NCBI RefSeq assembly: GCF_003340345.1
Contig: NZ_PPTQ01000008.1
Coordinates: 1-64,000, forward strand
Direction of reading: 5' to 3'
Length of the DNA: 64,000 nt
Source of the DNA: Paraeggerthella hongkongensis
GTDB lineage: Bacteria; Actinomycetota; Coriobacteriia; Coriobacteriales; Eggerthellaceae
Part shown: positions 1 to 64,000 of the stretch, in pieces
Layout: each line of letters begins with the position of its first letter
Position numbering within the stretch: the first letter of the stretch is position 1
Program-made: the position numbers and the translations under genes
Notes under the pieces: generated by a model
What the model was told of the DNA's origin: nothing
What the model saw: only the letters and a program-made list of their open reading frames with translations
Databases searched by the model: none

Positions 1-23
1 CCCCGTACGTCCTTGCGTGCCCG

Positions 24-165
24 TGTCAAAACGGACGAGTTTTGCGGCGGTTTTTCGCCTTGTCGGGGCTATGCCGCTACAAGTGTTTTACATCGTGCCT
101 GATCAATGGGCTGTCACCTTGCATTATCCTTATCTGAGGACCAGCAAAACTCGTCCGTTTTGACA
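24..165 (+). repeat. 142-bp dispersed element, copy 1
   Basis: This is one of five copies of exactly 142 bp. It begins TGTCAAAACGGACGAG and ends with the inverted complement, giving 22-bp terminal inverted repeats. A small GGCG/CGCC hairpin follows the left arm, and the right third (TATCTGAGGACCAG and onward) is conserved in all copies. In this copy the inverted repeat continues outward: bases 1-45 are the exact reverse complement of 144-188, so the arms are at least 45 bp and may extend past the window edge. No coding frame is shared between copies. No target-site duplication is visible. It could be a MITE-like element or a structured RNA gene. Confidence 0.85.
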
Positions 166-200
166 CGGGCACGCAAGGACGTACGGGGAGGGTCGGCACT

Positions 201-265
201 GCCGGCAGCAGCGGGCGCGCAAGGACGTGTGGAGGGTCGTCGCAGGCGGCAGCAGCGGGCGCGCG
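201..265. repeat. short direct repeat
   Basis: The 17-base word GGCAGCAGCGGGCGCGC occurs twice here, about 48 bp apart, between repeat copy 1 and the HD-domain gene. I see no gene in bases 189-374 and no known site that matches this repeat. Confidence 0.5.
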
Positions 266-374
266 AGAACGCCGTCGTATGCTTCGCGTGAATTTCCAGG
301 CGAGCATCAGGAAATGATACAATCAGACTCTACTATCGATGCGATCTTCAACCTCGAATCTCAAAGGAGGACGC

Positions 375-1604
375 ATGAACGAACCAGCCTCCATCCCCTA
401 CCTTGCCCTCGACAAGGACGTCGAGGCGATCATCCTGTCCGATCGAGCCGCCGGAAGGCGGAACCCGCATGCGTTCGACGACGCGGCCATCGCGCGCCGC
501 GAGCCGAATCCGCATGACGAGGGAACCCTTACGCGCCCCGCCTTCGCGCGCGATATCGAGAAGATCATCAACGTGCCCGCCTACAACCGCTACGCGGACA
601 AGACGCAGGTGTTCTCGTTCATCGAAAACGACGACATCTGCCGGCGCGGGCTGCACGTGCAGCTTGTCAGCCGCATCGCGCGAAACATCGGCAGTCTGCT
701 GGGCCTGAACTGCGACCTCATCGAGGCCATCGCGCTCGGCCACGACGTTGGGCACACGCCGTTCGGCCATGCAGGCGAGCATTTCCTCAACAAGTGCTAC
801 CACGCGCAAACCGGTCGCTACTTCAACCACAACGTCCATTCCGTGCGCGTGCTCGACCAACTGTACCGGCGAAACGTCAGCCTGCAGACGCTCGACGGCG
901 TGCTCTGCCACAATGGGGAATTCGCTCAGCAGGTGCTGCGCATGGGCCATACTGCTACGTTTTCCCAGTTAGACGAACTGGTGGAAGCCTGCAACGCCGA
1001 CGAGTCCACCATCAAGACGCTGCGACCGTCCACGCTGGAAGGATGCGTCGTACGCGTGAGCGACATGATCGCCTACGTGGGAAAGGATCGCGCGGATGCC
1101 ATCGACATGGGCGTGATCGATTCCCTCGACGTATTCGACAGCACGGTCATCGGCCGCGACAACGCCCGCATCATCAACAACCTGACCGTAGACATCGTGA
1201 ACAACAGCTACGGATCCGACCGCATCGCCATGAGCGAAAACGTGTTCGCCGACCTCAAACGCGCAAAGCGCCAGAATTACGAGATCATCTACGAACGCGA
1301 GGGCATGGTGCTCGGAGCGGGAAACGTGGTGGAGGAAATGTTCGCGGAGCTGTACGAGCGCCTGCTGAGCGACCTTAAGGCGGGCGACGAATCGTCGCCT
1401 GTGTTCAAGCATCACGTATCGAACCTCGTAGCGAAATCCCGCACGGTGTCGGCCGAGGAATACCTGGCCACGGAGCCCAATCAAATTGTCGTAGACTACA
1501 TGGCCTCGATGACCGACAGCTATTTCACGGCTTTGCATGCGCACCTGTTCCCCAAAAGCAACAAGCAAGTCTTCGGACGCGGCTACTGCGCCGATTTGAG
1601 CTGA
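375..1604 (+). CDS. dGTPase-like HD-domain phosphohydrolase
   Basis: A 409-residue cytoplasmic protein of the deoxyguanosinetriphosphate triphosphohydrolase family, which hydrolyses dNTPs to the nucleoside and tripolyphosphate. The metal site is visible: a His in RRGLHVQL (about residue 96), the HD pair in GHDVGHTPFGHAGE (about 124-137), and a late Asp in RVSDMIAYVGKD. The start at 375 is chosen because AAAGGAGG lies seven bases upstream; an upstream in-frame ATG at 339 has no such site. The C-terminal part is family-like but substrate choice cannot be read from sequence. A phosphodiesterase gene follows after 15 bases, suggesting one transcript. Confidence 0.85.
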   Translation: MNEPASIPYLALDKDVEAIILSDRAAGRRNPHAFDDAAIARREPNPHDEGTLTRPAFARDIEKIINVPAYNRYADKTQVFSFIENDDICRRGLHVQLVSRIARNIGSLLGLNCDLIEAIALGHDVGHTPFGHAGEHFLNKCYHAQTGRYFNHNVHSVRVLDQLYRRNVSLQTLDGVLCHNGEFAQQVLRMGHTATFSQLDELVEACNADESTIKTLRPSTLEGCVVRVSDMIAYVGKDRADAIDMGVIDSLDVFDSTVIGRDNARIINNLTVDIVNNSYGSDRIAMSENVFADLKRAKRQNYEIIYEREGMVLGAGNVVEEMFAELYERLLSDLKAGDESSPVFKHHVSNLVAKSRTVSAEEYLATEPNQIVVDYMASMTDSYFTALHAHLFPKSNKQVFGRGYCADLS

Positions 1605-1619
1605 ACCGAAAGGACGCCC

Positions 1620-2165
1620 ATGAAACTTGTCATCGCATCCGATCTGCACGGCTCGGCCGCCGCCGTGCGAACGCTTGCCAGGCGCATTGAAGAAGAGGCG
1701 CCGGACCGCATCGTCTTGCTGGGAGACCTTCTCTACCACGGGCCCCGCAACGACCTGCCGCAAGGCTACGCGCCCAAAGAGGCGCTTGCCGTACTGAACC
1801 AGATGGCGGATTTCATCGTGGCCGTGCGCGGGAACTGCGATGCGGAAGTCGACCAGATGGTGCTTGATTTTCCCTGCATGGCCGATTACGCGCTGGTCGA
1901 AGCAGATGGACGCCTGCTGTATTGCACGCACGGCCACCTGCCCGGAAAATCCCCCGATGACGCTCCGGCGCTGCCGAAGGGGTCGGCGTTCCTATCGGGC
2001 CACACGCACGTCAAAACCCTTGAGGAGCGCAACGGCGTGCTGTTCGTCAATCCCGGCAGCGCCTCGATCCCCAAAGACGGAAGCGCCAGCTACGCCGTAT
2101 ACAACCAGGGGACGTTCACGCTCAAGAGCCTCGAAGGGGAAACGATCCGCGAGCAACGCTGGTAA
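1620..2165 (+). CDS. YfcE-type metallophosphoesterase
   Basis: A 181-residue calcineurin-like phosphodiesterase of the YfcE/MJ0936 group. The di-metal motifs are in order: SDLHG near residue 8, LLGDLLYHGP near 36, the GNHD-like GNCD near 77, CTHGH near 103 and GHTHVKTL near 128. Members act on phosphodiesters in vitro and their natural substrates are mostly unknown. The start follows GAAAGGACGCCC. It is the second gene after the dGTPase-like protein, so a nucleotide clean-up role is possible, but that is inference from position only. Confidence 0.85.
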   Translation: MKLVIASDLHGSAAAVRTLARRIEEEAPDRIVLLGDLLYHGPRNDLPQGYAPKEALAVLNQMADFIVAVRGNCDAEVDQMVLDFPCMADYALVEADGRLLYCTHGHLPGKSPDDAPALPKGSAFLSGHTHVKTLEERNGVLFVNPGSASIPKDGSASYAVYNQGTFTLKSLEGETIREQRW

Positions 2166-2255
2166 ACCGGCAAGACGCGAGGCGAAGCGAGAGGCGGCGC
2201 GGGGCGCAACCCCGGCAGCGCCCGCATCCCGCTTCACCCCGAGCCCCGCCCCGCG

Positions 2256-5200
2256 CTACGACACCCGACCTCGATCCACCGTGTACGTCGCGTCGGCCAC
2301 CGACGCCGTCGACGCACGGTGGCTCACCAGCACGATGGTCTTTCCCTCGCGGCCGTCAAGCAGCGCCTTGAGCACGGCCGCTTCGTTCAAGCTGTCGAGG
2401 TTCGACGTCGGCTCGTCCAACAGCACGAACGGCGCATCGTGCAAAAACACGCGCGCCAGGCCGATGCGCTGGCGCTCGCCTCCTGACAGCGTATCGCCCA
2501 ATTCGCCTACCGGTGTGTCCAAACCCCGGGGAAGCCGCTCGACCAGGCTGGTCAACGACGCCTTGTCGCATGCCGCTTGCAGTTCGTCTTCCGTCGCATC
2601 CGGCTTCGCAAGCATGATGTTGTCCCGCACGGAGCCTGCGAACAGGTGGGTTTCCTGGGTCATGTAGCCCTGCATCGCGCGCAGGCTTTCCGTGTTCACG
2701 CGGCGCACGTCGGTGCCAGACACCTCAACTACGCCGCGGGTCGCATCCCAGAAGCGCATGAACAGCTTGCACAGGGTCGACTTGCCCGATCCGCTCCTGC
2801 CGGCCAAGTGCACGATCGATCCCGGCTCGATGCGCACGTCCACGTTGTCGAGCACCGCGACGTCTCCGTAGGAAAAGTCCACGCCACGCGCGCTTGCGCC
2901 CAAGAACTCCGACACGTCCGCACCGTCGAGCACGTCATCGGTCTGAGGACGCTCGTCCAGAAGATCGAGAACCCGCGCGCCGCTGGCCAGCGTCTGCTGC
3001 AGCGTCGAGCCCAGGTTCGCCACCGCGATCACCGGCCCGAACGACGACATGAGCGCCGACGAGGCGACGATGGCGGCACCCGGAGAGAGCTGGCCCTTCG
3101 CCACCAGCGTACCCGCAGCCAGCACCATGACGACGTCGAGCGCCAGCACAAGCGCGTTCACGCCCGCCAAAGCGACCGAAGCGCGCCCCTTGAGGCGAAC
3201 CTCGTCGCACTCCAACAGCTTCGTGCGCTCAGCCAGCTCGCGCACGCGATCGCCCGCCCGCCCGAACTGGAGCGTTTCGCGCAGTCCGCGCAGGCTGTCC
3301 AACACGAACGCGTTCATCGACCCCAGCCCCTCGCGCACCGCCTGACCGCTTTCTCCGGCAGCCAGCGACGACACGAACGGAGCCACGACGCCCACCAGCG
3401 CATACGAAGCCAAAGCCAAAACACCCAGCAACGGCGAGAACCAGCCGATGAACGCCGCCATGCCCAAGGACACCAGCAGCGCGATCAGCGCAGGTGACAG
3501 CGTATGCGCGTAGAAAACCTCCAGGAGCTCGATGTCCGATGTGACAAGCGACACAAGATCACCTTTGTCGCGGCCCTCGAGCTTCGCCGGCACCAGACGT
3601 CGCAGCGCAGCGAACACCTTGTCGCGCACGAGCGCAAGCAGCTTGAAAGCAAGATAATGGTTGCACAACTGCTCGCCGTAGCGCAAAGGGCCGCGCGCGA
3701 CGCCGCACACCGCCACCAGGACCAACGCCGTCCCAAGCCCCACGCCCTGCGGCAGCCCCGCCGCATCGGCCAGCGCGAACGCAGCCAGAACCGTAAGGAA
3801 AATGGCAGCGCCGAAGCCCAGCACGCCCAGCACCGCCGCCAGCACCATCCACGGAAGCAGCGGTTTCACCAGGCCCACAAGCCGCATCATCACGGCCAGG
3901 TGAGAGCGGCGCGGCGCAGTTGCGAACGAAGAAGCGGCCGATGACGGCGCATCTTCCGCACTCGAGGGCGTCGCTTCCCCGCCTTCGGCATCGCCCGCAC
4001 CGTCATCCCCGTTCGCACCCGAAGCTTCGCCTTCGCTCGCGCTGGCGAACCGCTCCAATGAAACCTGCTGGCGCCACAAACGTGCGAACGCGCCGTCGCG
4101 CGCCAGCAGTTCGTCGCATGCGCCCGATTCGGCCACGCGGCCATCGTCGAGGACGTAGATGCGGTCGGCCGACGCCACGGCGGACAGCCGGTGCGTGATC
4201 ATGATGACGGTTTTTTCGCGCGCAAGGGCATGCACCACGCGCACGATGGCGCGCTCGCTTTCGGCATCGACGTTCGACGTCGCCTCGTCGAACACGTACA
4301 CGGGCGTATCGTGCAGAAGGGCGCGCGCCAAAGCCAAGCGCTGCCGCTGTCCGCCGGAGAGGTTCGATCCCTGCTCGGCTACAGGAGCATCGAGCCCGCC
4401 CGCCGCACGCACGAACCCGTCCGCTCGACAGCGCTCGAGCACCGCCCACATTTCGGCATCGCTTGCCTGCGGGTCGGCCATGAGCAGGTTCGATCGCACG
4501 GATCCTTTGAACAGGTAGCTTGCATACGAAACCACGGTCACGGTGCGCGCCGCCGATGCTTGCGATACGCAGCCAAGCGGCACCCCGGCCAGCTCGACCT
4601 CCCCGGTGAATCCCGCGTTGCGTCCGCACAGAACGCCCGCGAGCGTCGACTTGCCCGACCCGCTTTCGCCCACGATGCCCGTGAACGACCCCGCCGGAGC
4701 GTCGAAATCCACGTCCGAGAGAACCGTTCGCTCGCCGTCGTACGAATACCCCACGCCACGGCACGTCACGCCCGCCTGTTCCGATTCGACGACCCGCGAC
4801 CCTCGCGCCGTCTCCGGCGCGTCCAGAATCGAGAACATCTTGTCAGCGGCGGCCATGCCGTTCATCGCCGTATGGAAGAACGACCCCAAGGTGCGCAGCG
4901 GAATGAAGAACTCGGCCGACAGGAAGATCACCGCGAACGCCGCGAACAGCGGAATCTCCCCGTTCGCGAACTGCACGAGCGCAACCACGATGCCCACCGC
5001 CGCGCCGCCGTACGCGAACACGTCCATCACCGTAACCGAATTGAGCTGCATGCGCAGAAGGCGCATGGTAGCGCGGCGAAACGTCTCGGCTTCGTCGTTC
5101 ATCAAGCGATGACGCTCCTCATCGGCCCGGTATATCTTGAGCGTGGTCAGCCCCTGCAAGTTCTCCAAGAACGATTCGCCCAAATCGGTGTACGCGCCCC

Positions 5201-5771
5201 AGTACTGGCGCATAGCGCGCTTGGCGATCCTCTGCACCGCGACGATGGAAAGCGGGATCAGCGGCACGCACGCAAGCAAGGCCGATGCGGCGGGAAGGCT
5301 CAACGGCGCCAGGCAGGCGAACAGCGTGAGCGGCGCCAGCACGGCGTAGACCAGCTGGGGAACATACTGCCCGAAATAGCTTTCAAGCTGCTCGCAGCCC
5401 TCCACGCTCACCTGGACCGCTTCGGCAGTGGACACGCGCTCGGAGTACGCAGGCCCCATGCGCACCAGCTTCTCGTACACCTGCTGGCGCACCTCGCGCT
5501 TGGCGGCCTGCGCAGCGGCAAGCCCGCAACGCTGCGCGCCGGCCAAACACGCCATCCGCACCGCGATGGCGGCGGCTCCCGCGCATCCCAGGCCGATCAG
5601 CCAAGAGCCCAGATCCTTCACACCCTCGAACCACGCTTGCACGAACAAGCCGATAAACACCATAAGCGCCACGTTCGCGGCGAGAGCCGCCCACTGCAGC
5701 GCGACGTTGACAACAATGGGCCCGCGCGCGGCGGGCACCATACGCAAAAGACGCATGCTGAACACGAACAT
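2256..5771 (-). CDS. cydDC: fused CydDC-type ABC exporter (two TMD-NBD halves)
   Basis: A single 1171-residue polypeptide holding two complete half-transporters. The first half is CydD-like: membrane domain to about residue 320, Walker A GESGSGKST near 372, signature NLSGGQRQR near 471 and Walker B VYVFDEATSNVD. An Ala/Ser/Glu/Asp-rich linker spans about 565-625. The second half has Walker A GRSGSGKST, signature TLSGGERQR and Walker B FVLLDEPTSNLD. In bacteria CydDC exports thiols and supports cytochrome bd and heme assembly. Separate cydD and cydC genes are usual; fusion is known in some Actinobacteria. The start abuts the stop of the DUF454 gene, so translation is probably coupled. The exported substrate here is not proved, and no cydAB lies in the window. 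Confidence 0.8.
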   Translation of the reverse strand: MFVFSMRLLRMVPAARGPIVVNVALQWAALAANVALMVFIGLFVQAWFEGVKDLGSWLIGLGCAGAAAIAVRMACLAGAQRCGLAAAQAAKREVRQQVYEKLVRMGPAYSERVSTAEAVQVSVEGCEQLESYFGQYVPQLVYAVLAPLTLFACLAPLSLPAASALLACVPLIPLSIVAVQRIAKRAMRQYWGAYTDLGESFLENLQGLTTLKIYRADEERHRLMNDEAETFRRATMRLLRMQLNSVTVMDVFAYGGAAVGIVVALVQFANGEIPLFAAFAVIFLSAEFFIPLRTLGSFFHTAMNGMAAADKMFSILDAPETARGSRVVESEQAGVTCRGVGYSYDGERTVLSDVDFDAPAGSFTGIVGESGSGKSTLAGVLCGRNAGFTGEVELAGVPLGCVSQASAARTVTVVSYASYLFKGSVRSNLLMADPQASDAEMWAVLERCRADGFVRAAGGLDAPVAEQGSNLSGGQRQRLALARALLHDTPVYVFDEATSNVDAESERAIVRVVHALAREKTVIMITHRLSAVASADRIYVLDDGRVAESGACDELLARDGAFARLWRQQVSLERFASASEGEASGANGDDGAGDAEGGEATPSSAEDAPSSAASSFATAPRRSHLAVMMRLVGLVKPLLPWMVLAAVLGVLGFGAAIFLTVLAAFALADAAGLPQGVGLGTALVLVAVCGVARGPLRYGEQLCNHYLAFKLLALVRDKVFAALRRLVPAKLEGRDKGDLVSLVTSDIELLEVFYAHTLSPALIALLVSLGMAAFIGWFSPLLGVLALASYALVGVVAPFVSSLAAGESGQAVREGLGSMNAFVLDSLRGLRETLQFGRAGDRVRELAERTKLLECDEVRLKGRASVALAGVNALVLALDVVMVLAAGTLVAKGQLSPGAAIVASSALMSSFGPVIAVANLGSTLQQTLASGARVLDLLDERPQTDDVLDGADVSEFLGASARGVDFSYGDVAVLDNVDVRIEPGSIVHLAGRSGSGKSTLCKLFMRFWDATRGVVEVSGTDVRRVNTESLRAMQGYMTQETHLFAGSVRDNIMLAKPDATEDELQAACDKASLTSLVERLPRGLDTPVGELGDTLSGGERQRIGLARVFLHDAPFVLLDEPTSNLDSLNEAAVLKALLDGREGKTIVLVSHRASTASVADATYTVDRGRVS

Positions 5772-6215
5772 CTACCTTTCAGTCGACTCGACGGGTCGCG
5801 ACGGCGCATCGACGTTCGACGGCACCGCAGGGGACGGCCGGTCGGTCTTGACCACAAACCCGAAATACACGATATGCGCGATCCACACCGCAGCCACCAC
5901 GATGCGGCCGACCGGCACGTTGGCCATGAGCGCGAACGAAACCCCCAGCACGACGGTAAGCGGGCCGAGCAGCAGGAGCTTCGCCTTGACGGTCATCGTG
6001 CGCTTGGTGGCGTACCCTTCGACAACCGAGCGGTAAAGCCTGGTCGAGCGGAACCACGCATTCACCCGCTCGGAGCTGCGAGCGAAGCAAAACGCCGCCA
6101 GAAGCAAAAACGGCGTCGTCGGCAGAATCGGAACCACGGCTCCAAGCGCGCCCAAGCCAAAGCTTGCAAGCCCCCCGAAAGCCCATAACCGTTGTCCGAT
6201 CCTGCGTTTCTTCAT
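5772..6215 (-). CDS. DUF454 (YbaN-like) small membrane protein
   Basis: A 147-residue inner-membrane protein of the YbaN/DUF454 family, with function unknown. The N-terminus is basic (MKKRRIGQR), followed by a hydrophobic segment at about 10-45 containing the family's PILPTTPFLLLA motif, the conserved CFARSSERVNAWF stretch, and two further hydrophobic segments near 90-130. I chose ATG at 6215 because AAGGA sits about 11 bases upstream; an in-frame GTG at 6239 would add eight residues. It lies directly upstream of, and touches, the CydDC-type exporter gene, so the two are probably co-expressed. Confidence 0.75.
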   Translation of the reverse strand: MKKRRIGQRLWAFGGLASFGLGALGAVVPILPTTPFLLLAAFCFARSSERVNAWFRSTRLYRSVVEGYATKRTMTVKAKLLLLGPLTVVLGVSFALMANVPVGRIVVAAVWIAHIVYFGFVVKTDRPSPAVPSNVDAPSRPVESTER

Positions 6216-6270
6216 AGACGAGCATCCTTCGCGTCGCACCGACCACGTCGCCCGAAACCAGACGACCCTT

Positions 6271-6288
6271 TGTTATCCAAAACTAACA
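6271..6288. promoter_or_regulatory. candidate operator upstream of DUF454-cydDC
   Basis: An 18-bp imperfect inverted repeat, TGTTATCCAAAACTAACA, lies about 55 bases before the DUF454 start in an AT-rich patch (6270-6330) that otherwise breaks the GC-rich background. Its size and position suit a repressor or metal-regulator box, but I do not recognise the consensus. Confidence 0.3.
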
Positions 6289-6485
6289 TAGATAGGATAC
6301 GAGACAACCGCCATATTGTAAACCTTGGCTAATTTCCTCAACGCGAAGGACCGTGCACCGGGCGACGTTGCCAGCCGACCGGAGAAGGCGGAGCGAGGGA
6401 AAGCGGCGGCTGCGCACGTCATTGCGCAGCCGCCAAGCTCGTCAGAACCAGCCCGGCAAAGCGCGCGCCCACGAGTCCGAAACGC

Positions 6486-6517
6486 AAAAAAGCCGCGCCC
6501 TCCGAAGAGGGCGCGGC
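6486..6517 (-). terminator. rho-independent terminator of nhaC
   Basis: An 11-bp perfect stem GCCGCGCCCTC/GAGGGCGCGGC with a 4-base loop, followed on the minus strand by six T residues. It lies 29 bases after the antiporter stop codon. The rest of 6216-6545 holds the DUF454 upstream region and nothing else I can name. Confidence 0.85.
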
Positions 6518-6545
6518 GTCGGGCACGTTTCACGAAGGTGAATCT

Positions 6546-7865
6546 TTACGCGTTGTCGACCTTTTTCTCAGGCACGAAAAAGATGAACACGAGCGAGCTG
6601 ATCAGCAGCAGGAACGGGTAGAACAGAAACGGAATGATCTGGAACGCCGACAGCGCATATCCCAGCTCAGCCGTAGCCGAAACGGCCACGAGCATCTGCG
6701 CGCCGTACGGGATGACCCCCTGGAACACGCAGGAGAACGTGTCCAAAATGGACGCGGTCTTGCGCGGTGTGATGTCGTACGTCTTCGCCATGTCGGCCGC
6801 GATGGGGTTCGCCATAACGATGGCAACCGTATTGTTCGCCGTGGCGATGTCCATAGCGCCTACCAGCAAGCCCATGCCCAGCTGACCGCCCTTCTTGCTC
6901 TTGAACAGGCTCTTGATGCCGTTCAGCAAAGCAGTGAAGCCGCCGTACTCGCGAATGAGGGCGCAAATGGCGCTTACCAGCACGGCCACCATGGTGGTCT
7001 CGAACATGCCGGCGGCGCCCGAACCCATGTTGGCCAGCAGGTCGGTGGGAGCGGTCGCCCCGGTTGCCATCATGATGAGGGAGCCGGACACGATGCCCAG
7101 CAGCAGCACGATGAACACGTTGATGCCCACGATGCCGCCGATCAGCACGATCAGGTACGGAACAAGTTGGATCAGATCGTACTCATGATGCACGGTCCCG
7201 CTGATGTCGGCGCCCAGCGACAGCACCAAGATGATGACCAGCGTTGCAATGGCAGCCGGCAGGGCGATCTTGAAGTTCTCGCGAAACTTGTCCTTCATCT
7301 GGCAACCCTGGCCCTGGCACGCCGCGATGGTAGTATCGGAAATGAACGAGAGGTTGTCGCCGAACATCGCGCCGCCCATGACGCTGGCCACGCACAGCGG
7401 CATGTCGAACCCCGAGGCAGCGGACACGGCCACGGCGATGGGCGTGATAAGCGTGATGGTACCCACCGACGTTCCCATGGACAGCGACACGAAGCAGCTG
7501 ACCACGAACAGAACAACCACCGAATACTCAGCGGGAATAACGGAAAGCAGCAGGTAGGCGACGCTTTCCGCGCTATCGCGTCCAACGGTGCCCACGAATA
7601 TGCCGGCAGCCATGAAGATGAGGATCATGGTGACGATCGTCTTGTCCCCGATGCCGCGGCCCATGATGACAAGCTTGTCGTCGAAGGGAAGCTTTCGGTT
7701 TTGGAAGCAAGCCACCATCAGCGCGATCAGGAAGATCACCACGATGGGAATGTTGTAGAACCCCATGGATATGCCCAAAACGTACTCGAACAGCACGCCT
7801 AGGCCCAGATACAGCACGAGGAACACCCCGATGGGCAGAAGCGCCTTCACGTTCCCCTTTTCCAT
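6546..7865 (-). CDS. NhaC-family Na+/H+ antiporter
   Basis: A 439-residue, roughly 11-12-helix membrane protein of the NhaC ion-transporter superfamily. It shows the family's GRGIGDKTIVTMILIF, SVGTITLITPI and GAMFGDNLSFISDTTIAA motifs (the last near residue 190), and a C-terminal YGAQMLVA stretch. These proteins exchange Na+ for protons, and some relatives carry organic acids or amino acids, so the substrate is provisional. ATG at 7865 is preferred over 7892 because AAAGGGG lies seven bases before it. It is a single-gene unit between the coaX stop side and its own terminator. Confidence 0.82.
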   Translation of the reverse strand: MEKGNVKALLPIGVFLVLYLGLGVLFEYVLGISMGFYNIPIVVIFLIALMVACFQNRKLPFDDKLVIMGRGIGDKTIVTMILIFMAAGIFVGTVGRDSAESVAYLLLSVIPAEYSVVVLFVVSCFVSLSMGTSVGTITLITPIAVAVSAASGFDMPLCVASVMGGAMFGDNLSFISDTTIAACQGQGCQMKDKFRENFKIALPAAIATLVIILVLSLGADISGTVHHEYDLIQLVPYLIVLIGGIVGINVFIVLLLGIVSGSLIMMATGATAPTDLLANMGSGAAGMFETTMVAVLVSAICALIREYGGFTALLNGIKSLFKSKKGGQLGMGLLVGAMDIATANNTVAIVMANPIAADMAKTYDITPRKTASILDTFSCVFQGVIPYGAQMLVAVSATAELGYALSAFQIIPFLFYPFLLLISSLVFIFFVPEKKVDNA

Positions 7866-7907
7866 GCACGAACCCCTTTCCAATTGGAACAATCCGCTTA
7901 TTGTACC

Positions 7908-8717
7908 CTAGCAACGCCGATTCAGGCCGTGCAATATCCCCAAACCGCGCAAGGTCAAGTGCTCGTCGGCGCAGGTCACGCGCTGCGAAAGCGCCGCCAT
8001 CGTCTGCGCGTCCTCGCCCGTGGCAACAACGGTCGTCTGGTACCCCAGCTCGCGCCACACGGCGTCCACCAATCCGTCGATGCGAGCCACCTCTCCTATC
8101 ACGACGCCCGACTGCATGGCTTCGCGCGTGTTCTTCCCGATCACCGACGCCGGCGTGCGAAGATCCACGACCGCCAGCTGAGCAGCCGCATCCGATACCG
8201 CCCGTGCAGAAAGCTTCAGACCCGGAGCGATGATGCCGCCCACGAACACGCCCTCGGCGTCGACCACCTCGAAGTTGGTCGTCGTGCCCAAATCGACCAC
8301 CAGAAACGGAGGCTCGTACGCGGCCTTCGCGGCGGCAAGGTCGGCTACGCGGTCGGCCCCCAGCTCGCCCGGATCGTTGTAGCGCATCTTGACCCCCGTC
8401 TTCAAACCGGGGCCCACCACAACCGGACGTCTTCCCGTCAGGCTCTTCACAGCGGCAGTCCACGCGTCCGTCAAACCGGGAACCACCGACGCCACGATGC
8501 CGTCGTCAACGGAAACGGGATTGTCGAGCGTCGCCAGAAACGAGGAAATGCGAACGCGGACCTCGTCGGCCGTCATGCGCTCGTACGTTGTAGCCGTCCA
8601 GGTAGCCGTCAGCTCGCCCGCTTCGAACAAGCCCAGATTGGTCACCGAATTCCCCACGTCAACAGCCAACACCGACTGAGGCGCGCGCGTACGCTGCCCG
8701 GCTCGACCCTCGCCCAT
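7908..8717 (-). CDS. coaX: type III pantothenate kinase
   Basis: A 269-residue cytoplasmic enzyme phosphorylating pantothenate in the first step of CoA synthesis. It belongs to the ASKHA fold CoaX group: phosphate-1 motif AVDVGNSVTNLGLF near residue 18, the pantothenate-binding PGELGADRVADLAAAK near 117, VVDLGTTTNFEVVD near 140 and GGIIAPGL near 160. The start has AAGGAAGG upstream. It is divergent from the OPT transporter gene, with 146 bp between them. Type III enzymes typically need a monovalent cation and are not inhibited by CoA. Confidence 0.93.
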   Translation of the reverse strand: MGEGRAGQRTRAPQSVLAVDVGNSVTNLGLFEAGELTATWTATTYERMTADEVRVRISSFLATLDNPVSVDDGIVASVVPGLTDAWTAAVKSLTGRRPVVVGPGLKTGVKMRYNDPGELGADRVADLAAAKAAYEPPFLVVDLGTTTNFEVVDAEGVFVGGIIAPGLKLSARAVSDAAAQLAVVDLRTPASVIGKNTREAMQSGVVIGEVARIDGLVDAVWRELGYQTTVVATGEDAQTMAALSQRVTCADEHLTLRGLGILHGLNRRC

Positions 8718-8787
8718 AGAAGCCGCCTTCCTTCATGAATTACACAATCACGCGAATTTAACGATACTCGTCGCGCGCCGCACCGAT

Positions 8788-8793
8788 TATACT
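8788..8793 (+). promoter_or_regulatory. candidate -10 box of the OPT transporter gene
   Basis: A TATACT hexamer lies about 70 bases before the OPT start in the coaX-OPT divergent spacer. The hexamer 17 bases upstream (TACTCG) is a poor -35, so this is a weak call. Confidence 0.3.
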
Positions 8794-8863
8794 GTACGCG
8801 TCCGATCAGTAACCCGACTTCCTAAAACGCAAGGGGAAGCGGATATACGAAAAGGAGAAGGAT

Positions 8864-10576
8864 ATGGACTCTGTCAAAGGGCAGCTGACGCTGCGCGGCG
8901 TTCTCATAGGCTGCGTAGGCTGCGCCATCATCACCGCGGCATCGGTGTACACGGCCCTCAAAATGGGGGCGCTCCCCTGGCCCATCGTGTTCGCGGCCAT
9001 CATCTCGCTGTTTTTCCTGAAAGGCCTCGGCCGCGGAAAAGCTAGCCTCAACGAAGCGAACGTCACGCATACGGTTATGTCGGCCGGCGCCATGGTAGCG
9101 GGCGGCCTCGCGTTCACCATCCCCGGCATCTGGATGCTGGGCTACGCCGACGAAGTGGGATGGTTCGAAATGCTCCTGGTTGCGCTGTCCGGCGTGATCC
9201 TGGGCCTCATCTGCACCGTTATGCTGCGGCGGCACTTCATCGAAGACGCCGATCTGGAATACCCCATCGGAGAAGCGGCTGCGCAAACGCTCATCGCCGG
9301 CAACGCGGGAGGCAAGGTGGGCCTCAAGCTGTTCGGCTCCATGGGCCTTGCCGGCGTCTACACCGCGCTGCGCGATTTCTTCGGCGTGATTCCGGCCATG
9401 CTGTTCGGCAACGTAGCCGTTCCCGGCGTTGCGTTCGGCATCTACAACTCGCCCATGCTCTTGGCCGTAGGATTTTTAGTGGGCACGGGCGCGGTGATCG
9501 TATGGTTCGCCGGCGCGTTGTTCGCGAACTTCGGCATCATCGCAGGCGGATCGGCAGCCGGACTGTGGGACGTCGCGTCCGGGCAGGGCATCGTGTCCAG
9601 CTTGGGCATGGGTGTGATGATGGGCGCCGGCCTGGGCGTCATCTTCAAGAACATCCTGCCTAAGGCATGGCAGATGATCAAGAACACGAAAGGCTCGCTC
9701 ACCGTGGCCGCCAGCCCCGCGCCCTCGAACCTTTCAAGCGACGACCCGGCGGCACGGCGCCGCATCCGCCTAAGCGCGGGCATTGCCGCATGCGGCGTGG
9801 CGGCCGTGGCACTGCTCATCTGCTTCGGGTTGCAGCTCGGCCCCGTGCCCGCCGTCATCGTAGTGGCGCTTGCCTGGGTGGCTACGGCCATGAGCGCGCA
9901 AAGCGTCGGCCAAACGGGCATCGATCCCATGGAGATCTTCGGACTTATCGTGCTTCTGGCCGTGGCGGCCGTATCGAGCGTGCCGCAGGTTCAGCTGTTC
10001 TTCGTCGCGGGCATCGTGGCCGTCGCGTGCGGCCTGGCCGGCGACGTGATGAACGATTTCCATGCCGGCCACGTGCTGGGAACCTCGCCGAAAGCGCAGT
10101 GGATCGGCCAGGCGATCGGCGCCGTGCTGGGCGCGATCGTGGCCGTGGCCGTCATGGCCGTGCTGGTGAGCGCCTACGGGCCGGAGTCGTTCGGGCCCAC
10201 CGGATCGTTCGTGTCGGCGCAGGCTTCGGTCGTGGCCACCATGGTGTCGGGCATCCCGTCCGTACCGGCGTTCGCCCTTGGACTTGCGGCGGGATTCGCG
10301 CTCTACCTGCTGAACTTCCCCGCCATGATGCTGGGCTTGGGCATCTACCTGCCTTTCTACATGTCGCTTACGGCGTTCATCGGCGCCATGGTCAAGGTGG
10401 TCTACGATGCCGTCTGCAAGCGTCGCCGCGCCAAGCTCTCCCCTGACGAGCGCGCCGCGAAAGAGAAGGAGCAGCAGGAGACCGGTCTTGTGGTGTCGAG
10501 CGGCGTTCTGGGCGGCGAGTCCATCGTGGGCGTGCTGGTGGCATTCGCCGCCGTGTTCGCCGGAATGGGCGCATAA
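8864..10576 (+). CDS. OPT/YSL-family transporter
   Basis: A 570-residue polytopic membrane protein of the oligopeptide transporter (OPT) superfamily. The start follows AAAAGGAGAAGGAT. The N-terminal segment RGVLIGCVGCAIITAASVYTALKMG, the ADLEYPIGEAAAQTLIAG motif near residue 128, and the GDVMNDFHAGHVLGTSPKAQW motif near 390 are typical of bacterial OPT proteins. Known relatives import peptides or metal chelates. The substrate here is unknown. A charged Lys/Glu-rich cytoplasmic stretch (KRRRAKLSPDERAAKEKEQQ) lies before the last helix. The gene stands alone; tandem repeats follow it. Confidence 0.85.
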   Translation: MDSVKGQLTLRGVLIGCVGCAIITAASVYTALKMGALPWPIVFAAIISLFFLKGLGRGKASLNEANVTHTVMSAGAMVAGGLAFTIPGIWMLGYADEVGWFEMLLVALSGVILGLICTVMLRRHFIEDADLEYPIGEAAAQTLIAGNAGGKVGLKLFGSMGLAGVYTALRDFFGVIPAMLFGNVAVPGVAFGIYNSPMLLAVGFLVGTGAVIVWFAGALFANFGIIAGGSAAGLWDVASGQGIVSSLGMGVMMGAGLGVIFKNILPKAWQMIKNTKGSLTVAASPAPSNLSSDDPAARRRIRLSAGIAACGVAAVALLICFGLQLGPVPAVIVVALAWVATAMSAQSVGQTGIDPMEIFGLIVLLAVAAVSSVPQVQLFFVAGIVAVACGLAGDVMNDFHAGHVLGTSPKAQWIGQAIGAVLGAIVAVAVMAVLVSAYGPESFGPTGSFVSAQASVVATMVSGIPSVPAFALGLAAGFALYLLNFPAMMLGLGIYLPFYMSLTAFIGAMVKVVYDAVCKRRRAKLSPDERAAKEKEQQETGLVVSSGVLGGESIVGVLVAFAAVFAGMGA

Positions 10577-10667
10577 CGCCGAGCGCGCAGCAACGACGCG
10601 ACCTGCGGCATTGACATCGCCGCAGGTCGCGAACCACCGGCTGCGACCTGCAACCGCAGCCGGTGGT

Positions 10668-10775
10668 CGCAGGTCGCGCTCGCGGGTCGCAGCCCGCAGG
10701 TCGCGCTCGCGGGTCGCAGCCCGCAGGTCGCGCTCGCGGGTCGCAGCCCGCAGGTCGCGCTCGCGGGTCGCAGCC
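10668..10775. repeat. 27-bp tandem repeat, four exact units
   Basis: Four perfect head-to-tail copies of a 27-bp unit starting CGCAGGTCGCGCTCGCGGG run from 10668 to 10775. The preceding 70 bases contain degenerate and inverted versions of the same GGTCGC words (for example GCGACCTGCGGC). The array lies between the OPT stop and the first 56-bp palindrome. Exact identity suggests recent expansion. There are no spacers, so it is not a CRISPR array. Confidence 0.9.
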
Positions 10776-10778
10776 CGC

Positions 10779-10834
10779 ATTGTCGCCCGAAACGTACGGT
10801 TTTCTCGCCGAAACCGTACGTTTCGGGCGACAAT
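10779..10834 (+). repeat. 56-bp palindrome, left copy
   Basis: Arms ATTGTCGCCCGAAACGTACG and their complement enclose a short asymmetric loop (TTTTCTCGCCGAAA region). The whole 56-base string is the exact reverse complement of the copy at 12005-12060. The two copies bracket the nuclease-like gene at 10929-11996. It may also act as a transcription terminator for the OPT gene. Confidence 0.9.
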
Positions 10835-10928
10835 GTTCGTCTTGCGAACCGAATGTCCGCCGTCCGCCCGCGCGGATTCTGTGAGATGATAGGTCAAGGT
10901 CTCATAGGGCGAATGGTGGTGAGATGCG

Positions 10929-11996
10929 ATGAAAGCCAATGATGCGGAACTTGCCGGGCTGCTCTTGCAAGCCGAGCGTGCGGGAAAATGCCTGGTTCCC
11001 TCTTGCGATCGCGTTCGGGCGATCTTGCGGAGGCGCGCAGAATGCGGCGCGGTCGTTCGTCCGATGCGAGGCGTGTATGCAAGCTCAGCGTGCTGGAATG
11101 GGCTTTCAAGGTTCGATCAGGCGCTCTACGTGCTTCGCACCGTGCAGGAGCTGCATCCGGATTGGGTTTTTTGCCACGAATCGGCTGCCGTTGCATTCGG
11201 CCTGTCCGTTTCGTACAGCAGCCTGGACGTGGTTCACGTTGCAACGTCCCGGTCGAGGCGCAACGTCAGCTCGACGAACGTTCGATGGCATGTGATTTCG
11301 GGCGACGAGCCCGTGGTCGTTCGCGGGCTTCGGGTAACGTCGCTTTCACGGACCGTTTTCGACTGCATGCGCACTTCCGGCTTCGAGCAAGCGCTTGCCG
11401 TTGCCGATAGCGCGCTGCGCGTGAGCGGAAAACCATCGAGCTGGTTCGTTTCCCGCTTCAAGCGCTTGGGAAGCGGCCATGCGCATGTTGCCGATGCCGT
11501 TCGCACGATGTACCACGCCGACCCTTTGAGCGAAAGCGGGGGCGAATCCATTGCGCGCGCCGTGATGATCAGGCAGGGCTTCGCGCTTCCCGAGCTTCAG
11601 GTCGCTCTGCCGCAGCCCTTGCATGCGGGACGGTTCTATCGCGTCGATTTCCTTTGGACTCGCCTGGATGGAGGCAGGGTCCTCGGAGAGTTCGATGGGA
11701 TGCAGAAATACGAGGACGCGGAGTTGCTCGGCGGCCGGTCTTCGTTGCGGGCGCTTGCCGATGAGCGTCATAGAGAAGCCCAGATTACGCTGTACGGCAT
11801 GCCTATCGTCCGATTTTCGTACAAGGACGTGATGGACCAGGCACTTTTCGTGAAACTGCTCGAAAGGTACGGGATTCCTCGCAGCACCGAAACCGCTCTT
11901 GCCGAGCGGAAGCTCGAACGCTCTCGCTCGGATTCGGCGCAGGTTTTCACGGTGCGCAGCTTCGAGGACGGCCCTTTCGAGCCTTTTGGCGCCTAG
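10929..11996 (+). CDS. AbiEi-like winged-helix / DUF559-like nuclease protein
   Basis: A 355-residue protein with two recognisable parts. Residues about 15-75 resemble the winged-helix domain of AbiEi-type antitoxins (CGAVVRPMRGVYASS). Residues about 195-310 resemble the DUF559/Vsr-like PD-(D/E)XK nuclease fold: ESGGESIARAVMIRQG, RVDFLWTRLDGG, GEFDGMQKYED, then RHREAQITLYGMPIVRFSYKD. Such proteins are common as orphans in Actinobacteria and have no proven function. No toxin partner is adjacent. The ribosome site is weak (GGTGGTGAG), suggesting low expression. The gene sits between two mirror-image 56-bp palindromes, which hints at transfer as a unit. Confidence 0.6.
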   Translation: MKANDAELAGLLLQAERAGKCLVPSCDRVRAILRRRAECGAVVRPMRGVYASSACWNGLSRFDQALYVLRTVQELHPDWVFCHESAAVAFGLSVSYSSLDVVHVATSRSRRNVSSTNVRWHVISGDEPVVVRGLRVTSLSRTVFDCMRTSGFEQALAVADSALRVSGKPSSWFVSRFKRLGSGHAHVADAVRTMYHADPLSESGGESIARAVMIRQGFALPELQVALPQPLHAGRFYRVDFLWTRLDGGRVLGEFDGMQKYEDAELLGGRSSLRALADERHREAQITLYGMPIVRFSYKDVMDQALFVKLLERYGIPRSTETALAERKLERSRSDSAQVFTVRSFEDGPFEPFGA

Positions 11997-12004
11997 CTCA
12001 GGAA

Positions 12005-12060
12005 ATTGTCGCCCGAAACGTACGGTTTCGGCGAGAAAACCGTACGTTTCGGGCGACAAT
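12005..12060 (-). repeat. 56-bp palindrome, right copy (inverted)
   Basis: This is base-for-base the reverse complement of 10779-10834, including the asymmetric loop (TTTCGGCGAGAAAA). It starts eight bases after the stop of the nuclease-like gene. Because the arms are self-complementary it can also fold as a hairpin of about 23 bp. Confidence 0.9.
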
Positions 12061-12143
12061 AGGTCACGAGGATCGGGAGCAGGGACCGACGGACGCGGAA
12101 CGGGAAGACGCCGATCTCGGGACGAGAACCGAACCAGAAAGCA

Positions 12144-12167
12144 GAAAGCGGGCCGAAGCCCGCTTTC
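12144..12167 (-). terminator. terminator of the glf-glycosyltransferase unit
   Basis: A 10-bp stem GAAAGCGGGC/GCCCGCTTTC with loop CGAA lies just after the glycosyltransferase stop. There is only a short, broken T run afterwards (CTGCTTTCTGG). Confidence 0.6.
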
Positions 12168-12170
12168 ACG

Positions 12171-13193
12171 TTAGTTGAACTTGAAGATCTTCTGGGCCAT
12201 GCGATAGCCGGTGATGCCGATCTTGCGGCCCAAGCCGGTAGGCAGGTTCGTGCCCATATTGAGCGCGCTGCGGCGGATGCGGCGGTAAACGTCCGAATCC
12301 TGGCGTTTCAGGTAATCCCAGATGGCCTCGCGCTTGTCCTCCGCCTCATCGGTGTCGATCATGCGCAAGAAGATGGAGCAGATGCACATCATCATGGACA
12401 GGTAGTTCTCCATGTAGCGCTCAAGACGCTTCTCGGGCACATCGTCGGGCAGGCGCACGGCGTCTATCATGGTGCGCGTCACGCGCAGCTGCTGATCGAT
12501 GCGCCCGATCATGACGCTTTCGTTCACGCTCTGGTCTTCGCGACCGATAAAGTACCGATACATGTCCAGATCGCGATAGTAGATGGTCTTGACATGCGGC
12601 AGCGGCACGTACACGAAGATGTTGTCCACATAGAACGTGTGCTTCGGCAGCTCCAGCCCGATATCCTTCAAAAGCTGGGTGCGGTAGATGACCGAATGCA
12701 TGAGCAGGTACTGGCTGGGCAGGAAGTGACCCACGTCGGCCCAACCGAACACGCGCCCCTCGGGAAACACGTTGCGGTAGTGCATGACGGTGCGCGATCC
12801 CTCGTGCACCTTCTCGTACACGTAGTTGCCGATTACCAGGTCAACGGCGTTTTCTAACTCGCACTGGAAGCGCAGGTAGCCCATGATCTCCGACATGGCG
12901 TGCTCGTCGAGCCAGTCGTCGGAATCGACCACCTTGAAGTAGCGCCCCGTCGCGTTCGCAAGCCCCGTGTTCACCGCCTGGCCATGGCCGCCGTTCTCCT
13001 GATGCACGGCACGGATGATATCCGGATACTTCGCCGCCCAGGCGTCGGCCTTGGCGGGCGTCTCGTCCTTGGTCGAGCCGTCGTCCACGATGATGATCTC
13101 GATATCGTCGCCGCACTTCAGAATGGATTCTATGCACTTGTCCATATACGCCGCCGAGTTGTAGCACGGAATGGCGAATGAAATGGTCTTCAT
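12171..13193 (-). CDS. family 2 glycosyltransferase
   Basis: A 340-residue GT-A fold glycosyltransferase. The N-terminus MKTISFAIPCYNSAAYMD is the normal GT2 start, followed by IEIIIVDDGSTKDET near residue 35 and the metal-binding VVDSDDWLDEH near 95. The C-terminal half has no membrane helices. The start at 13193 is set by the domain; the open frame upstream is not protein-like and overlaps glf. It follows glf by 65 bp on the same strand, so a role in building a galactofuranose-containing glycan is plausible, but the donor and acceptor are not shown by sequence. Confidence 0.82.
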   Translation of the reverse strand: MKTISFAIPCYNSAAYMDKCIESILKCGDDIEIIIVDDGSTKDETPAKADAWAAKYPDIIRAVHQENGGHGQAVNTGLANATGRYFKVVDSDDWLDEHAMSEIMGYLRFQCELENAVDLVIGNYVYEKVHEGSRTVMHYRNVFPEGRVFGWADVGHFLPSQYLLMHSVIYRTQLLKDIGLELPKHTFYVDNIFVYVPLPHVKTIYYRDLDMYRYFIGREDQSVNESVMIGRIDQQLRVTRTMIDAVRLPDDVPEKRLERYMENYLSMMMCICSIFLRMIDTDEAEDKREAIWDYLKRQDSDVYRRIRRSALNMGTNLPTGLGRKIGITGYRMAQKIFKFN

Positions 13194-13258
13194 GGTTCCT
13201 ATCCCCGTCGTCTTGGTAGAGCGCGGCGGGAGCGTCCCCGCCGCGCAATCGATGCCTG

Positions 13259-14473
13259 TTACCCCGCCAGCTGATCGGCCAGCGCAAGCGCGCGGCCGAT
13301 GATGACGTCCATATTGTAGTAACGATACTCGGCCAAACGACCCAGCGGATAGAAGTTCGCAAGCGGCTTGGTCAGCGCAAGATAGCGCTCGTAGTGAGCG
13401 TTGTTCTGGTCGTTGATGATGGCGTAGTACGGAATCTGCTTCTTCGGATCGTCGTAGGAGTGGCTGTACTCCTTCATGATGGTGGTCTTGGGAGCCGTCT
13501 GGCCCGTCAGATGCTTGAACTCGGTGATGCGCGTGTAGTCCTCGGTCACGGTGAAGTTCACCGTTCCGCACGGAAGGACCTGCTCTTTGTCGTGCGTTTC
13601 GTACACGAAGTCCAAGCTGCGGTACGGCAAGCGCCCGAAGCGCGAGAGGAACAGCTCGTCAAGCGGGCCCGTGTAAACGATGGGACCCTCGAACGCCTGA
13701 TCCTTGACGTTGATAGCCGTGAGCGGAGCGTTCTCGTCGCCGCTCTCGAACTCCAGGTCGAACACGCTTTCCGCTTCGGTGTTCAGGCATACCACGATGT
13801 TCTCGTGGTCGAGCATGCGCTCGAACAGCGGCGTATAGCCGTCTGCGGGCATGCCCTGGTACGCATCCTGGAAATAGCGGTTGTCGCGCGACACGAACAC
13901 GGGTACGCGCGCGGTCACGCTGGGATCGACCTCTTCGGGCGTGAGGCCCCACTGCTTCTGCGTGTAGTAGAGGAAGACGTTCTTGTAGATGAAGTCGGCG
14001 ATCTCGGTAAGCTCGGGATCGTCCTGCGCGCGCAGCTCGTTGATGGTGACCTTGCGCTCGTCACCGAACGTCTCGATCAGCTTTTCGGTCAGCTTGGCAG
14101 CCTTCTCCTGGCCAAACGCGATTTCCATCGAGTTCTTGTTGAACGGCACCGGCATGTACGTGCCGTACCAGTCCGCCAGAACCTCGTGCTGGTAATCGCG
14201 CCAATCGGTGAAGCGGCGCACGTAGTCGAAGGCGCGCTTGTCGTTGGTGTGGAAGATATGCGGCCCGTAGCGATGCACCAGGATGCCCGCTTCGTCCGCC
14301 TCGTCGTACATATTGCCGCCTATGTGGCCGCGCTTCTCGATGATGAGAACGCGCTTGCCGGCGCGCTCCGCCAGCTCGCGCGCCACCACGCTGCCGGCAA
14401 AACCGCTGCCCACAACGATGACGTCGAAATCAGACCTGTCCAGATCAGTGAACTTCCGGTACTGCACACCCAT
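13259..14473 (-). CDS. glf: UDP-galactopyranose mutase
   Basis: A 404-residue FAD enzyme that converts UDP-galactopyranose to UDP-galactofuranose. It carries the FAD-binding VVGSGFAGSVVARELAE near residue 20, EKRGHIGGNMYDE near 47, the RYGPHIFHTND motif near 69, and the C-terminal LGRLAEYRYYNMDVIIGRAL FAD/substrate region. Length matches the family. It is first of a two-gene unit with the GT2 gene and is divergent from pta. It implies galactofuranose in a surface polymer. Confidence 0.95.
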   Translation of the reverse strand: MGVQYRKFTDLDRSDFDVIVVGSGFAGSVVARELAERAGKRVLIIEKRGHIGGNMYDEADEAGILVHRYGPHIFHTNDKRAFDYVRRFTDWRDYQHEVLADWYGTYMPVPFNKNSMEIAFGQEKAAKLTEKLIETFGDERKVTINELRAQDDPELTEIADFIYKNVFLYYTQKQWGLTPEEVDPSVTARVPVFVSRDNRYFQDAYQGMPADGYTPLFERMLDHENIVVCLNTEAESVFDLEFESGDENAPLTAINVKDQAFEGPIVYTGPLDELFLSRFGRLPYRSLDFVYETHDKEQVLPCGTVNFTVTEDYTRITEFKHLTGQTAPKTTIMKEYSHSYDDPKKQIPYYAIINDQNNAHYERYLALTKPLANFYPLGRLAEYRYYNMDVIIGRALALADQLAG

Positions 14474-14696
14474 GAAGCTGCCTTCCTTGTCCTTCCCGCC
14501 GGCTCATCTGCGCCTGCGAGGGAATCCTATGGTTGAGACGCGCGCTTTGCCGCGCCAAATATGCCGCACGTTATTTTACCGGGAAGGGTCGGGGCTGCGT
14601 GGATTATCATATAAAGTGGATAAATTCGGAAACGAATGCGAGCGCGGCCGCAGCGCTGGAAGCGGCAATTTGATACTTGATCGTAAGGACGGTGCC

Positions 14697-15698
14697 ATGA
14701 GTTCATTTCTCGATTCCATGCTCGCCCGAGCCACGGAGAACAAGCAAACCATCGTGCTCCCTGAAGGCGACGACGAGCGTACGCTGGCGGCTGCGGAGCG
14801 CATCCTGGCCGACGGCGTGGCCGACCTCGTCATCCTTGGCGACGCGGCCGCCATCGAAGCCTCCGCATACCGACTCGACGGTGCGCGGATCGTGGACCCG
14901 CGCACGTCCGAGCTGCGCGCCGAGCTTGCAAGCCAATTCTACGAGCTGCGCAAAGCGAAGGGCATGACCCCCGAAGCCGCTGACGAGAAGCTGAACGACG
15001 TGCTGTACTTCGGCGTCATGATGGTGAAGGCCGGCCTTGCCGACGGCATGGTGGCCGGCGCTTGTCACTCCACGGGCGACGTGCTGCGCCCCAGCCTGCA
15101 GATTCTCAAGACCGCACCGGGCGTGAAGCTGGTCAGCTCGTTCTTCATCATGGTGGTTCCCAACTGCGATTTGGGCCAGGAAGGAACCTTCCTGTTCAGC
15201 GACTGCGGCCTGGAAGTGCAGCCCGACGCCGAAAAGCTGGCGCATATCGCAGTGAACTCCGCAAAGTCGTGGAAAACGCTCATCGGCACCGAGCCCACCG
15301 TGGCGATGCTCTCGCATTCGTCGTACGGCTCGGCGAAGAACGACGACGCCGCCAAGGTGGTCGAAGCTACGGCCATCGCCAAGGAGCTGGCACCGGAATT
15401 GGCGCTTGACGGCGAGCTTCAGCTTGATGCTGCCATCGTTCCCTCCGTGGGCGCATCGAAGGCTCCGGACTCCCCCGTTGCGGGCCGCGCCAACGTGCTG
15501 ATCTTCCCCGACCTGGACGCCGGCAACATCGGATACAAGCTGGTGCAGCGCCTGGCGCGCGCCGAGGCGTACGGCCCGGTGACGCAGGGCATCGCAGCCC
15601 CGGTGAACGACCTGTCGCGCGGATGCACCGCCGACGACATCGTGGGCGTCATCGCCATCACCTGCGTGCAGGCCCAGGCGAAGAAAGCCGCCGAATAA
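14697..15698 (+). CDS. pta: phosphate acetyltransferase
   Basis: A 333-residue enzyme interconverting acetyl-CoA and acetyl phosphate. The single PTA_PTB domain begins at the N-terminus (NKQTIVLPEGDDERTLAAAERI) and ends with the conserved PVNDLSRGCTADDIVGVIAITCVQAQ. The short form lacks the regulatory N-terminal DRTGG region of the E. coli enzyme. ATG at 14697 follows GTAAGGACGGTGCC. It faces ackA, its pathway partner, across a shared terminator. The 220 bp between glf and pta must hold both promoters; a TATAAA lies near 14612. Confidence 0.95.
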   Translation: MSSFLDSMLARATENKQTIVLPEGDDERTLAAAERILADGVADLVILGDAAAIEASAYRLDGARIVDPRTSELRAELASQFYELRKAKGMTPEAADEKLNDVLYFGVMMVKAGLADGMVAGACHSTGDVLRPSLQILKTAPGVKLVSSFFIMVVPNCDLGQEGTFLFSDCGLEVQPDAEKLAHIAVNSAKSWKTLIGTEPTVAMLSHSSYGSAKNDDAAKVVEATAIAKELAPELALDGELQLDAAIVPSVGASKAPDSPVAGRANVLIFPDLDAGNIGYKLVQRLARAEAYGPVTQGIAAPVNDLSRGCTADDIVGVIAITCVQAQAKKAAE

Positions 15699-15715
15699 CC
15701 TACCGGAACGGCACC

Positions 15716-15773
15716 TGCAATCGACGGTAAAAAAAGGCGACCCGTAGGTCGCCTTTTTTTACCGTCGATTGCA
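15716..15773. terminator. bidirectional terminator between pta and ackA
   Basis: A perfect palindrome with two 27-base arms and a 4-base loop (CGTA). The core GGCGACC/GGTCGCC is flanked by seven A and seven T, so it terminates in both directions. The arms continue perfectly past the A/T tracts (TGCAATCGACGGT and its complement), which is longer than termination needs. Confidence 0.95.
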
Positions 15774-15782
15774 CTGAACGCG

Positions 15783-16997
15783 CTAGATCAGCGGCTCGTT
15801 CGCCTTCTCGTGCACGATGTCGAAGGTGTCGCGAGCGATCATGTACTCCTCGTTCGTGGGAATGATGATGATCTTCACCAGCGAGCTGTCCGTCGAAATC
15901 TCGCGCTCGAAGCCGCGCTGGCGGTTGCGCTCCTCGTCCAGGACGATGCCAAGGGGCTGCAAGCCCGAGAAGATCATGCGGCGCATCTTCTCGCAGTTCT
16001 CGCCCACGCCCGCCGTCAACACGATGGCGTCCACGCCGCCCATGACGGCGATGTACTGGCCAATGTACTTTTTCACCGAGTTCGAGTACATGTCGTAAGC
16101 AAGCTGCGCGCGCTCGTCGCCCTGTTCGGAGGCGTCGCGCACGCTGCGCAGATCGTTCGAGATGCCGGAGATGCCCAGAAGACCCGACTTCTTGTTCATC
16201 AAGTCGTTCATCTCGGCGCCGGTCAAGTTCTCATGCTCCATGACGAACGGCACGATGGCAGGGTCGATCGCTCCGCAACGCGTGCCCATCATGAGGCCGT
16301 CGAGCGGCGTGAGTCCCATGGACGTGTCCACGGCCACGCCGTGGTCGATGGCGCTGATGGAGCAGCCGTTGCCCAGGTGGCACGTGATCAGCTTGAGGTC
16401 CTCGATCGGCTCGTCGAGCACCACTGCCGCGCGCTCGGAGATGTAACGATGGGAAGTACCGTGCGCACCGTACTTGCGGATGGCGTACTTCTCGTACAGC
16501 TCGTAAGGCAAGGGGTACATGAACGCCTTCGGCGGCAGCGTCTGGAAGAACGACGTGTCGAACACAGCCACCATGGGCACGTTCGGCATGTGCTTTATGC
16601 ACGCATGAATGCCCATGAGCGCGGCGCCGTTATGCAAAGGAGCAAGCTCCGCCAACTCGTCGATCTTCGCGATCACCTCGTCGTCAATGAGGACGGACCT
16701 GTCGAAGTACTTCCCGCCCTGCACGATGCGATGCCCAACGGCGTCGATTTCCGAAAGGGAATCGATGGCCTTGGTAGGTCCCTCGGTCAAAGATTCGAGC
16801 ACCAACGCCATCGCGTCGTCATGATCGGCCATTTTCGCATCGATGACCTGCTCGTTCTCGTCAAGACCATGCTTGTGAAAAGCTTCGGCGGAACCCACGC
16901 GCTCGCAGATGCCCTTCGCCAAAAGCTCATGCTGCTCAACGTTGACCAGCTGGTACTTCAAGGAAGATGATCCCGCATTGATAACTAGGACGTTCAA
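15783..16997 (-). CDS. ackA: acetate kinase
   Basis: A 404-residue cytoplasmic kinase making ATP and acetate from acetyl phosphate. ASKHA motifs are clear: VLVINAGSSSLKYQL at residue 3, VGHRIVQGG near 87, VAVFDTSFFQT near 143, YGAHGTSHRYI near 175, CHLGNGCSISAI near 205, and VLTAGVGENCEKMR near 325. The start is TTG at 16997 with AAGGAGG eight bases upstream. It is convergent with pta rather than in the common pta-ackA operon, so the two are controlled by separate promoters. Confidence 0.96.
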   Translation of the reverse strand: MNVLVINAGSSSLKYQLVNVEQHELLAKGICERVGSAEAFHKHGLDENEQVIDAKMADHDDAMALVLESLTEGPTKAIDSLSEIDAVGHRIVQGGKYFDRSVLIDDEVIAKIDELAELAPLHNGAALMGIHACIKHMPNVPMVAVFDTSFFQTLPPKAFMYPLPYELYEKYAIRKYGAHGTSHRYISERAAVVLDEPIEDLKLITCHLGNGCSISAIDHGVAVDTSMGLTPLDGLMMGTRCGAIDPAIVPFVMEHENLTGAEMNDLMNKKSGLLGISGISNDLRSVRDASEQGDERAQLAYDMYSNSVKKYIGQYIAVMGGVDAIVLTAGVGENCEKMRRMIFSGLQPLGIVLDEERNRQRGFEREISTDSSLVKIIIIPTNEEYMIARDTFDIVHEKANEPLI

Positions 16998-17139
16998 CGA
17001 TCTGCCTCCTTATTTACTATTCCCAAGGGATATATTTTAGGCGCATGCGCAAAAGGCCGTATTCAAAGGAGGCGTCCTATCGGCAAGCGGCGCGCCGTTC
17101 ACCGAAAACAAAGCCGGACCTTTATGCCGGATACAGCAA

Positions 17140-17190
17140 GAGCCGGCAAGGCAGAAGGGCATCCCCCACCTTACCGGCTCCGTCTTGTCG
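17140..17190. repeat. imperfect inverted repeat downstream of HIT gene
   Basis: GAGCCGGCAAGG and CCTTACCGGCTC can pair around a GC-rich loop, 30-80 bases past the HIT gene stop on the minus strand. There is no T tract, so it may be a weak terminator or only an untranslated structure. Confidence 0.4.
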
Positions 17191-17216
17191 GCCCTGCGCC
17201 CTTGCGGGCGAAGATG

Positions 17217-17570
17217 CTACTTTTGCGAAGGATCGCCCGAGTTCATGGGCGCGCCGCCCAAAACGTGCACGTGAACATGGTGCACGGACTGCTGCGCGTC
17301 GTCGTTCGTGTTCACGATCACGCGGTAGCCGCTCTCGGCGATGCCCTTGAGCTCGGCTACTTTCTTGACCGTGTTGAACAGGTACCCCATCTCATCCTCG
17401 GGAATGTTGTCGCCGATGTTGTCGTAGTGGTTCTTCGGCACGATGAGCGTGTGCACGGGCATCTGCGGATTGACGTCCTCGAACGCCAGCACGCGATCGT
17501 CCTCGTACACCTTAGTCGACGGGATCTCCCCCGCCACGATCTTGCAGAACAGGCAATCCTCTTTGATCAT
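17217..17570 (-). CDS. HIT-family nucleotide-binding protein
   Basis: A 117-residue histidine-triad protein. It has the N-terminal Cys pair DCLFCKIVAGEIP (often zinc-linked), the substrate loop VLAFEDVNPQMPVHTLIVPK near residue 30, and the catalytic triad HHVHVHVLGG near 100. Relatives hydrolyse AMP-linked phosphoramidates. ATG at 17570 is used because AAAGAGGG lies six bases upstream. It follows xseB on the same strand with a 159-bp gap in which I see no other gene. Confidence 0.9.
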   Translation of the reverse strand: MIKEDCLFCKIVAGEIPSTKVYEDDRVLAFEDVNPQMPVHTLIVPKNHYDNIGDNIPEDEMGYLFNTVKKVAELKGIAESGYRVIVNTNDDAQQSVHHVHVHVLGGAPMNSGDPSQK

Positions 17571-17729
17571 GCTGATCCCTCTTTCCGGTTCGAGCGTATC
17601 TTGGGAACGTCGCCGACGACGGCGCGCCCCGAAACCTATCGGCTTCGCCAAGCGTTCGGGATGGGGCCTCGCAAGATCCTTGGAACAAAGCGACGGTCTT
17701 GCGGACCCCACCCCGAGCGCAGGAACGCA

Positions 17730-17987
17730 TCAGGACAGGCTGGTGTCGCGCGCGCCGTCGTCGGTGTCGGCCACGAGCTCGCCCATGAGCACGTCCACCT
17801 TTTGCTGCGCCTCGGTCAAGCGTCCCTGCAAAGCACGCAGAAGCGACACGCCGCGCTCGTAGCTTCGCAGGCTGTCCTCCAGCTCGAGCGAATTGCTCTC
17901 CAAAACGCCTACGATGCCGTCCAGCTCCGCCATGGCCTCGCGAAACGACAGCTCCTCGATGGGCTTCGGTTCGGTATTCTCCATCAT
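17730..17987 (-). CDS. xseB: exodeoxyribonuclease VII small subunit
   Basis: An 85-residue helical subunit of exonuclease VII, which degrades single-stranded DNA with XseA. The family signature LSFREAMAELDGIVGVLES and LELEDSLRSYERGVSLL is present. The start ATG at 17987 overlaps the xseA stop by four bases (ATGA), and GGGAGG lies seven bases upstream within xseA, so the subunits are translationally coupled. Confidence 0.92.
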   Translation of the reverse strand: MMENTEPKPIEELSFREAMAELDGIVGVLESNSLELEDSLRSYERGVSLLRALQGRLTEAQQKVDVLMGELVADTDDGARDTSLS

Positions 17988-19354
17988 GACACGTCCTCCC
18001 AAACTACGACTTCGGTATCGATTCGATGCGTGTTCTCCACGCGGCAAGCAAGCACGCCGTCGGACACCGACACGTCCACCAGCGAGCCGACAGGAGCCGC
18101 TTCCACGCTTTTCACCACGCCGCCCTCGGCGGTGCGCGCGATGGCGTAGCCGCGACCCAGCACGGCAAGAGGCGAAAGGTCGTTCAGGCGGGCAGCGGCA
18201 AGACCGGCCTGCTGCTCGAACCGCGCAACGACCGCATTGCCCGCAAGGGCAAGCCGATCGCGTTCGCGCGCAAGGCGTTCGCGATCGCGCGCCACGTTCT
18301 GCGGAAGGACGCGCGCAAGGCGTTCGCGCTGACGCTCCAAGCGCTCTTGATCGCGCTCGAGGTTCGCGGGGATGGCGCGGAACAAGCGCTCCGCAGCCAT
18401 GTCAAGCCCTTGCGCCTCGGCCGCGAACAGCAGGTTCGCATCGCGCAGCACGGGCCGGGTCGCAATGCGTCGCACCTCGGCCGTCGCTCGCTCCACGGCG
18501 CGCCCGGCGCTCGCGGCAAGCGATCGCGAACGAGCCTCGAGCACGTGCTCCAAGCTTTCGCGCGCCGGGCTTACCGCTTCCGCGGCAGCCGTGGGCGTAG
18601 AGGCGCGCACGTCGGCTACCATGTCCGCAATGGACGTGTCGGGCTCGTGCCCGATGCCGGTCACCACGGGCACGGGGCATTTCGAGATCGCCCGCGCAAG
18701 GCCTTCGTCGTTGAACGGCATGAGGTCTTCGAACGACCCGCCGCCGCGCACCACGAGGATCACCTCGGCGCCCGCGCGCAGCACGCAGCGCATGCCCTCG
18801 ACGATATCCTCCGGCGCACGCGGACCTTCCACCGGAACACCCGCCAAAACGACGCGCGCTACGGGAAAGCGGCGCCGCAGCGTGCGCAGCACGTCATGGA
18901 CGGCCGCGCCGCGCGGTGAGGTTACCAGGCCGATCGTCAGGGGAAACGCTGGAACGGGCTGTTTGCGCTCCGGCCGCATGAGCCCTTCGGCCTCCAGCTT
19001 GCGCGCCAAGTTCGCCACCTGCAAGCGCAGGTTGCCCTCGCCCGCCAGCGCCACGGAGAACACGTCGAAGTTCATGCGCCCCTTCGCTGCGTACAGCGTG
19101 AAGCGACCGGTCAATTCCACCAGCTGCCCCACGCTCAACTGCACGCCGGACGCCTGGTAGCGATTGACCCACATCATGCAGGGCAGAGCGGCGCTCTTGT
19201 CCTTGACGGTGAAGTACACCGCCTTGTAGCCCGGCTTGTTGGAAAGCTCGGACACTTCGCCCACGAGCCGCACCGTCACGCCTTCGAGCGCGCTTTTCGC
19301 AAGCGACATCGCGGCGGAAACGGAAAGCGCCGCCGATTTTTCCTGTTCGTCCAT
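17984..19354 (-). CDS. xseA: exodeoxyribonuclease VII large subunit
   Basis: A 456-residue catalytic subunit. It has an N-terminal OB-fold (LSVSAAMSLAKSALEGVTVRLVGEVSELSNKPGYKAVYFTVKD), the catalytic domain with ITSPRGAAVHD-like VTSPRGAAVHDVLRTLRRRFP near residue 160, VVRGGGSFEDLMPFNDE near 218, and TGIGHEPDTSIADMVADVRASTPTAAAE near 250. A long helical coiled region follows, and the C-terminal LSPLAVLGRGYAI repeat is intact. It is nine bases downstream of the zinc metallopeptidase stop, so a peptidase-xseA-xseB transcript is likely. Confidence 0.93.
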   Translation of the reverse strand: MDEQEKSAALSVSAAMSLAKSALEGVTVRLVGEVSELSNKPGYKAVYFTVKDKSAALPCMMWVNRYQASGVQLSVGQLVELTGRFTLYAAKGRMNFDVFSVALAGEGNLRLQVANLARKLEAEGLMRPERKQPVPAFPLTIGLVTSPRGAAVHDVLRTLRRRFPVARVVLAGVPVEGPRAPEDIVEGMRCVLRAGAEVILVVRGGGSFEDLMPFNDEGLARAISKCPVPVVTGIGHEPDTSIADMVADVRASTPTAAAEAVSPARESLEHVLEARSRSLAASAGRAVERATAEVRRIATRPVLRDANLLFAAEAQGLDMAAERLFRAIPANLERDQERLERQRERLARVLPQNVARDRERLARERDRLALAGNAVVARFEQQAGLAAARLNDLSPLAVLGRGYAIARTAEGGVVKSVEAAPVGSLVDVSVSDGVLACRVENTHRIDTEVVVWEDVS

Positions 19355-19363
19355 GGATCGACG

Positions 19364-20026
19364 CTATTCCTGGCGCTGGTTCAGCAGCCACAGAAGCTGC
19401 AGGACGGAGGTGAGGGCGGCCGCCACGTAGGTGAGCGCGCATGCGCGCAGCACGCTGAACGAGCCCGCCTGTTCGGACTGCGGCAGCGCAGCGGTGTTCA
19501 TGTACACCATGGCCCGCTTGGAGGCATCGAACTCAACCGGCAGCGTGACCAGCTGGAACAGCACCACAGCACCGTACATGACGATGGCGAGCGTCTGCAT
19601 GCCCATGCTCTGCATGAAAATGCCCAGCATCAGCAAGAAGATCCACGCGTTCGAAGCCAAGTTCACCACGGGCACCAGAGCGCCGCGGATCTTCATGGGC
19701 GCGTAGCCCTGCGCGAACTGGTACGCATGGCCCACCTCGTGGCAAGCGGTAGCCGTGGCGGTGATGGAACGTCCGTCGTACGAATCGGGGCCCAGCGTCA
19801 CCGAGTTCGTGCGCGGGTCGAAGAAGTCCTGGCCGGGACCGCCCCGATGCACCTCGACGCCCGTGATGCCGTAGTACTGCAGCATGCGGCGCGCGGTTTC
19901 AGCGCCGGTCAGGCCCGTGGAAATGGGCACGTGCGTGTACTTCTTCAGCTGGGAATTGACGTACCATGTGGCGAAGCCGCCGATGGCAAGCGTAACGACG
20001 ATCAAGAGGATATACGATGTGCTCAA
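19364..20026 (-). CDS. membrane-bound zinc metallopeptidase (Zn_peptidase_2 type)
   Basis: A 220-residue membrane protease of the YugP/DUF2324-like family. An N-terminal helix (about 5-22) is followed by a soluble part with NSVTLGPDSYDGRSITATATACHEVGHAYQFAQG, where HEVGH is the zinc motif (about 94-98), and then two or three more helices. Its targets are unknown. I place the start at TTG 20026, since AAGGAG lies nine bases upstream and the first helix then begins immediately. It precedes xseA. Confidence 0.8.
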   Translation of the reverse strand: MSTSYILLIVVTLAIGGFATWYVNSQLKKYTHVPISTGLTGAETARRMLQYYGITGVEVHRGGPGQDFFDPRTNSVTLGPDSYDGRSITATATACHEVGHAYQFAQGYAPMKIRGALVPVVNLASNAWIFLLMLGIFMQSMGMQTLAIVMYGAVVLFQLVTLPVEFDASKRAMVYMNTAALPQSEQAGSFSVLRACALTYVAAALTSVLQLLWLLNQRQE

Positions 20027-20182
20027 CTCGAAACACTCCTTCGAAGGGGTAGCTTCCGCGGCCGCTCCGGCCGCTGCATCTCTTACCCTTTCAGTATACA
20101 AGACCCAGAAATCACGCTGAAAACAAGCCGAAAAGCTATGTGAAATCACCAAACGTCCGTCACCGTTTCGTGAACTGCAAGA

Positions 20183-20201
20183 TGCGGGGCCGAGCCCCGC
20201 A
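20183..20201 (-). terminator. possible terminator of rnd
   Basis: A compact 8-bp stem TGCGGGGC/GCCCCGCA with a 3-base loop lies just beyond the rnd stop. The following TCTTGC is a poor T tract, so confidence is modest. Confidence 0.45.
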
Positions 20202-20211
20202 AAGCAGGCGC

Positions 20212-21357
20212 TTACGCGATGCGGTCCACCTTGAGATCGCCCCCGTCGAGTCTGAGCGACAGCTTCCCCTCCAAAAGCTCCAAAAGCTCCTCGCCCACGA
20301 GCGAGCGGCGCCATCCGCGCAAAAGGTCGATGTTGTCGCGATAGCCGCGCGCGACCCGCGCAAGGTCGTCGTGGCTCGCCAAGGTGGGAAACGCCACGCC
20401 GCTTTCCTTCGCACGCAAGCGCACGACAGCCGTCATCATATCAACCTGCGCGTCGACGTTCGGCTCGTTCTTGCTGCACCGATCGACGTCGGGCCAGGAA
20501 TCAGGCGGTGCGTCCAGCGCGGATCCCATGAGCGAAACCACCGCGCGCGCCTCGCGCGTCGACAGCTTGTCGGACATGCCGCGTACCATGAACAATTCGT
20601 CGATGGAACGCGCCTCGCGCTTGCACGCTTCGACGATCTGCTCGTCGGTGATCACCCATTTGCGCGGCACGTCGCGGCGCTGGGCCTCCAGCTCGCGCCA
20701 GGCCGCCACTTCGCGCGCCGCCGAAAGCTGGCGCCGCGACAGCTGCGAGACCCGCTTGAGGCGGCGATAGCGGCTGCGCTCGTCAGTCGCGTACTTGGCC
20801 GGGTCGCTCATCTCCTTGAAGTCGCGATCGAGCCACGAAAGCCTGCCCTTTCGCTCGAGCTGCGCGCGCATGCGCGCGTACATGCGCGGCAAGTACAGCA
20901 CGTCGTCGGCCGCGTATTCCAACTGGGATTCGGACAAGGGCCGACGCGACCAATCGGTGAACGAATCGATCTTCTTGAGCGTGACGCCGCATTCCGTCCC
21001 CACCAGCGCGGCGTAGCCGATCTGCTGCGTGTGGCCCAGAAGGGCCGCCGCCACCTGCGTGTCGAAAATCGGCCGCGGCAGCACGCCCACTTCGCGCAAA
21101 AGAATCTCCAGATCCTGAGAACCCGCATGGAACAGCTTTACGACGCTTTCGTTTTCCAGCACCGGCTTCAGTGCGCCCAGATCGCCGACAGAGAACGGAT
21201 CCACGATAACGGCTTCGTCGTCGGTGGCCAGCTGAATAAGGCACAGCTTGGCGTAGTAGGTTTTCTCACGAAGAAACTCCGTATCGATCGCCAGGACGCT
21301 CGAACGCATGGCGCGCTCGACGAACGCCACGAGGTTTTCTTGGTTTGCTATGTACAC
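20212..21357 (-). CDS. rnd: ribonuclease D
   Basis: A 381-residue DEDDy 3'-5' exoribonuclease acting on tRNA precursors and other structured RNA ends. Exo motifs: SVLAIDTEFLREKTYY near residue 20 (Exo I), LFHAGSQDLEIL near 78 (Exo II), and YAADDVLYLPRMY near 147 (Exo III, with the catalytic Tyr). A helical HRDC-type C-terminal half follows. GTG at 21357 is preferred: AAGGAA is eight bases upstream and the protein then begins (VYIANQENLVAFVE) just where E. coli RNase D does. An upstream ATG at 21408 would add 17 residues. It is divergent from the lipid kinase gene. Confidence 0.9.
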   Translation of the reverse strand: MYIANQENLVAFVERAMRSSVLAIDTEFLREKTYYAKLCLIQLATDDEAVIVDPFSVGDLGALKPVLENESVVKLFHAGSQDLEILLREVGVLPRPIFDTQVAAALLGHTQQIGYAALVGTECGVTLKKIDSFTDWSRRPLSESQLEYAADDVLYLPRMYARMRAQLERKGRLSWLDRDFKEMSDPAKYATDERSRYRRLKRVSQLSRRQLSAAREVAAWRELEAQRRDVPRKWVITDEQIVEACKREARSIDELFMVRGMSDKLSTREARAVVSLMGSALDAPPDSWPDVDRCSKNEPNVDAQVDMMTAVVRLRAKESGVAFPTLASHDDLARVARGYRDNIDLLRGWRRSLVGEELLELLEGKLSLRLDGGDLKVDRIA

Positions 21358-21427
21358 CGGGGGTTCCTTACCTTGTGTTTCACGCTCTATGTTGTACCAT
21401 GCCATCATAGCAACTGAAAGGGAATCT

Positions 21428-22336
21428 GTGAAACTGCTCGTCATCAACAATCTCTCGTCCGGGTTCGGAGACGGCTCCGTATACGACTTCATCCGCTCCG
21501 CCGTCCAAGACGGCGACGAGGTGTGCGTCCGCTCAACCGACGGAACGACTCCCGTGAGCGCGCTGCTCGACGACGCCGCATCCTACGATGCCGTGGTTGC
21601 AAGCGGCGGCGACGGCACGGTGGCGACGGTCAACTATCTGCTGGCGAACACGGGCGTGCCCGTTTTGCCGTTTCCCGCGGGAACCGCGAACCTGCTTGCG
21701 CTGAACCTCTCCTCGCCTCTTGAGCCGCACGCCTTGGCGAAGATGGTTAGGGAGATGCGCACCCTCGACTTCGACATGGGCGAAATCGAGGTGGCCGACA
21801 AGCGGTTCGGCTTCGGCATCATGGCCGGAGCAGGCTACGACGCCGCCATCATGCACGGTGCCGAACCTGCAAAGCGCCTGTTCGGACCTATGGCTTATCT
21901 TTCGGCGGCCATCGCGAACCCTCTGCCGCAAACGTCGCGCTTCACCATCGAGCTGGACGGCGAAACCGTGCAGAGCGAGGGCGTGGGCATCCTTTTGGTG
22001 AACTTCTCCCGCATCCAATTCGACATCGCCGTCACGCACGAGAACAAGCCGCGCGACGGCGTGTTCGACGTGGTGGTGCTCAAAGCGCAGAACGCCTTCG
22101 AGCTGATACCGGCTCTGCTCGCGGGAATCCTGGATCGAGGGGGCGACTTCCCCGATCGCACGGGCGCCCTGGAAATCCACCGCGCCCGCACGGTGCGCGT
22201 GGAGGCCGATCCGCCCATGGAAGTGCAGTACGACGGCGAAGCCACCCGCCTCACCACCCCCTTCAGCGCGCGCATGATGCCGCATGCGGCACGCCTCATC
22301 GTGTCGGAAGAAGGCTACAACCAGTTCGCGGAATAG
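21428..22336 (+). CDS. diacylglycerol kinase-family lipid kinase
   Basis: A 302-residue DAGK_cat/YegS-type lipid kinase. The nucleotide motif VVASGGDGTVATVNYLLA lies near residue 58 and PFPAGTANLLALNL near 81; a C-terminal beta-sandwich follows. Family members phosphorylate diacylglycerol or related lipids at the membrane face. The start is GTG at 21428 after GAAAGGGAATCT. A nearby upstream ATG at 21308 falls inside rnd and lacks a ribosome site. The exact lipid substrate is not readable from the sequence. Confidence 0.85.
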   Translation: MKLLVINNLSSGFGDGSVYDFIRSAVQDGDEVCVRSTDGTTPVSALLDDAASYDAVVASGGDGTVATVNYLLANTGVPVLPFPAGTANLLALNLSSPLEPHALAKMVREMRTLDFDMGEIEVADKRFGFGIMAGAGYDAAIMHGAEPAKRLFGPMAYLSAAIANPLPQTSRFTIELDGETVQSEGVGILLVNFSRIQFDIAVTHENKPRDGVFDVVVLKAQNAFELIPALLAGILDRGGDFPDRTGALEIHRARTVRVEADPPMEVQYDGEATRLTTPFSARMMPHAARLIVSEEGYNQFAE

Positions 22337-22399
22337 CCGCTTCGCGCCGTGCGCTTATCGGCTTCGACGCGCTTCCGCGCCAGCATCGGGGACGTTTCC

Positions 22400-22506
22400 T
22401 CGCGAACCCCGCAACCTCACGACCCTTGCGAACCTTGCGCCCCGTTGCGAACCCCGCAACCCCCGTGAACGTCACGAACCCTGCACCCCCGCAAACCTCG
22501 CCCGCG
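22400..22506. other. low-complexity CGAACCCCGCAACC-rich spacer
   Basis: About 100 bases of irregular repeats of words such as CGAACCCCGCAACC and CGAACCTTGCG lead into repeat copy 2. No gene or named signal is seen. It looks like degenerate tandem sequence. Confidence 0.5.
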
Positions 22507-22648
22507 TGTCAAAACGGACGAGTTTTGCGGGGGTTTTTGCGCTTTCGCCCGAAGGTTGTGCGCCGAGGTTTTTTATCGTCCCAGGTCACAGAGTCGACGG
22601 TTGCTTTTATTCTCGTTTGAGGACCAGCAAAACTCGTCCGTTTTGACA
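22507..22648 (+). repeat. 142-bp dispersed element, copy 2
   Basis: Same length, termini and right third (TTTGAGGACCAGCAAAAC) as the other copies, with perfectly complementary 22-bp terminal repeats. The middle about 70 bases is the most diverged of the set. It lies between the ends of the convergent lipid-kinase and terC genes. Confidence 0.9.
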
Positions 22649-22701
22649 CGCACGGCAACAGCACCCGGCATCGCGCACGCCAGCGCGACGGCGCGCGCAA
22701 A

Positions 22702-22735
22702 ACGGCCGTGCAGCTTGTTGCAGCTGCACGGCCGT
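22702..22735 (-). terminator. rho-independent terminator of terC
   Basis: A perfect 14-bp stem ACGGCCGTGCAGCT/AGCTGCACGGCCGT with a 6-base loop, followed on the minus strand by TTTTGC. It lies 30 bases past the terC stop. Confidence 0.85.
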
Positions 22736-22765
22736 TCGTCAGCGAACCATCGGGAAGGGACAGCC

Positions 22766-23878
22766 CTACTTGTCCTTCGGAACCTCGTAGGTGGGATCGT
22801 CGCCGGAAACGTCCTCCACGTGCGCCCCGATCTCAAGCGGCGCACTGAACGATTCCCCGGCCGCGGCAGAACCGGCCATCAGCTCTTTGAACGATGCGGC
22901 GTCCTCGCCCACCATCGGCATCATCACGTACACGTTGTTGCCGATGATCACCGGACGGACGCGATCGGCAACGGCGTCGCGCGCCGCGTCGGCCGGCTTG
23001 CCGGAGGCCACGTCGGCAGCCGCCTCGCGCTTGAGCTCTTCAAGCATCTCGGTGCGCACGTTTTCGATCTGAGCTGCCGTCTCGTTCTTCCAGCGCTCCT
23101 TGCGCCACGCAAGGAAGTTCGCGTTGTAGCGCATCTGGATAAGCTCGAGCACGATGCAGAACACCATGGCGAAGTACACGATCAGCTTCTCAAGCGGCAT
23201 GTGCAGAAGCTCGATGCCCGTATGGAAGCCGGCGCTGTCGATGACGAGCAACCCGCCGATAGCCACGATGAACGTAAGCGCGAGCATCTTCATCTCGGGA
23301 TGACCGTTGATGAAGTTGGAGATGGGGTCGATGAAGATCATCATCAAGAACACGGCCGACATGACCGCGATGATCATGATGATAAGGTGGTCGGCCATGC
23401 CCACCGCCGTGATGACCGAGTCGATGGAGAACACCAGGTCCATGACCATGATGGTGCCCACGGCCTGCGGCAGCGCGATGCGGTGCAGCGCCTTGTGCTC
23501 TTCGCAATGCTCGGCCTTGACCTCGGTGAGCTTGAGCGTATCGCGCAGCTCGGCGATGCCCTTGTAGATCAAGTACCCGCCGCCGATCAGCAGAACCAGG
23601 TCGCGCACGGAGAATCCGTGGGTGTAGGGGCCCAGGTCGACCGTGAACAAAGGCTCGGTCATGTGCACGAGGAACGAGGCGAAGCACAGAAACACGATGC
23701 GCATGACGAGCGCGCCGGCAAGGCCGAGCTTGCGACCGATGTGCTGCTTGTCCTCGGGCAGGCGGTTCGTCGTGATGGAGATGAACACCAGGTTGTCCAC
23801 GCCCAGCACGATCTCCAGGAAAATGAGGCTGACCAAGCTGATCCAAGCCTCGGGTGATGCGAAGATTGAAAGATCCAC
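22766..23878 (-). CDS. TerC-family integral membrane protein
   Basis: A 370-residue TerC-family protein with about seven or eight helices and the acidic in-membrane motifs LEIVLGVDNLVFISI near residue 21 and MVMDLVFSIDSVITAVGM near 144. A cytoplasmic extension of about 115 residues follows the last helix (from about 255), rich in charged residues. TerC proteins are linked to metal (especially manganese) handling during secretion and to tellurite resistance. The yybP-ykoY riboswitch directly upstream supports manganese export or homeostasis as its job. Upstream and downstream terminators make it a single-gene unit. Confidence 0.88.
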   Translation of the reverse strand: MDLSIFASPEAWISLVSLIFLEIVLGVDNLVFISITTNRLPEDKQHIGRKLGLAGALVMRIVFLCFASFLVHMTEPLFTVDLGPYTHGFSVRDLVLLIGGGYLIYKGIAELRDTLKLTEVKAEHCEEHKALHRIALPQAVGTIMVMDLVFSIDSVITAVGMADHLIIMIIAVMSAVFLMMIFIDPISNFINGHPEMKMLALTFIVAIGGLLVIDSAGFHTGIELLHMPLEKLIVYFAMVFCIVLELIQMRYNANFLAWRKERWKNETAAQIENVRTEMLEELKREAAADVASGKPADAARDAVADRVRPVIIGNNVYVMMPMVGEDAASFKELMAGSAAAGESFSAPLEIGAHVEDVSGDDPTYEVPKDK

Positions 23879-23943
23879 GGGTTGATTGCTCCTTCTGCTG
23901 CTTCTTCGGTTGCTCGTCTTTTCCCGGGGAAGGCGCAGCTCAC

Positions 23944-23995
23944 AAAAAAAGACTCATGGCGCGGCTGCAGATGCATGCGAACCGCGCCATGAGTC
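23944..23995 (-). terminator. riboswitch-controlled terminator upstream of terC
   Basis: A 14-bp stem GACTCATGGCGCGG/CCGCGCCATGAGTC around a 17-base loop with seven T after it on the minus strand, ending about 65 bases before the terC start. It begins within the 3' conserved GAGAC of the aptamer, so ligand binding and terminator folding compete. Confidence 0.88.
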
Positions 23996-24092
23996 TCGTT
24001 AATTAAGACACGCCAGACCTTTCGGCCATGATGTTGAACGTGTCGCATGCGCGCTAAAGCCGCATGCCAACTACTCCCCCACGGGCGGATCG
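23944..24092 (-). promoter_or_regulatory. yybP-ykoY (manganese) riboswitch
   Basis: Reading the minus strand, the leader has GTGGGGGAGTAGTTGGC, then GTTCAACATCATGGCC, a GGCCGAAAGGTC hairpin and a late GAGAC, in the order of the yybP-ykoY aptamer core. An intrinsic terminator overlaps its 3' end, and a promoter sits just upstream. This RNA family senses Mn2+ and controls TerC/YkoY and other manganese exporters, which fits the terC gene that follows. It probably turns the gene on when manganese is high. The 5' boundary is estimated from the promoter. Confidence 0.88.
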
Positions 24093-24093
24093 T

Positions 24094-24122
24094 ATCCTAA
24101 CACGAGGTTCCCACGTCGGCAA
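24094..24122 (-). promoter_or_regulatory. promoter of the terC leader
   Basis: On the minus strand, -35 TTGCCG and -10 TAGGAT are separated by 17 bases, placing the transcript start near 24087, immediately before the aptamer. Confidence 0.6.
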
Positions 24123-24123
24123 T

Positions 24124-24131
24124 GCTATACT
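24124..24131 (+). promoter_or_regulatory. extended -10 promoter of the following gene
   Basis: TGCTATACT (extended -10) lies about 55 bases before the plus-strand start at 24186 and overlaps the divergent terC promoter, so the two may compete for polymerase. Confidence 0.45.
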
Positions 24132-24185
24132 ACGCAATGCACAAAATCATCCCGGACGAACCCGAGACCTCCTGCAGGAGATGCC

Positions 24186-24977
24186 ATGCAGTTCAATTTC
24201 TTCAACAAGCGCAACGACTACGTCGAAAGCGACGGTCCCGTCCGCTACCTGGACGCCAGCGGCCTTCAACGCCCGCTCGACATGCCGCGCTCCCAACTGG
24301 CCATCATGGGCCTGTTCGTGGCGGCAGCTGCCGTCATCGGCGGATTCATGCTGTTCAACGTGCTTGACGAGGTGCAGGGCAAAGCAGCCCGCGCCCAGGC
24401 GAACGTCGAACAGAACCTGGCTCGCGAAGTTACGTACGACCTGCCGGTTTTGCCCTCCGTCATCCAAAACGGCGACAACGCCAGCATCAAGCAGGGATTC
24501 GTGGACGCCGGCGCAACCATCTACGACACCACGAGCGAAGAGGAAGCCGCCGCCGGCAACATGGACATCATCAAGCTGCCCTCCGACGTGAGCGAGCTTG
24601 ACGCGGGCGTCCTGTACAGCAAGGGCATAGCGAACCTGAGCGCCGCCGAAGCCGCGCTGCTGCTGAACGGGTCGTGGACCCTCGAGGTCGACCGCAGCGA
24701 AGGCGTTTCCATGCGCGTCACGTACGCGGACTTCACGTCGGGAACCGTGGAAGCGGCCGTGCAGGCGGCCATCGCCTCCGAAGGATTCGACCCGGCCACT
24801 ACCCCCGAGGGCGGCGCGGGCGTCGACGAGGTGGGCAACACCTTCCAAACCGGCACCGTCGACGTAGGGGGCACCGTCTACACCTGGAAGGTGTCCGCCA
24901 TCGCGCTTTCCAGCGTCTACGACATCTCCGGCCTGCCCGACACCGCCGTGTACGTCGGCGTACGCCTCACGCTGTAG
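24186..24977 (+). CDS. membrane-anchored protein of unknown function
   Basis: A 263-residue protein I do not recognise. Residues 1-35 are polar and cytoplasmic, about 36-60 form one transmembrane helix (LAIMGLFVAAAAVIGGFMLFNV), and the rest is an acidic, Ala/Gly-rich outer domain with alternating strand-like segments ending VYVGVRLTL. No cysteines are seen in the outer domain and no lipobox. The start has CTGCAGGAGATGCC upstream. It is divergent from terC with overlapping promoters, and has its own terminator. A substrate-binding or cell-wall role is possible but unsupported. Confidence 0.7.
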   Translation: MQFNFFNKRNDYVESDGPVRYLDASGLQRPLDMPRSQLAIMGLFVAAAAVIGGFMLFNVLDEVQGKAARAQANVEQNLAREVTYDLPVLPSVIQNGDNASIKQGFVDAGATIYDTTSEEEAAAGNMDIIKLPSDVSELDAGVLYSKGIANLSAAEAALLLNGSWTLEVDRSEGVSMRVTYADFTSGTVEAAVQAAIASEGFDPATTPEGGAGVDEVGNTFQTGTVDVGGTVYTWKVSAIALSSVYDISGLPDTAVYVGVRLTL

Positions 24978-24992
24978 CAGACAAACCGCAGG

Positions 24993-25021
24993 AAGACGGG
25001 GTCATCGACCCCGTCTTTTTC
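24993..25021 (+). terminator. rho-independent terminator
   Basis: An 11-bp stem AAGACGGGGTC/GACCCCGTCTT with a 3-base loop and a T run, 15 bases after the stop of the membrane-anchored protein gene. Confidence 0.9.
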
Positions 25022-25188
25022 GATGCCGGGCTTCGTTTTCCCGTTTCGCCCTTCCCTAATATCCTCGCAAAAGAATAGAAGAAAACCCTCGCAACAAGGC
25101 GGGTTTATCCTCTCCTCGCACTCGGACATACCCCGATAGGCACCGCGCCCGTTCAAGCGCATGATACAGGGTACGAGGAGGGGATTTC

Positions 25189-25797
25189 ATGAAACTATCA
25201 AGCGTCATAGCGGGCGCATCGGCCGCCATCGTGGCCTTCCAGGCAGTTGCCTACGCCTCTCGCGGCGAGTCCAGCTTGCTGCGCCCTCCGGGAGCGCAGG
25301 GCGAATCCGATTTCATGGCGCGCTGCATCAAATGCGGCAAGTGCATCGAAGCGTGCCCGTACCAAGCGCTCAAGCCCGCAGGCAACGAAGCCGGCATGGC
25401 CGTCGGCACGCCGCGCATCGACGCGCGCGACCAGGCGTGCCGCCTTTGCGAAGACTTCCCCTGCGTCGACGTCTGCCCCACCGGCGCGCTGCGCGACGTA
25501 TCTGCGCGCTCCGACGTGCGCATGGGCGTAGCCGTCATCGACGAGGAAGGCTGCATCGCGTTTCAAGGCATGCGCTGCGAGGTGTGCTACCGCGCCTGCC
25601 CCCTTATCGACCAGGCCATCGTCATCGACTACCGCATGCGCGAAGGCGACGCCATCCACACGCTGTTCGCCCCCGTCATCGACGAGGACGCGTGCGTCGG
25701 CTGCGGGCTGTGCGTCGAGCGCTGCGTGGTCAGCGAGCCGACCGTGCCCATCCGCATCGCGACCGATGCGGAACGCGCGCGAGGCAATCCGCAGTAA
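25189..25797 (+). CDS. napG: NapG-type ferredoxin
   Basis: A 202-residue exported iron-sulfur protein of the NapG group, which passes electrons from quinol or NapH toward NapA. An N-terminal hydrophobic segment lacks a twin-arginine (KLSSVIAGASAAIVAFQAVAYASRGESS), so export may rely on a partner. Four [4Fe-4S] motifs are visible: CIKCGKCIEACP near residue 45, CRLCEDFPCVDVCP near 84, CEVCYRACP near 128, and CVGCGLCVERC near 167. GAGGAGGGGATTTC precedes the start. It is the first gene of the nap cluster. Confidence 0.85.
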   Translation: MKLSSVIAGASAAIVAFQAVAYASRGESSLLRPPGAQGESDFMARCIKCGKCIEACPYQALKPAGNEAGMAVGTPRIDARDQACRLCEDFPCVDVCPTGALRDVSARSDVRMGVAVIDEEGCIAFQGMRCEVCYRACPLIDQAIVIDYRMREGDAIHTLFAPVIDEDACVGCGLCVERCVVSEPTVPIRIATDAERARGNPQ

Positions 25798-25884
25798 CGA
25801 AGCTGCGAACGAGGTTTCACACCGTCCGGACGGCGGTTGAGGACACGAATGCAACGGGAGAGAAACGGGAGAAGGAGGGATGTC

Positions 25885-28443
25885 ATGGACATCTCAAGAC
25901 GAGGGTTCGTCAAAGCCACGGCCGTAGCGCTGGCAAGCGCCGCGGCGGCGGGCACCATGTCGTCGCTCGTTGGATGCGGCAGCAACCAGCAGGAAGCGTC
26001 TTCGGGCGAGGGGCAGAAATTCACGTCGGTGTGCCGTTTCTGCGGCTGCGGCTGCGGGGTCATCTGCGAAGTGAAGGACAACAAGCTGGTGTCGGTGACG
26101 GGAGACCCGGACAACCAGTCCAACAAGGGCCTCAACTGCGTCAAGGGCTACTATCTGGCAAAGATCCTGTACGGGGACGACCGTCTGACCGTGCCCCTTA
26201 TCCGCGACGACAAGTCCACGAAGGGCACCGACGACGGCCTGCGCGAAGCCACCTGGGACGAGGCGCTCGAACTGGTGGCGGGCAAGCTCAAGGACACCTG
26301 GAAGAAGGACAAGAGCCGCCTGGCGTTCTGGGGATCGGGCCAGCAGCCCATCACGGAAGGCTACGCCACCGCCAAGTTCTGGAAGGCCGGCCTGCTGTCC
26401 AACAACATCGACCCGAACGCGCGCCTGTGCATGGCCAGCGCCGTGGTCGGCTTCATGAACGTGTTCCAGACCGACGAGCCGGCCGGCAGCTACAGCGACC
26501 TGGACGAAGCCGACGCGTTCGTCACCTGGGGCGCCAACATGGCCGAGGCCCATCCCATGCTGTACTCGCGCCTGACCGCGCGCAAGCTCTCGGGCACCAA
26601 CGTGAAGCACTACGACCTGACCACGCTCAAGACGCGCACGAGTGCAAGCGCCGACAAGGTCATGGTCTTCAAGCCCAACACCGACCTGGCCATTGCCAAC
26701 TGCATCGCCAACTACCTGGTACAGAACAAGAAGTACGACGAAGCCTTCGTCAACGACCACTTGCAGTTCAAGCAGGGAACCGAGAACATCGGCAACGCCA
26801 TCGACGACGGATACGATGCCAGCGACGTCGGCAAATCGGTGGACAAGGTGGAGCCCATCACGTTCGAGGAGTACGCCGCGCGTCTGGAGCCCTACACCCT
26901 CGAGTACACCGCGCAGCTGTCCGGCGTAGCCGCCGAGGACCTCAAAGAGCTGGCCGAGGTGTTCGCCGACCCGAACAAGAAGGTCATGTCGCTGTGGACC
27001 ATGGGCGTGAACCAGCACAACCGCGGCACGTGGATGAACCACAACATCTACAACGTCCACCTGCTGTCGGGCAAGATCGCGCAGCCCGGCAACGGCCCCT
27101 TCTCGCTGACCGGTCAGCCCACCGCCTGCGGCACCGCGCGCGAAGTGGGCACCTTCAGCCACCGCCTGCCCGCCGACCTGCTGGTGGCCAACGCGCAGCA
27201 TCGTCGTTACACCGAAGTCATCTGGAACCTGCCCGAGGGCTATCTGGACGAAATCCAGAAGCCGGGCTTCCACACGGTCAAGATCTTCCGTGAAATGTCC
27301 AAGGGCAACATAGACTTCCTGTGGTCCGCACACAACAACTGGGCCGTCTCCATGCCGAACCTCACCCGCTTCTTGGGCAAGGGCGACAAGACGGGCGTCA
27401 TGGACACGTTCGTCGTGGTGAACGAGGTCTACCCCACCCTGTCCACGAAATACGCCGACGTGGTGCTCCCCGTGGCCATGTGGGTGGAGCGCGAAGGCCA
27501 GTTCGGCAACGCCGAGCGCCGCACCGCCGTGTTCGAGAAGGCCGTCGACCCGCCGGGCGAGGCGAAGTGGGACCTGTGGGTCATCATGGAGGTGGCGCGC
27601 CGCGTGCTCGACGGCGAGAAGATCGACGGGCAGGATGCGTTCGACCGCCTGTTCGGCGATATCTACGACAAGAGCGCCGCTGATTTCAAGGGCGATTCGC
27701 GCGAAACGAACCGCGCCATCTGGGAAGAGTACCGCACGTTCTCGAACCCCGATCTGAACGAGAAGGCCCAGGCCATCAACAACGACGTCGACGGAAAGTT
27801 CGAAGCCAAGCTGAAGATGGAGAACAAGCAGCTTGCACCCTACGACGAATACCTGACGCATCACGGCCTGACCTGGCCCGTGCGCGAGGTGAACGGCACG
27901 TGGCTGCCCACGAAGTGGCGCTTCTCCACCGGCAAGCAGGAGGACGGCTTCGACGAGGTGGGCGTGGCCCAGTACGGCAAGGAAGGCCTGGCCGGCGGCG
28001 TGAGCTTCTACAAGTCCGCCAAGATGAAGCCCTCCGTGGTGTTTCGCCCCTACGAACCGCCCGCGGAAGAGCCGGACAAGGAGTACCCGTTCGTGTTCTG
28101 CACGGGCCGCCTGCTGGAGCATTGGCACACCGGATCGATGACGCGGCGCGTGCCCGAGCTGGATCGCGCGCTTCCCGAGGCGCTGCTCAACATGAGCCCG
28201 GAGGACTGCGCGAAGATGGACATCAAGGACGGCGATATGGTCAAGGTGAAGTCGCGCTTCGGAGAGTTCGAGATCAAGGTGTCGACGGCTGGACGCACCG
28301 AGCCTCCCGCCGGTACGGTGTTCGCGCCCTTCTTCGCGGAGGAAACGCTGATCAACCTGGCCGTGCAGGATGCGTACTGCCCGCTGTCCAAAGAGCCCGA
28401 CTACAAGAAGACCTGCGTGTCCATCACGAAGGTAGAGAGGTGA
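25885..28443 (+). CDS. napA: nitrate reductase catalytic subunit NapA
   Basis: An 852-residue molybdopterin enzyme reducing nitrate to nitrite outside the cytoplasmic membrane. It has a twin-arginine signal (DISRRGFVKATAVAL) that ends in a lipobox-like LVGCGSN, suggesting a lipid anchor. The [4Fe-4S] region reads CRFCGCGCGVIC ... NCVKGYY; NapA normally has Thr where this has an extra Cys (CGCGCG). The Mo-ligand region CMASAVVGFMNVFQTDEPAG near residue 190 is NapA-specific and argues against formate dehydrogenase. ATG at 25885 follows GAAGGAGGGATGTC. Downstream genes encode NapB, NapD and NapH. Confidence 0.92.
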   Translation: MDISRRGFVKATAVALASAAAAGTMSSLVGCGSNQQEASSGEGQKFTSVCRFCGCGCGVICEVKDNKLVSVTGDPDNQSNKGLNCVKGYYLAKILYGDDRLTVPLIRDDKSTKGTDDGLREATWDEALELVAGKLKDTWKKDKSRLAFWGSGQQPITEGYATAKFWKAGLLSNNIDPNARLCMASAVVGFMNVFQTDEPAGSYSDLDEADAFVTWGANMAEAHPMLYSRLTARKLSGTNVKHYDLTTLKTRTSASADKVMVFKPNTDLAIANCIANYLVQNKKYDEAFVNDHLQFKQGTENIGNAIDDGYDASDVGKSVDKVEPITFEEYAARLEPYTLEYTAQLSGVAAEDLKELAEVFADPNKKVMSLWTMGVNQHNRGTWMNHNIYNVHLLSGKIAQPGNGPFSLTGQPTACGTAREVGTFSHRLPADLLVANAQHRRYTEVIWNLPEGYLDEIQKPGFHTVKIFREMSKGNIDFLWSAHNNWAVSMPNLTRFLGKGDKTGVMDTFVVVNEVYPTLSTKYADVVLPVAMWVEREGQFGNAERRTAVFEKAVDPPGEAKWDLWVIMEVARRVLDGEKIDGQDAFDRLFGDIYDKSAADFKGDSRETNRAIWEEYRTFSNPDLNEKAQAINNDVDGKFEAKLKMENKQLAPYDEYLTHHGLTWPVREVNGTWLPTKWRFSTGKQEDGFDEVGVAQYGKEGLAGGVSFYKSAKMKPSVVFRPYEPPAEEPDKEYPFVFCTGRLLEHWHTGSMTRRVPELDRALPEALLNMSPEDCAKMDIKDGDMVKVKSRFGEFEIKVSTAGRTEPPAGTVFAPFFAEETLINLAVQDAYCPLSKEPDYKKTCVSITKVER

Positions 28444-28448
28444 AACCG

Positions 28449-28781
28449 ATGAAGAAGAAAGCTATCGCCACCGCCCTCGTGCTGACCATGGCCCTGGGCG
28501 CAGGCGCGCTTGCCGGGTGCGCGACCGAGCGCGCAGGCTACACCGGAAACGACGACATCCCGCCGGGAGCGGCGCCGCTTATGCCGCCCACGCACGTCGG
28601 ACGCGCGGACAACCTGGGAGCAGCCGGCTGCTACGGCTGCCACGGCGCGAACGATCTGGCGAACCCCATGCTGAACGGGGCAACCGCTCTGCCCGACGAC
28701 CACTACAAAGACGGCAACGTGGAAACGAAGCAGATCGAACCCACGCGCGAGCAGTGCATCACCTGCCATCCGCAGGGGTAG
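28449..28781 (+). CDS. napB: NapB-type diheme cytochrome c, lipoprotein
   Basis: A 110-residue small subunit with a lysine-rich signal and lipobox (ALGAGALAGC, Cys near residue 21), then PPTHVGR and two c-type heme motifs, CYGCH near 61 and CITCH near 105. NapB passes electrons to NapA. It is shorter than the usual periplasmic NapB and, if lipidated, would be tethered to the membrane, as suits a cell without an outer membrane. It begins five bases after the napA stop. Confidence 0.85.
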   Translation: MKKKAIATALVLTMALGAGALAGCATERAGYTGNDDIPPGAAPLMPPTHVGRADNLGAAGCYGCHGANDLANPMLNGATALPDDHYKDGNVETKQIEPTREQCITCHPQG

Positions 28782-28812
28782 CGCGCGCGTCGAAACTGCT
28801 TGCCCATCCCCG

Positions 28813-28879
28813 CGTCTGCGCATTGCCATGAGCAGACGCATTCCCTCCCCACCCGCCTCCCCTGTTGAGGGGAGGCGGG
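28813..28879 (+). other. two adjacent hairpins between napB and napD
   Basis: GCGTCTGC/GCAGACGC (28813-28840) and CCCGCCTCCCC/GGGGAGGCGGG (28852-28879) form two stems in the 131-bp napB-napD gap. Neither has a T tract. They may stabilise the upstream mRNA end or reduce napDH expression. Confidence 0.5.
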
Positions 28880-28912
28880 CACCGGAAGGACAAAACGAGT
28901 AAGGAGAGCACC

Positions 28913-29170
28913 ATGGTCATCTCGAGCCTGGTCATCGAAACGGCGCCCGCGCGGACCGAAGACGTCGCGCGCGAGCTTGACCTGCGCGAAGGCGTGGAGG
29001 TTCACGAAGTGAACGGGTACAAGATCGTCGTCACCATCGAGGCTGAAACGGTCGACGCGTCGCACGCCGTCGCAAGCGGGTTCATCGGCATCGAAGGCGT
29101 CACCGGCATCAACCTGGTGTACGCGAACTTCGAGGACGACCCCACGCTTGCCAAGGTCGGATCGCGATGA
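28913..29170 (+). CDS. napD: NapD chaperone
   Basis: An 85-residue ferredoxin-fold chaperone that binds the NapA twin-arginine signal during maturation. The sequence opens VISSLVIETAPARTEDVARELDLREGVEVHEVNGYKIVVTIEAE, the normal NapD layout, with VTGINLVYANFED near the C-terminus. Strong site AAGGAGAGCACC at the start. Its stop overlaps the napH start by four bases (ATGA). Confidence 0.9.
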   Translation: MVISSLVIETAPARTEDVARELDLREGVEVHEVNGYKIVVTIEAETVDASHAVASGFIGIEGVTGINLVYANFEDDPTLAKVGSR

Positions 29171-30063
29171 GCGACGCACGGACCGCATCGCGCGGGTTTC
29201 GCTGGACGTGGCTGCGCCGCAGCGTGCAGGCAGCCGCCCTCGTGCTGTTCGCGTTGCCGCTGATCGCAGCCGGATGGGGTCTTTTCGGCCTGTTCGCCGG
29301 AGGCGAGGAAGCGACCCCCGCGCCCGCGCAGCTGCCGTTCTTCGGAAGCCTGTCGTCGTCCTCGATCTTCGGCATCGAAGTGCTCGACCCGTTCGCCATG
29401 CTCCAAACCATAGCGGCGTCGAAGACCTTCGCGCTTGACTGGCTGCTGGCCGCCTTGCCCGTTCTTGTATTGTACGGCCTGATCAGAGGCAGGGCATTCT
29501 GCGGATGGATATGCCCCGTGAACCTGCTGCTCGAGCTGGTCGACGCCCTGCGCCGCAAGCTCGGCGTCGAAGTGCGCGAGGCGCCCGTGCCCCGGCGCGC
29601 GAAGCTATGGATAGCCTTGGCCGTGCTTGCGCTGTCCGCCGTCACGAGCATTCCGGTGTTCGAAGCGTTCTCGCCCATCAGCGCGATCAACAAGGGCATC
29701 CTGTTCGGCGCCGTTACGGGCCTATGGGTGCTGGGCGCCATCGTGTTGGCGGAGCTGTTCTGGGGGCATCGCGTATGGTGTCGCTCGCTCTGTCCGCTTG
29801 GCGGCTTTTACCAAGCCGTCGGGCGCGCAGGCCAGGTGAACGTACGCCTCGACCACGCAGCCTGCATCCACTGCGACGCCTGCAAGAACGCCTGCCTGTG
29901 CGACCCCGCCATATTGGAGCCCGTCTTGGCCGAGCGCGACGTCATCGTGCGCGCGGGCGACTGCATGGCCTGCGGATCGTGCATCGACGCCTGCCCGACG
30001 CGCGCGCTCTCGTTTTGCGTGGGCCGCAGCGCAAAGCCCGCGCGCCCGAACGTCGAAGCGTAG
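29167..30063 (+). CDS. napH: NapH-type membrane quinol-oxidising ferredoxin
   Basis: A 298-residue membrane protein with four helices (about 20-45, 88-107, 147-167, 175-197), the paired Cys motifs CGWICPVNLL near 115 and CRSLCPLGGFY near 203, and two C-terminal clusters CIHCDACKNACLCDP near 235 and CMACGSCIDACP near 262. NapH takes electrons from the quinone pool and passes them to NapG. It closes the nap transcript and converges on the response regulator gene with 50 bases between stops. Confidence 0.88.
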   Translation: MSDARTASRGFRWTWLRRSVQAAALVLFALPLIAAGWGLFGLFAGGEEATPAPAQLPFFGSLSSSSIFGIEVLDPFAMLQTIAASKTFALDWLLAALPVLVLYGLIRGRAFCGWICPVNLLLELVDALRRKLGVEVREAPVPRRAKLWIALAVLALSAVTSIPVFEAFSPISAINKGILFGAVTGLWVLGAIVLAELFWGHRVWCRSLCPLGGFYQAVGRAGQVNVRLDHAACIHCDACKNACLCDPAILEPVLAERDVIVRAGDCMACGSCIDACPTRALSFCVGRSAKPARPNVEA

Positions 30064-30113
30064 GGCGCGCACCACATGCGGGACCGCCCAGACGGCCCCG
30101 CCGCGCTTTCGCG

Positions 30114-30758
30114 CTACACGTTGAGCAGCTTGTGCCTGAGCGCGTAATCCACCAGGTCGGCACGGGTCTTCAAACCTAGCTTCTGGTAAATCTTCGAACG
30201 GTGCGCCTCGATGGTCTTCACGGAAAGGTATATCTGCTCCGAGATTTCCTTGTTCGTGAAGCCCTTGGCCAAAAGCTGAAGCACCTCCAGCTCCCGATTC
30301 GAGAGCTGCTGATAGGATCGGTCTTCTTCCTCTCCACCTTTGACCAGCTGTTTCGTAAGAAGCGCCGCCATCTTCGGATGAATGTAGCTGCCCCCTTCAG
30401 CCACGGCATGCACCGCCGCAAGCAGTTCTTCGGAGCTTGAATTCTTCAGCACGTAGCCTGCCGCGCCGCCGCGCAAGGTGTAGAACAGGTACTCCGGCTC
30501 GGCGAACATCGTCAAGATGATCACCTTGGTGCACGGAAAATCCTTCGTGATCTTCTCGCACGCAACCAGCCCGCTTTGCCCCGGAGGCATCGAGATGTCC
30601 ATGAGCAGGATGTCGGGCTTTTCGCGCGCGACGATGGCGTACGCCTGCGCGCCGTCCGCCGCTTCCGCCACTACCTTGAGGTCGGGGTCTTGCTCCAGGA
30701 TCATCTTGAACCCGGCGCGCACCACCTCGTGATCGTCCGCAAGCATGACACGTATCAT
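30114..30758 (-). CDS. NarL/NreC-type response regulator
   Basis: A 214-residue DNA-binding regulator. The receiver domain has the acidic pair ADDHEVVRAG near residue 7, phospho-acceptor Asp in ILLMDISMPPG near 54, and Lys in YVLKNSSSEELL near 105. The LuxR-type helix-turn-helix is LSNRELEVLQLLAKGFTNKEISEQIYLSVKTIEAHRSKIYQKLGLKTR (only the start LSNRELEVLQLLAKG is typical of the family). ATG at 30758 follows AAGGAGGTGGACGC and overlaps the kinase stop by four bases. Position beside nap suggests it controls nitrate respiration. Confidence 0.9.
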   Translation of the reverse strand: MIRVMLADDHEVVRAGFKMILEQDPDLKVVAEAADGAQAYAIVAREKPDILLMDISMPPGQSGLVACEKITKDFPCTKVIILTMFAEPEYLFYTLRGGAAGYVLKNSSSEELLAAVHAVAEGGSYIHPKMAALLTKQLVKGGEEEDRSYQQLSNRELEVLQLLAKGFTNKEISEQIYLSVKTIEAHRSKIYQKLGLKTRADLVDYALRHKLLNV

Positions 30759-31960
30759 GCGTCCACCTCCTTGCCCTCGACAATGTTCATCGGCGAAACG
30801 AGCGTGACCTTCGTGCCGTTCGGACCCGACTCCATGGTCAGCATCGCGCCGATGATGCTCGCACGCTCCCGCATGCCGGAAAGTCCGCAGCCGCTCCCCT
30901 TGATCACGGGCCGTTCGGTATCGAAGCCGCAGCCGTGGTCGATGACGGACACATGCAGCCATCCGTCGGAATCTTCCAACGTCACGTATATCTTATCGGC
31001 CTCGGAATACTTGCAGGCGTTGAGTATGGCTTCTTGGCAGATACGGTACGCCTGCGTCTCGAGCGCTTGATCGAACCGGCTGCGCGACAACGACCCCTCG
31101 AACACGATCTCGGTGCCGTACGTTTTCTCGTACACCGACGCTTGGGAGTGCAGCGCCGCCATGAACCCCAAATGATCAAGGGTTGAAGGGCGCAGCTCGA
31201 CCGATATGTTGTGCAGCTCGTCCAAAATGCGCCCGATGTTGTTGTTGGCCGACGCCAGCACTTCCGCGCCCGCCTGGTCGACGTGCCCTTCCAGCAGCTT
31301 GAGCGAAAACGAGACGGTCAGCAGCTCCTGGGCGATACCGTCGTGCAGCTCGCGCGATATGCGCTTTCGCTCGTCCTCCTGCGCCGCGATCACGCGCGAC
31401 AGGTCCGAGCGCACGAAAATAGGGTTGCGCTGCGTGTCGACGCGCTTCTCCGCCGCAATGCTCTCGAAGTCCATGAAATCGGTCGAGACCACGTCCATCC
31501 CAAGAAGGGAGCCGTCCAGATTCAGGATCAAGTCTCGGTACACCTCTTGATGATGGTCGCTCACCGAGCGAAACGCCGTCAGCAGCACGGCGACCACGCG
31601 CCCCTTTCTGGTCAGGGGAAGCGCGCAGAAGCTGCGCAGGTCCTCGGCGAACACGATCGGGTACGACGAGTACTCGCGCGGATCGATCTCCTCGTCGATG
31701 TCCGTGAACATCATGGGCTTGCCCGCTTTGATGGTGATGCCGCCTATGCCGTGGCCGGGCGCCAGCACGATGCGCCGATGACGCTCGCCTGTCGCACCGG
31801 CGCTGTACACCCATTTCAGGGGCGCGCCGATGAACGCCGTCAAGCCCAGCGAAACGAAATCGAAGCCGTACGAACGCTTGATGTCCTCGACCAGGCGCGC
31901 GTACTCCGCGCACGTGCCCGCCAGCTCGCATTCGCTGAAATTCGATGCCCCCACGCGCAT
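30755..31960 (-). CDS. GAF-domain sensor histidine kinase (HisKA_3)
   Basis: A roughly 401-residue soluble kinase with no membrane helices. An N-terminal GAF domain (about 10-170, with GHGIGGITIKAGKPMMFTD and RSFCALPLTRKGRVVAVL) precedes a NarX/NreB-type phospho-acceptor helix with His in ERKRISRELHDGIAQELL near 215. The ATPase domain has NACKYSEADKIYV, IDHGCGFD and GSGCGLSGMRERA. GTG at 31978 would add six residues; ATG at 31960 has AGGGTGGA upstream. The layout is like NreA (nitrate-binding GAF) joined to NreB-type kinase parts, which would suit nitrate sensing; ligand identity is inference. Confidence 0.82.
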   Translation of the reverse strand: MRVGASNFSECELAGTCAEYARLVEDIKRSYGFDFVSLGLTAFIGAPLKWVYSAGATGERHRRIVLAPGHGIGGITIKAGKPMMFTDIDEEIDPREYSSYPIVFAEDLRSFCALPLTRKGRVVAVLLTAFRSVSDHHQEVYRDLILNLDGSLLGMDVVSTDFMDFESIAAEKRVDTQRNPIFVRSDLSRVIAAQEDERKRISRELHDGIAQELLTVSFSLKLLEGHVDQAGAEVLASANNNIGRILDELHNISVELRPSTLDHLGFMAALHSQASVYEKTYGTEIVFEGSLSRSRFDQALETQAYRICQEAILNACKYSEADKIYVTLEDSDGWLHVSVIDHGCGFDTERPVIKGSGCGLSGMRERASIIGAMLTMESGPNGTKVTLVSPMNIVEGKEVDA

Positions 31961-32059
31961 CCCCCGTCCACCCTGCACGCAAACGTTACATTCAGCGTTT
32001 CATTATCCCCTACTTTGCCGGGAATTGCACGGACGCTCCCGTCGGATGCACCCGACTCG

Positions 32060-32650
32060 TCAGCGACGAGCGTAGTCGGCCATACGGCATGCGCCCGCCG
32101 CCCCGCAGGCGCGTACGACCTGCTCGCTTTCATCCGTTATGCCCCCGAGCGCCAGCACCGGGATCCGGGCCCGCTCGACCACGTCCCGCAGAAACGAAGC
32201 GCCGCCGAACGGCGCGCCCGGCTTGCACGAAGGAGCGAACACGGGACTTGCTATCAGCAGGTCGGCGCCGAGCGCTTCGGCTTCGCTCACTTCCGCCGCC
32301 GCATGCACGTTGGTCCCCACGCACGAAAAGCCTGCGGGGCGGCCTTGCTCGCGCAGAAGCGGCAGCGGCAGATGGACGGCCGAACAGCCCATGCGACGCG
32401 CGACGTCGACCTGCGTATGGGCCGCAAACGCCATTCCGGCGCGGGCGCATGCCGCGGACACGTCTTGCGCGAGCGCTTCGTACTCTTTCGCGCCCAGGTC
32501 TTTCTCGCGCAGGATGACCAGATCGACGCAGCCCTTCAGCAACGCCACGTGATCTGCGAGAGGCCGGGCGCACGAGCGCCTGTCCGTGACGAACGCCCGC
32601 ACGAAAGCCCCGCTGGCAAGAACGTTCGCAAGCTCGATGGAAGGCCGCAT
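32060..32650 (-). CDS. thiE: ThiE/TenI-family thiamine phosphate synthase-like protein
   Basis: A 196-residue TIM-barrel protein of the ThiE/TenI group. ThiE couples the pyrimidine and thiazole halves of thiamine; TenI relatives aromatise the thiazole tautomer. Visible motifs are LVILREKDLGAKEYEA near residue 44, VDVARRMGCSAVHLPLPLL near 81, LLIASPVFAPSCKPG near 130 and VLALGGITDESEQV near 164. It is somewhat shorter than typical ThiE (about 210). It starts one base after the thiH stop as the last gene of thiSFGHE. ThiE versus TenI cannot be settled by eye. Confidence 0.78.
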   Translation of the reverse strand: MRPSIELANVLASGAFVRAFVTDRRSCARPLADHVALLKGCVDLVILREKDLGAKEYEALAQDVSAACARAGMAFAAHTQVDVARRMGCSAVHLPLPLLREQGRPAGFSCVGTNVHAAAEVSEAEALGADLLIASPVFAPSCKPGAPFGGASFLRDVVERARIPVLALGGITDESEQVVRACGAAGACRMADYARR

Positions 32651-32651
32651 C

Positions 32652-33923
32652 TCACACCCGCACGTAATCGTTCGCGACCGGCTCCAAGCCGTGCGCGCGC
32701 AGAGCCGCCGAAACGGTCTTCACGTCGCGGTCGTCCGCTATCTCGAACTGATCGTCGCCCGCCGATGCAGCATGCTCGTCTTCGGCAGCGGCGTGCTCGC
32801 CGACGCCCGTCGACACGCCGGCGGATATCTTCGTTGCCGCAATGCCCATGACCCGATCGCGGAACCCCTGCCGCTCGCGCGACGATATGGTTATGCCCGC
32901 CTGGGGCAGGAACAGGCGGTACGCGCACATGACCTGCAAAAGCCTGCGCTCGCCCACGCCGCGCGAGCCCAAGCTCTCGTTGCCCGCGATAGGCCGCAAA
33001 CGCGGACAGGAAAGCGAGAGCTCCGCCGCCGGGTACGCGCGTTGCAGAAGCCATGCGTGCATCCCGCACGCGAACGCGTCGCGCCGCGCATCGCCCAATC
33101 CCAGAAGCGCGCCGAAGGCCACGCCTCGCATACCCGCGCGCAGCGCGCGCTCCTGGGCGTTCGCGCGGTACGGGAACACGCGCTTGCGTCCGGCTCGGTG
33201 CAGCTTGCCGTACAGAGCGGGATCGTAGGTTTCCTGGAACACGGTCACGTAGTCCGCGCCGCTTCGATGCAGCAGCGCGTACTCGTCCTCGTTCAGCGGG
33301 TACACCTCCACGCCCACCGTGCGGAAGCGCTCCGACGCAAGCCGGCACGCTTCGGCGATGTAGGCGGGGTCGGTGCGTTCGCGATCCTCCCCCGTGAGCA
33401 GCAGGACGTCCTCCAAGCCGGTTTCGGCGATAGCGTCAAGCTCGCGCACGATGCCGCGCTGGTCGAGCTGGGCGCGGCAGATGTCGTTTTTGCGATTGAA
33501 CCCGCAGTACACGCAGTGGTTGTCGCAATAGTTCGCCAGATACAGCGGGGTGAACAGGTACGCCGTGCTGCCGAACCAGCGACGGCGGACGCGTTGGGCG
33601 GCGGCGGCCATCTTCTCCAAAAACGGCTCGGCTGCCGGAGAAAGCAGCGCCCCGAAGTCTTCAGGGGAAAGCCGCTCGGTCGCCAAGGCGCGGCGGACGT
33701 CAGCGGCGGTCACGGATGCGAAATCGAAGGCGGACGCCCGCTCGAGCACTTCTGAGATGACCGGGGAGTCAAGCGCATCCATGTCGGGAAGGTACGAAAG
33801 CGGGTCGATGCCGCAATCGCGCGCAACGTCCGACGGATCGGCCGCCTGCGCGCGCGAAAAGCCAGGGGCCTTCCAGCCAGGTTCGCCCCATGCGGGCGCG
33901 TTCAAGCGTTGTTCGTCTTGCAC
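32652..33923 (-). CDS. thiH: 2-iminoacetate synthase ThiH
   Basis: A 423-residue radical SAM enzyme splitting tyrosine to dehydroglycine for thiazole synthesis. The cluster motif is CDNHCVYCGFNRKNDI near residue 120, followed by LLLTGEDRERTDPAYIAEA and VTVFQETYDPALYGKLHRAG. The C-terminal end carries an Ala/Asp-rich insert (EHAAAEDEHAASAGDD) before a normal finish. The start is GTG at 33923, eight bases after the thiG stop, with AGGGGGCGCC upstream. An open frame continues upstream through thiG but is not a fusion; thiG is in another frame. Confidence 0.9.
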   Translation of the reverse strand: MQDEQRLNAPAWGEPGWKAPGFSRAQAADPSDVARDCGIDPLSYLPDMDALDSPVISEVLERASAFDFASVTAADVRRALATERLSPEDFGALLSPAAEPFLEKMAAAAQRVRRRWFGSTAYLFTPLYLANYCDNHCVYCGFNRKNDICRAQLDQRGIVRELDAIAETGLEDVLLLTGEDRERTDPAYIAEACRLASERFRTVGVEVYPLNEDEYALLHRSGADYVTVFQETYDPALYGKLHRAGRKRVFPYRANAQERALRAGMRGVAFGALLGLGDARRDAFACGMHAWLLQRAYPAAELSLSCPRLRPIAGNESLGSRGVGERRLLQVMCAYRLFLPQAGITISSRERQGFRDRVMGIAATKISAGVSTGVGEHAAAEDEHAASAGDDQFEIADDRDVKTVSAALRAHGLEPVANDYVRV

Positions 33924-33931
33924 GGCGCCCC

Positions 33932-34705
33932 CTAATCCGCCAGGAACCCGGTCAAAGGCGACGAGGCCTCGGCGCGCTCGAGCACGCGCCCGAATCCCGC
34001 GCGGTACGCCGCGCGCCCCGCTTCGACCGCATGCTTGAACGCAGCGGCCATGAGCGCGACGTCGCCGGCGGTTGCCACAGCCGTGTTCGCCATGACGGCG
34101 GCGGCCCCCAGCTCCATGGCTTCGCACGCCTGTGAAGGGCGCCCGATGCCGGCGTCCACGATAACGGGCACGTCCACTTCGTCGATGATGATCTTGATGA
34201 AATCGCGCGCGGCAAGCCCCTTGTTCGAGCCGATGGGAGCGCCCAGCGGCATCACCGCGGCCGCGCCGGCGCTCACCAGGTCGCGCGCCGTGGTAAGGTC
34301 GGGAAACATGTAGGGAAGCACGACGAAGCCCTCGTTCGCCAAAAGCTCCGTAGCGCGCACCGTTTCGGCATTGTCGGGCATGAGGTACGCCGCATCGCGG
34401 ATGACCTCGACCTTGACGAAGTCCCCGCAGCCCATGGCGCGCGCCAGGCGAGCGATGCGCACGGCTTCCTCGGCCGTGCGCGCGCCCGACGTGTTCGGCA
34501 GCAGCGTCACCCCTTCCGGAATGGCGTCCAGGATGTTGTCTTCCTGTCCCGTGTTGGCGCGACGGACCGCCAGCGTCACCATCTGGGCGCCGGCGTCGCG
34601 CACCGCAGCCTCCACCAGATCGAGGTTGAACTTCCCCGATCCCAAAATGAAGCGCGACGTGAACGTGCGCCCTCCAAGCGACCATGCATCAGGTTCGTAC
34701 CCCAT
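33932..34705 (-). CDS. thiG: thiazole synthase ThiG
   Basis: A 257-residue TIM-barrel enzyme that builds the thiazole ring from deoxyxylulose phosphate, ThiS thiocarboxylate and dehydroglycine. Family features are [12 protein letters not shown] near residue 15, the Schiff-base Lys region [11 protein letters not shown] near 96, [18 protein letters not shown] near 148 and [19 protein letters not shown] near 184. It is 75 bp downstream of thiF on the same strand. Confidence 0.95.
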
Positions 34706-34780
34706 AGACGTTTCCTTCCCAACCGCGCCGAAGCCCGCAGCTTGGCGCAGCGCACGTTTCTTGTTTCTTTAGTTCTTCGA

Positions 34781-35407
34781 CTATTCCTCAAGCCCCAACG
34801 CCAAGCGCACGACCACCAAAGCCTGCTGTGCGGCGCACAAGGCCACGCGCGGCGCGTACAGCGCCGCATCGGCGACGTCGGACGAGCCGTCCCCGCAGAC
34901 GTACAGCCTTCTGCCCGCCCGCCGCGTGACCATCCGATCAGCCGGGTCCGCGCCCGCCATGCCGCTTCCCGCCACCACGATCGTGTCCGGCGTTTCGCTG
35001 AGCAGGGCGTTCACCAGGGCCGCCTTGCACTCCGCGACGTCGAACGCTTCGCACACGATGCGCTCGCGCTCGAACAGCCGCGCAGCGTTCGTCGCGTCGA
35101 CCCGCACGCAATCGATATCGACCTCGATGCGCGGATCGATGCGCGCAAGCTGCTCGGTAAGCGCTTCGGTCTTCGGACGGCCCAGGTGCTCGCGAAAGTA
35201 ATGCTGCCTGTTCAGGTTGCTTTCGTCCACCACGTCGAAATCGACCAGATGAAGCGCGCCGACGCCCGATCGCGCCAGCATGACCGCGATGTTCGATCCC
35301 AAGCCGCCAAGGCCCGCAACGCCCACGCGCGCCTGCCGAAGCCGCTCGCGCGCATCCGAGCCGATGCGCGCCGCCAGCGCGTCCTCTCCCGTTTGCCGCG
35401 CGTCCAT
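34781..35407 (-). CDS. thiF: ThiF-family sulfur-carrier adenylyltransferase
   Basis: A 208-residue E1-like enzyme that adenylates the ThiS C-terminus. The ATP-binding VGVAGLGGLGSNIAVMLARSG lies near residue 28, followed by LVDFDVVDESNLNRQ near 53. It is the short ThiF form with no visible zinc CxxC pairs or rhodanese domain. Its start overlaps the thiS stop by one base (TGATG). Confidence 0.92.
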   Translation of the reverse strand: MDARQTGEDALAARIGSDARERLRQARVGVAGLGGLGSNIAVMLARSGVGALHLVDFDVVDESNLNRQHYFREHLGRPKTEALTEQLARIDPRIEVDIDCVRVDATNAARLFERERIVCEAFDVAECKAALVNALLSETPDTIVVAGSGMAGADPADRMVTRRAGRRLYVCGDGSSDVADAALYAPRVALCAAQQALVVVRLALGLEE

Positions 35408-35604
35408 CAGCCGCCCCCGACGAACCGCACCACTTCGAGCGCGTCATCGGGCCCGAGGATAGCCGTCGCGTACGCATCGGGCGACACGATGGCCTCGTTC
35501 AGCTCGCAGGCAACCCGCCGTGCGTCGAACCCGTCGAGCAACAAGACGTCGGCAAGCGACATGCCGTCGACGTCTTGTCGCTGCACACCGTTCACTTGCG
35601 CCAT
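35407..35604 (-). CDS. thiS: sulfur carrier protein ThiS
   Basis: A 65-residue ubiquitin-fold carrier ending in the required Gly-Gly (VVRFVGGG) that receives sulfur for the thiazole. The internal DDALEVVRFV is the normal last strand. AAAGGGGAGCG precedes the start. It is the first gene of the thiSFGHE cluster and lies behind a leader hairpin at 35643-35708. Confidence 0.9.
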   Translation of the reverse strand: MAQVNGVQRQDVDGMSLADVLLLDGFDARRVACELNEAIVSPDAYATAILGPDDALEVVRFVGGG

Positions 35605-35642
35605 TCGCTCCCCTTTCTTTTTCCGGTCGTCATCAGTCCAAG

Positions 35643-35708
35643 ACGCAAAAAAGCGCGCACGAAGAGAACCGCACCCGAGGTGGTGCGCCCCTTCGTACGC
35701 GCTTGCGT
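35643..35708 (-). terminator. leader hairpin / possible attenuator upstream of thiS
   Basis: On the minus strand, ACGCAAGCGCGTACGAAG pairs with CTTCGTGCGCGCTTTTTTGCGT around a GC-rich inner hairpin (GCGCACC/GGGTGCG). Six T lie within the 3' arm. It sits between a promoter-like pair and thiS, so it could attenuate the operon. It could also be a terminator for transcripts from the tRNA genes upstream, although those have their own. Confidence 0.55.
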
Positions 35709-35721
35709 AGTCTGAGAACGT

Positions 35722-35750
35722 AGGATAGCGAAAGAGCGGCGCTCGCGCAA
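35722..35750 (-). promoter_or_regulatory. candidate promoter of thiSFGHE
   Basis: On the minus strand, -35 TTGCGC and -10 TATCCT are spaced by 17 bases; the predicted start, near 35715, is just before the leader hairpin. Confidence 0.45.
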
Positions 35751-35830
35751 TGCCAAGCCGGCAAACGGCGGCGGCGCGTAGATCGAGATAGGGCGAGATG
35801 GGGCGAGATGGCAGCGTGCGGGCTGCATGA

Positions 35831-35862
35831 AAAAAGCCCGGCGAATCACTTCACCGGGCTTT
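35831..35862 (-). terminator. terminator of the Gly-Cys-Gly tRNA unit
   Basis: On the minus strand, AAAGCCCGG pairs with CCGGGCTTT around a 12-base loop and is followed by T residues, nine bases beyond the last tRNA-Gly. Confidence 0.85.
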
Positions 35863-35870
35863 GCATGTAA

Positions 35871-35946
<76 letters not shown>

Positions 35947-35990
35947 ATGTTAGCGTATTGCTTTTTCAACTCCACCGCTCTTTCAAACGA

Positions 35991-36064
35991 TGGAGGCGAC
36001 GCCCGGATTCGAACCGGGGGTGAAGGCTTTGCAGGCCTCTGCCTTACCACTTGGCCACGTCGCC
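35991..36064 (-). tRNA. tRNA-Cys (GCA)
   Basis: A 74-base cloverleaf with encoded CCA. The acceptor begins GGCGACG, the anticodon loop CCTGCAAAG gives GCA, and the T arm is CCGGTTCGAATCCGG. It lies between the two identical tRNA-Gly genes on the same strand. Confidence 0.97.
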
Positions 36065-36130
36065 ATCTTAGCCTTCCGTCATTAAAAGGCCGGCCAAAAC
36101 TTTTCGGCCTGGCCGGCCTTGCACTGACGA

Positions 36131-36206
<76 letters not shown>

Positions 36207-36418
36207 ATCGGCGAGGAAATATATTACGTGAACTCCCCTAGTCGCGCAAGCCCCAATTTCAACTTTTTTGAAAATTCTTAGAAAACGGCTGGTACATAAG
36301 GCGATCGCGCGAAGGCGCTACGCTCTGAAGCCATCGAGCCGCCGTCTCATCAAAGCTGCCGCCGCCACGCAAGCCACCGAGGACGCTTGCGGACAGCCGC
36401 GCACTCGCCCGGACCTTC

Positions 36419-36560
36419 TGTCAAAACGGACGAGTTTTGCTGGTCCTTAAGCAAGGATAATCACAGGCAGTAAGTCTCTGACCAGGCATGATGAAAAACA
36501 CCTTTCGTCGCATCACTTCGGCAAGGCGGAAAATCGCCGCAAAACTCAACTTTTTTGACA
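36419..36560 (-). repeat. 142-bp dispersed element, copy 3 (inverted)
   Basis: The only copy in the opposite orientation. The right end is intact (GAGTTTTGCTGGTCCTTAAG read on plus), while the left terminus is decayed (TGTCAAAAAAGTTGAGTTTT), so its terminal repeats no longer pair perfectly. The GGCGATTTTCCGCC hairpin is kept. It lies between the tRNA unit and an integrase remnant. Confidence 0.88.
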
Positions 36561-36599
36561 CAAGGCCGGCGCCGGTCGGTTCGTACCGGATGGGCAAGG

Positions 36600-36809
36600 T
36601 CGCAAACCACTACCGAAGGCGGGCGCCGGGAATTCAACAGCTGGGCGCGAATCGGGACCTGCGATAGAGAAGTCGAGCTTCCGCCGGCGCGCTTCGGAAC
36701 CGCCCTTCTCGGGGTCCCAGCCGAGGGACACGCTCACCTCGTACCTTTCGGGCTTCCCGGGATCGCTGATCAGCTTGACGGTTCCCTCTCCGTGCGCCAC
36801 CGCGCTCAC
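36600..36809 (-). pseudogene. integrase N-terminal remnant
   Basis: An open frame starting at a GTG at 36809 reads GEGTVKLISDPGKPERYEVSVSLGWDPEKGG, which resembles the N-terminal arm-binding domain of tyrosine recombinases. The similarity stops after about 45 residues and the frame ends near repeat copy 3, with no catalytic domain. Position between tRNA genes suits a lost integrated element. The exact end of the homology is uncertain. Confidence 0.5.
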
Positions 36810-37125
36810 CTCCCCTCGCTTTTTTCAGGGGATCGACCCCTACCGTAAGGGGCATTTTCGTCCGGCGGGAGAGGGATTCTCGTTTTCACGGCTTTCGACC
36901 TGCATCGATGCGCCGTCGCGTGAAAACCAGGAGCGGATTCGCCCCTCAGGGTAGGGGTCAGGGCGACCATGTCGTTCAAATTGCACATTCCAGCCCCCTT
37001 AACAGGGTTAATGCGCAGTTTGGCGGTTTGACGGCCTTTCCCCGCATGCAGTTCGTGCAAATCGTCCGCGTCCGGGAGGCGAAGGGGGTTCACCTCCCGG
37101 ACGCGCCGCTAACGGGGCAGGGCAA
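36810..37125. other. tRNA-flanking spacer with inverted repeat
   Basis: No convincing gene. It holds a perfect 12-bp inverted repeat GCGTCCGGGAGG/CCTCCCGGACGC at 37068-37104, and the words CCCCTACC and GGTAGGGG at 36836 and 36950. It may be leftover DNA of the element that supplied the integrase fragment. Confidence 0.4.
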
Positions 37126-37127
37126 AT

Positions 37128-37160
37128 AAAAAAGCACCTGCGACCTGCGCAAGTGCTTTC
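37128..37160 (-). terminator. terminator of tRNA-Val
   Basis: On the minus strand, AAAGCAC pairs with GTGCTTT and is followed by a T run, ten bases after the tRNA. Confidence 0.75.
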
Positions 37161-37169
37161 TGCATTTCA

Positions 37170-37244
<75 letters not shown>

Positions 37245-37404
37245 ATGAAAACTCGGCGTTGGAATCTCTTCCGTGCCAGCGAGCAAATAGTCTACCAGAA
37301 CTCGCCGACATGTCAAAGAACTTTTTCAAAAAAGTTTCCAACTTTTTTCGCACCTGGCTTCGCACCCGATCGAGCATTCGAACCGAGCCGCACATTCAGC
37401 CCGT

Positions 37405-38118
37405 TCAAGTTAGTAGTTTGTCAATGTCAGTCAGCATTCTAACACGTTCGTAACCGCTGTCGGACTCGGTATCGTGCCGGTCGATGATGATCGGGCGAAT
37501 ACCGGCCGCGCACGCACCGTCGCCGTCCGCATCGGGACGATCGCCCACGTGCACCACCGCGTCCGCGCACACGCCCAGCTGCTCGCATGCAAGATCGAAT
37601 ATGACCGGATCGGGCTTGCGATATCCCACCACCGCCGAAGACACCACGGCATCGAAGTACGGAAGCAGCCTCAGATCGCGCAGAAGCCCCTCCAGGCCCG
37701 CATCCCAGTTCGACACCACCGCCAGCGCCAGCCCCCGCTTCTTGAGCGCCCTCAAGCAGTCCATGACGTCGGGATACAGCGCCCAATGATCCCCCTTGCG
37801 GTACGCTTCGTGCACCGACTGCGCCATGCCCTCGGCATCATGGGAAATGCCCGTCAAGTGGCACACGTAGCGATACTGATCCATCCAGATGGCAACCGAG
37901 CCCTCATGGGAGCACCAGAAATCGCCGTCGCGCAGGTATTCGGCCTCGTAGTAGGCGTCCATTGCCGGCATGTGAGGCTCCACGTCCCGCACGGTCAAAG
38001 CGTGGCCGCGCTCCTGAGCCACCCGCGCAAACGCCTCCGCAACCGAAGGGCTCGGGTACAAAAGCGTGCTTCCCACGTCGAAGAACACGGCTCTCACGGC
38101 CGAGAATCCCCCGCTCAT
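37405..38118 (-). CDS. HAD-superfamily hydrolase
   Basis: A 237-residue cytoplasmic phosphatase-like protein. HAD motifs are FFDVGSTLLYPS near residue 12 (nucleophile Asp; the usual second Asp is Gly, as in some HDHD3-like members), VVSNWDAG near 133, the Lys in GYRKPDPVIF near 162 and HVGDRPDADGDGACAAG near 187. A helical cap lies between motifs I and II. Substrate unknown. Its start overlaps the CDF gene stop by four bases (ATGA). Confidence 0.82.
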   Translation of the reverse strand: MSGGFSAVRAVFFDVGSTLLYPSPSVAEAFARVAQERGHALTVRDVEPHMPAMDAYYEAEYLRDGDFWCSHEGSVAIWMDQYRYVCHLTGISHDAEGMAQSVHEAYRKGDHWALYPDVMDCLRALKKRGLALAVVSNWDAGLEGLLRDLRLLPYFDAVVSSAVVGYRKPDPVIFDLACEQLGVCADAVVHVGDRPDADGDGACAAGIRPIIIDRHDTESDSGYERVRMLTDIDKLLT

Positions 38119-39020
38119 TCGCTATGCCCGTCGTCGGGCTCCACATGCACGAGCACGTCCACCACATTATCGAACCGTCGGCGCACAGCTCGCTCCACCT
38201 CGTCGGCCAGGTCGTGCGCGGCCGCAACGGTCATCTCGGGCGCAACAAGCACGTGCAGGTCCACGTAGATCTCTCCCTCCGTGCCGCGCGTGCGCACGCG
38301 GTGGGCGTCCTGCACCCCGGAAACCTCCATGACGGCCTTGCGCACGTCCTCTTCCGGGATGCGCGCATGGTCCGACAAGGTTGCCAGCGCATGCTTGAAC
38401 ACGTCGTAGGCGGTTGCCAGGATGGCCACGGTCACGATGAGCGCCATGATGGGGTCGGCCATGGGAAAGCCCAGGGAAACCAGGGCCAACCCGATGATGA
38501 CCCCGATGGAAACCAGCGCGTCGGACAAGGTATGGCTCGCGTCGGCGGCCAGGATCTCGCTTTTCAGCAGCTTTCCCTGCTTGCGCTCGTACACGGTCAC
38601 GCCCAGGTTCACGGCCAACGTGCCGATCATGACCGCGAAGGACAGCGGACCCACCTCGGCGGTGTACGTTTGCGTGGCCAGCTTCCCCACCGCAGAGCTT
38701 CCCACCTCGAACGCCGCGAGCAAAAGCAGAACGCCGATCACCAGGCTGGCGTACGTTTCGAACTTGGCATGACCGTAGGGATGCCCCTCGTCGGCCGGGC
38801 GCGCGGCAAGGGCGATGCCCACCAGGCCCACCACGTTGCCCGCCGAGTCGAATACCGAATGAATGCCGTCAGCCTGCATGGAGGCCGACCCGCTGTACGT
38901 TCCGTACAGGTACTTCGCCGCGGCCACGGCAAGGTTCAAGAACAGGATGCCCCACAGAACGCGCCTGATGGAGCGCATGCGATCGGACACGGGGCTTTTC
39001 GTCGTCAATGATCGGGCCAT
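38115..39020 (-). CDS. cation diffusion facilitator
   Basis: A 301-residue CDF metal/proton antiporter. Six helices are visible, with metal-site acids in SASMQADGIHSVFDSAGN near residue 50 and ADASHTLSDALVSIG near 157 (the HxxxD/DxxxD-type quartet), and a C-terminal cytoplasmic domain (GEIYVDLHVLVAPEMTVAAAHDLADEVERAV) ending HVEPDD. Metal choice (Zn, Fe or Mn) cannot be read from sequence. ATG at 39020 follows AAAGGGGACGAACC. Confidence 0.88.
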   Translation of the reverse strand: MARSLTTKSPVSDRMRSIRRVLWGILFLNLAVAAAKYLYGTYSGSASMQADGIHSVFDSAGNVVGLVGIALAARPADEGHPYGHAKFETYASLVIGVLLLLAAFEVGSSAVGKLATQTYTAEVGPLSFAVMIGTLAVNLGVTVYERKQGKLLKSEILAADASHTLSDALVSIGVIIGLALVSLGFPMADPIMALIVTVAILATAYDVFKHALATLSDHARIPEEDVRKAVMEVSGVQDAHRVRTRGTEGEIYVDLHVLVAPEMTVAAAHDLADEVERAVRRRFDNVVDVLVHVEPDDGHSE

Positions 39021-39054
39021 GGTTCGTCCCCTTTCAAAGGATGCGCGCAAATGC

Positions 39055-39083
39055 AAAAAAGGAGAGCCACTCGGACTCTCCTT
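39055..39083 (-). terminator. terminator of tRNA-Leu
   Basis: On the minus strand, GGAGAGTCC pairs with GGCTCTCC (one mismatch) and six T follow, ten bases after the tRNA. Confidence 0.85.
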
Positions 39084-39093
39084 CTAGCTTTAC

Positions 39094-39180
39094 TGGTGTC
39101 GGAGGCGGGATTTGAACCCGCACACCCTATACGGGCACTAGCACCTCAAGCTAGCGTGTCTGCCGTTCCACCACTCCGAC
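39094..39180 (-). tRNA. tRNA-Leu (GAG)
   Basis: An 87-base class II tRNA with long variable arm and encoded CCA. The acceptor begins GTCGGAG, the anticodon loop CTTGAGGT gives GAG, and the T arm is GCGGGTTCAAATCCCGC. Confidence 0.96.
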
Positions 39181-39388
39181 TTGTTGCGAAAAGCAACGGT
39201 GGTTATTCTACCCGAACCTCTTCGCGTTGTGAAGGGGAAATTTTGACGAATTTTCACCCCTTGCCGCAACGGCCGAAAAAGAAGGCGGATCCCCCTCCCC
39301 GGCGCACAGGCGCCGGAGACGTCCGATTCGCACGGCGCGAAGACCCGCATTGCGCAATCGATCCCCGAAGAGCGCCCGCAACGCGAAA

Positions 39389-39412
39389 AGGCGCCTGTTA
39401 CGGCGCCTGTTC
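39389..39412 (-). terminator. probable terminator of secG
   Basis: On the minus strand, AGGCGCC pairs with GGCGCCT around GTAACA and is followed by TTTTC, about 60 bases past the secG stop. Confidence 0.6.
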
Positions 39413-39467
39413 ATACTGCTTCGTTCCCGCTGAAACCACGCACGCCAACCACGGCTGGCGCAGCGTG

Positions 39468-39725
39468 CTACCTCCCCGCGATCGTGCCGTGCGGGTAGAT
39501 GATCATGAGCACGATAAGCGACAGCAGGAACACCGCCGCCAAGACGATGGTAATGCGGTCGAGGTTCTTCTCGACGATGCTCGTGCCGGTCTGCGTGGAG
39601 TACACGGAGCTGGCGATCATGTCGGAGATGCCCGTGCCCTTGCCGGAATGCAGCAAGATGAAAATGATGAGGCCGATGCCCGACAGAACGAGCAGGGCGA
39701 TCACGATGATGAGAAGCGGGTTCAA
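39468..39725 (-). CDS. secG: preprotein translocase subunit SecG
   Basis: An 85-residue two-helix membrane protein of the SecYEG channel. Helix 1 spans about 3-26, the loop holds the family's LLHSGKGTGISDMI, and helix 2 is near 58-78. It sits last in the gap-pgk-tpiA-gpmI-secG gene order, a common arrangement in Gram-positives, 157 bp after gpmI. Confidence 0.93.
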   Translation of the reverse strand: MNPLLIIVIALLVLSGIGLIIFILLHSGKGTGISDMIASSVYSTQTGTSIVEKNLDRITIVLAAVFLLSLIVLMIIYPHGTIAGR

Positions 39726-39882
39726 GGTTCGTCTCTTCTTTCGTTCGGAATCAAACGGTATGCAAGTTGCCTAGTATAGCGAAACGAGCCGCCAAGGGCA
39801 AGCAGCAGCGCGTTTCGCCACCGATGCGGGAGCCCACCCGGCCGACCTGCGCCCGTCCACGTCGGCTCCCGCTATCGCGAAG

Positions 39883-41427
39883 CTATGCCAGCAGGCTTCT
39901 TCCCGTCATGGCTTCAGGGGCCGGCAGCCCAATCAGCTCCAGCAGCGTGGGCGCGATGTCGCAGAGCGCGCCCGGGGATCCGTCGAGCGTGCGCCCGGTT
40001 CCCGCGAAGTCCACGAACGCCAGCGGCACGAGCGCCGTGGTATGGGCCGTGAACGGGCTTCCGTCTTCAGCGAGCATCTTATCGGCGTTTCCATGATCGG
40101 CCGTGATCAGGGCGATGCCGCCCGCTCGCTCGACGGCGGCGAGCACCTGTTCCACGCCCGCGTCCACCGCTTCCACGGCGGCTACGGCGGCGGGGATGAC
40201 GCCCGTATGCCCCACCATGTCCGGGTTGGCGAAGTTCACGATGTACACGTCGGCCTCGCCGGCATCGATGGCGGCAGCCAGCGTGGACGCCACGCCGGGC
40301 TCGCTCATTTCGGGCTTCAGGTCGTACGTGGCCACCTTGGGGCTGGGAATGAGCGCGCGCTCCTCCCCCGCCTTCGGCTCTTCGCGGCCGCCGTTGAGGA
40401 AGAACGTCACGTGCGCGTACTTCTCGGTTTCGGCGATATGGTACTGACGAAGGCCGGCGGCTGCCAGCACGTCCGCCAGCACGTCTTCAGGAAACTCCTT
40501 CGCGTACGCCACGGGAGCGGCGATCTCGGGGTCGTACTCGGTCAGGCAGACGAACGACACCTGCGGAACCCGACTGCGCTCGAAGCCGTCGAACGAAGCA
40601 TCCACCAGGGACCGAGTCAGCTCGCGCGCGCGGTCGGGACGGAAGTTGAAGAACACCACCGCATCGCCGTCGCGCACGCCGCGATCCGAAAGCGCCACGG
40701 GCTCCACGAACTCATCGGTGACGTCGGCGGCGTAAGAGTCGGCCATGACCTGGGTCGGCGTGCAATCGACGCAAGGTTCGGCCTTCACGATGGCGCGCCA
40801 CGCACGCTCGACGCGCTCCCATCGGTTGTCGCGGTCCATCGCGAAATAGCGCCCGGAAATGCTGCCGATCCGCACATCGCACGCATCGTCGGAAAGCTCC
40901 GCCGCCACTGCTTCCAGCTGCTCCACGAAGCCCGAGCCGCTCTTGGGCGGCACGTCGCGCCCGTCCATGAAGCAATGCACGACAACGTTTCCAACGCCCG
41001 CCGCCTTGGCCGCGCGCATAAGGACGTACAGGTGCTCGTTGGAGGAATGGACGCCGCCGTCGGACAGCAGGCCCATGAGGTGCAGGGCCGCGCCCGGCGC
41101 CGACGCCGCGGCGAACGCGTCGTTGAGCACCGGATTGGCCGCCAGCGACCCGTCCGCGCACGCGCGGTTGATGCGCGTAAGCTCCTGGAACACCACGCGG
41201 CCGGCACCTATGTTGAGGTGCCCCACTTCGGAGTTGCCCATCTGGCCGTCGGGCAAGCCCACGGCCTCGCCCGACGCTTCGAGCTTCGTCCAAGGACGAT
41301 GCGCGAACACGTCGTCCAAACACGGCGTGCTCGCCAGCGAAATGGCGTTGCCGGGACCGGGCTCGGCCAAGCCGAACCCGTCCATGATGATAAGGCAAGC
41401 CGGCAAGGTCGTGTTGGCGGGCCTCAT
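39883..41427 (-). CDS. gpmI: 2,3-bisphosphoglycerate-independent phosphoglycerate mutase
   Basis: A 514-residue Mn-dependent mutase of lower glycolysis. It has IIMDGFGLAE near residue 13, the catalytic Ser in GQMGNSEVGHLNIGAGR near 62, HCFMDGRDVPPKSG near 123, FFNFRPDRARELT near 251, NFANPDMVGHTG near 395 and ITADHGNADKM near 437. ATG at 41427 overlaps the tpiA stop by four bases; an open frame upstream lies within tpiA and is not coding. Confidence 0.95.
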   Translation of the reverse strand: MRPANTTLPACLIIMDGFGLAEPGPGNAISLASTPCLDDVFAHRPWTKLEASGEAVGLPDGQMGNSEVGHLNIGAGRVVFQELTRINRACADGSLAANPVLNDAFAAASAPGAALHLMGLLSDGGVHSSNEHLYVLMRAAKAAGVGNVVVHCFMDGRDVPPKSGSGFVEQLEAVAAELSDDACDVRIGSISGRYFAMDRDNRWERVERAWRAIVKAEPCVDCTPTQVMADSYAADVTDEFVEPVALSDRGVRDGDAVVFFNFRPDRARELTRSLVDASFDGFERSRVPQVSFVCLTEYDPEIAAPVAYAKEFPEDVLADVLAAAGLRQYHIAETEKYAHVTFFLNGGREEPKAGEERALIPSPKVATYDLKPEMSEPGVASTLAAAIDAGEADVYIVNFANPDMVGHTGVIPAAVAAVEAVDAGVEQVLAAVERAGGIALITADHGNADKMLAEDGSPFTAHTTALVPLAFVDFAGTGRTLDGSPGALCDIAPTLLELIGLPAPEAMTGRSLLA

Positions 41428-42200
41428 CGCAGGCACGCCTTGATCAGCTGGACGAACGACGACGCCTCCAAGCTGGCACCGCCCACCAGGCCGCCGTCGA
41501 TGTCGGGCTGGGCCAGCAGATCGTCCACGTTCCCGACGTTCATGGAGCCGCCGTACAGCACGCGCATCTGCTGCGCGACGTCCTCGCCGTACAGGTCGGC
41601 GAGCGTCGAACGGATGGCCGCGCATACGGCCTGCGCCTGTTCGGGCGTAGCCGTGCGGCCCGTGCCGATGGCCCAGATGGGCTCGTACGCCACGACGCAC
41701 GTTGCGGCATCGCGCGCGTCAACGCCCGCGAACGCAGCGCGCACCTGGGCGCAAACGTACTCCTCCGTCGCCCCCTCGTCGCGCACGGCAAGCGACTCGC
41801 CCACGCACACGATGGCGTACAGCCCGGCTTCGACGAGAGCCTTGACCTTCCGGTTGACGTCCTCGTTCGATTCGCCGAACAGCTCGCGACGCTCGGAGTG
41901 GCCCACGATGGAGCACGCGCAGCCGATCTCCTTGATCATCGGCACCGAGATCTCGCCGGTATAGGCGCCCTTGGGCTCCCAATACACGTTCTGGGTGCCC
42001 ACGGCAACCTTCGCCTTGTCGAAATCGAGAACCGTCTTCGCCGGCTTGAGGTCGATAAAGGGCGGGCAGATGAGGATGTCGACGTCCTCGCCCCAGATGC
42101 CCTTGTCGTACTGGTTGGAAATCTCCTGCGTGAGCACGACGGCCTCGCCGATCGTGTTGTTCATCTTCCAGTTGCCCGCCATAAGAGGGGTTCGCTTCAT
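41424..42200 (-). CDS. tpiA: triosephosphate isomerase
   Basis: A 258-residue TIM-barrel enzyme. It has MAGNWKMNNT at residue 7 (catalytic Lys), VGHSERRELFGE near 98 (His), VAYEPIWAIGTGR near 168 (Glu) and VLYGGSMNVGNVDDLL near 213. ATG at 42200 has AAAGGA eight bases upstream; an in-frame ATG at 42209 would sit on the ribosome site. Between pgk and gpmI. Confidence 0.96.
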   Translation of the reverse strand: MKRTPLMAGNWKMNNTIGEAVVLTQEISNQYDKGIWGEDVDILICPPFIDLKPAKTVLDFDKAKVAVGTQNVYWEPKGAYTGEISVPMIKEIGCACSIVGHSERRELFGESNEDVNRKVKALVEAGLYAIVCVGESLAVRDEGATEEYVCAQVRAAFAGVDARDAATCVVAYEPIWAIGTGRTATPEQAQAVCAAIRSTLADLYGEDVAQQMRVLYGGSMNVGNVDDLLAQPDIDGGLVGGASLEASSFVQLIKACLR

Positions 42201-42245
42201 ACGTACCATCCTTTCAGATAGAGGAAACGCGATGGATGCGGCCAG

Positions 42246-43430
<1,185 letters not shown>

Positions 43431-43458
43431 ACAACCCTCTTCCACAGACTAATGATAC

Positions 43459-43656
43459 CTATTGATTTCCGTTGCCCGGCGTCGCGTTCCGGCGCGCCAT
43501 TTCGCTGGCGATTGCCTCGGTCGCCGCCGCCGTTCGCTCGGCAGCCCTCACAAGCCGCACCGCCATGACGATCGCGAAGATGGCAACTCCTGCCGCAAGC
43601 AGGAACGGAACCGTCAGCAGCAGCAGCTCCGGAGCGCCCATTCCCAGCACCCTCAT
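43459..43656 (-). CDS. small membrane protein of unknown function
   Basis: A 65-residue protein with one strongly hydrophobic helix (LLLLTVPFLLAAGVAIFAIV, about 10-31) and a charged helical tail (RLVRAAERTAAATEAIASEMARR). A clear AAGGAGCACGCT precedes ATG 43656. It lies between gap and pgk on the same strand, 28 bases before the pgk start. I do not recognise a family. Confidence 0.65.
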   Translation of the reverse strand: MRVLGMGAPELLLLTVPFLLAAGVAIFAIVMAVRLVRAAERTAAATEAIASEMARRNATPGNGNQ

Positions 43657-43727
43657 AGCGTGCTCCTTTTCCTCGATTCGCGCGAAGCGCGAAAACAACC
43701 GGACAGGTTGGCGCAGTAAAACAGCGA

Positions 43728-43828
43728 GGGGCGCTGCGGTGCCCGAGATTCGCGGGAGGACGCGGGCGAAGCGTACTTGGGTACGCGAGCCCGCGGCATC
43801 GTGCGAAGATCGGGTGCCCCAGCGCCCC
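43728..43828. other. large hairpin between gap and the small membrane protein gene
   Basis: GGGGCGCTG at 43728 pairs with CAGCGCCCC ending at 43828, and inside it CGCGGGC/GCCCGCG and GCGTAC/GTACGC enclose a TTGG loop. The intervening sides also pair in part. The structure spans about 100 bases and fills most of the 223-bp gap. It could terminate or stabilise gap mRNA, or be a dispersed repeat of which only one copy is in view. Confidence 0.6.
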
Positions 43829-43879
43829 GCAGCGTCGAGCGGTTCCGCCGGCCGTCAGGCCGACGGAGCGAGCATTTCT

Positions 43880-44893
<1,014 letters not shown>

Positions 44894-44958
44894 TCATAAA
44901 GATACTCAGTTTCTCGTTTACGGCACGAACCGATAATACAACACAAGCACTCGCCATT

Positions 44959-45891
44959 CTACCCGCGCACCTCTTTCGCCATCTGCTCGATCCGGCGAAC
45001 GCGGTGGTAAACGGCGCTTTTGGACAGCGGAGGGTTCGCTCGCTCCCCCAACTCTTTGAGGGTGGCGTCGGGATACCTGACCCGCAGCTTGATGAACTCC
45101 TGCAACGCCGGCGGCAGGTTCTCCATGCCGTGCGCCTCCAGCACCATGCGGATCGCGTACAGCTGGTCAACGGAAGCGTTGGCCGCTTTGGCCTGATTCG
45201 CTATCTCGGCGTTGGTCTGCCGGTTCACGTCGTTGCGCACGCTCTTGATGACGCGCGCGTTCTCCATGGCGAGCGCGCTTTGATGAGCTCCCGCGAAGGC
45301 CAGAAACTCCAGGATGGCCGCGCCGCTTTTAAGGTAGACCATGTACGAGCTGCGCCGCTGCATGACGCGCGCGTTGATGCCCTTGCGCTCCAGCAGGCTC
45401 ACCAGGCTGTCGGCCAAGTCCTCGTTTTCGACCGTGATCTCGAAATGGAAGTCGCCGCGCGGATCCGAGACGAACCCGCTTCCCAAAAACGCACCGCGCA
45501 AATAAGCCGCAGTACAGCACTCCTTCGCCACCAGATCCGAGGTGAGCCCCATCATCAGGCCGCCCTCGGCGGAAAGCACGCCCATGTCGACGAGCGATTC
45601 CGCCAAGCGCGCCTGGGAAGGCACCTCGATAAGGTAGTTCGGCGTCTTGTGCAGCACGCTGCGGCGCACCGTGAGGTTCGTCTCCAGGTGGTACAGCTCG
45701 TGCAGCAGCTTGATGACCAGGCGCGCGACGGACGGGACGTCCGTTGCGATCTCGATGCGGTACTTGCCCTGCCCGCTGAAGAACAGCGTGCCCTCGATGC
45801 GCACGAGCGCCGCCAGCGTCGCCTTCTCGCAGTGCGAGCAGGTGGGTGGAACGCGAGCCAGTTCGTCTTTTACTTCCGCCGTGAACGACAT
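44959..45891 (-). CDS. whiA: DNA-binding protein WhiA
   Basis: A 310-residue regulator with a homing-endonuclease-like N-terminal domain (SFTAEVKDELARV ... AAYLRGAFLGSGFVSDP near residue 130) and a C-terminal helix-turn-helix (YPDATLKELGERANPPLSKSAVYHRVRRI). In Streptomyces it controls sporulation and division genes; in non-sporulators it affects cell division and nucleoid segregation. Its start lies 22 bases inside the end of yvcK. Confidence 0.95.
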   Translation of the reverse strand: MSFTAEVKDELARVPPTCSHCEKATLAALVRIEGTLFFSGQGKYRIEIATDVPSVARLVIKLLHELYHLETNLTVRRSVLHKTPNYLIEVPSQARLAESLVDMGVLSAEGGLMMGLTSDLVAKECCTAAYLRGAFLGSGFVSDPRGDFHFEITVENEDLADSLVSLLERKGINARVMQRRSSYMVYLKSGAAILEFLAFAGAHQSALAMENARVIKSVRNDVNRQTNAEIANQAKAANASVDQLYAIRMVLEAHGMENLPPALQEFIKLRVRYPDATLKELGERANPPLSKSAVYHRVRRIEQMAKEVRG

Positions 45892-46994
45892 AGGCGCAAC
45901 ACCCCCGAAAACGCTTCCCGCAACGCAGCCGGATCGTGCCAGGTGGGCCGCAGCGGATCAACCAGATTGCGCGCGATGACCACCGGCCCGCGCGCCTGGA
46001 TGGCCTGTACATCCTGATAGCTGACGCGTACGGGACGAACCCGCCGCGACAGTTCCAGATCGCCCATGTCCGACGTCGAAGCATGCTCCGGCTCGGCACC
46101 AGCCAAAGCGCTGAACAGGCCCGTTGCCGGACTATCGGGCCGTAGCGGAACCGGCGTGTGCACCAGCACGTAATCGAGCAGCCCGCGCATGCCGTGGTCC
46201 ATGAGGGCGTCCACGTGCTCGCGGGCGGCAAGGCCCCACGTCTCCCCCTGCATGTCGGCGAGCGAGCACACGAACAGCGTGCTGCCCTTCGATGCGCGTA
46301 TGGCATCCACCACGCCGGGGACCAGCAGGTTCGGGATGATGGACGTGAACAGCGAGCCCGGCCCCAGCACGATGAGGTCCGCGTTGCGAATGGCCTCGAG
46401 CGCAGGCTCGTAGGGCACCACGCCGCGCTCGGCGCGAAGCCGCACGCATTCGAGCGCGGTGCGCGAATGGCACGCCACCGCCTGACCCTCTAAAATGCGC
46501 CCGTCGCGCGTGCGCGCGGCAAGCGACACCCGATCGAGCGTTGACGGGTACACGTGCCCCCGCGCTTGCAGCAACCGCTCGCATATAGCGATAGCCTGGG
46601 GAAACGACCCTGCCGCATCCTCCAATGCCGACAGCATGAGGTTGCCCAAGGTGTGGTTGCGAGCAAACGAGAACCGGTACTTGAACGCTTTGGTCAAAGG
46701 ATCGCTCGGGTCGGCTGCCATGGCGGCGATGCACTTGCGCACGTCGCCGGGAGGCGTGACGTCGGCTTCCTCGCGCAGGATGCCGGTCGACCCGCCGTCG
46801 TCGGCCATCGCCACGACGGCGCTCGTTTCGACGCCCATCGACAGCAGCGTGCGGATGGACACCGGCGCGCCCGTGCCGCCGCCTATCACGACGGCGCGCA
46901 CGTGCTCGTCGACGGCGGATGCCGCGCTCGGCGTGCCCAGCGAAGCGAAGGCTGCCGTCAGGGACGGATCATGCGAGAACGGTTGCGTTGCCAT
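45870..46994 (-). CDS. yvcK: YvcK/CofD-like protein
   Basis: A 374-residue UDP-sugar-binding protein of the gluconeogenesis factor family, needed for growth on some carbon sources and for cell shape in Bacillus. It has VVIGGGTGAPVSIRTLL near residue 35, MADDGGSTGILREE near 64, PPGDVRKCIAAMA near 81 and VLGPGSLFTSIIPNLLV near 204. An N-terminal leader of about 30 residues precedes the domain. Between rapZ and whiA as in many Gram-positives. Confidence 0.93.
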   Translation of the reverse strand: MATQPFSHDPSLTAAFASLGTPSAASAVDEHVRAVVIGGGTGAPVSIRTLLSMGVETSAVVAMADDGGSTGILREEADVTPPGDVRKCIAAMAADPSDPLTKAFKYRFSFARNHTLGNLMLSALEDAAGSFPQAIAICERLLQARGHVYPSTLDRVSLAARTRDGRILEGQAVACHSRTALECVRLRAERGVVPYEPALEAIRNADLIVLGPGSLFTSIIPNLLVPGVVDAIRASKGSTLFVCSLADMQGETWGLAAREHVDALMDHGMRGLLDYVLVHTPVPLRPDSPATGLFSALAGAEPEHASTSDMGDLELSRRVRPVRVSYQDVQAIQARGPVVIARNLVDPLRPTWHDPAALREAFSGVLRLCRSRRK

Positions 46995-47002
46995 GCAAAG
47001 CC

Positions 47003-47962
47003 CTAGCGCCCGGCGACCGGAGCCGCGGCGGCGGAATCCGTCACCAGCAAACCGTCGGCCCCTTCGGCCAGCTTGAGGTCGCGATGGGCGATGCTCACGC
47101 GGTAGCCCTTCGCCTTGAGGTAGTCGGCCGTGGCCTCCGCCAGCGCCACGCTGCGATGCTGGCCGCCCGTGCATCCGATGCCGATGGCCAGCTGCTGCTT
47201 GCCCTCGGCCACGTAGCCCGGCATCACGCAATCGAGCAGCGCGCGCCAGCGCTTCTGGAACTCCTCGGTTTCAGGGCGGTACAGCACGAAGTCGCGCACC
47301 GGCGCGTCCAGGCCCGTCAAGGGGCGCAGCTGGGGATCGTAATACGGGTTCGGCAGGAAGCGCACGTCCATGACCAGGTCGGCGTCAAGAGGCGCGCCGT
47401 GCTTGAACCCGAACGAGTACACCGTGACCTGCAGGCCCGTGCGGTCCTCGCCGGGTGCGAACAGGGCGCGAATGGTGGTGCGCAGCTGCGGCGGCAGCAT
47501 GTCGGTGGTGTCGATGACGTGATGCGCGCTCTCGCGCAGCTCGAACAGCAAATCGCGCTCGCGCACGATGCCCTGGGCGATGGACGCCCCGTCGGCGGAA
47601 AGCGGGTGACGGCGGCGGCTGGACTTGTACCGCGCGATCAGCTTCTCGTCGTCGGCGTCCAGGAACAGGACGCGGTAATCGAGCCCGCGCTCCTTGAGCT
47701 TTTTGAGCTCGCTTGTCAAGCTGGCGAAGAAATCGCGGTTGCGCGCGTCGCACACCACGGCCAGGCGTCGCCGCTCGTCGGGCTGGCCGGGCATGCCGGT
47801 AAGCTCGAGCAGGTTCCCGATCAGGCTGGAGGGCAGATTGTCCACGCAGAAGTAGTCCAGGTCCTCGAACACGTGCATCGCCTCGGTGCGGCCGGCGCCG
47901 CTCATGCCGCTCACGATGACGAGCTCGGGCATGTGCTCAAGGTCAACCGTCGATTCGCTCAT
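47003..47962 (-). CDS. rapZ: RapZ/YvcJ nucleotide-binding protein
   Basis: A 319-residue protein with a Walker A-type VSGMSGAGRTEAMHVFED near residue 20, DNLPSSL near 45, the DFVLYRPETEEF region, and the C-terminal GIGCTGGQHRSVALAE near 270. RapZ guides RNase E in Enterobacteria; YvcJ relatives are nucleotide-binding with a less clear role. ATG 47962 lies 20 bases inside uvrC with AAGGGATTGCTG upstream. Confidence 0.93.
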   Translation of the reverse strand: MSESTVDLEHMPELVIVSGMSGAGRTEAMHVFEDLDYFCVDNLPSSLIGNLLELTGMPGQPDERRRLAVVCDARNRDFFASLTSELKKLKERGLDYRVLFLDADDEKLIARYKSSRRRHPLSADGASIAQGIVRERDLLFELRESAHHVIDTTDMLPPQLRTTIRALFAPGEDRTGLQVTVYSFGFKHGAPLDADLVMDVRFLPNPYYDPQLRPLTGLDAPVRDFVLYRPETEEFQKRWRALLDCVMPGYVAEGKQQLAIGIGCTGGQHRSVALAEATADYLKAKGYRVSIAHRDLKLAEGADGLLVTDSAAAAPVAGR

Positions 47963-50207
47963 CAGCAATCCCTTCGTCGGTACGGGAGCGCTCGCCCGTG
48001 CTGGCAAGCGCGTCGGATTCGCATTGCTGCGCGCCGCCCACGACGCGCACGTCCTTTCGCTCCCTATTATACTGCTGAAGCACGCGGTACAGCTCCTCGG
48101 CCACCTCTTCGGGCACAAGGCGCGCCGCTTTGATGTCGTCAAGGGCGGCGTCTTTGAGGTTCTTGAACGATTTGAAGTGCTTGAGCAGCGCCTTTTTGCG
48201 CACAGGCCCAAGGCCCGTCACGTCGTCGAGGATGGAGGCGGTCATGCCCTTGCCGCGCAGCTCCCGGTGGAACGTGATGGCGAAGCGGTGGGCCTCGTCG
48301 CGCACCTGCTTCACCAAATACAGGGACGCGGAACCGCTCGGCAGCACCACCGGGCCCGTGTCCTGCCAGGGAACGAACAGCTCTTCGTCGCGTTTCGCCA
48401 GACCGCACATCGCAATGTCGTGGATTCCCAGCTCGTCGAACATCTCGAGCGCCGCGGACAGCTGCGGCTTGCCGCCGTCGAGGATGATGAGATCCGGCTT
48501 GCTTCCGAAGCGCTCGTCCGCCATGCGCTCGGGCGCGTAGCGACGGCTCATCACCTCCTGCATGCTCAAAAAGTCGTTCGCCTCGTCGAGCGGCGTCTTG
48601 ATCTTGAAGCGACGGTACTGGTTCTTGTCGGGCTTGCCGTTCGTGAACACCACCATGGAGGCCACCGTGTAGGAACCGTGAATGGTGGAGATGTCGAAGC
48701 ATTCGATGCGCAGGGGAGGCTCGTCGAGGGCCAACGCGCTTTCCAGCTGAAGAAGCGCCTCGTTGATGCGCTTGTCCTCGTAATTGGTGCGCACTTTGTA
48801 GCGCATGAGCGTGTGCTTCGCGTTCGTCTCGGCCATGCTCACAAGCTCGTGCTTCTCGCCTTTGCGCGGCGCCGTGAACCGCACCTTCGCGCCATGGGGG
48901 CTTGCCAGCTTCTCGGTGAGCCATGCTTCCATAGCCTCTTCGTCCTCGGGTTCGTCGCGCACGATGATCTCATGCGGAATGGACGTGGTGGCGTCGTAGT
49001 AGCGCAGCAGGAACATGTGCAGCAGGTCGTCGTCGGGCACGTCTTTGCCGCGGTTCAGCACGAACTCGTTCGAGTTGATGATACGGCCCTCGCGCACCAT
49101 GAACACGTGCACGCCGGCGATGGTCTCCTCGCGGAAGATGCCCACCACGTCGGCGTCCAGGTTGCGCGTGGACACGGCATGCTGCTTGTCGGTCAGGCTG
49201 TTGATGGTATCGATGCGCGCCTTGATGCGCGCGGCGCGCTCGAAGTCGAGCTCTTCGGCCGCAGCCTGCATGTCGGCGGTCAGCTCGTCGACGAACTCCC
49301 GATGCTGCCCGGACAGGAATCGTCCGATGCGCTTCACATTGACCTGGTACTCTTCGGGCGTCACCGCGCCGCAGCACGCGCCGGGTCCCAAGCCCACGTG
49401 GGCATCGAAGCACGGGCGCGCGTCGCTTGCCATGAGCGCGAGCGGGTTCTTCTCCAGCCTGCGCTTGAGCTGGCGCCAGTCGGCGCACGACGTGGCGCAC
49501 AACGGCACGACGCGCCGCGCGATGTCCACCATGTCGCGCGCGGCGCGGCTGTCGGTATAGGGGCCGAAGTACTTCGTGTCGGGCTTGTGCTTCTCGCGCG
49601 TGTACTTGATGGCGGGAAACACGTCGCCTTTCGTGAGCGCGATGAACGGGTACGACTTGTCGTCTTTGAAGTCGGCGTTGAAGAACGGGCTGTGCTGGTT
49701 GATGAGGTTCTTTTCCAGCACGAGCGATTCGTGCTCGTTCTCCACCACGATGTAGTCGAAGCTGTCGATCTGGTCGACCAGCAAGGGTATTTTGGCGCGC
49801 TCGTCCTGGAAGTTCACGTACTGGCGCATGCGCGCGCGCAGCTGCTTCGCCTTGCCTACGTAGATGACCTGGCCGGACTTGTCTTTCCATAGGTACACGC
49901 CCGGCAGCGCGGGCACGGCGTTGAGCTCCTGCTTGATGCGTTCGAGCTTGGCCGTTGCCGCCCGGTCTTCCGGCAAGGTCGGTTTCCCGTCGGCCGAGGC
50001 GGCGGAGCCGAATTCGCGCGTCGCCTGGTCGAGGTCGGAGCGATGCTGCTCGCGCTCGATGCGCGAGCGCTGCCCCGCCGGCTGATCCAGGTTGTCGAAG
50101 CCAAGGGCGTCGCCGTCGTCGAGCGTGGAAAAGCCGGCCGAATCGGCAGCTTCCCTTTCTTCGTTCGCAGCATTCGTCTTGATGGGTTTGTCGAGGTATT
50201 CGTCCAT
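47943..50207 (-). CDS. uvrC: excinuclease ABC subunit C, with N-terminal extension
   Basis: A 754-residue nucleotide-excision nuclease making both incisions. The GIY-YIG domain starts at PALPGVYLWKDKSGQVIYVGKAKQLRARM, about residue 98, so about 90 extra, mostly acidic and polar residues precede it. The UvrB-binding helix pair (DELTADMQAAAEELDFERAARIKARID) is near 330, the RNase H-like domain has CFDISTIHGSYTVASMVVF near 470, and the helix-hairpin-helix LDDVTGLGPVRKKALLKHF is near 670. A 50-residue tail follows. Start of the uvrC-rapZ-yvcK-whiA block. Confidence 0.95.
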   Translation of the reverse strand: MDEYLDKPIKTNAANEEREAADSAGFSTLDDGDALGFDNLDQPAGQRSRIEREQHRSDLDQATREFGSAASADGKPTLPEDRAATAKLERIKQELNAVPALPGVYLWKDKSGQVIYVGKAKQLRARMRQYVNFQDERAKIPLLVDQIDSFDYIVVENEHESLVLEKNLINQHSPFFNADFKDDKSYPFIALTKGDVFPAIKYTREKHKPDTKYFGPYTDSRAARDMVDIARRVVPLCATSCADWRQLKRRLEKNPLALMASDARPCFDAHVGLGPGACCGAVTPEEYQVNVKRIGRFLSGQHREFVDELTADMQAAAEELDFERAARIKARIDTINSLTDKQHAVSTRNLDADVVGIFREETIAGVHVFMVREGRIINSNEFVLNRGKDVPDDDLLHMFLLRYYDATTSIPHEIIVRDEPEDEEAMEAWLTEKLASPHGAKVRFTAPRKGEKHELVSMAETNAKHTLMRYKVRTNYEDKRINEALLQLESALALDEPPLRIECFDISTIHGSYTVASMVVFTNGKPDKNQYRRFKIKTPLDEANDFLSMQEVMSRRYAPERMADERFGSKPDLIILDGGKPQLSAALEMFDELGIHDIAMCGLAKRDEELFVPWQDTGPVVLPSGSASLYLVKQVRDEAHRFAITFHRELRGKGMTASILDDVTGLGPVRKKALLKHFKSFKNLKDAALDDIKAARLVPEEVAEELYRVLQQYNRERKDVRVVGGAQQCESDALASTGERSRTDEGIADERIDG

Positions 50208-50310
50208 GAACGGCAGTATAGCAAAGCCCCGTTGCGCACCGGCCGAGCCGCCGCCGCGCGAACAAACGCTTCATGTTTGGGAGCGGGCCGTCAACGCGAC
50301 CCGCGCACCG

Positions 50311-51258
50311 CTATATGAACGGGTGGAACGCCTCTATCAGAACCGGGACCATCGCCGAGCAGATAACGCCGTTGAGCACCGAGAGCACCACCGTCTCGCC
50401 GTTCGTGCAGCGAATGAGCATGGGCAGCGTGGTGTCCTCGCTCGTTGCGCCGGCGGGCGCGATGCACGTAGGGTAGTTGAGGTGCCGGGCGATCCAGGGG
50501 ATGCAGAAGAACGACACCAGCTCGCGCAGCAGATTCGACAAGAACGTGATGCTGCCCACCTGCGCGCCGGCGATCTCGGTCATCATGACGCCCGACAAGC
50601 TGTACCAGCCCAATCCCGACGCGATGGCGCCTCCCGTCGGCAGGGAAAGCCCCGCCAAGGGAGCGCACAGCAAACCGCCCGCGATCGATCCGACCACGAT
50701 GCCGAAGGGAATGATGAGCACGCGCACGTGATACTGCCGCAGCTTACCCAAAAGGCCGCGGCTGCCGCCCACGCTGATGCCCACGAACAGCATGAGGCCG
50801 TACAGGATCAGGTCGGAATGGTCGGCTAGCGCGTCGAGCGGCGCAAGGTGCACGCCCGCCAGCCCGTAGGCTATTCCCAGCGCGAGCGCCCCCACCGCCA
50901 TGCCGATCATGACGGCTTCGCCGTTGCCGGCAGGCTCCCCCGCCGCCGGCGCCTCCTGCGCAGCGGCCACGTTCGGGCCGGCCGCCTTGCGGGTTATGTC
51001 GCTCATGAGCCAGTTCGTCAGGCCGTACACGACCAAGGTCGAAAGAGCCACCGGCACCAGGCAGAACAGGGCGCTCGCCCACCCGACGGTGCCCAGTTCC
51101 TCCAGAAACGTGTCGCGCCCTCCCAGCAAAGCTCCCATCGAGAAGATGAGCAGCGCCGTGAACAGCAGCGTCAGCTTCTCGTTCGCGCCTTTGAGGCGCG
51201 CGGGGAACACCGTTGCGCCCACGAGCACGCCCACGGCCATGATGACGAGCACTTCCAA
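50311..51258 (-). CDS. LysO-family lysine exporter
   Basis: A 315-residue membrane protein of the LysO (formerly DUF340) family, which exports lysine in E. coli. There are about eight to ten helices; the family motifs LILYGLMLFVGISVGGSRGL near residue 150, ASGLGWYSLSGVMM near 215 and a late PAGATSEDTTLPMLIRCTN near 275 are present. TTG at 51258 is used because AAAGGGGGATCAAGG precedes it, and the first helix then starts at once; a 14-residue extension is possible. Stands alone downstream of the dlt region. Confidence 0.85.
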   Translation of the reverse strand: MEVLVIMAVGVLVGATVFPARLKGANEKLTLLFTALLIFSMGALLGGRDTFLEELGTVGWASALFCLVPVALSTLVVYGLTNWLMSDITRKAAGPNVAAAQEAPAAGEPAGNGEAVMIGMAVGALALGIAYGLAGVHLAPLDALADHSDLILYGLMLFVGISVGGSRGLLGKLRQYHVRVLIIPFGIVVGSIAGGLLCAPLAGLSLPTGGAIASGLGWYSLSGVMMTEIAGAQVGSITFLSNLLRELVSFFCIPWIARHLNYPTCIAPAGATSEDTTLPMLIRCTNGETVVLSVLNGVICSAMVPVLIEAFHPFI

Positions 51259-51366
51259 CCTTGATCCCCCTTTGCTGCGAAAGCATCCATTGTAGCGCAA
51301 AGCGGCGCTACGGGGTTTCAGGTTCGCGGGGCATGCGCTCGGTTCGCGCCGCGAAGCCGCGGGGCT

Positions 51367-53001
51367 TCAGGTTCGCCGGGAGCGCGGTCGGCTCTCCTTC
51401 GCCGGAGACGCAGCGGCGCGAACCCGCCCGCGCCCCATGCGCACGGCTACCGCCAGCTTGGCGGCGCCGCCCGCAGCAAGGAGCGCCGCGCTTGCCCCCA
51501 GCACCGCAGCCACGTCGGGAGCGAACGTGAGCACGTCGCGCCACGGCACCCCGCGCAGGATGGGAAGCGCCAGAACCGCAAGCGGCGCGACGACGTGCAG
51601 GACGACGGCGCGCGCGACCAGCATCCGCCTCGCGCGCAACCGCAGCGCCGGCGACGCCTGCGATACGTACGTCACGCGCATGCGGCGCGTCCACCGCCGC
51701 AGCAACCCCAGCGGCGCTGCGCTCGCCAGCAGGACACAGGCGTACAGCACGTCGTTGCGCGCATGCGCCACCCGCACCCACGAAGCGTCGACCGGGTCTG
51801 GATCGGCGCCCACCGCCGCAGCCACCACGCCGTTCGCCAGCTCGAAGAACAGGTTGTCGCCGCCCGCATGGTCGCTCGCATCGCCCAGCACCACCACGCC
51901 CAAACCGCGCTCGGGCAGCAGGCACATGCTTGCCACGTAGTTCTCCACCTGCCCGTCATGGGACAGCACCGTCTCCCCGTCGTCCCAGGAAAACGACGTC
52001 CAGCCCATGCCGTAGTACGTGTCGCCTTCGGGATCGGGAACGCGGTCCATGAACATCGACTCGATTCCCTGCGGCGAGATCACGCGCTCCCCCGCGTCGC
52101 TTCGCCCGCCGTTGAGGTACATCCGCAGATAGCGCGCCATGTCGGAAACGCTCGCCGCCACGTAGCCCGACGGAGCGGCTCCCCACGCCTCGTCGCTTGA
52201 CGCGTGCGCGAACCCATCGGCTACGGGCACGCCGAACCAACCGCGATGGCCAGGCGCCATGCCCTTTTCCCGCGCGATCTCGCCATCAGCCGTCGAGCGG
52301 TCCATCCCAAGGGGAAGAAGCACGTGATCGCGCAGGTACGCCGCGTACTCCTGCCCCGAAGCCGCTTCGACGATGCGGCCGAGCAAATCGTAGTTGGCGT
52401 TCGCGTACGAGAACGTCCCGAACGACGCGCCCTTGCGCGCATCGGCGAGCGCATCGTAGTACCCGAACCCGCTCGTCTGGTTGAGCAGGGATCGCACCGT
52501 GACCTCGGACGGCACGCCGTACTGCGGCACGTACAACGAGGCCGGCGCATCGAGGTCCACCTCCCCCGCCTCCACCAGCTGCATCACCGCAAGAGCCGTG
52601 AACGACTTGCTAAGCGACCCTATCGTGAAAAGCGCCTCGGCATCCGGGCAATCCCCCAGCGTGCGCAGGTACCGGACGCCCGAAGCATCCACCACGGCCA
52701 CGGCAACGCCCGGCACGCCCGTGCGGGACGCGTTGTCGTCCAGGTAGGAATCGAGCCGAACCGCAAGCGCGCCGCCTTCGGGCTCCATCCCCTGGGGAGG
52801 CGCTTCGTCGGCCAAATCCCCCAGGTCGCCGCCGTCTTCGACGCCAAGATCCGCAGGCTCGTCGGAGGGCGCCGCAAGATCGGGCTCCTGGTCAGGCACG
52901 TCGGCGACAGGTACGCAGCCGACAGCTGCACCGATGCACGAAAGCGCCAAAAAGGCCGCAATCGCCGCACGCCTGCCGATAATCGCCATCCCGTTCGCCA
53001 T
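51367..53001 (-). CDS. beta-lactamase-like serine hydrolase lipoprotein
   Basis: A 544-residue exported protein. A signal with lipobox (ALSCIGAAVGC, Cys near residue 29) is followed by an acidic linker (about 35-75) and a class C beta-lactamase/PBP-like domain: FTIGSLSKSFTA near 131 (Ser-x-x-Lys), SYANANYDLLG near 210 (Tyr-x-Asn) and LSHDGQ near 338 (His-x-Gly). Three C-terminal helices (about 420-520) and a basic tail anchor it again. It starts 19 bases after the dltX-like gene, so it probably belongs to the dlt transcript. By analogy with FmtA it might act on D-alanyl esters; a peptidase role is equally open. Confidence 0.78.
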   Translation of the reverse strand: MANGMAIIGRRAAIAAFLALSCIGAAVGCVPVADVPDQEPDLAAPSDEPADLGVEDGGDLGDLADEAPPQGMEPEGGALAVRLDSYLDDNASRTGVPGVAVAVVDASGVRYLRTLGDCPDAEALFTIGSLSKSFTALAVMQLVEAGEVDLDAPASLYVPQYGVPSEVTVRSLLNQTSGFGYYDALADARKGASFGTFSYANANYDLLGRIVEAASGQEYAAYLRDHVLLPLGMDRSTADGEIAREKGMAPGHRGWFGVPVADGFAHASSDEAWGAAPSGYVAASVSDMARYLRMYLNGGRSDAGERVISPQGIESMFMDRVPDPEGDTYYGMGWTSFSWDDGETVLSHDGQVENYVASMCLLPERGLGVVVLGDASDHAGGDNLFFELANGVVAAAVGADPDPVDASWVRVAHARNDVLYACVLLASAAPLGLLRRWTRRMRVTYVSQASPALRLRARRMLVARAVVLHVVAPLAVLALPILRGVPWRDVLTFAPDVAAVLGASAALLAAGGAAKLAVAVRMGRGRVRAAASPAKESRPRSRRT

Positions 53002-53020
53002 CACGATCGCACCCGGCTTC

Positions 53021-53194
53021 CTAGAAACTGTCGTATACGAATTGAACCGGTTGGGAAAAGCCGGAGAACACGATGAACCAGGCGAGCAGGACGACCAGAG
53101 CGACCACGGCTGCGCCGGCCGCCGCAACCAGCAGCCCGGGACGCCGTCGCACCGCGTCGCGCACACCGTCCGCCCACCGAAGAAGCCGGCTCAC
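53021..53194 (-). CDS. dltX: DltX-like microprotein
   Basis: A 57-residue single-helix protein (helix about 21-43) with a basic N-terminus and the C-terminal end QFVYDSF. DltX proteins have a C-terminal motif with a conserved Tyr that carries D-alanine between DltB and DltD, and this tail fits that pattern. The GTG start overlaps the dltD stop by four bases. In Firmicutes dltX is usually before dltA; here it is after dltD. Confidence 0.75.
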   Translation of the reverse strand: MSRLLRWADGVRDAVRRRPGLLVAAAGAAVVALVVLLAWFIVFSGFSQPVQFVYDSF

Positions 53195-54468
53195 GATGCG
53201 CTCCCGTCGGTCACGCCGGCAAGCGAGGCGCCCGCATCGCCCGCCGAAGCCAAGCCCTCGGCCCGGCCGAAGCCGGCCCCGCCCAGAAACGCATCGTCGC
53301 GCCCGTTCGCGAAATCGTAGAACGCCTGCTCGATGCGCACCCAGCCGCGCCAGCCGGGATGCACGGTATCGCACAGAAAGTACTTCTCGTACTCGCAGCT
53401 GGAGAAGTCGGCGTACGCAGCCCCCGCCGCATCGCACGCGCCGCGCACGCGATCGTAGAACGCGCTGCGCACATCGGCTTCAACTCCCTCGCGGTCGTAC
53501 CAGGCGCCGTGCATCGGCAGAATCACCACAAGCGGCTCCAGTCCCGTTTCGCGGCACACGTCCAAAAAGCACGAGAGGTCGTCGTATTCGGCATTCGCCT
53601 CCGTGAAGTTCTGCCCGCGTTCCACGTTGTAGCGGGAGTTCTTCTGCCAATAGGCGTCGTAGATGCCGTACGGGTTGGTGGTGCAGGCGGCGGCGCCGGA
53701 TGCATCCGCCTGCGACAGCAGGGCCCTCCAGTCGGGTTCGCCCGTCGGGTTGCCGATCGCACGAGCAGCGCTCTTGTGCGGAGCCTGCTCGATCACCTGA
53801 GGCAAGCGGCTGCGAATGCGCGCGTCCTCCGCAAGCGAATACGCCGCATCGTTCACGGCGTCGAACGGCGTGTCCCTGTTGGCCGCGGCAAGCTGCCCCG
53901 CGTTCACCCCAAGGGCCGCCATGCGGGATCGAACGTAGGCCTTCGTTTTCTCGGACAGACGCGGGTTGTCCGCGAACTGCCGGTACAGGCTGTACGAGAA
54001 CTTCGAGGGGAACTTCGCCTGCGCCCCGTTGCCCTTGAAGAACCATTGCGGCGACACCACGATCATGACCTTCTTGTTCTTGACCTTGTCGCCGTACGCA
54101 CCGGCCGCAACAGCTTGCCATAGGCTTTGATCGTACGCTTCGCCGACGAAAGTCAGATCCACTCCGGTCACGTTCTCGCCAAACACCGCCTGCGGGCACT
54201 GCGCGACCTTGTCCTTCGAAATGTAGAACTCCGACGATCCGAACGCCAGGTGGCCGTCCGCGCTCATCGAAGACAGCGTGAACGCGGTGCTCTCGGACTT
54301 CACGCCCGAATACACGTAATCGTAGAGCCGTGTCGGATCGTGATCGGTTTGCCGGGGCAGCCCCCAGGCGCAAAACCCCGCGACCGCCAGCACGGCTGCG
54401 AGCAGCGCCGCAACCACGCCGCGCAGCAAGGCCATGCCCGTAAAGCCGGTCGATGCCCCTTTCGCCAT
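53191..54468 (-). CDS. dltD: DltD, D-alanyl-teichoic acid transfer protein
   Basis: A 425-residue membrane-anchored protein with one N-terminal helix (about 12-34) and an SGNH-like outer domain: FGSSEFYIS near residue 77 (nucleophile Ser), VSPQWFFKGN near 138, VVILPMHGAWYD near 318 and a late FLCDTVHPGWRGWVRIEQAFYDF near 367 with the Asp and His of the triad. It completes D-alanine transfer to teichoic acid. It lies 12 bases after dltC. Confidence 0.9.
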   Translation of the reverse strand: MAKGASTGFTGMALLRGVVAALLAAVLAVAGFCAWGLPRQTDHDPTRLYDYVYSGVKSESTAFTLSSMSADGHLAFGSSEFYISKDKVAQCPQAVFGENVTGVDLTFVGEAYDQSLWQAVAAGAYGDKVKNKKVMIVVSPQWFFKGNGAQAKFPSKFSYSLYRQFADNPRLSEKTKAYVRSRMAALGVNAGQLAAANRDTPFDAVNDAAYSLAEDARIRSRLPQVIEQAPHKSAARAIGNPTGEPDWRALLSQADASGAAACTTNPYGIYDAYWQKNSRYNVERGQNFTEANAEYDDLSCFLDVCRETGLEPLVVILPMHGAWYDREGVEADVRSAFYDRVRGACDAAGAAYADFSSCEYEKYFLCDTVHPGWRGWVRIEQAFYDFANGRDDAFLGGAGFGRAEGLASAGDAGASLAGVTDGSAS

Positions 54469-54480
54469 GGTCCCGCCCGC

Positions 54481-54735
54481 CTACAGGCGGATCTCCACTT
54501 GGCGAATGATCAAATCCACCGTGTTCATCTCGTCGCGCTCCACCTCGGTAGGGGCAATGGACACGCCGAACTCCTCCTCGATGGTCACCAAAAGCTCGAT
54601 AGCCCCCATAGAGTCCAAAAGGCCGAGCGCGAACAGATCCTCGCTTCGGCGCTCGCGCACCTCGTCATCGTCGCAGATATCCTCCAAAATGCAGAGCATG
54701 CGCTCCTCAAGCTGATCGTGCGTGACGCTACCCAT
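54481..54735 (-). CDS. dltC: D-alanyl carrier protein DltC
   Basis: An 84-residue acyl-carrier-type protein. The phosphopantetheine Ser is in LFALGLLDSMGAIELL near residue 42. It receives D-alanine from DltA. Its start overlaps the dltB stop by eight bases. Confidence 0.93.
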   Translation of the reverse strand: MGSVTHDQLEERMLCILEDICDDDEVRERRSEDLFALGLLDSMGAIELLVTIEEEFGVSIAPTEVERDEMNTVDLIIRQVEIRL

Positions 54736-55900
54736 TGATCGCTCCTTTCACGAGCATCGTTGCCTGCCCCGAGAACAGCGCGAACCCGATCATCACCAAC
54801 TGCAGCGTGACGAACCAGGACAGCGCCTTGAACCAGGGTTCTTTCTTATGCTGCTTGTAAAACTTCGATTTCTTCTGAAACGCCTCCGTACCCGCCAGCA
54901 GCAAGCCGTGGTACAAGCCGTACAAAAGGTAGTTCGGCGTCAGGCCGTGCCAAGCGCCCATAAGCACCATGTCGAGCACGAAGCCCCAGCACGCCGTGGT
55001 CAGGCGGCTTTCGAACCAGCGCTTCTTGAGCGCCAGGCGCGAAAACCGCATGAACACGAAGTCGCGCAGCCAAAACGAGAGCGTGATGTTCCACCGGTTC
55101 CAAAAATCCTTGATGTCGATCGACGCGAACGGCGCGCGGAAGTTGCGCGGCGTGCGAATGCCGAAGCAGTAGCTAGCGCCCATCGCCATGAGGCTGTACC
55201 CTGCGAAGTCGAAGAACAGGTACAAGCCGTACACGTACGCGGTCTGCACCTGCGCGCCCAGCTCCGCAAGAAACGGGCCGCCGCCCCATGCGGTCGGTGC
55301 GTACAGGCGATGCAGCCACACCGCGATCACGAACGTGTACGCCATTCCCACGAGCAGCAGCAGGATGCCGCGCGCGAGCAGGCCCGCGTACTCGTCGCGC
55401 GTCCGCACCGCGTCGGCATCCTGCGCGAAACGACGGGAACGGTCGATGGGGCCGGACGTGAACACGGGGAAGAACAGCAGGAAGTACACGTAATCGAACA
55501 GGTTCATCCGCTCGATGAGGCCGTCGCGAATTTCGAAGAGCACCTGCAGCGCCTTGAACGTAATGTAGGAAACGCCCAAGAAGCCCAGCAGATTCTGGTC
55601 GAACACCGCGCCCGCCTTCGCGGACACGAGCGGCACGAGCGTGACGACAACGGCCGCATAGAAGCGCGCGTTCGACTTCGGGTCGGCCGAAAGCCACCGC
55701 ATGCACGCTACGGCCGCCAGCACGAACCCCGCCGCGAGCGCAAGGCCGGCGACGTCCTTCGAGAACAAGCACGCCAGCAGCACTACGGACACCGCCAGGC
55801 CGTAGCGCTTGAGCGGCTTCTCGCGCAGGCCGAGGAAAGCCGCGCCCGCTACCGCTGCGGCCAGCGCCACGAAAAAGCTGGGGTCGGCGTAAAACGACAT
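54728..55900 (-). CDS. dltB: DltB, MBOAT-family D-alanine transferase
   Basis: A 390-residue membrane O-acyltransferase with about ten helices. It has LLFFPVFTSGPIDRSRRF near residue 143, IDIKDFWNRWNITLSFWLRDFVF near 255 and the active-site His in MLMGAWHGLTPNYLLYGLYHG-like VLMGAWHGLTPN near 313. It moves D-alanine from DltC to the outer face. Twelve bases after dltA. Confidence 0.93.
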   Translation of the reverse strand: MSFYADPSFFVALAAAVAGAAFLGLREKPLKRYGLAVSVVLLACLFSKDVAGLALAAGFVLAAVACMRWLSADPKSNARFYAAVVVTLVPLVSAKAGAVFDQNLLGFLGVSYITFKALQVLFEIRDGLIERMNLFDYVYFLLFFPVFTSGPIDRSRRFAQDADAVRTRDEYAGLLARGILLLLVGMAYTFVIAVWLHRLYAPTAWGGGPFLAELGAQVQTAYVYGLYLFFDFAGYSLMAMGASYCFGIRTPRNFRAPFASIDIKDFWNRWNITLSFWLRDFVFMRFSRLALKKRWFESRLTTACWGFVLDMVLMGAWHGLTPNYLLYGLYHGLLLAGTEAFQKKSKFYKQHKKEPWFKALSWFVTLQLVMIGFALFSGQATMLVKGAING

Positions 55901-55912
55901 GCGCGCGACCCG

Positions 55913-57463
55913 TTACGCCTCGGCCAGGGCTTTTCGATCAAGCTTGCCGTTGCAGGTCAGCGGCAGCTCGTCGAACAGCTTCACGGTACGCGGCACCATG
56001 TACGCAGGAACGAGCTCGGCCAGACCGCGCCGAATCTCCTGACGAGCGTCGAAGGCGTCGAGCGCAGCAGCCGAAGCGTCCAGCACCACGCATGCCTTCA
56101 GGTGGGAAACGCGCCCGCGGCGCAGCACCGGCACTACGACAGCTTGCTTCACCTGCGGCAATGAAACGATGTTCCTTTCCACGTCCTCAAGCTCGATGCG
56201 AAACCCGTTCACCTTCACCAGCGCGTCGAATCGCCCTTCGCAGTGAAGCACGCCCTCCTTGTCCAATCGACCCAGGTCGCCCGTGCGATACGCCCGCATT
56301 TTGCGGCCGTCGGAACGCAGCGACCACGAGAACGCTTCGGCGGTTTTATCGGGATTGCGGTAGTAGCCTTTCGCCACCGTGTCCCCCACGATGACGATCT
56401 CGCCGCTTCGCCCCGGCTCGCACGGCGCCCCCGTTTCGGGGTTCACGATGCGCAGCTCGGTCCCCGGACGAGGACGCCCCACTGGCAAGGGGGCCGCATC
56501 CGCAAGCTCGGCGGGACCGATTTCGGCGTACGTTACCGCCACGGTGGACTCGGTGGGCCCGTAGGTGTTCACGACGAGCGCCTGCGGAAACCGACGGACC
56601 AAGTCCTCGGCCGTCGCATGGTGCAAGGTCTCCCCGCAAAAGAGAAACATGCGAACGTCGGAAAGAAGCGCCTGGTCGAACGAAGGATCCGCCAGGCATA
56701 GATCGGCGAACGACGGCGTGGAAACCCACACCTGCACGCCCGAGGCGCGCAGGTCCTCGAACAGCATGCGCGCATCCTCGGTTTTCTCGCGCGAAACCGC
56801 GTGCAGGCACCCGCCGGTCGACAGCGCGCCCACCACTTCGTACTGCGACAGATCGAACGAGTACGGCGGCTGGTCCAGGAACACGCGCGCACCGTCCGAC
56901 ACCACCGGAAACGTGCGGAGCCACCGCATGAAGTTCGCCGCGTTGTCCGCGCTCACCTCGATGCCCTTGGGTCGCCCGGTCGAGCCGGACGTGAAGATGA
57001 GGTAATGCGTCTCCTCGCCGGAAACCCAGCAGGAGCGGTCGGGAACGCTCGCACGGTCGAACGGCAGACGCGCAACCTCGCGCGCATCCACGACGCGATC
57101 CTCGCATGTCAGCTCCCGCAACGCGCAAGGCAGCTCCACGGCGGTCAACAGCAACGGTTCCCCCAGCTGGGAAGCGATGTCGGCCAACCGAGACGCCGGC
57201 ATCTCAACATCGACGGGCACGAAGGCGTGCCCGCTTTTCAAGCAGCCCAGAAACCCGACGATCATCAAGGGGCCCTTATGCCCCAGGACGACGACCGGCT
57301 CGCGATCGCCCGAACGCTCACGCAGCGCGCACGCCACGGCATCGGACATAGTCCACAGCTCGGCATAGGTCATGGTTGCGTCGTCTGCACGATAGGCCAA
57401 AGCATCCGGCGTCGTCTGCGCCCATCGCTCGACCTCCAGCAAAAACCCGTTCTCGTTCGCCAT
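55913..57463 (-). CDS. dltA: D-alanine--D-alanyl carrier protein ligase DltA
   Basis: A 516-residue adenylating enzyme that activates D-alanine and loads DltC. Core motifs are YLIFTSGSTGRPKGIEVS near residue 152, VNTYGPTESTVAVTY near 290, YRTGDLGRLDKEGVLHCEGR near 377, and the late Lys in LPLTCNGKLDRKAL near 505. ATG at 57463 with AGAGG upstream starts the known domain; the open frame upstream is not coding. First gene of dltABCDX and the serine hydrolase. Confidence 0.93.
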   Translation of the reverse strand: MANENGFLLEVERWAQTTPDALAYRADDATMTYAELWTMSDAVACALRERSGDREPVVVLGHKGPLMIVGFLGCLKSGHAFVPVDVEMPASRLADIASQLGEPLLLTAVELPCALRELTCEDRVVDAREVARLPFDRASVPDRSCWVSGEETHYLIFTSGSTGRPKGIEVSADNAANFMRWLRTFPVVSDGARVFLDQPPYSFDLSQYEVVGALSTGGCLHAVSREKTEDARMLFEDLRASGVQVWVSTPSFADLCLADPSFDQALLSDVRMFLFCGETLHHATAEDLVRRFPQALVVNTYGPTESTVAVTYAEIGPAELADAAPLPVGRPRPGTELRIVNPETGAPCEPGRSGEIVIVGDTVAKGYYRNPDKTAEAFSWSLRSDGRKMRAYRTGDLGRLDKEGVLHCEGRFDALVKVNGFRIELEDVERNIVSLPQVKQAVVVPVLRRGRVSHLKACVVLDASAAALDAFDARQEIRRGLAELVPAYMVPRTVKLFDELPLTCNGKLDRKALAEA

Positions 57464-57763
57464 ACGCTCGCCTCTTCTCTCGCCCCGTTGCGCGCCAAGC
57501 CGCCCCATGCGACCGGGGTTCAAGATAGACTTCGAATATCTACGGCGCATCGAGGTCACAGACTGAGCACAAATCGGTAACCGAACCGACGCTCAAAAAG
57601 CTGCGCCTTCACATGCTGCGCACGACAGCGAATCGACGATGCGCGCAGCGGGTCGACAACCGCGCAGCACGCGCCTTGGGCTTCGGGCCTATGCGGAAGC
57701 GCGCGGGTTCGCAACCTGGGATGCCTGCCGCTATACTGAACCAACCCAAGAGAAAGCAGGTCC
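57464..57763. other. divergent spacer between dltA and the DUF188 gene
   Basis: About 300 bp holding both promoters. An AT-richer patch at 57520-57545 (on the minus strand TAGATATTCGAAGTCTATC) may contain the dlt promoter, but I cannot place a good -35/-10 pair. No gene seen. Confidence 0.4.
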
Positions 57764-58264
57764 ATGAAGCCCACTGTGTACATCGACGCCGACGCCTGCC
57801 CCGTCACCGCCGAGGCCGTCAACATCGCGCGAAACCGCAACATCCCCGTCGTTATCGCGGGCAACTCAACGCAGAACCTGCTTCGGCACGTGCGACGAAG
57901 CGACCCCCGGCAGCCCACCGACGGATTCTGGGTCGACACCCTTGCCGTGGGCATCGGCGCCGATGCGGCCGATTTCGCCATCGTGCAGGAACTGAAGCCC
58001 GGCGATATCGTGGTGACGCAGGACATCGGCCTTGCGGCCATGGCGCTCGGCCGCAGCGCGCGGGCCATCGGCGTGCGCGGGCGCGTGTACTCGCGCGCGA
58101 CCATCGACGCCGACATGCAGATACGCCACCTCGAGAAGAACGTCCGTCGACAAGGCGGCAGGACGAAGGGCCCTGCGGCGTTCGAGGACGAGGATCGCGA
58201 ACGCTTCGCGGCGAACCTGCGGCGCCTGGTGGACGAGTCGCTTCGCGGCGGGGACGAGCGCTAG
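57764..58264 (+). CDS. YaiI/YqxD family (DUF188) PIN-like protein
   Basis: A 166-residue protein of the YaiI/UPF0178 family, function unknown, with a PIN-like set of acids: VYIDADACPVTAEAVN at residue 5, GIGADAADFAIVQEL near 64 and DIVVTQDIGLAAMAL near 80. The end has the family's KGPAAFEDEDRERFAANLRRLV. ATG follows AAGAGAAAGCAGGTCC. Converges with the DUF2130 gene. Confidence 0.88.
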   Translation: MKPTVYIDADACPVTAEAVNIARNRNIPVVIAGNSTQNLLRHVRRSDPRQPTDGFWVDTLAVGIGADAADFAIVQELKPGDIVVTQDIGLAAMALGRSARAIGVRGRVYSRATIDADMQIRHLEKNVRRQGGRTKGPAAFEDEDRERFAANLRRLVDESLRGGDER

Positions 58265-58301
58265 CGCAACGTCGACGGCAGCAAGGCTCCGGAAAGCGAA
58301 A

Positions 58302-58334
58302 CCGGGCGGCGCACCCCATCCCGCCGCCCGGAAA
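58302..58334. terminator. shared terminator of DUF188 and DUF2130 genes
   Basis: A 10-bp stem CCGGGCGGCG/CGCCGCCCGG between the convergent stops. T tracts are short on both sides. Confidence 0.6.
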
Positions 58335-58348
58335 CCGGCAAGCCGCAC

Positions 58349-59704
58349 CTATTCGGAAACGTCGGCGCTACCATCCTCAAGCGCTTTGAACGCGGCTTTC
58401 ATAGTGGGGTTGTTCCTGGTCAGACGCTTGATAGTCAAGTCCTGCGCCTTGTTGTTCGCCAGGCGCAGATTGTTCTCGGAGGAAAGCAGGGCCTCTTTGG
58501 TTTTCTGCAGGTGCGCGATGGTCTTGTCAATCTCGTCGATAGCCGTCTGAAAACGGCGGCTGGCCAGGTCGTAGTTGCGCGCGAAACCCGATTTGAACGT
58601 CTCCATCTGCTCTTCGAAGTTCGTGATGTCGATGTTCTGGTTGCGCACCACGGCCAGCTCCGCCTTGTAGGCAAGCGAGTTGAGCGCGGCGTTGCGCAGA
58701 ATGGAGATCATGGGCAGGAAGAACTGGGGGCGAACGACGTACATCTTCTCGTACCGATACGACACGTCCACGATTCCCTGGTTGTACAGCTCGCTGTCCG
58801 GCTCCAAAAGCGACACGAGCACCGCGTACTCGCATCCCTTCTTCGTGCGATCGGCGTCGAGCTTCTTGAAGAACTCGTCGTTTCGATGGTGGCGGGACGG
58901 GTCGTCGGATTCGTTCTTCATCTCGAACATGATGGACACGATCTCGTTGCCCGCCTCGTCGCACTCCCGGAAGATGAAGTCGCCCTTCGAGCCGCCGGAT
59001 GCATCGTTGTCCTTCTCGAAGTACGCCCGCGGGAACGCCGTTGCGCGAATCTTGTTGAACTCGGTCTCGCAATGCTGCTCAAGCGACTCGCCCACCATTT
59101 TGGTGGACAAGCGCGCCTTCATGTCGCGATAGCGCTCGATCTCGTTTTCCTTGTACGCGATGATGTCGTCTTTCGCCTTCAGCTCAATGGACAGCTGCTC
59201 CTTGAGCGCGCTTTCAACCTGGATGCGCTCGGCGTCCTTGAGCGCCACCTGGGCGGCCAGGGCATCGCGCTCGCGTTCGATCTCGGTGCGCGCCTGCTGC
59301 ACGGCCAGCTGCTTCTCGGTTTCGCTGGCGTGCTGCTGCGCGGACAAGCGCTGTTCGAGCTCGACGATGCGAGCGTCCTTCGCCGCCGCGATGTCGGCAA
59401 GCGCACGCTCGCGCTCGGCCTGCGCGACGCGCTCCCGAGCTTCGTTCTCGCGCTTCGCCGCGTCCAGTCTGGCCTCCAATTCGGCAATGCGGGTCTCCTT
59501 CTCGGAAGCCTTCGCCTGCGCCGCTCCCAAAGCCTGCGCCACCGCCAGCTCGACAGCCTGCTTCTTTTCGGTTGCCAGCAGCTGCTCGTGCCGTTGCACT
59601 TCCTTGTCGAATTCGCTGTCGCGCACCTGCTTCATGATGGCCGCGAAACCGGTCTCGTCAACCTGAAACACCGTTTGGCAATGGGGGCACTTGATCTCGT
59701 TCAT
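58349..59704 (-). CDS. DUF2130 domain protein
   Basis: A 451-residue protein with an N-terminal zinc-ribbon-like start (IKCPHCQTVFQVDE), a long Ala/Glu coiled coil (about 35-195), and a DUF2130 domain (about 195-450). The domain shows a PD-(D/E)XK-like layout: GGSKGDFIFRECDEAGNE near 240 and IMFEMKNESDD near 260 (ExK). DUF2130 proteins are predicted nucleases, resembling RmuC in coiled coil plus nuclease layout, with no proven role. Single-gene unit. Confidence 0.82.
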   Translation of the reverse strand: MNEIKCPHCQTVFQVDETGFAAIMKQVRDSEFDKEVQRHEQLLATEKKQAVELAVAQALGAAQAKASEKETRIAELEARLDAAKRENEARERVAQAERERALADIAAAKDARIVELEQRLSAQQHASETEKQLAVQQARTEIERERDALAAQVALKDAERIQVESALKEQLSIELKAKDDIIAYKENEIERYRDMKARLSTKMVGESLEQHCETEFNKIRATAFPRAYFEKDNDASGGSKGDFIFRECDEAGNEIVSIMFEMKNESDDPSRHHRNDEFFKKLDADRTKKGCEYAVLVSLLEPDSELYNQGIVDVSYRYEKMYVVRPQFFLPMISILRNAALNSLAYKAELAVVRNQNIDITNFEEQMETFKSGFARNYDLASRRFQTAIDEIDKTIAHLQKTKEALLSSENNLRLANNKAQDLTIKRLTRNNPTMKAAFKALEDGSADVSE

Positions 59705-59873
59705 GCACGCTCCTTATCTCTTGCCCCGATTCTACCCCATCGATTGTTTTCGAGAGGGTCGCAATGGGGACAGTCGAGCAATTCATCGTTGAAATTCGCA
59801 ACGAGCCGGACGTCCCGAATCGCTTCGATCGCGACCTTTCGGCGCACAGGTTTGTTTCGAATCGTTTAAATAA

Positions 59874-61274
<1,401 letters not shown>

Positions 61275-61297
61275 GCCGCAGCATCCAGCAAAAGCGA

Positions 61298-61331
61298 AAG
61301 CCCGGCCACTTCACACTGGCCGGGCTTTTTC
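61298..61331 (+). terminator. rho-independent terminator of gdhA
   Basis: An 11-bp stem AAGCCCGGCCA/TGGCCGGGCTT with an 8-base loop and TTTTTC, 23 bases after the stop. Confidence 0.92.
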
Positions 61332-61433
61332 ATGTTCCCGTGGTACCCGACGCACGAAGATCGCGCCGCGCCCATCGCGCGCCGACCCCCCATCGCGCAA
61401 TCCGTGCGCACGACGTCGAATCTCGCGCAGTCC

Positions 61434-61575
61434 TGTCAAAACGATCGAGTTTTGCGGCGGTTTTCCGCCTTTTTATGATTGCTCGCCAACACACGATTTT
61501 CATTGTCCCAGTTCAGAAGCTTATCCGCTTGCTTTATCCTGGTTTGAGGACCAGCAAAACTCGTCCGTTTTGACA
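61434..61575 (+). repeat. 142-bp dispersed element, copy 4
   Basis: Same length and ends. The left arm has two changes (CGATCG for CGGACG), shared with copy 5, so the terminal repeats pair imperfectly. Copies 4 and 5 also share CCCAGTTCAGAAGCTTATC in the centre, making them the closest pair. It lies just past the stop of the nuclease-like gene at 61642. Confidence 0.9.
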
Positions 61576-61641
61576 GATGGGCCCTACGCGTCCGAAAACC
61601 GATCGAAAGTCGGCAGCGTCCCGAAAGCCCTTCACGGCAAC

Positions 61642-62625
61642 TCACAGCACTGCGGCTCTCAGCGTGCGGCACGCTTGCGCGAAACCATCGTACGGACGAA
61701 CCCGCTCGCCTAAAGCAGCAGCAAGCTGACGCGCCGCCTTGTCGAAGCGCGCAGGATCCATGATCTGGTGATTCGTCATCGTGCGCACCGACACCCCCAG
61801 ATGGGACAAGTCATCGCGACGTTCCGAATCCCTTGCGATCCGATAAGGACCGGTATGGTACTCGTCGCTTTCGTACTCAACGTCGAGCTTCGCTTGCGAC
61901 CAGTACAGATCGCATAAGTAGTATCCCTTTTCGATGCAATCTCGCCGCGCGTCCGGCACATCCATTCGATAATTCAATTCGGGATGCGAAAGCGCATAGC
62001 CGCCCATTCTTCGCGGAAGGCAAAGCAGCAACGTCAAAGCCGTCTCGCGCGGCGAAGCGGAACAGGCAACCAAATGCTTGAGGACTCTTCGAGCCGCAGC
62101 CGCGCCAGGAATTCCTCGTGCAGATTCGACGTATCGAGCAAGGGCCGATACCGTGGTCAAAAGCATGGGCCTCCCGTACCGCGTGTGCCCATCGCAGTTG
62201 CGCGCGTACGTTCCGCACAGCTCGAATCCCAAGGCAAGAAGCTCCAACGCAGGCAAGACGGAAGCCATCTGCACGAAGCACAGCTCCGGCGAGCTCGCGT
62301 ACAGATCTTCGCCCAATCGCACGAATGATCCAGGAGGAAACGAGCGCGCATGAACATGGCAGCGCACGCCGACGCGGTCGATCCGATCGCACGTACGGGG
62401 CACGACCACATGCACGGGCGATTCGCGAGAAACGCGCCTGAGCGGCAATCCGCTTTCAAGAAGCAGGGAATCCCCGCGAGCGCGATCGACATCTACGGCC
62501 TTGCGGCCCTGGAAAAACGCCGCGGTATCGGCATCGCGGCTGCGAGCCCGCGCCGCCTTGTCCGCATCGCCGATAAACTCCGACGATCCGACGGGATGCC
62601 GAACGCGTTTTCCAGAGCAGGGCAC
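61642..62625 (-). CDS. DUF559/Vsr-like nuclease-domain protein
   Basis: A 327-residue protein from GTG 62625; the start is uncertain and could be further in. The middle part (SFPPGSFVRLGEDLYASSPELCFVQMAS near residue 95) has the winged-helix or AbiEi-like look of related coriobacterial proteins. The C-terminal part resembles a DUF559/Vsr nuclease: DCIEKGYYLCDLYW near 234, KLDVEYESDEYHT near 252 (D..E layout) and RDSERRDDLSHLGVSVRTMTNHQ near 268. No partner gene is next to it. It lies between repeat copies 4 and 5. Confidence 0.6.
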   Translation of the reverse strand: MPCSGKRVRHPVGSSEFIGDADKAARARSRDADTAAFFQGRKAVDVDRARGDSLLLESGLPLRRVSRESPVHVVVPRTCDRIDRVGVRCHVHARSFPPGSFVRLGEDLYASSPELCFVQMASVLPALELLALGFELCGTYARNCDGHTRYGRPMLLTTVSALARYVESARGIPGAAAARRVLKHLVACSASPRETALTLLLCLPRRMGGYALSHPELNYRMDVPDARRDCIEKGYYLCDLYWSQAKLDVEYESDEYHTGPYRIARDSERRDDLSHLGVSVRTMTNHQIMDPARFDKAARQLAAALGERVRPYDGFAQACRTLRAAVL

Positions 62626-62659
62626 CCGAAGGCGGGCGTCGAACCTTCCCGACCGTCAA

Positions 62660-62820
62660 CATTCCAACTCTGTTATATAGCTGATGTATATAGTCATATA
62701 TTAAGACTAGCAAGGGTAACGCCCCTCATGTTGCGGGCAATCGTTTCGTTATCTTCACGTTATCTTGCGCTGGATTCCTGCTAGATTCCCGCTAGACCCG
62801 TGCTAGATTCCTGCAAGGTT
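62660..62820. other. AT-rich patch with short degenerate repeats
   Basis: Bases 62660-62710 (TTATATAGCTGATGTATATAG) are strikingly AT-rich and probably hold the promoter of the nuclease-like gene. At 62768-62816, GCTAGATTCCTGCTAGATTC-type words repeat with a 12-13 base period. Confidence 0.5.
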
Positions 62821-62983
62821 TTCGCAAAACCACGCCCAGAAGACGGTAGGCGTGCATCCGCGCCGATGCACGCGCAGGCAAAGGCGAAAGCGGGATCGCG
62901 GCTGAAAGCAAACGGCGAACAGGCGGGCCGAGACGAGCCCGCAGCTAGAGGAAGGCACACGGGTCAAAGTGGACGTACGGCTG

Positions 62984-63145
62984 GAAGCAGGTCCGCGGAC
63001 TGAAGCAGACGAGCAAGCCGAAGCAGGTCCGAGGGCTGAAGCAGGCGCGCAAGCTGAAGCAGGTCCGCAGGTTGAAGCAGGCCCGCAAGCCGAGGCGAGT
63101 ACACGGGCTGAAACAACCGTGCGGACCGAAGCGGAGCACGCCGAC
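62984..63145. repeat. 18-bp tandem repeat, nine degenerate units
   Basis: Nine head-to-tail 18-base units starting GAAGCAGGTCCGC or similar. The first six keep GAAGCAG; the last three are more diverged. Because 18 is a multiple of three, every frame reads as a six-residue repeat (for example EAGPQA on plus), so open frames across it are probably artefacts. No ribosome site precedes them. Confidence 0.85.
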
Positions 63146-63206
63146 CGGCGAAACGGACGGCTTGCAGGAACGCGCGCAGTAGCAGGACGCATTTGACACG
63201 GCCCGC

Positions 63207-63348
63207 TGTCAAAACGATCGAGTTTTGCGGCGATTTTCCGCCTTCTCGGGGTTGTTCGCTGATGCGTGGTTTTCGTTATCCCAGTTCAGAAGCTTATCGA
63301 CTTGCTTTATCCTGGTTTGAGGACCAGCAAAACTCGTCCGTTTTGACA
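63207..63348 (+). repeat. 142-bp dispersed element, copy 5
   Basis: Same length, termini and right third as the others; nearest to copy 4, including the CGATCG change in the left arm. It lies between the 18-bp array and the pyrophosphatase gene. Confidence 0.9.
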
Positions 63349-63500
63349 AAACTTCGAACTGAAGGTGGGGTCAGCGAGGACTGCAAGTCCCCGAAGCGCA
63401 AGACGGAGCCGGGCGCGCACCGCAAGCCTCCGAAACTGGGATGGAACCGGGTACGCGGGCAACGCCCGTCCTCGCCGCGCGACCGCCTCCTAAAACAACA

Positions 63501-63527
63501 CGGGACCCGGCGCGAAGCCGGGTCCCG
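63501..63527 (-). terminator. terminator of the pyrophosphatase gene
   Basis: A perfect 11-bp stem CGGGACCCGGC/GCCGGGTCCCG with a 5-base loop, then GTTGTTTT on the minus strand, 27 bases after the stop. Confidence 0.85.
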
Positions 63528-63554
63528 AAACGTGCAAGCTTTTCGAACGAGCGC

Positions 63555-64000
63555 TTACATCATCGTCTGAATCGCGACGAACAGCGGGGTGAACGTCAGC
63601 GAAACGATGGTCATCAGGTTGATGAGGATGTTCATGGACGGACCAGAGGTGTCCTTGAACGGATCGCCCACGGTGTCGCCGACAACGGCGGCCTTGTGAG
63701 CATCGGATCCCTTACCGCCATGATAGCCCTGCTCGATGTACTTCTTCGCGTTGTCCCACGCACCACCGGCGTTGGACATGAAGATGGCCATGAGCATACC
63801 CGTGGCAACGGCGCCGGCCAAGAAGCCGCCCAGCATAGCCGGGTTGAAGCAACCGATCGCGACCGGCACGATGATGGCAAGGCAACCGGGAAGCATCATC
63901 TCGCGCAGCGCGGAGCTGGTGGAGATAGCCACGCACTTGTCGTACTCGGGCTCGGCCTCGTACTCCATGATGCCCTTGATCTCACGGAACTGGCGACGCA
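63555..64000 (-). CDS. hppA: membrane pyrophosphatase, C-terminal part
   Basis: The last 148 codons of an ion-pumping membrane pyrophosphatase; the rest is beyond the window edge. Visible are [19 protein letters not shown], a helix [34 protein letters not shown] (family signature [11 protein letters not shown]) and [20 protein letters not shown], which holds the conserved Asp and Lys of the substrate site. These enzymes pump Na+ or H+ using pyrophosphate. Which ion cannot be told from this fragment. Confidence 0.92.

Follow-up and report, generated by a model that had tools for sequence, protein, structure and literature searches.

A dispersed 142-bp inverted-repeat element of Paraeggerthella, selected in place and probably paired with a Vsr/DUF559-like nuclease

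The 142-bp sequence that occurs five times in the window (the whole stretch of 64,000 nucleotides analysed here) is probably the dispersed cognate site of a Vsr/DUF559-like nuclease, in a partnership like that of REPINs and RAYTs. The organisation is an analogue of REPIN-RAYT, and the pairing with this nuclease family is what appears to be new. We observe the anatomy of the element, the selection acting on its copies in place, a core common to different genera, the neighbourhood of nuclease genes and a one-to-one pairing of element families with these genes. Two things were out of reach of the sequence-only reading in which the repeat had been described: that a nuclease gene separates two of the copies, and that sister families exist whose arms differ.

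The window belongs to the genome of a gut bacterium of the genus Paraeggerthella (G000; 2.86 Mb in 53 contigs), which was compared with P. hongkongensis DSM 16106 (G001), the sole congener in the genome collection. The five window copies, here called family A, had been described as exactly 142 bp long and intergenic, and both statements hold, as every copy lies between predicted genes (Table 1). With the copy at 63207 as query, the other four are aligned end to end and without gaps at E = 4e-45 to 4e-19; these matches, together with the ~37 copies in the genome, exclude chance likeness. All five start with TGTCA and end with TGACA, and the right arm, GCAAAACTCGTCCGTTTTGACA, is the same throughout. 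The left arm is its perfect inverse in 24-165 and 22507-22648, is two bases off in 61434 and 63207, and about five off in 36419, in agreement with the 22-bp TGTCA-ended inverted repeats of the earlier description. Two further features had been ascribed to all copies and are each found in four: the right-third sequence GAGGACCAG, which reads AAGGACCAG in 36419, and the hairpin GGCG.TTTT..CGCC, in place of which 22507 reads GGGGGTTTTTGCGC, with no pairing.

Each arm is a palindrome in itself, CAAAAC-N6-GTTTTG, which is the usual look of a dimer site, and the two inverted sites are 118 bp apart from centre to centre (~11 helical turns). The ends do look protein-recognised, as the earlier suggestion of an enzyme acting on them implied. 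Two conserved motifs lie between the arms: a core that reads GTTTTnCATnnTnCCWGGTCA in columns 62–82 and is often followed by nAnGCTTG, and TTATYCT in columns 101-107; column 114 is an invariant A. Positions 1-23 of the window, at the contig start, are the exact inverse of 166-188. Since the P. hongkongensis orthologue (L044) has no such inverse, the left flank of the copy at 24-165 is probably an assembly fold-back. Among the other genes of the window, one 1171-aa frame (2256-5771, minus strand) has matches to CydD as well as to CydC and reads as a fused CydDC exporter, and a 677-aa open stretch (32652-34685, minus strand) is probably over-extended, since its match to ThiH is confined to the second half.

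Table 1. Positions of the family A copies, their conserved parts and the partner gene in the window.
Feature	Position	Strand	Remarks
Family A copy 1	24..165	+	142 bp; contig start; orthologue L044 in P. hongkongensis
Family A copy 2	22507..22648	+	142 bp; convergent genes on either side; orthologue L070 (141 bp)
Family A copy 3	36419..36560	-	142 bp; divergent left arm; orthologue L043 occupies the corresponding position
Family A copy 4	61434..61575	+	142 bp; on one side of the nuclease gene; P. hongkongensis orthologue L069 split by an IS3-family-like insertion
Family A copy 5	63207..63348	+	142 bp; on the other side of the nuclease gene; orthologue L066
Conserved core (columns 62-92) of copy 1	85..115	+	
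Conserved core of copy 2	22568..22598	+	
Conserved core of copy 3	36469..36499	-	
Conserved core of copy 4	61495..61525	+	
Conserved core of copy 5	63268..63298	+	
Left arm of copy 5	63207..63228	+	palindromic in itself, CAAAAC-N6-GTTTTG
Right arm of copy 5	63327..63348	+	the site in inverted copy
Second conserved motif TTATYCT (columns 101-107) of copy 5	63307..63313	+	
Partner gene, Vsr/DUF559-like nuclease	61642..62697	-	between the copies at 61434 and 63207; degenerate in the window genome

Family A numbers about 37 copies in the window genome and 37 in P. hongkongensis. The fixed length holds across both species: 66 of the 74 copies are 142 bp, four are 141 bp, two are 152 bp and one is 139 bp, while one is cut by a contig end. 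The two 152-bp copies form a single orthologous pair, and their ten added bases are near one helical turn. Matching flanks place 31 copies at corresponding positions in the two species. Elsewhere, blastn against 59 further genomes from the family and order gave no family A copy, and a scan of 84,980 named genomes, the window's own left aside, detected the right-end pattern in P. hongkongensis only. Viral contigs contained neither the arms nor relatives of the nuclease.

Some individual loci are unusual. The flanks (600 bp) of the orthologous pair L003/L065 (G000:C2:120287 and G001:C11:60068) are 99.7-99.8% identical, compared to 80-97% for most others, and this pair perhaps reflects a recent transfer. 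The whole copy L031 (G000:C3:16044-16266) is adjoined by two more solo left arms at a spacing of ~40 bp, and at L088 (G000:C11, about 42300-42560) an element of family B (see below) is directly followed by a solo family A right end. Six family A copies from both species (L085, L025, L052, L069, L083 and L084) are interrupted by an insertion that its sequence would place in or near the IS3 family, always at the same point of the left arm, between CGAG and TTTTGCGG. The insertion (in L085 from G000:C34:104311 onward) encodes a 479-aa transposase-like frame, and this IS3-family-like element seems to target the family A element.

The copies of family A are under selection in place, on their motifs as well as on their length. 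Substitutions were counted in 26 orthologous pairs, IS-disturbed pairs being left out. The motif columns changed in 13 of 1155 comparisons (1.1%) and the spacers (columns 37-61 and 83-100) in 177 of 903 (19.6%; p = 9e-52), a contrast that is somewhat favoured by the choice of motif columns after the alignment had been seen and that holds with A/T positions alone. Columns 14-21 (GAGTTTTG) show zero changes over 21 pairs. The flanks have a substitution rate of 16%, and the regions directly outside the elements are not conserved. Indels amount to six per 397 substitutions within the element, compared to 97 per 499 in the flanks (p = 1e-16), and are thus 13-fold rarer inside. As so few indels accompany the many spacer substitutions, we conclude that the spacers are free to drift in sequence, but not in length. 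The substitution and indel tests bear out the earlier proposal that a fixed length with a diverged middle reflects selection on overall architecture. A purely selfish, decaying repeat would not show such selection in place.

Comparison of the proteins encoded beside elements in different genera identified a partner gene. In the window genome its frame has an in-frame stop after 13 codons; in P. hongkongensis the gene is intact (C12:76691-77752) and lies between two copies, one of them IS-split. In G080 the homologous gene is located between two elements, at C1:2239222 and 2241135; in G007 it adjoins an element. The protein has a conserved N-terminal start, HxSALEYWR, and the C-terminal signature CDLYWPxxxLxxEYDSxxxHxGxxRxxxDAxRRxxLxxLG, with the candidate catalytic residues D220, E231, S234, H238, D247 and R250 invariant in 15 aligned sequences. 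On these motifs we assign it as Vsr/DUF559-like. The DUF559 cut-off of Pfam is passed by two of the 14 proteins scanned, and most others give sub-threshold matches (DUF559 or REase_MTES_1575); a profile of the nuclease aligns the same residues with PvuRts1I and the mobile-intron nuclease 3r3p, below significance. A single-sequence structure model had a mean pLDDT of 34 and was unusable.

Of 63 genomes sampled from the order, 59 encode relatives of the nuclease, often 5 to 15 each; elsewhere in the class, a single genome among 57 does. None of Pfam, NCBIfam, PADLOC and PHROGs has a model that covers the whole partner family, and Rfam returned tRNAs and weak, implausible matches only, none credible for the element; the earlier remark that no named family matches is in keeping with these searches.

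The core is not confined to family A. Model R1, a sequence-only model of columns 53-120, detects every family A copy as well as further families of inverted repeats in those genomes. Family B has the arms GCGCACGAAAAACCGCC.TCGCTGGCAGGTTTTGACGG, and eight copies measured 205 or 206 bp; the family C element, seen twice in P. hongkongensis, is 141 bp long, and the arms of family D end AATGTTGCG. A core match at E ≤ 0.02 was obtained in 22 of 48 Eggerthellaceae genera, compared to ~1.4 chance genomes expected among 71, and some of the single weak matches may be due to chance. Many of these cores lie within inverted-repeat elements whose arms are quite unlike those of family A but whose length is close to it, 142 bp in G094 and 141 bp in G075, G066 and G080, with other fixed lengths in other genera. 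G080 contains 21 distinct copies of 140-142 bp, whose arms AAAAATCGCTCATGTATGTGATTT are near-invariant and whose middle is nearly random apart from the core. An armless solo core upstream of a tRNA gene is kept in both Paraeggerthella species (L136, G000:C34:52896; L141, G001:C4:42498).

Element and nuclease gene are associated systematically. An ungapped test for inverted repeats spanning 110-230 bp located an element beside 32 of 50 Eggerthellaceae nuclease genes, some having one on both sides, and left 18 loci with none. The corresponding controls, 17 window segments and 50 shuffled loci, gave no element at all, and a second control gave one of 17, the single match being a family C element. 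For two other families of the same order, the figure is 11 of 20 nuclease loci. Within Paraeggerthella, matching arm sequences assign to each element family a nuclease gene of its own: C52 to A, C15 to B, C22 of P. hongkongensis to C, and C1 to D. Two more nuclease genes, C50 and C3, each have elements of their own.

These relationships could be explained if each palindromic arm were bound by a nuclease dimer and the two inverted sites, 118 bp apart, were held together in a loop with the conserved core inside. Such a looped complex would account for the intolerance of indels. Before the two species diverged, the nuclease may have acted on the elements and in this way dispersed copies into intergenic DNA, and the copies would have been kept since then either as still working binding sites or because loss of a site is harmful. 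The arms would have co-diverged with the nuclease, giving each genus and each nuclease lineage arms of its own, and the core would have kept a common role. We infer the binding, looping, cutting and spreading by the nuclease from the pattern of the elements and their genes. Several observations count against the explanation: the ungapped test left 18 of 50 nuclease loci with no element, neither a clean empty site nor a target duplication was found, no recent movement is evident, and in the window genome family A has kept its elements although its partner gene is broken. Conservation in place, even with a broken partner gene, suggests a host function or a cost of site loss.

We lean towards regarding these systems as an undescribed, order-wide class, in which a restriction-enzyme-like nuclease, rather than a transposase, owns fixed-length palindromic elements recognised via co-evolved arms, with several independent pairs per genome that may be selfish or domesticated. 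The open-access papers searched contained no report of such repeats in this bacterial group. If the proposal is true, dispersed palindromic repeats have a second, unrelated enzyme solution, and the arrangement arises repeatedly. It would also supply a function for a nuclease family of which almost all sampled genomes have several members throughout the order, which comprises gut bacteria including relatives of Eggerthella. Additionally, the persistence of repeat populations becomes testable, here as selection on the motifs and length of each copy in place.

The strongest rival is a looped operator or promoter, in which a protein of the nuclease family or another regulator binds both arms and controls transcription that starts from a promoter-like core, and the copies constitute a regulon. 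It owes this rank to the promoter-like appearance of TATYCT with the invariant A seven bases on; in family A the whole motif, WGGTCA-N19-TATYCT, has promoter-like spacing. Two dimer-like sites at a fixed distance, a sole larger length with an extra 10 bp and the strong constraint in place would all suit such a site. However, the genes downstream are in mixed orientation and some copies lie between convergent genes, TATYCT is missing from family B and many other families, and the DNA directly outside the elements is not conserved. We consider this reading unlikely, though one to be reckoned with. A promoter of host genes was rejected on the mixed gene orientation.

A MITE, that is, a non-autonomous derivative of a DDE transposon with ends (TG...CA termini and 22-bp terminal repeats) recognised by a transposase, had been suggested by the sequence-only reading and now appears improbable. 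The terminal inverted repeats, the many copies and their intergenic location are all consistent with it, as are the TG...CA ends of several element families, but target-site duplications are absent in Paraeggerthella and G080, and no larger element bounded by these arms was found in either genome. That selection in place acts on length and on an internal core, and that this core recurs in families with unrelated ends, also argues against this origin. The classical form was rejected, as neither a target-site duplication nor a parent transposon with these ends was found. What lies between two whole elements is the nuclease gene. Inspection of the flanks of 11 unpaired copies revealed no clean empty site, with unrelated DNA in the other species at the four sites detailed, and no transposition was seen, most copies predating the species split. 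The bases just outside the family A arms are weakly inverted-complementary (3.26 of 6, compared to 2.28 when shuffled, p < 0.001), as if insertion had favoured small palindromes; the effect is absent in G080.

A chromosome-organising site with a nucleoid or segregation role, associated with the nuclease through shared ancestry only, is very improbable. Constraint in place, ~37 intergenic copies and the lack of a fixed orientation to genes would be expected of it, yet the G080 chromosome shows no orientation bias by eye, a single genome can contain several families that differ in their arms, and such a role needs no nuclease partner.

The structured RNA of the sequence-only reading, with the arms as its closing stem, has even slimmer prospects. 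Arms are complementary in every family despite their differing sequences, and single copies fold well. However, columns 10-13 and 130-133 of the family A arms pair in 13 of 61 copies, compared to 11.1 expected by shuffling, and the compensatory changes in stems that an RNA should display are absent from these variable columns. Moreover, the 18- and 25-nt loops take nearly any base with almost no indels, RNAalifold identifies little conserved inner structure, and Rfam gives no support. Based on the variable arm bases, which do not covary, we conclude that family A acts at the DNA level and not as a compensated RNA stem.

Least probable of all is a strict REPIN mobilised by a Y1 (HUH) RAYT transposase: the two inverted palindromic sites, their dispersed and extragenic distribution and an enzyme gene flanked by copies fit, but the flanking enzyme is of another family, Y1_Tnp (PF01797) and with it the defining RAYT are absent from the window genome, both Y1_Tnp genes of P. 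hongkongensis (C8:362 and C28:10830) are not adjacent to a known copy, and the arm TGTCAAAACGGACGAGTTTTGCGG has no tag of the GTAG type, whereas the definition in PMC3733652 places GTAG or CGTC at the foot of the palindrome.

Of the known systems, REPIN-RAYT is the closest arrangement. Invertons resemble the elements in having inverted repeats on either side of a fixed-size, promoter-like segment, whereas all 31 orthologous family A pairs have the same orientation; an invertible promoter was rejected on this ground, the flanks of the unpaired copies also having no flipped partner. Correia elements are MITEs with terminal inverted repeats and many intergenic copies. The enterobacterial RU-1 and RU-2 measure 127 and 168 bp (PMC2759123). 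Family A resembles both in size, terminal inverted repeats and intergenic copy number, but differs in having a conserved inner core and selection against indels, with no target-site duplication and no parent transposon found.

The partner protein has in its C-terminal part the E-x-D...H...D..R signature of Vsr-like, DUF559 and EDxHD nucleases such as 3r3p and PvuRts1I. Unlike these, it has an N-terminal region of its own and is tied to dispersed palindromic elements; it is nearly limited to one order in the class sampled, and no intron or intein was seen with its gene.

In REPIN-RAYT systems, two inverted palindromic repeats form one dispersed extragenic unit, enzyme and repeat co-diverge, and several families occur per genome, each beside its own single-copy enzyme gene (Bertels and Rainey 2011, PMC3116915). 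Family A likewise consists of two inverted palindromic repeats in one extragenic unit, and Paraeggerthella likewise has several families per genome, each with its own enzyme gene, with which the arms would have co-diverged. The enzymes differ, a Vsr/DUF559-like nuclease here in contrast to the Y1 HUH transposase there, and the present elements are distinguished by their fixed lengths of 140-142 or 205-206 bp, by a core that is kept across families and by constraint in place at orthologous sites.

Follow-up and report, generated by a model that had tools for sequence, protein, structure and literature searches.

What keeps a single gene between two long palindromes that are exact mirror images of each other, and do the gene and the palindromes belong together? 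The question is raised by one locus in the window, the whole stretch of 64,000 nucleotides analyzed here from the Paraeggerthella hongkongensis contig NZ_PPTQ01000008.1. Many bacteria carry dispersed palindromic repeats, and RAYTs are, to our knowledge, the only enzymes tied to such repeats.

The unit consists of (i) an upstream palindrome of 56 bp at 10779-10834 with the sequence ATTGTCGCCCGAAACGTACGGTTTTCTCGCCGAAACCGTACGTTTCGGGCGACAAT, (ii) an open reading frame for 355 residues on the plus strand at 10929-11996, and (iii) a downstream palindrome of 56 bp at 12005-12060, the two palindromes being located from the sequence and a repeat search, with no strand assigned. Each palindrome on its own is a hairpin with a perfect 24-bp stem and an 8-nt loop. 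As an earlier sequence-only reading had stated, the downstream copy is the reverse complement of the upstream one (100% over 56 nt, loop included), and the reading frame is the sole plausible gene between them. The distance from the upstream palindrome to the start codon is 94 bp, and the downstream palindrome starts 9 bp past the stop codon. Both are intergenic with strong predicted folding and lack the unpaired tags GTAG and CGTC, and the neighboring genes encode an OPT transporter and a glycosyltransferase. In the comparison genome from the same genus, P. hongkongensis G001 (matched contig NZ_QICD01000003), the pair at the same place has unlike loops (AATGAG and GACGAG) and a common orientation; thus, the exact inverted identity of the two flanking palindromes is a local trait of the window unit. 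A 27-nt G+C-rich tandem array (10641-10775) adjoins the upstream palindrome, and other short hairpins occupy the matching place in G001.

The gene product appears to be an AbiEi-like DNA-binding module fused to a predicted PD-(D/E)XK nuclease that resembles Vsr-type homing endonucleases. Structural matches delimit an N-terminal AbiEi-like module composed of a winged helix and an AbiEi C-terminal domain (residues 1-198; 10929-11522, plus strand) and a C-terminal nuclease domain with the signature GEFDGMQKY (residues 202-317; 11532-11879, plus strand). In the AlphaFold model (pLDDT 84), residues 3-198 align with S. agalactiae AbiEi (6y8q) at a Z of 9.4 over 178 residues, and the module also resembles Rv2827c (1zel, Z 6.5). 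Residues 203-317 match the catalytic domain of the homing endonuclease I-Bth0305I (3r3p, Z 9.4), followed by the lower-ranked NGO0050 (3hrl, Z 8.1) and TnsA (1f1z, Z 6.2). Because plain Foldseek returned no significant match for the model, the fold assignment rests on this second structural comparison together with the conserved residues. Across 13 aligned homologs, E206, D240, E254, D256, and K260 are invariant in and around GEFDGMQKY, and the alignment yields a catalytic-type arrangement of E254-x-D256 and K260 with E206 and D240. The predicted domain has both the core fold and the acidic and lysine residues by which members of the PD-(D/E)XK superfamily are recognized.

Profile searches bear out one half of the earlier description of the protein as AbiEi-like and DUF559-like. 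The AbiEi part agrees with the fold and with PADLOC AbiEi models, which match the window protein at an E value of 6e-10. The DUF559 part does not stand at the Pfam gathering cut-off: Pfam and NCBIfam give no match for the window protein itself, and for DUF559 (PF04480) the best relative reaches 15.1 bits against a cut-off of 20.6. Relatives of the window protein have AbiEi_4 Pfam matches and weak DUF559 matches. A RAYT/Y1 transposase as mobilizer is ruled out by its absence from the window genome: Y1_Tnp (PF01797) has no Pfam match in the window protein or its relatives and none in the contigs of that genome, in which controls were detected. Carriage by a phage or plasmid was dropped, given no plasmid match for one relative, no match in viral contigs, and a single weak match for the window protein in a phage search.

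The bracketing of this gene by palindromes recurs well beyond the window. Homologs occur in 16 of the 138 genomes of the same GTDB family, Eggerthellaceae, and in other genera of that family (Gordonibacter An230, Gordonibacter P2775, G056, G021, and others) the gene again lies between long palindromes, at similar distances and with other sequences. The geometry within Eggerthellaceae is fixed: a gap of ~95-105 bp typically separates the upstream palindrome from the start codon, and the downstream palindrome is usually within ~50 bp of the stop codon. Relatives in an Actinomycetales MAG, Agrococcus, Marmoricola, and Nocardioides are bracketed in the same way. A profile search detects members of the protein family in 120 of the 396 Actinomycetota genomes sampled, often in several copies, and ~70 of the loci from this search were examined.

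In a test that compared 400 bp of upstream flank with 330 bp of downstream flank at each gene, a matching flanking repeat is present at 65 of 91 family genes and at 1 of 89 control ORFs of the same regions (p 2.7e-26, which is descriptive because the loci are phylogenetically non-independent). Mismatched flanks, taken from different family loci, have a matching repeat in 1 of 271 pairs. Most of the matching repeats (55 of 65) are self-complementary, and their sequences vary from locus to locus; at 26 of the 91 genes, no flanking repeat is detectable. A strict matched-hairpin criterion gives 21 of 92 family genes and 0 of 90 controls. Of the controls, only 16 have ample intergenic DNA on either side, and the contrast persists with these (p 1e-6, likewise descriptive).

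These statistics contradict the reading of the palindromes as ordinary bidirectional terminators duplicated by chance, since matched flanks are found at 0-1 of 89 control genes. The intergenic position and strong folding would suit such elements, but neither palindrome of the window unit has a T tract or a terminator call; the missing T tract rules the reading out, and it is scarcely credible.

The sole control with matched flanks (L159:8487-9635) is itself an MTES_1575/DUF559-like nuclease gene between matched 67-bp palindromes. Its product is 32% identical to a 327-residue MTES_1575/DUF559-like nuclease encoded by a second unit in the window (61642-62625, minus strand), which in its nuclease domain is distantly related to the 355-residue protein by profile comparison (E 5.6e-5). 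This second gene lies between a 143-nt palindromic repeat at 61433-61575 and a direct copy of it at 63206-63348. The repeat search also places solo copies at 23-165 and 22506-22648, as well as an inverted and partly degenerate one at 36416-36568, all without an assigned strand. The kinship between this second unit and the exceptional control suggests that such an arrangement is not confined to the GEFDGMQKY family.

The palindromes of the first unit are likewise dispersed. The window genome (G000) holds ~20 copies besides the pair of the window unit, or ~22 in the whole genome, while G001 holds ~16. The full hairpin pattern run backwards as a control finds no match in G000, and the pair in the window unit far exceeds chance expectation. 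The outer 20-bp arms are almost invariant among the G000 copies, and the loop is variable. Save for two small local clusters, the copies have no common flanks; the repeated unit is therefore the palindrome alone, and a larger repeated unit is ruled out. Most copies are common to both Paraeggerthella species, so the spread of the palindrome in this genus is not recent. Across 15 orthologous copies in G000 and G001, the outer arms differ at ~1% of positions (hand count) and the flanks at roughly 8%. At variable stem positions both arms covary, more often than shuffled arms do, with compensated positions at 11 and 17 in G000, at 13-16 in G067 and G089, and at several places in G284. G001 additionally contains two near-identical perfect hairpins of ~80 bp, GACGGGGTCAATGACTCATTTTC... 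(L072 1550-1633 and L199 9185-9264), which are a further dispersed palindrome family.

Solo copies spread over intergenic DNA speak against a role in defense or self-marking, in which the nuclease would attack DNA and the palindromes would mark or protect the host chromosome or serve as decoys. AbiEi-type modules are indeed part of anti-phage systems, as the PADLOC match indicates. However, neither a partner toxin nor defense genes adjoin the window unit, where the transporter and the glycosyltransferase are found instead, and a defensive function is very improbable.

A closer tie between dispersed copies and the local gene comes from the inner part of the stem, which was compared in Eggerthellaceae and in one genus of another family. 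Hairpins that fit TGTCGCCCGAAA...TTTCGGGCGACA are present in 10 of the 138 Eggerthellaceae genomes, 6 of which are among the 16 gene carriers (Fisher p 1.5e-4). Their inner stem is CGTACG in both the dispersed and the gene-flanking palindromes of G000 and G001; most copies have CGGTCG in G089 and GCCGCG or GCCTCG in G067, as beside the local gene in each. G056 and G021 have a quite different inner stem, CTTCGCTCCTAAAACACG, with a private continuation in each: dispersed and gene-flanking stems read CTCCTAAAACACGCCACAGC in G056 and ...CCTCAGC in G021. In the genus of the other family (g90), AGCAGACRYRAA hairpins number 43, 27, 21, 12, and 10 in five genomes, with none in 13 genomes of other genera. 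The inner stem found beside the gene recurs among the 43 copies of G284 (AAAGCCCCC) and among the 21 copies of G487 (AAACTCGGGC), the exception being G454, whose dispersed stems are unlike the one gene-flanking stem examined.

Palindromes are also present in four genomes without a close homolog (G054, G070, G085, and G088), which requires either gene loss or another enzyme. Such loss does occur. G000 encodes a second homolog, gene B, with its own palindrome type B; in G001, gene B has been deleted, its start-codon region and a palindrome have been left behind, and at least eight B-type palindromes are still dispersed. The link between palindrome and nuclease gene that the sequence-only reading suspected is strongly supported, genome by genome through the stem matching and across Actinomycetota through the flank test. 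The search for other copies that it proposed finds them, and many family genes are bracketed across the phylum; the palindrome is indeed scattered, yet it is tied to the family, so that the refuting condition set by that reading, wide scatter without a link to such genes, does not hold.

How the palindromes move is best approached from orthologous sites. The site between the glycosyltransferase and OPT genes carries the unit in four species (both Paraeggerthella, G067, and G089), a solo palindrome in G054, one decayed palindrome in G056, and no palindrome in G053, G055, G068, and G070. The comparison of syntenic loci that had been proposed as a check finds unit, solo palindrome, or neither at this site, with the gene inverted in Paraeggerthella. 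As regards homing, the presence of both unit and solo states at the same orthologous place is only circumstantial evidence.

Other sites carry marks of recombination at palindromes, judging from sequence comparison of the two Paraeggerthella species. Segments of 7.8 kb and 10.2 kb that are bounded by palindromes in one species correspond to a single palindrome in the other. The 7.8-kb segment is a DMSO-reductase-like operon (G001 L030 4000-11886) that is absent from G000 L010, where one palindrome stands. At the site of the 10.2-kb segment, one species has a type A palindrome and the other a type B palindrome, their loops being identical, and two copies nearby are A/B hybrids. No target duplication and no clean recent insertion was seen among the copies examined; nor did any lone palindrome prove to be a clean insertion, and the single copy specific to G000 that was examined (C34:51748) lies in a rearranged stretch.

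The strongest rival to a mobile palindrome served by a dedicated enzyme is an ordinary transposon with palindromic ends, in which the whole unit moves and solo palindromes are scars of end-to-end recombination that deleted the gene. It would account for the unit and solo states at one site, and for the units of G056 and G021, whose genes are 75% identical and whose palindromes are about 93% identical at unrelated locations. However, within-genome paralogs of the gene are only 31-62% identical and none is recent, even though palindromes reach 43 copies, no target duplications were seen, and flanking copies across family genes are direct about as often as inverted. A whole-unit transposon is therefore unlikely. 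The same observations, together with the multi-copy state of the palindrome itself, give no support to perfect inverted terminal repeats, which the earlier reading suggested for the window unit, as the general case.

A second rival treats the protein as an autorepressor and the dispersed palindromes as its regulon. AbiEi binds inverted repeats and thereby represses its own promoter, and its operator has two inverted arms of ~23 bp (PMC3985639); one palindrome here lies ~95 bp upstream of the start codon. This leaves unexplained (i) a matching copy directly behind the stop codon, (ii) the invariant acidic and lysine residues of the nuclease domain, and (iii) palindrome-bounded deletions and genome-private stem types. 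A purely regulatory role is accordingly quite unlikely, though less so than defense or termination.

The reading that we favor is that of short mobile palindromes, seemingly selfish, dispersed in the chromosome, with one dedicated protein gene sitting between two of them. The AbiEi-like module would most likely bind the inverted repeat, by analogy with the AbiEi operator, which is of similar size and shape. The PD-(D/E)XK domain would then nick or cut at or near the palindrome, and palindromes that recombine or switch templates with one another during repair could be copied to new sites. The same repair may rewrite arms, flip or delete intervening DNA, and carry the gene along. In its full form, this proposal makes a PD-(D/E)XK nuclease with an AbiEi-type palindrome reader the dedicated mobilizer of REP-like palindromes across Actinomycetota, an enzyme class unrelated to HUH transposases, with arm-by-arm rewriting through recombination giving rise to private palindrome types in each genome; we advance it tentatively, as a distinct possibility that falls somewhat short of probable.

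If true, the family present in 120 of the 396 genomes would be a second, unrelated enzyme family with a REP-like arrangement, many hypothetical genes annotated as AbiEi/DUF559-like would be explained, and palindrome spread would become testable with a small nuclease. The open-licence literature yielded no earlier description of an AbiEi/DUF559-palindrome association, of REP in Actinobacteria, or of the repeat sequence, and the enzyme itself has a fair chance of representing a new class.

Several known systems share parts of this arrangement. AbiE type IV toxin-antitoxin systems share both N-terminal domains at the level of fold (6y8q, Z 9.4), and the ~23-bp inverted arms of the AbiEi operator are about the size and shape of the palindromes described here (PMC3985639). 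In contrast, the window protein has an extra C-terminal nuclease, its repeats occur on both sides of the gene and are dispersed, and no AbiEii nucleotidyltransferase gene is adjacent; because this partner gene is missing, the window unit is not an AbiE toxin-antitoxin. The Vsr-like homing endonuclease I-Bth0305I and DUF559/MTES_1575 proteins share the nuclease fold and the E-D-ExD-K arrangement, but unlike the I-Bth0305I gene, the gene here is free-standing between palindromes and does not reside in an intron. TIRtrons and IS200-IS605 elements similarly place a gene between a matched pair of partly self-complementary repeats (PMC3733652), although their enzyme chemistry differs, and here it is the repeat rather than the gene that is multi-copy.

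The closest likeness is to RAYTs. In a REPtron, palindromic repeats lie on either side of the enzyme gene and recur elsewhere in its genome, each RAYT is paired with its own repeat type, and paralogs within a genome are distinct and single-copy (PMC3116915, PMC3733652). The units described here share the flanking palindromes, their dispersal in the same genome, the pairing of each enzyme with a repeat type of its own, and divergent within-genome paralogs of which none is recent (PMC3116915). A REP is defined by a GTAG or CGTC tag that stays unpaired at one of its ends, and at least one large REP class, the CGTC type, is reported to lack a dedicated enzyme (PMC3733652). The palindromes here are ~55 bp long, have stems of 20-28 bp, and are without such a tag, and where RAYTs are HUH Y1 transposases, the protein is AbiEi-like with a PD-(D/E)XK domain. 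Without the HUH enzyme and the GTAG/CGTC tags, the unit is REPtron-like but not a RAYT, and palindrome and nuclease together probably represent a REP/RAYT-like arrangement built on a different enzyme.
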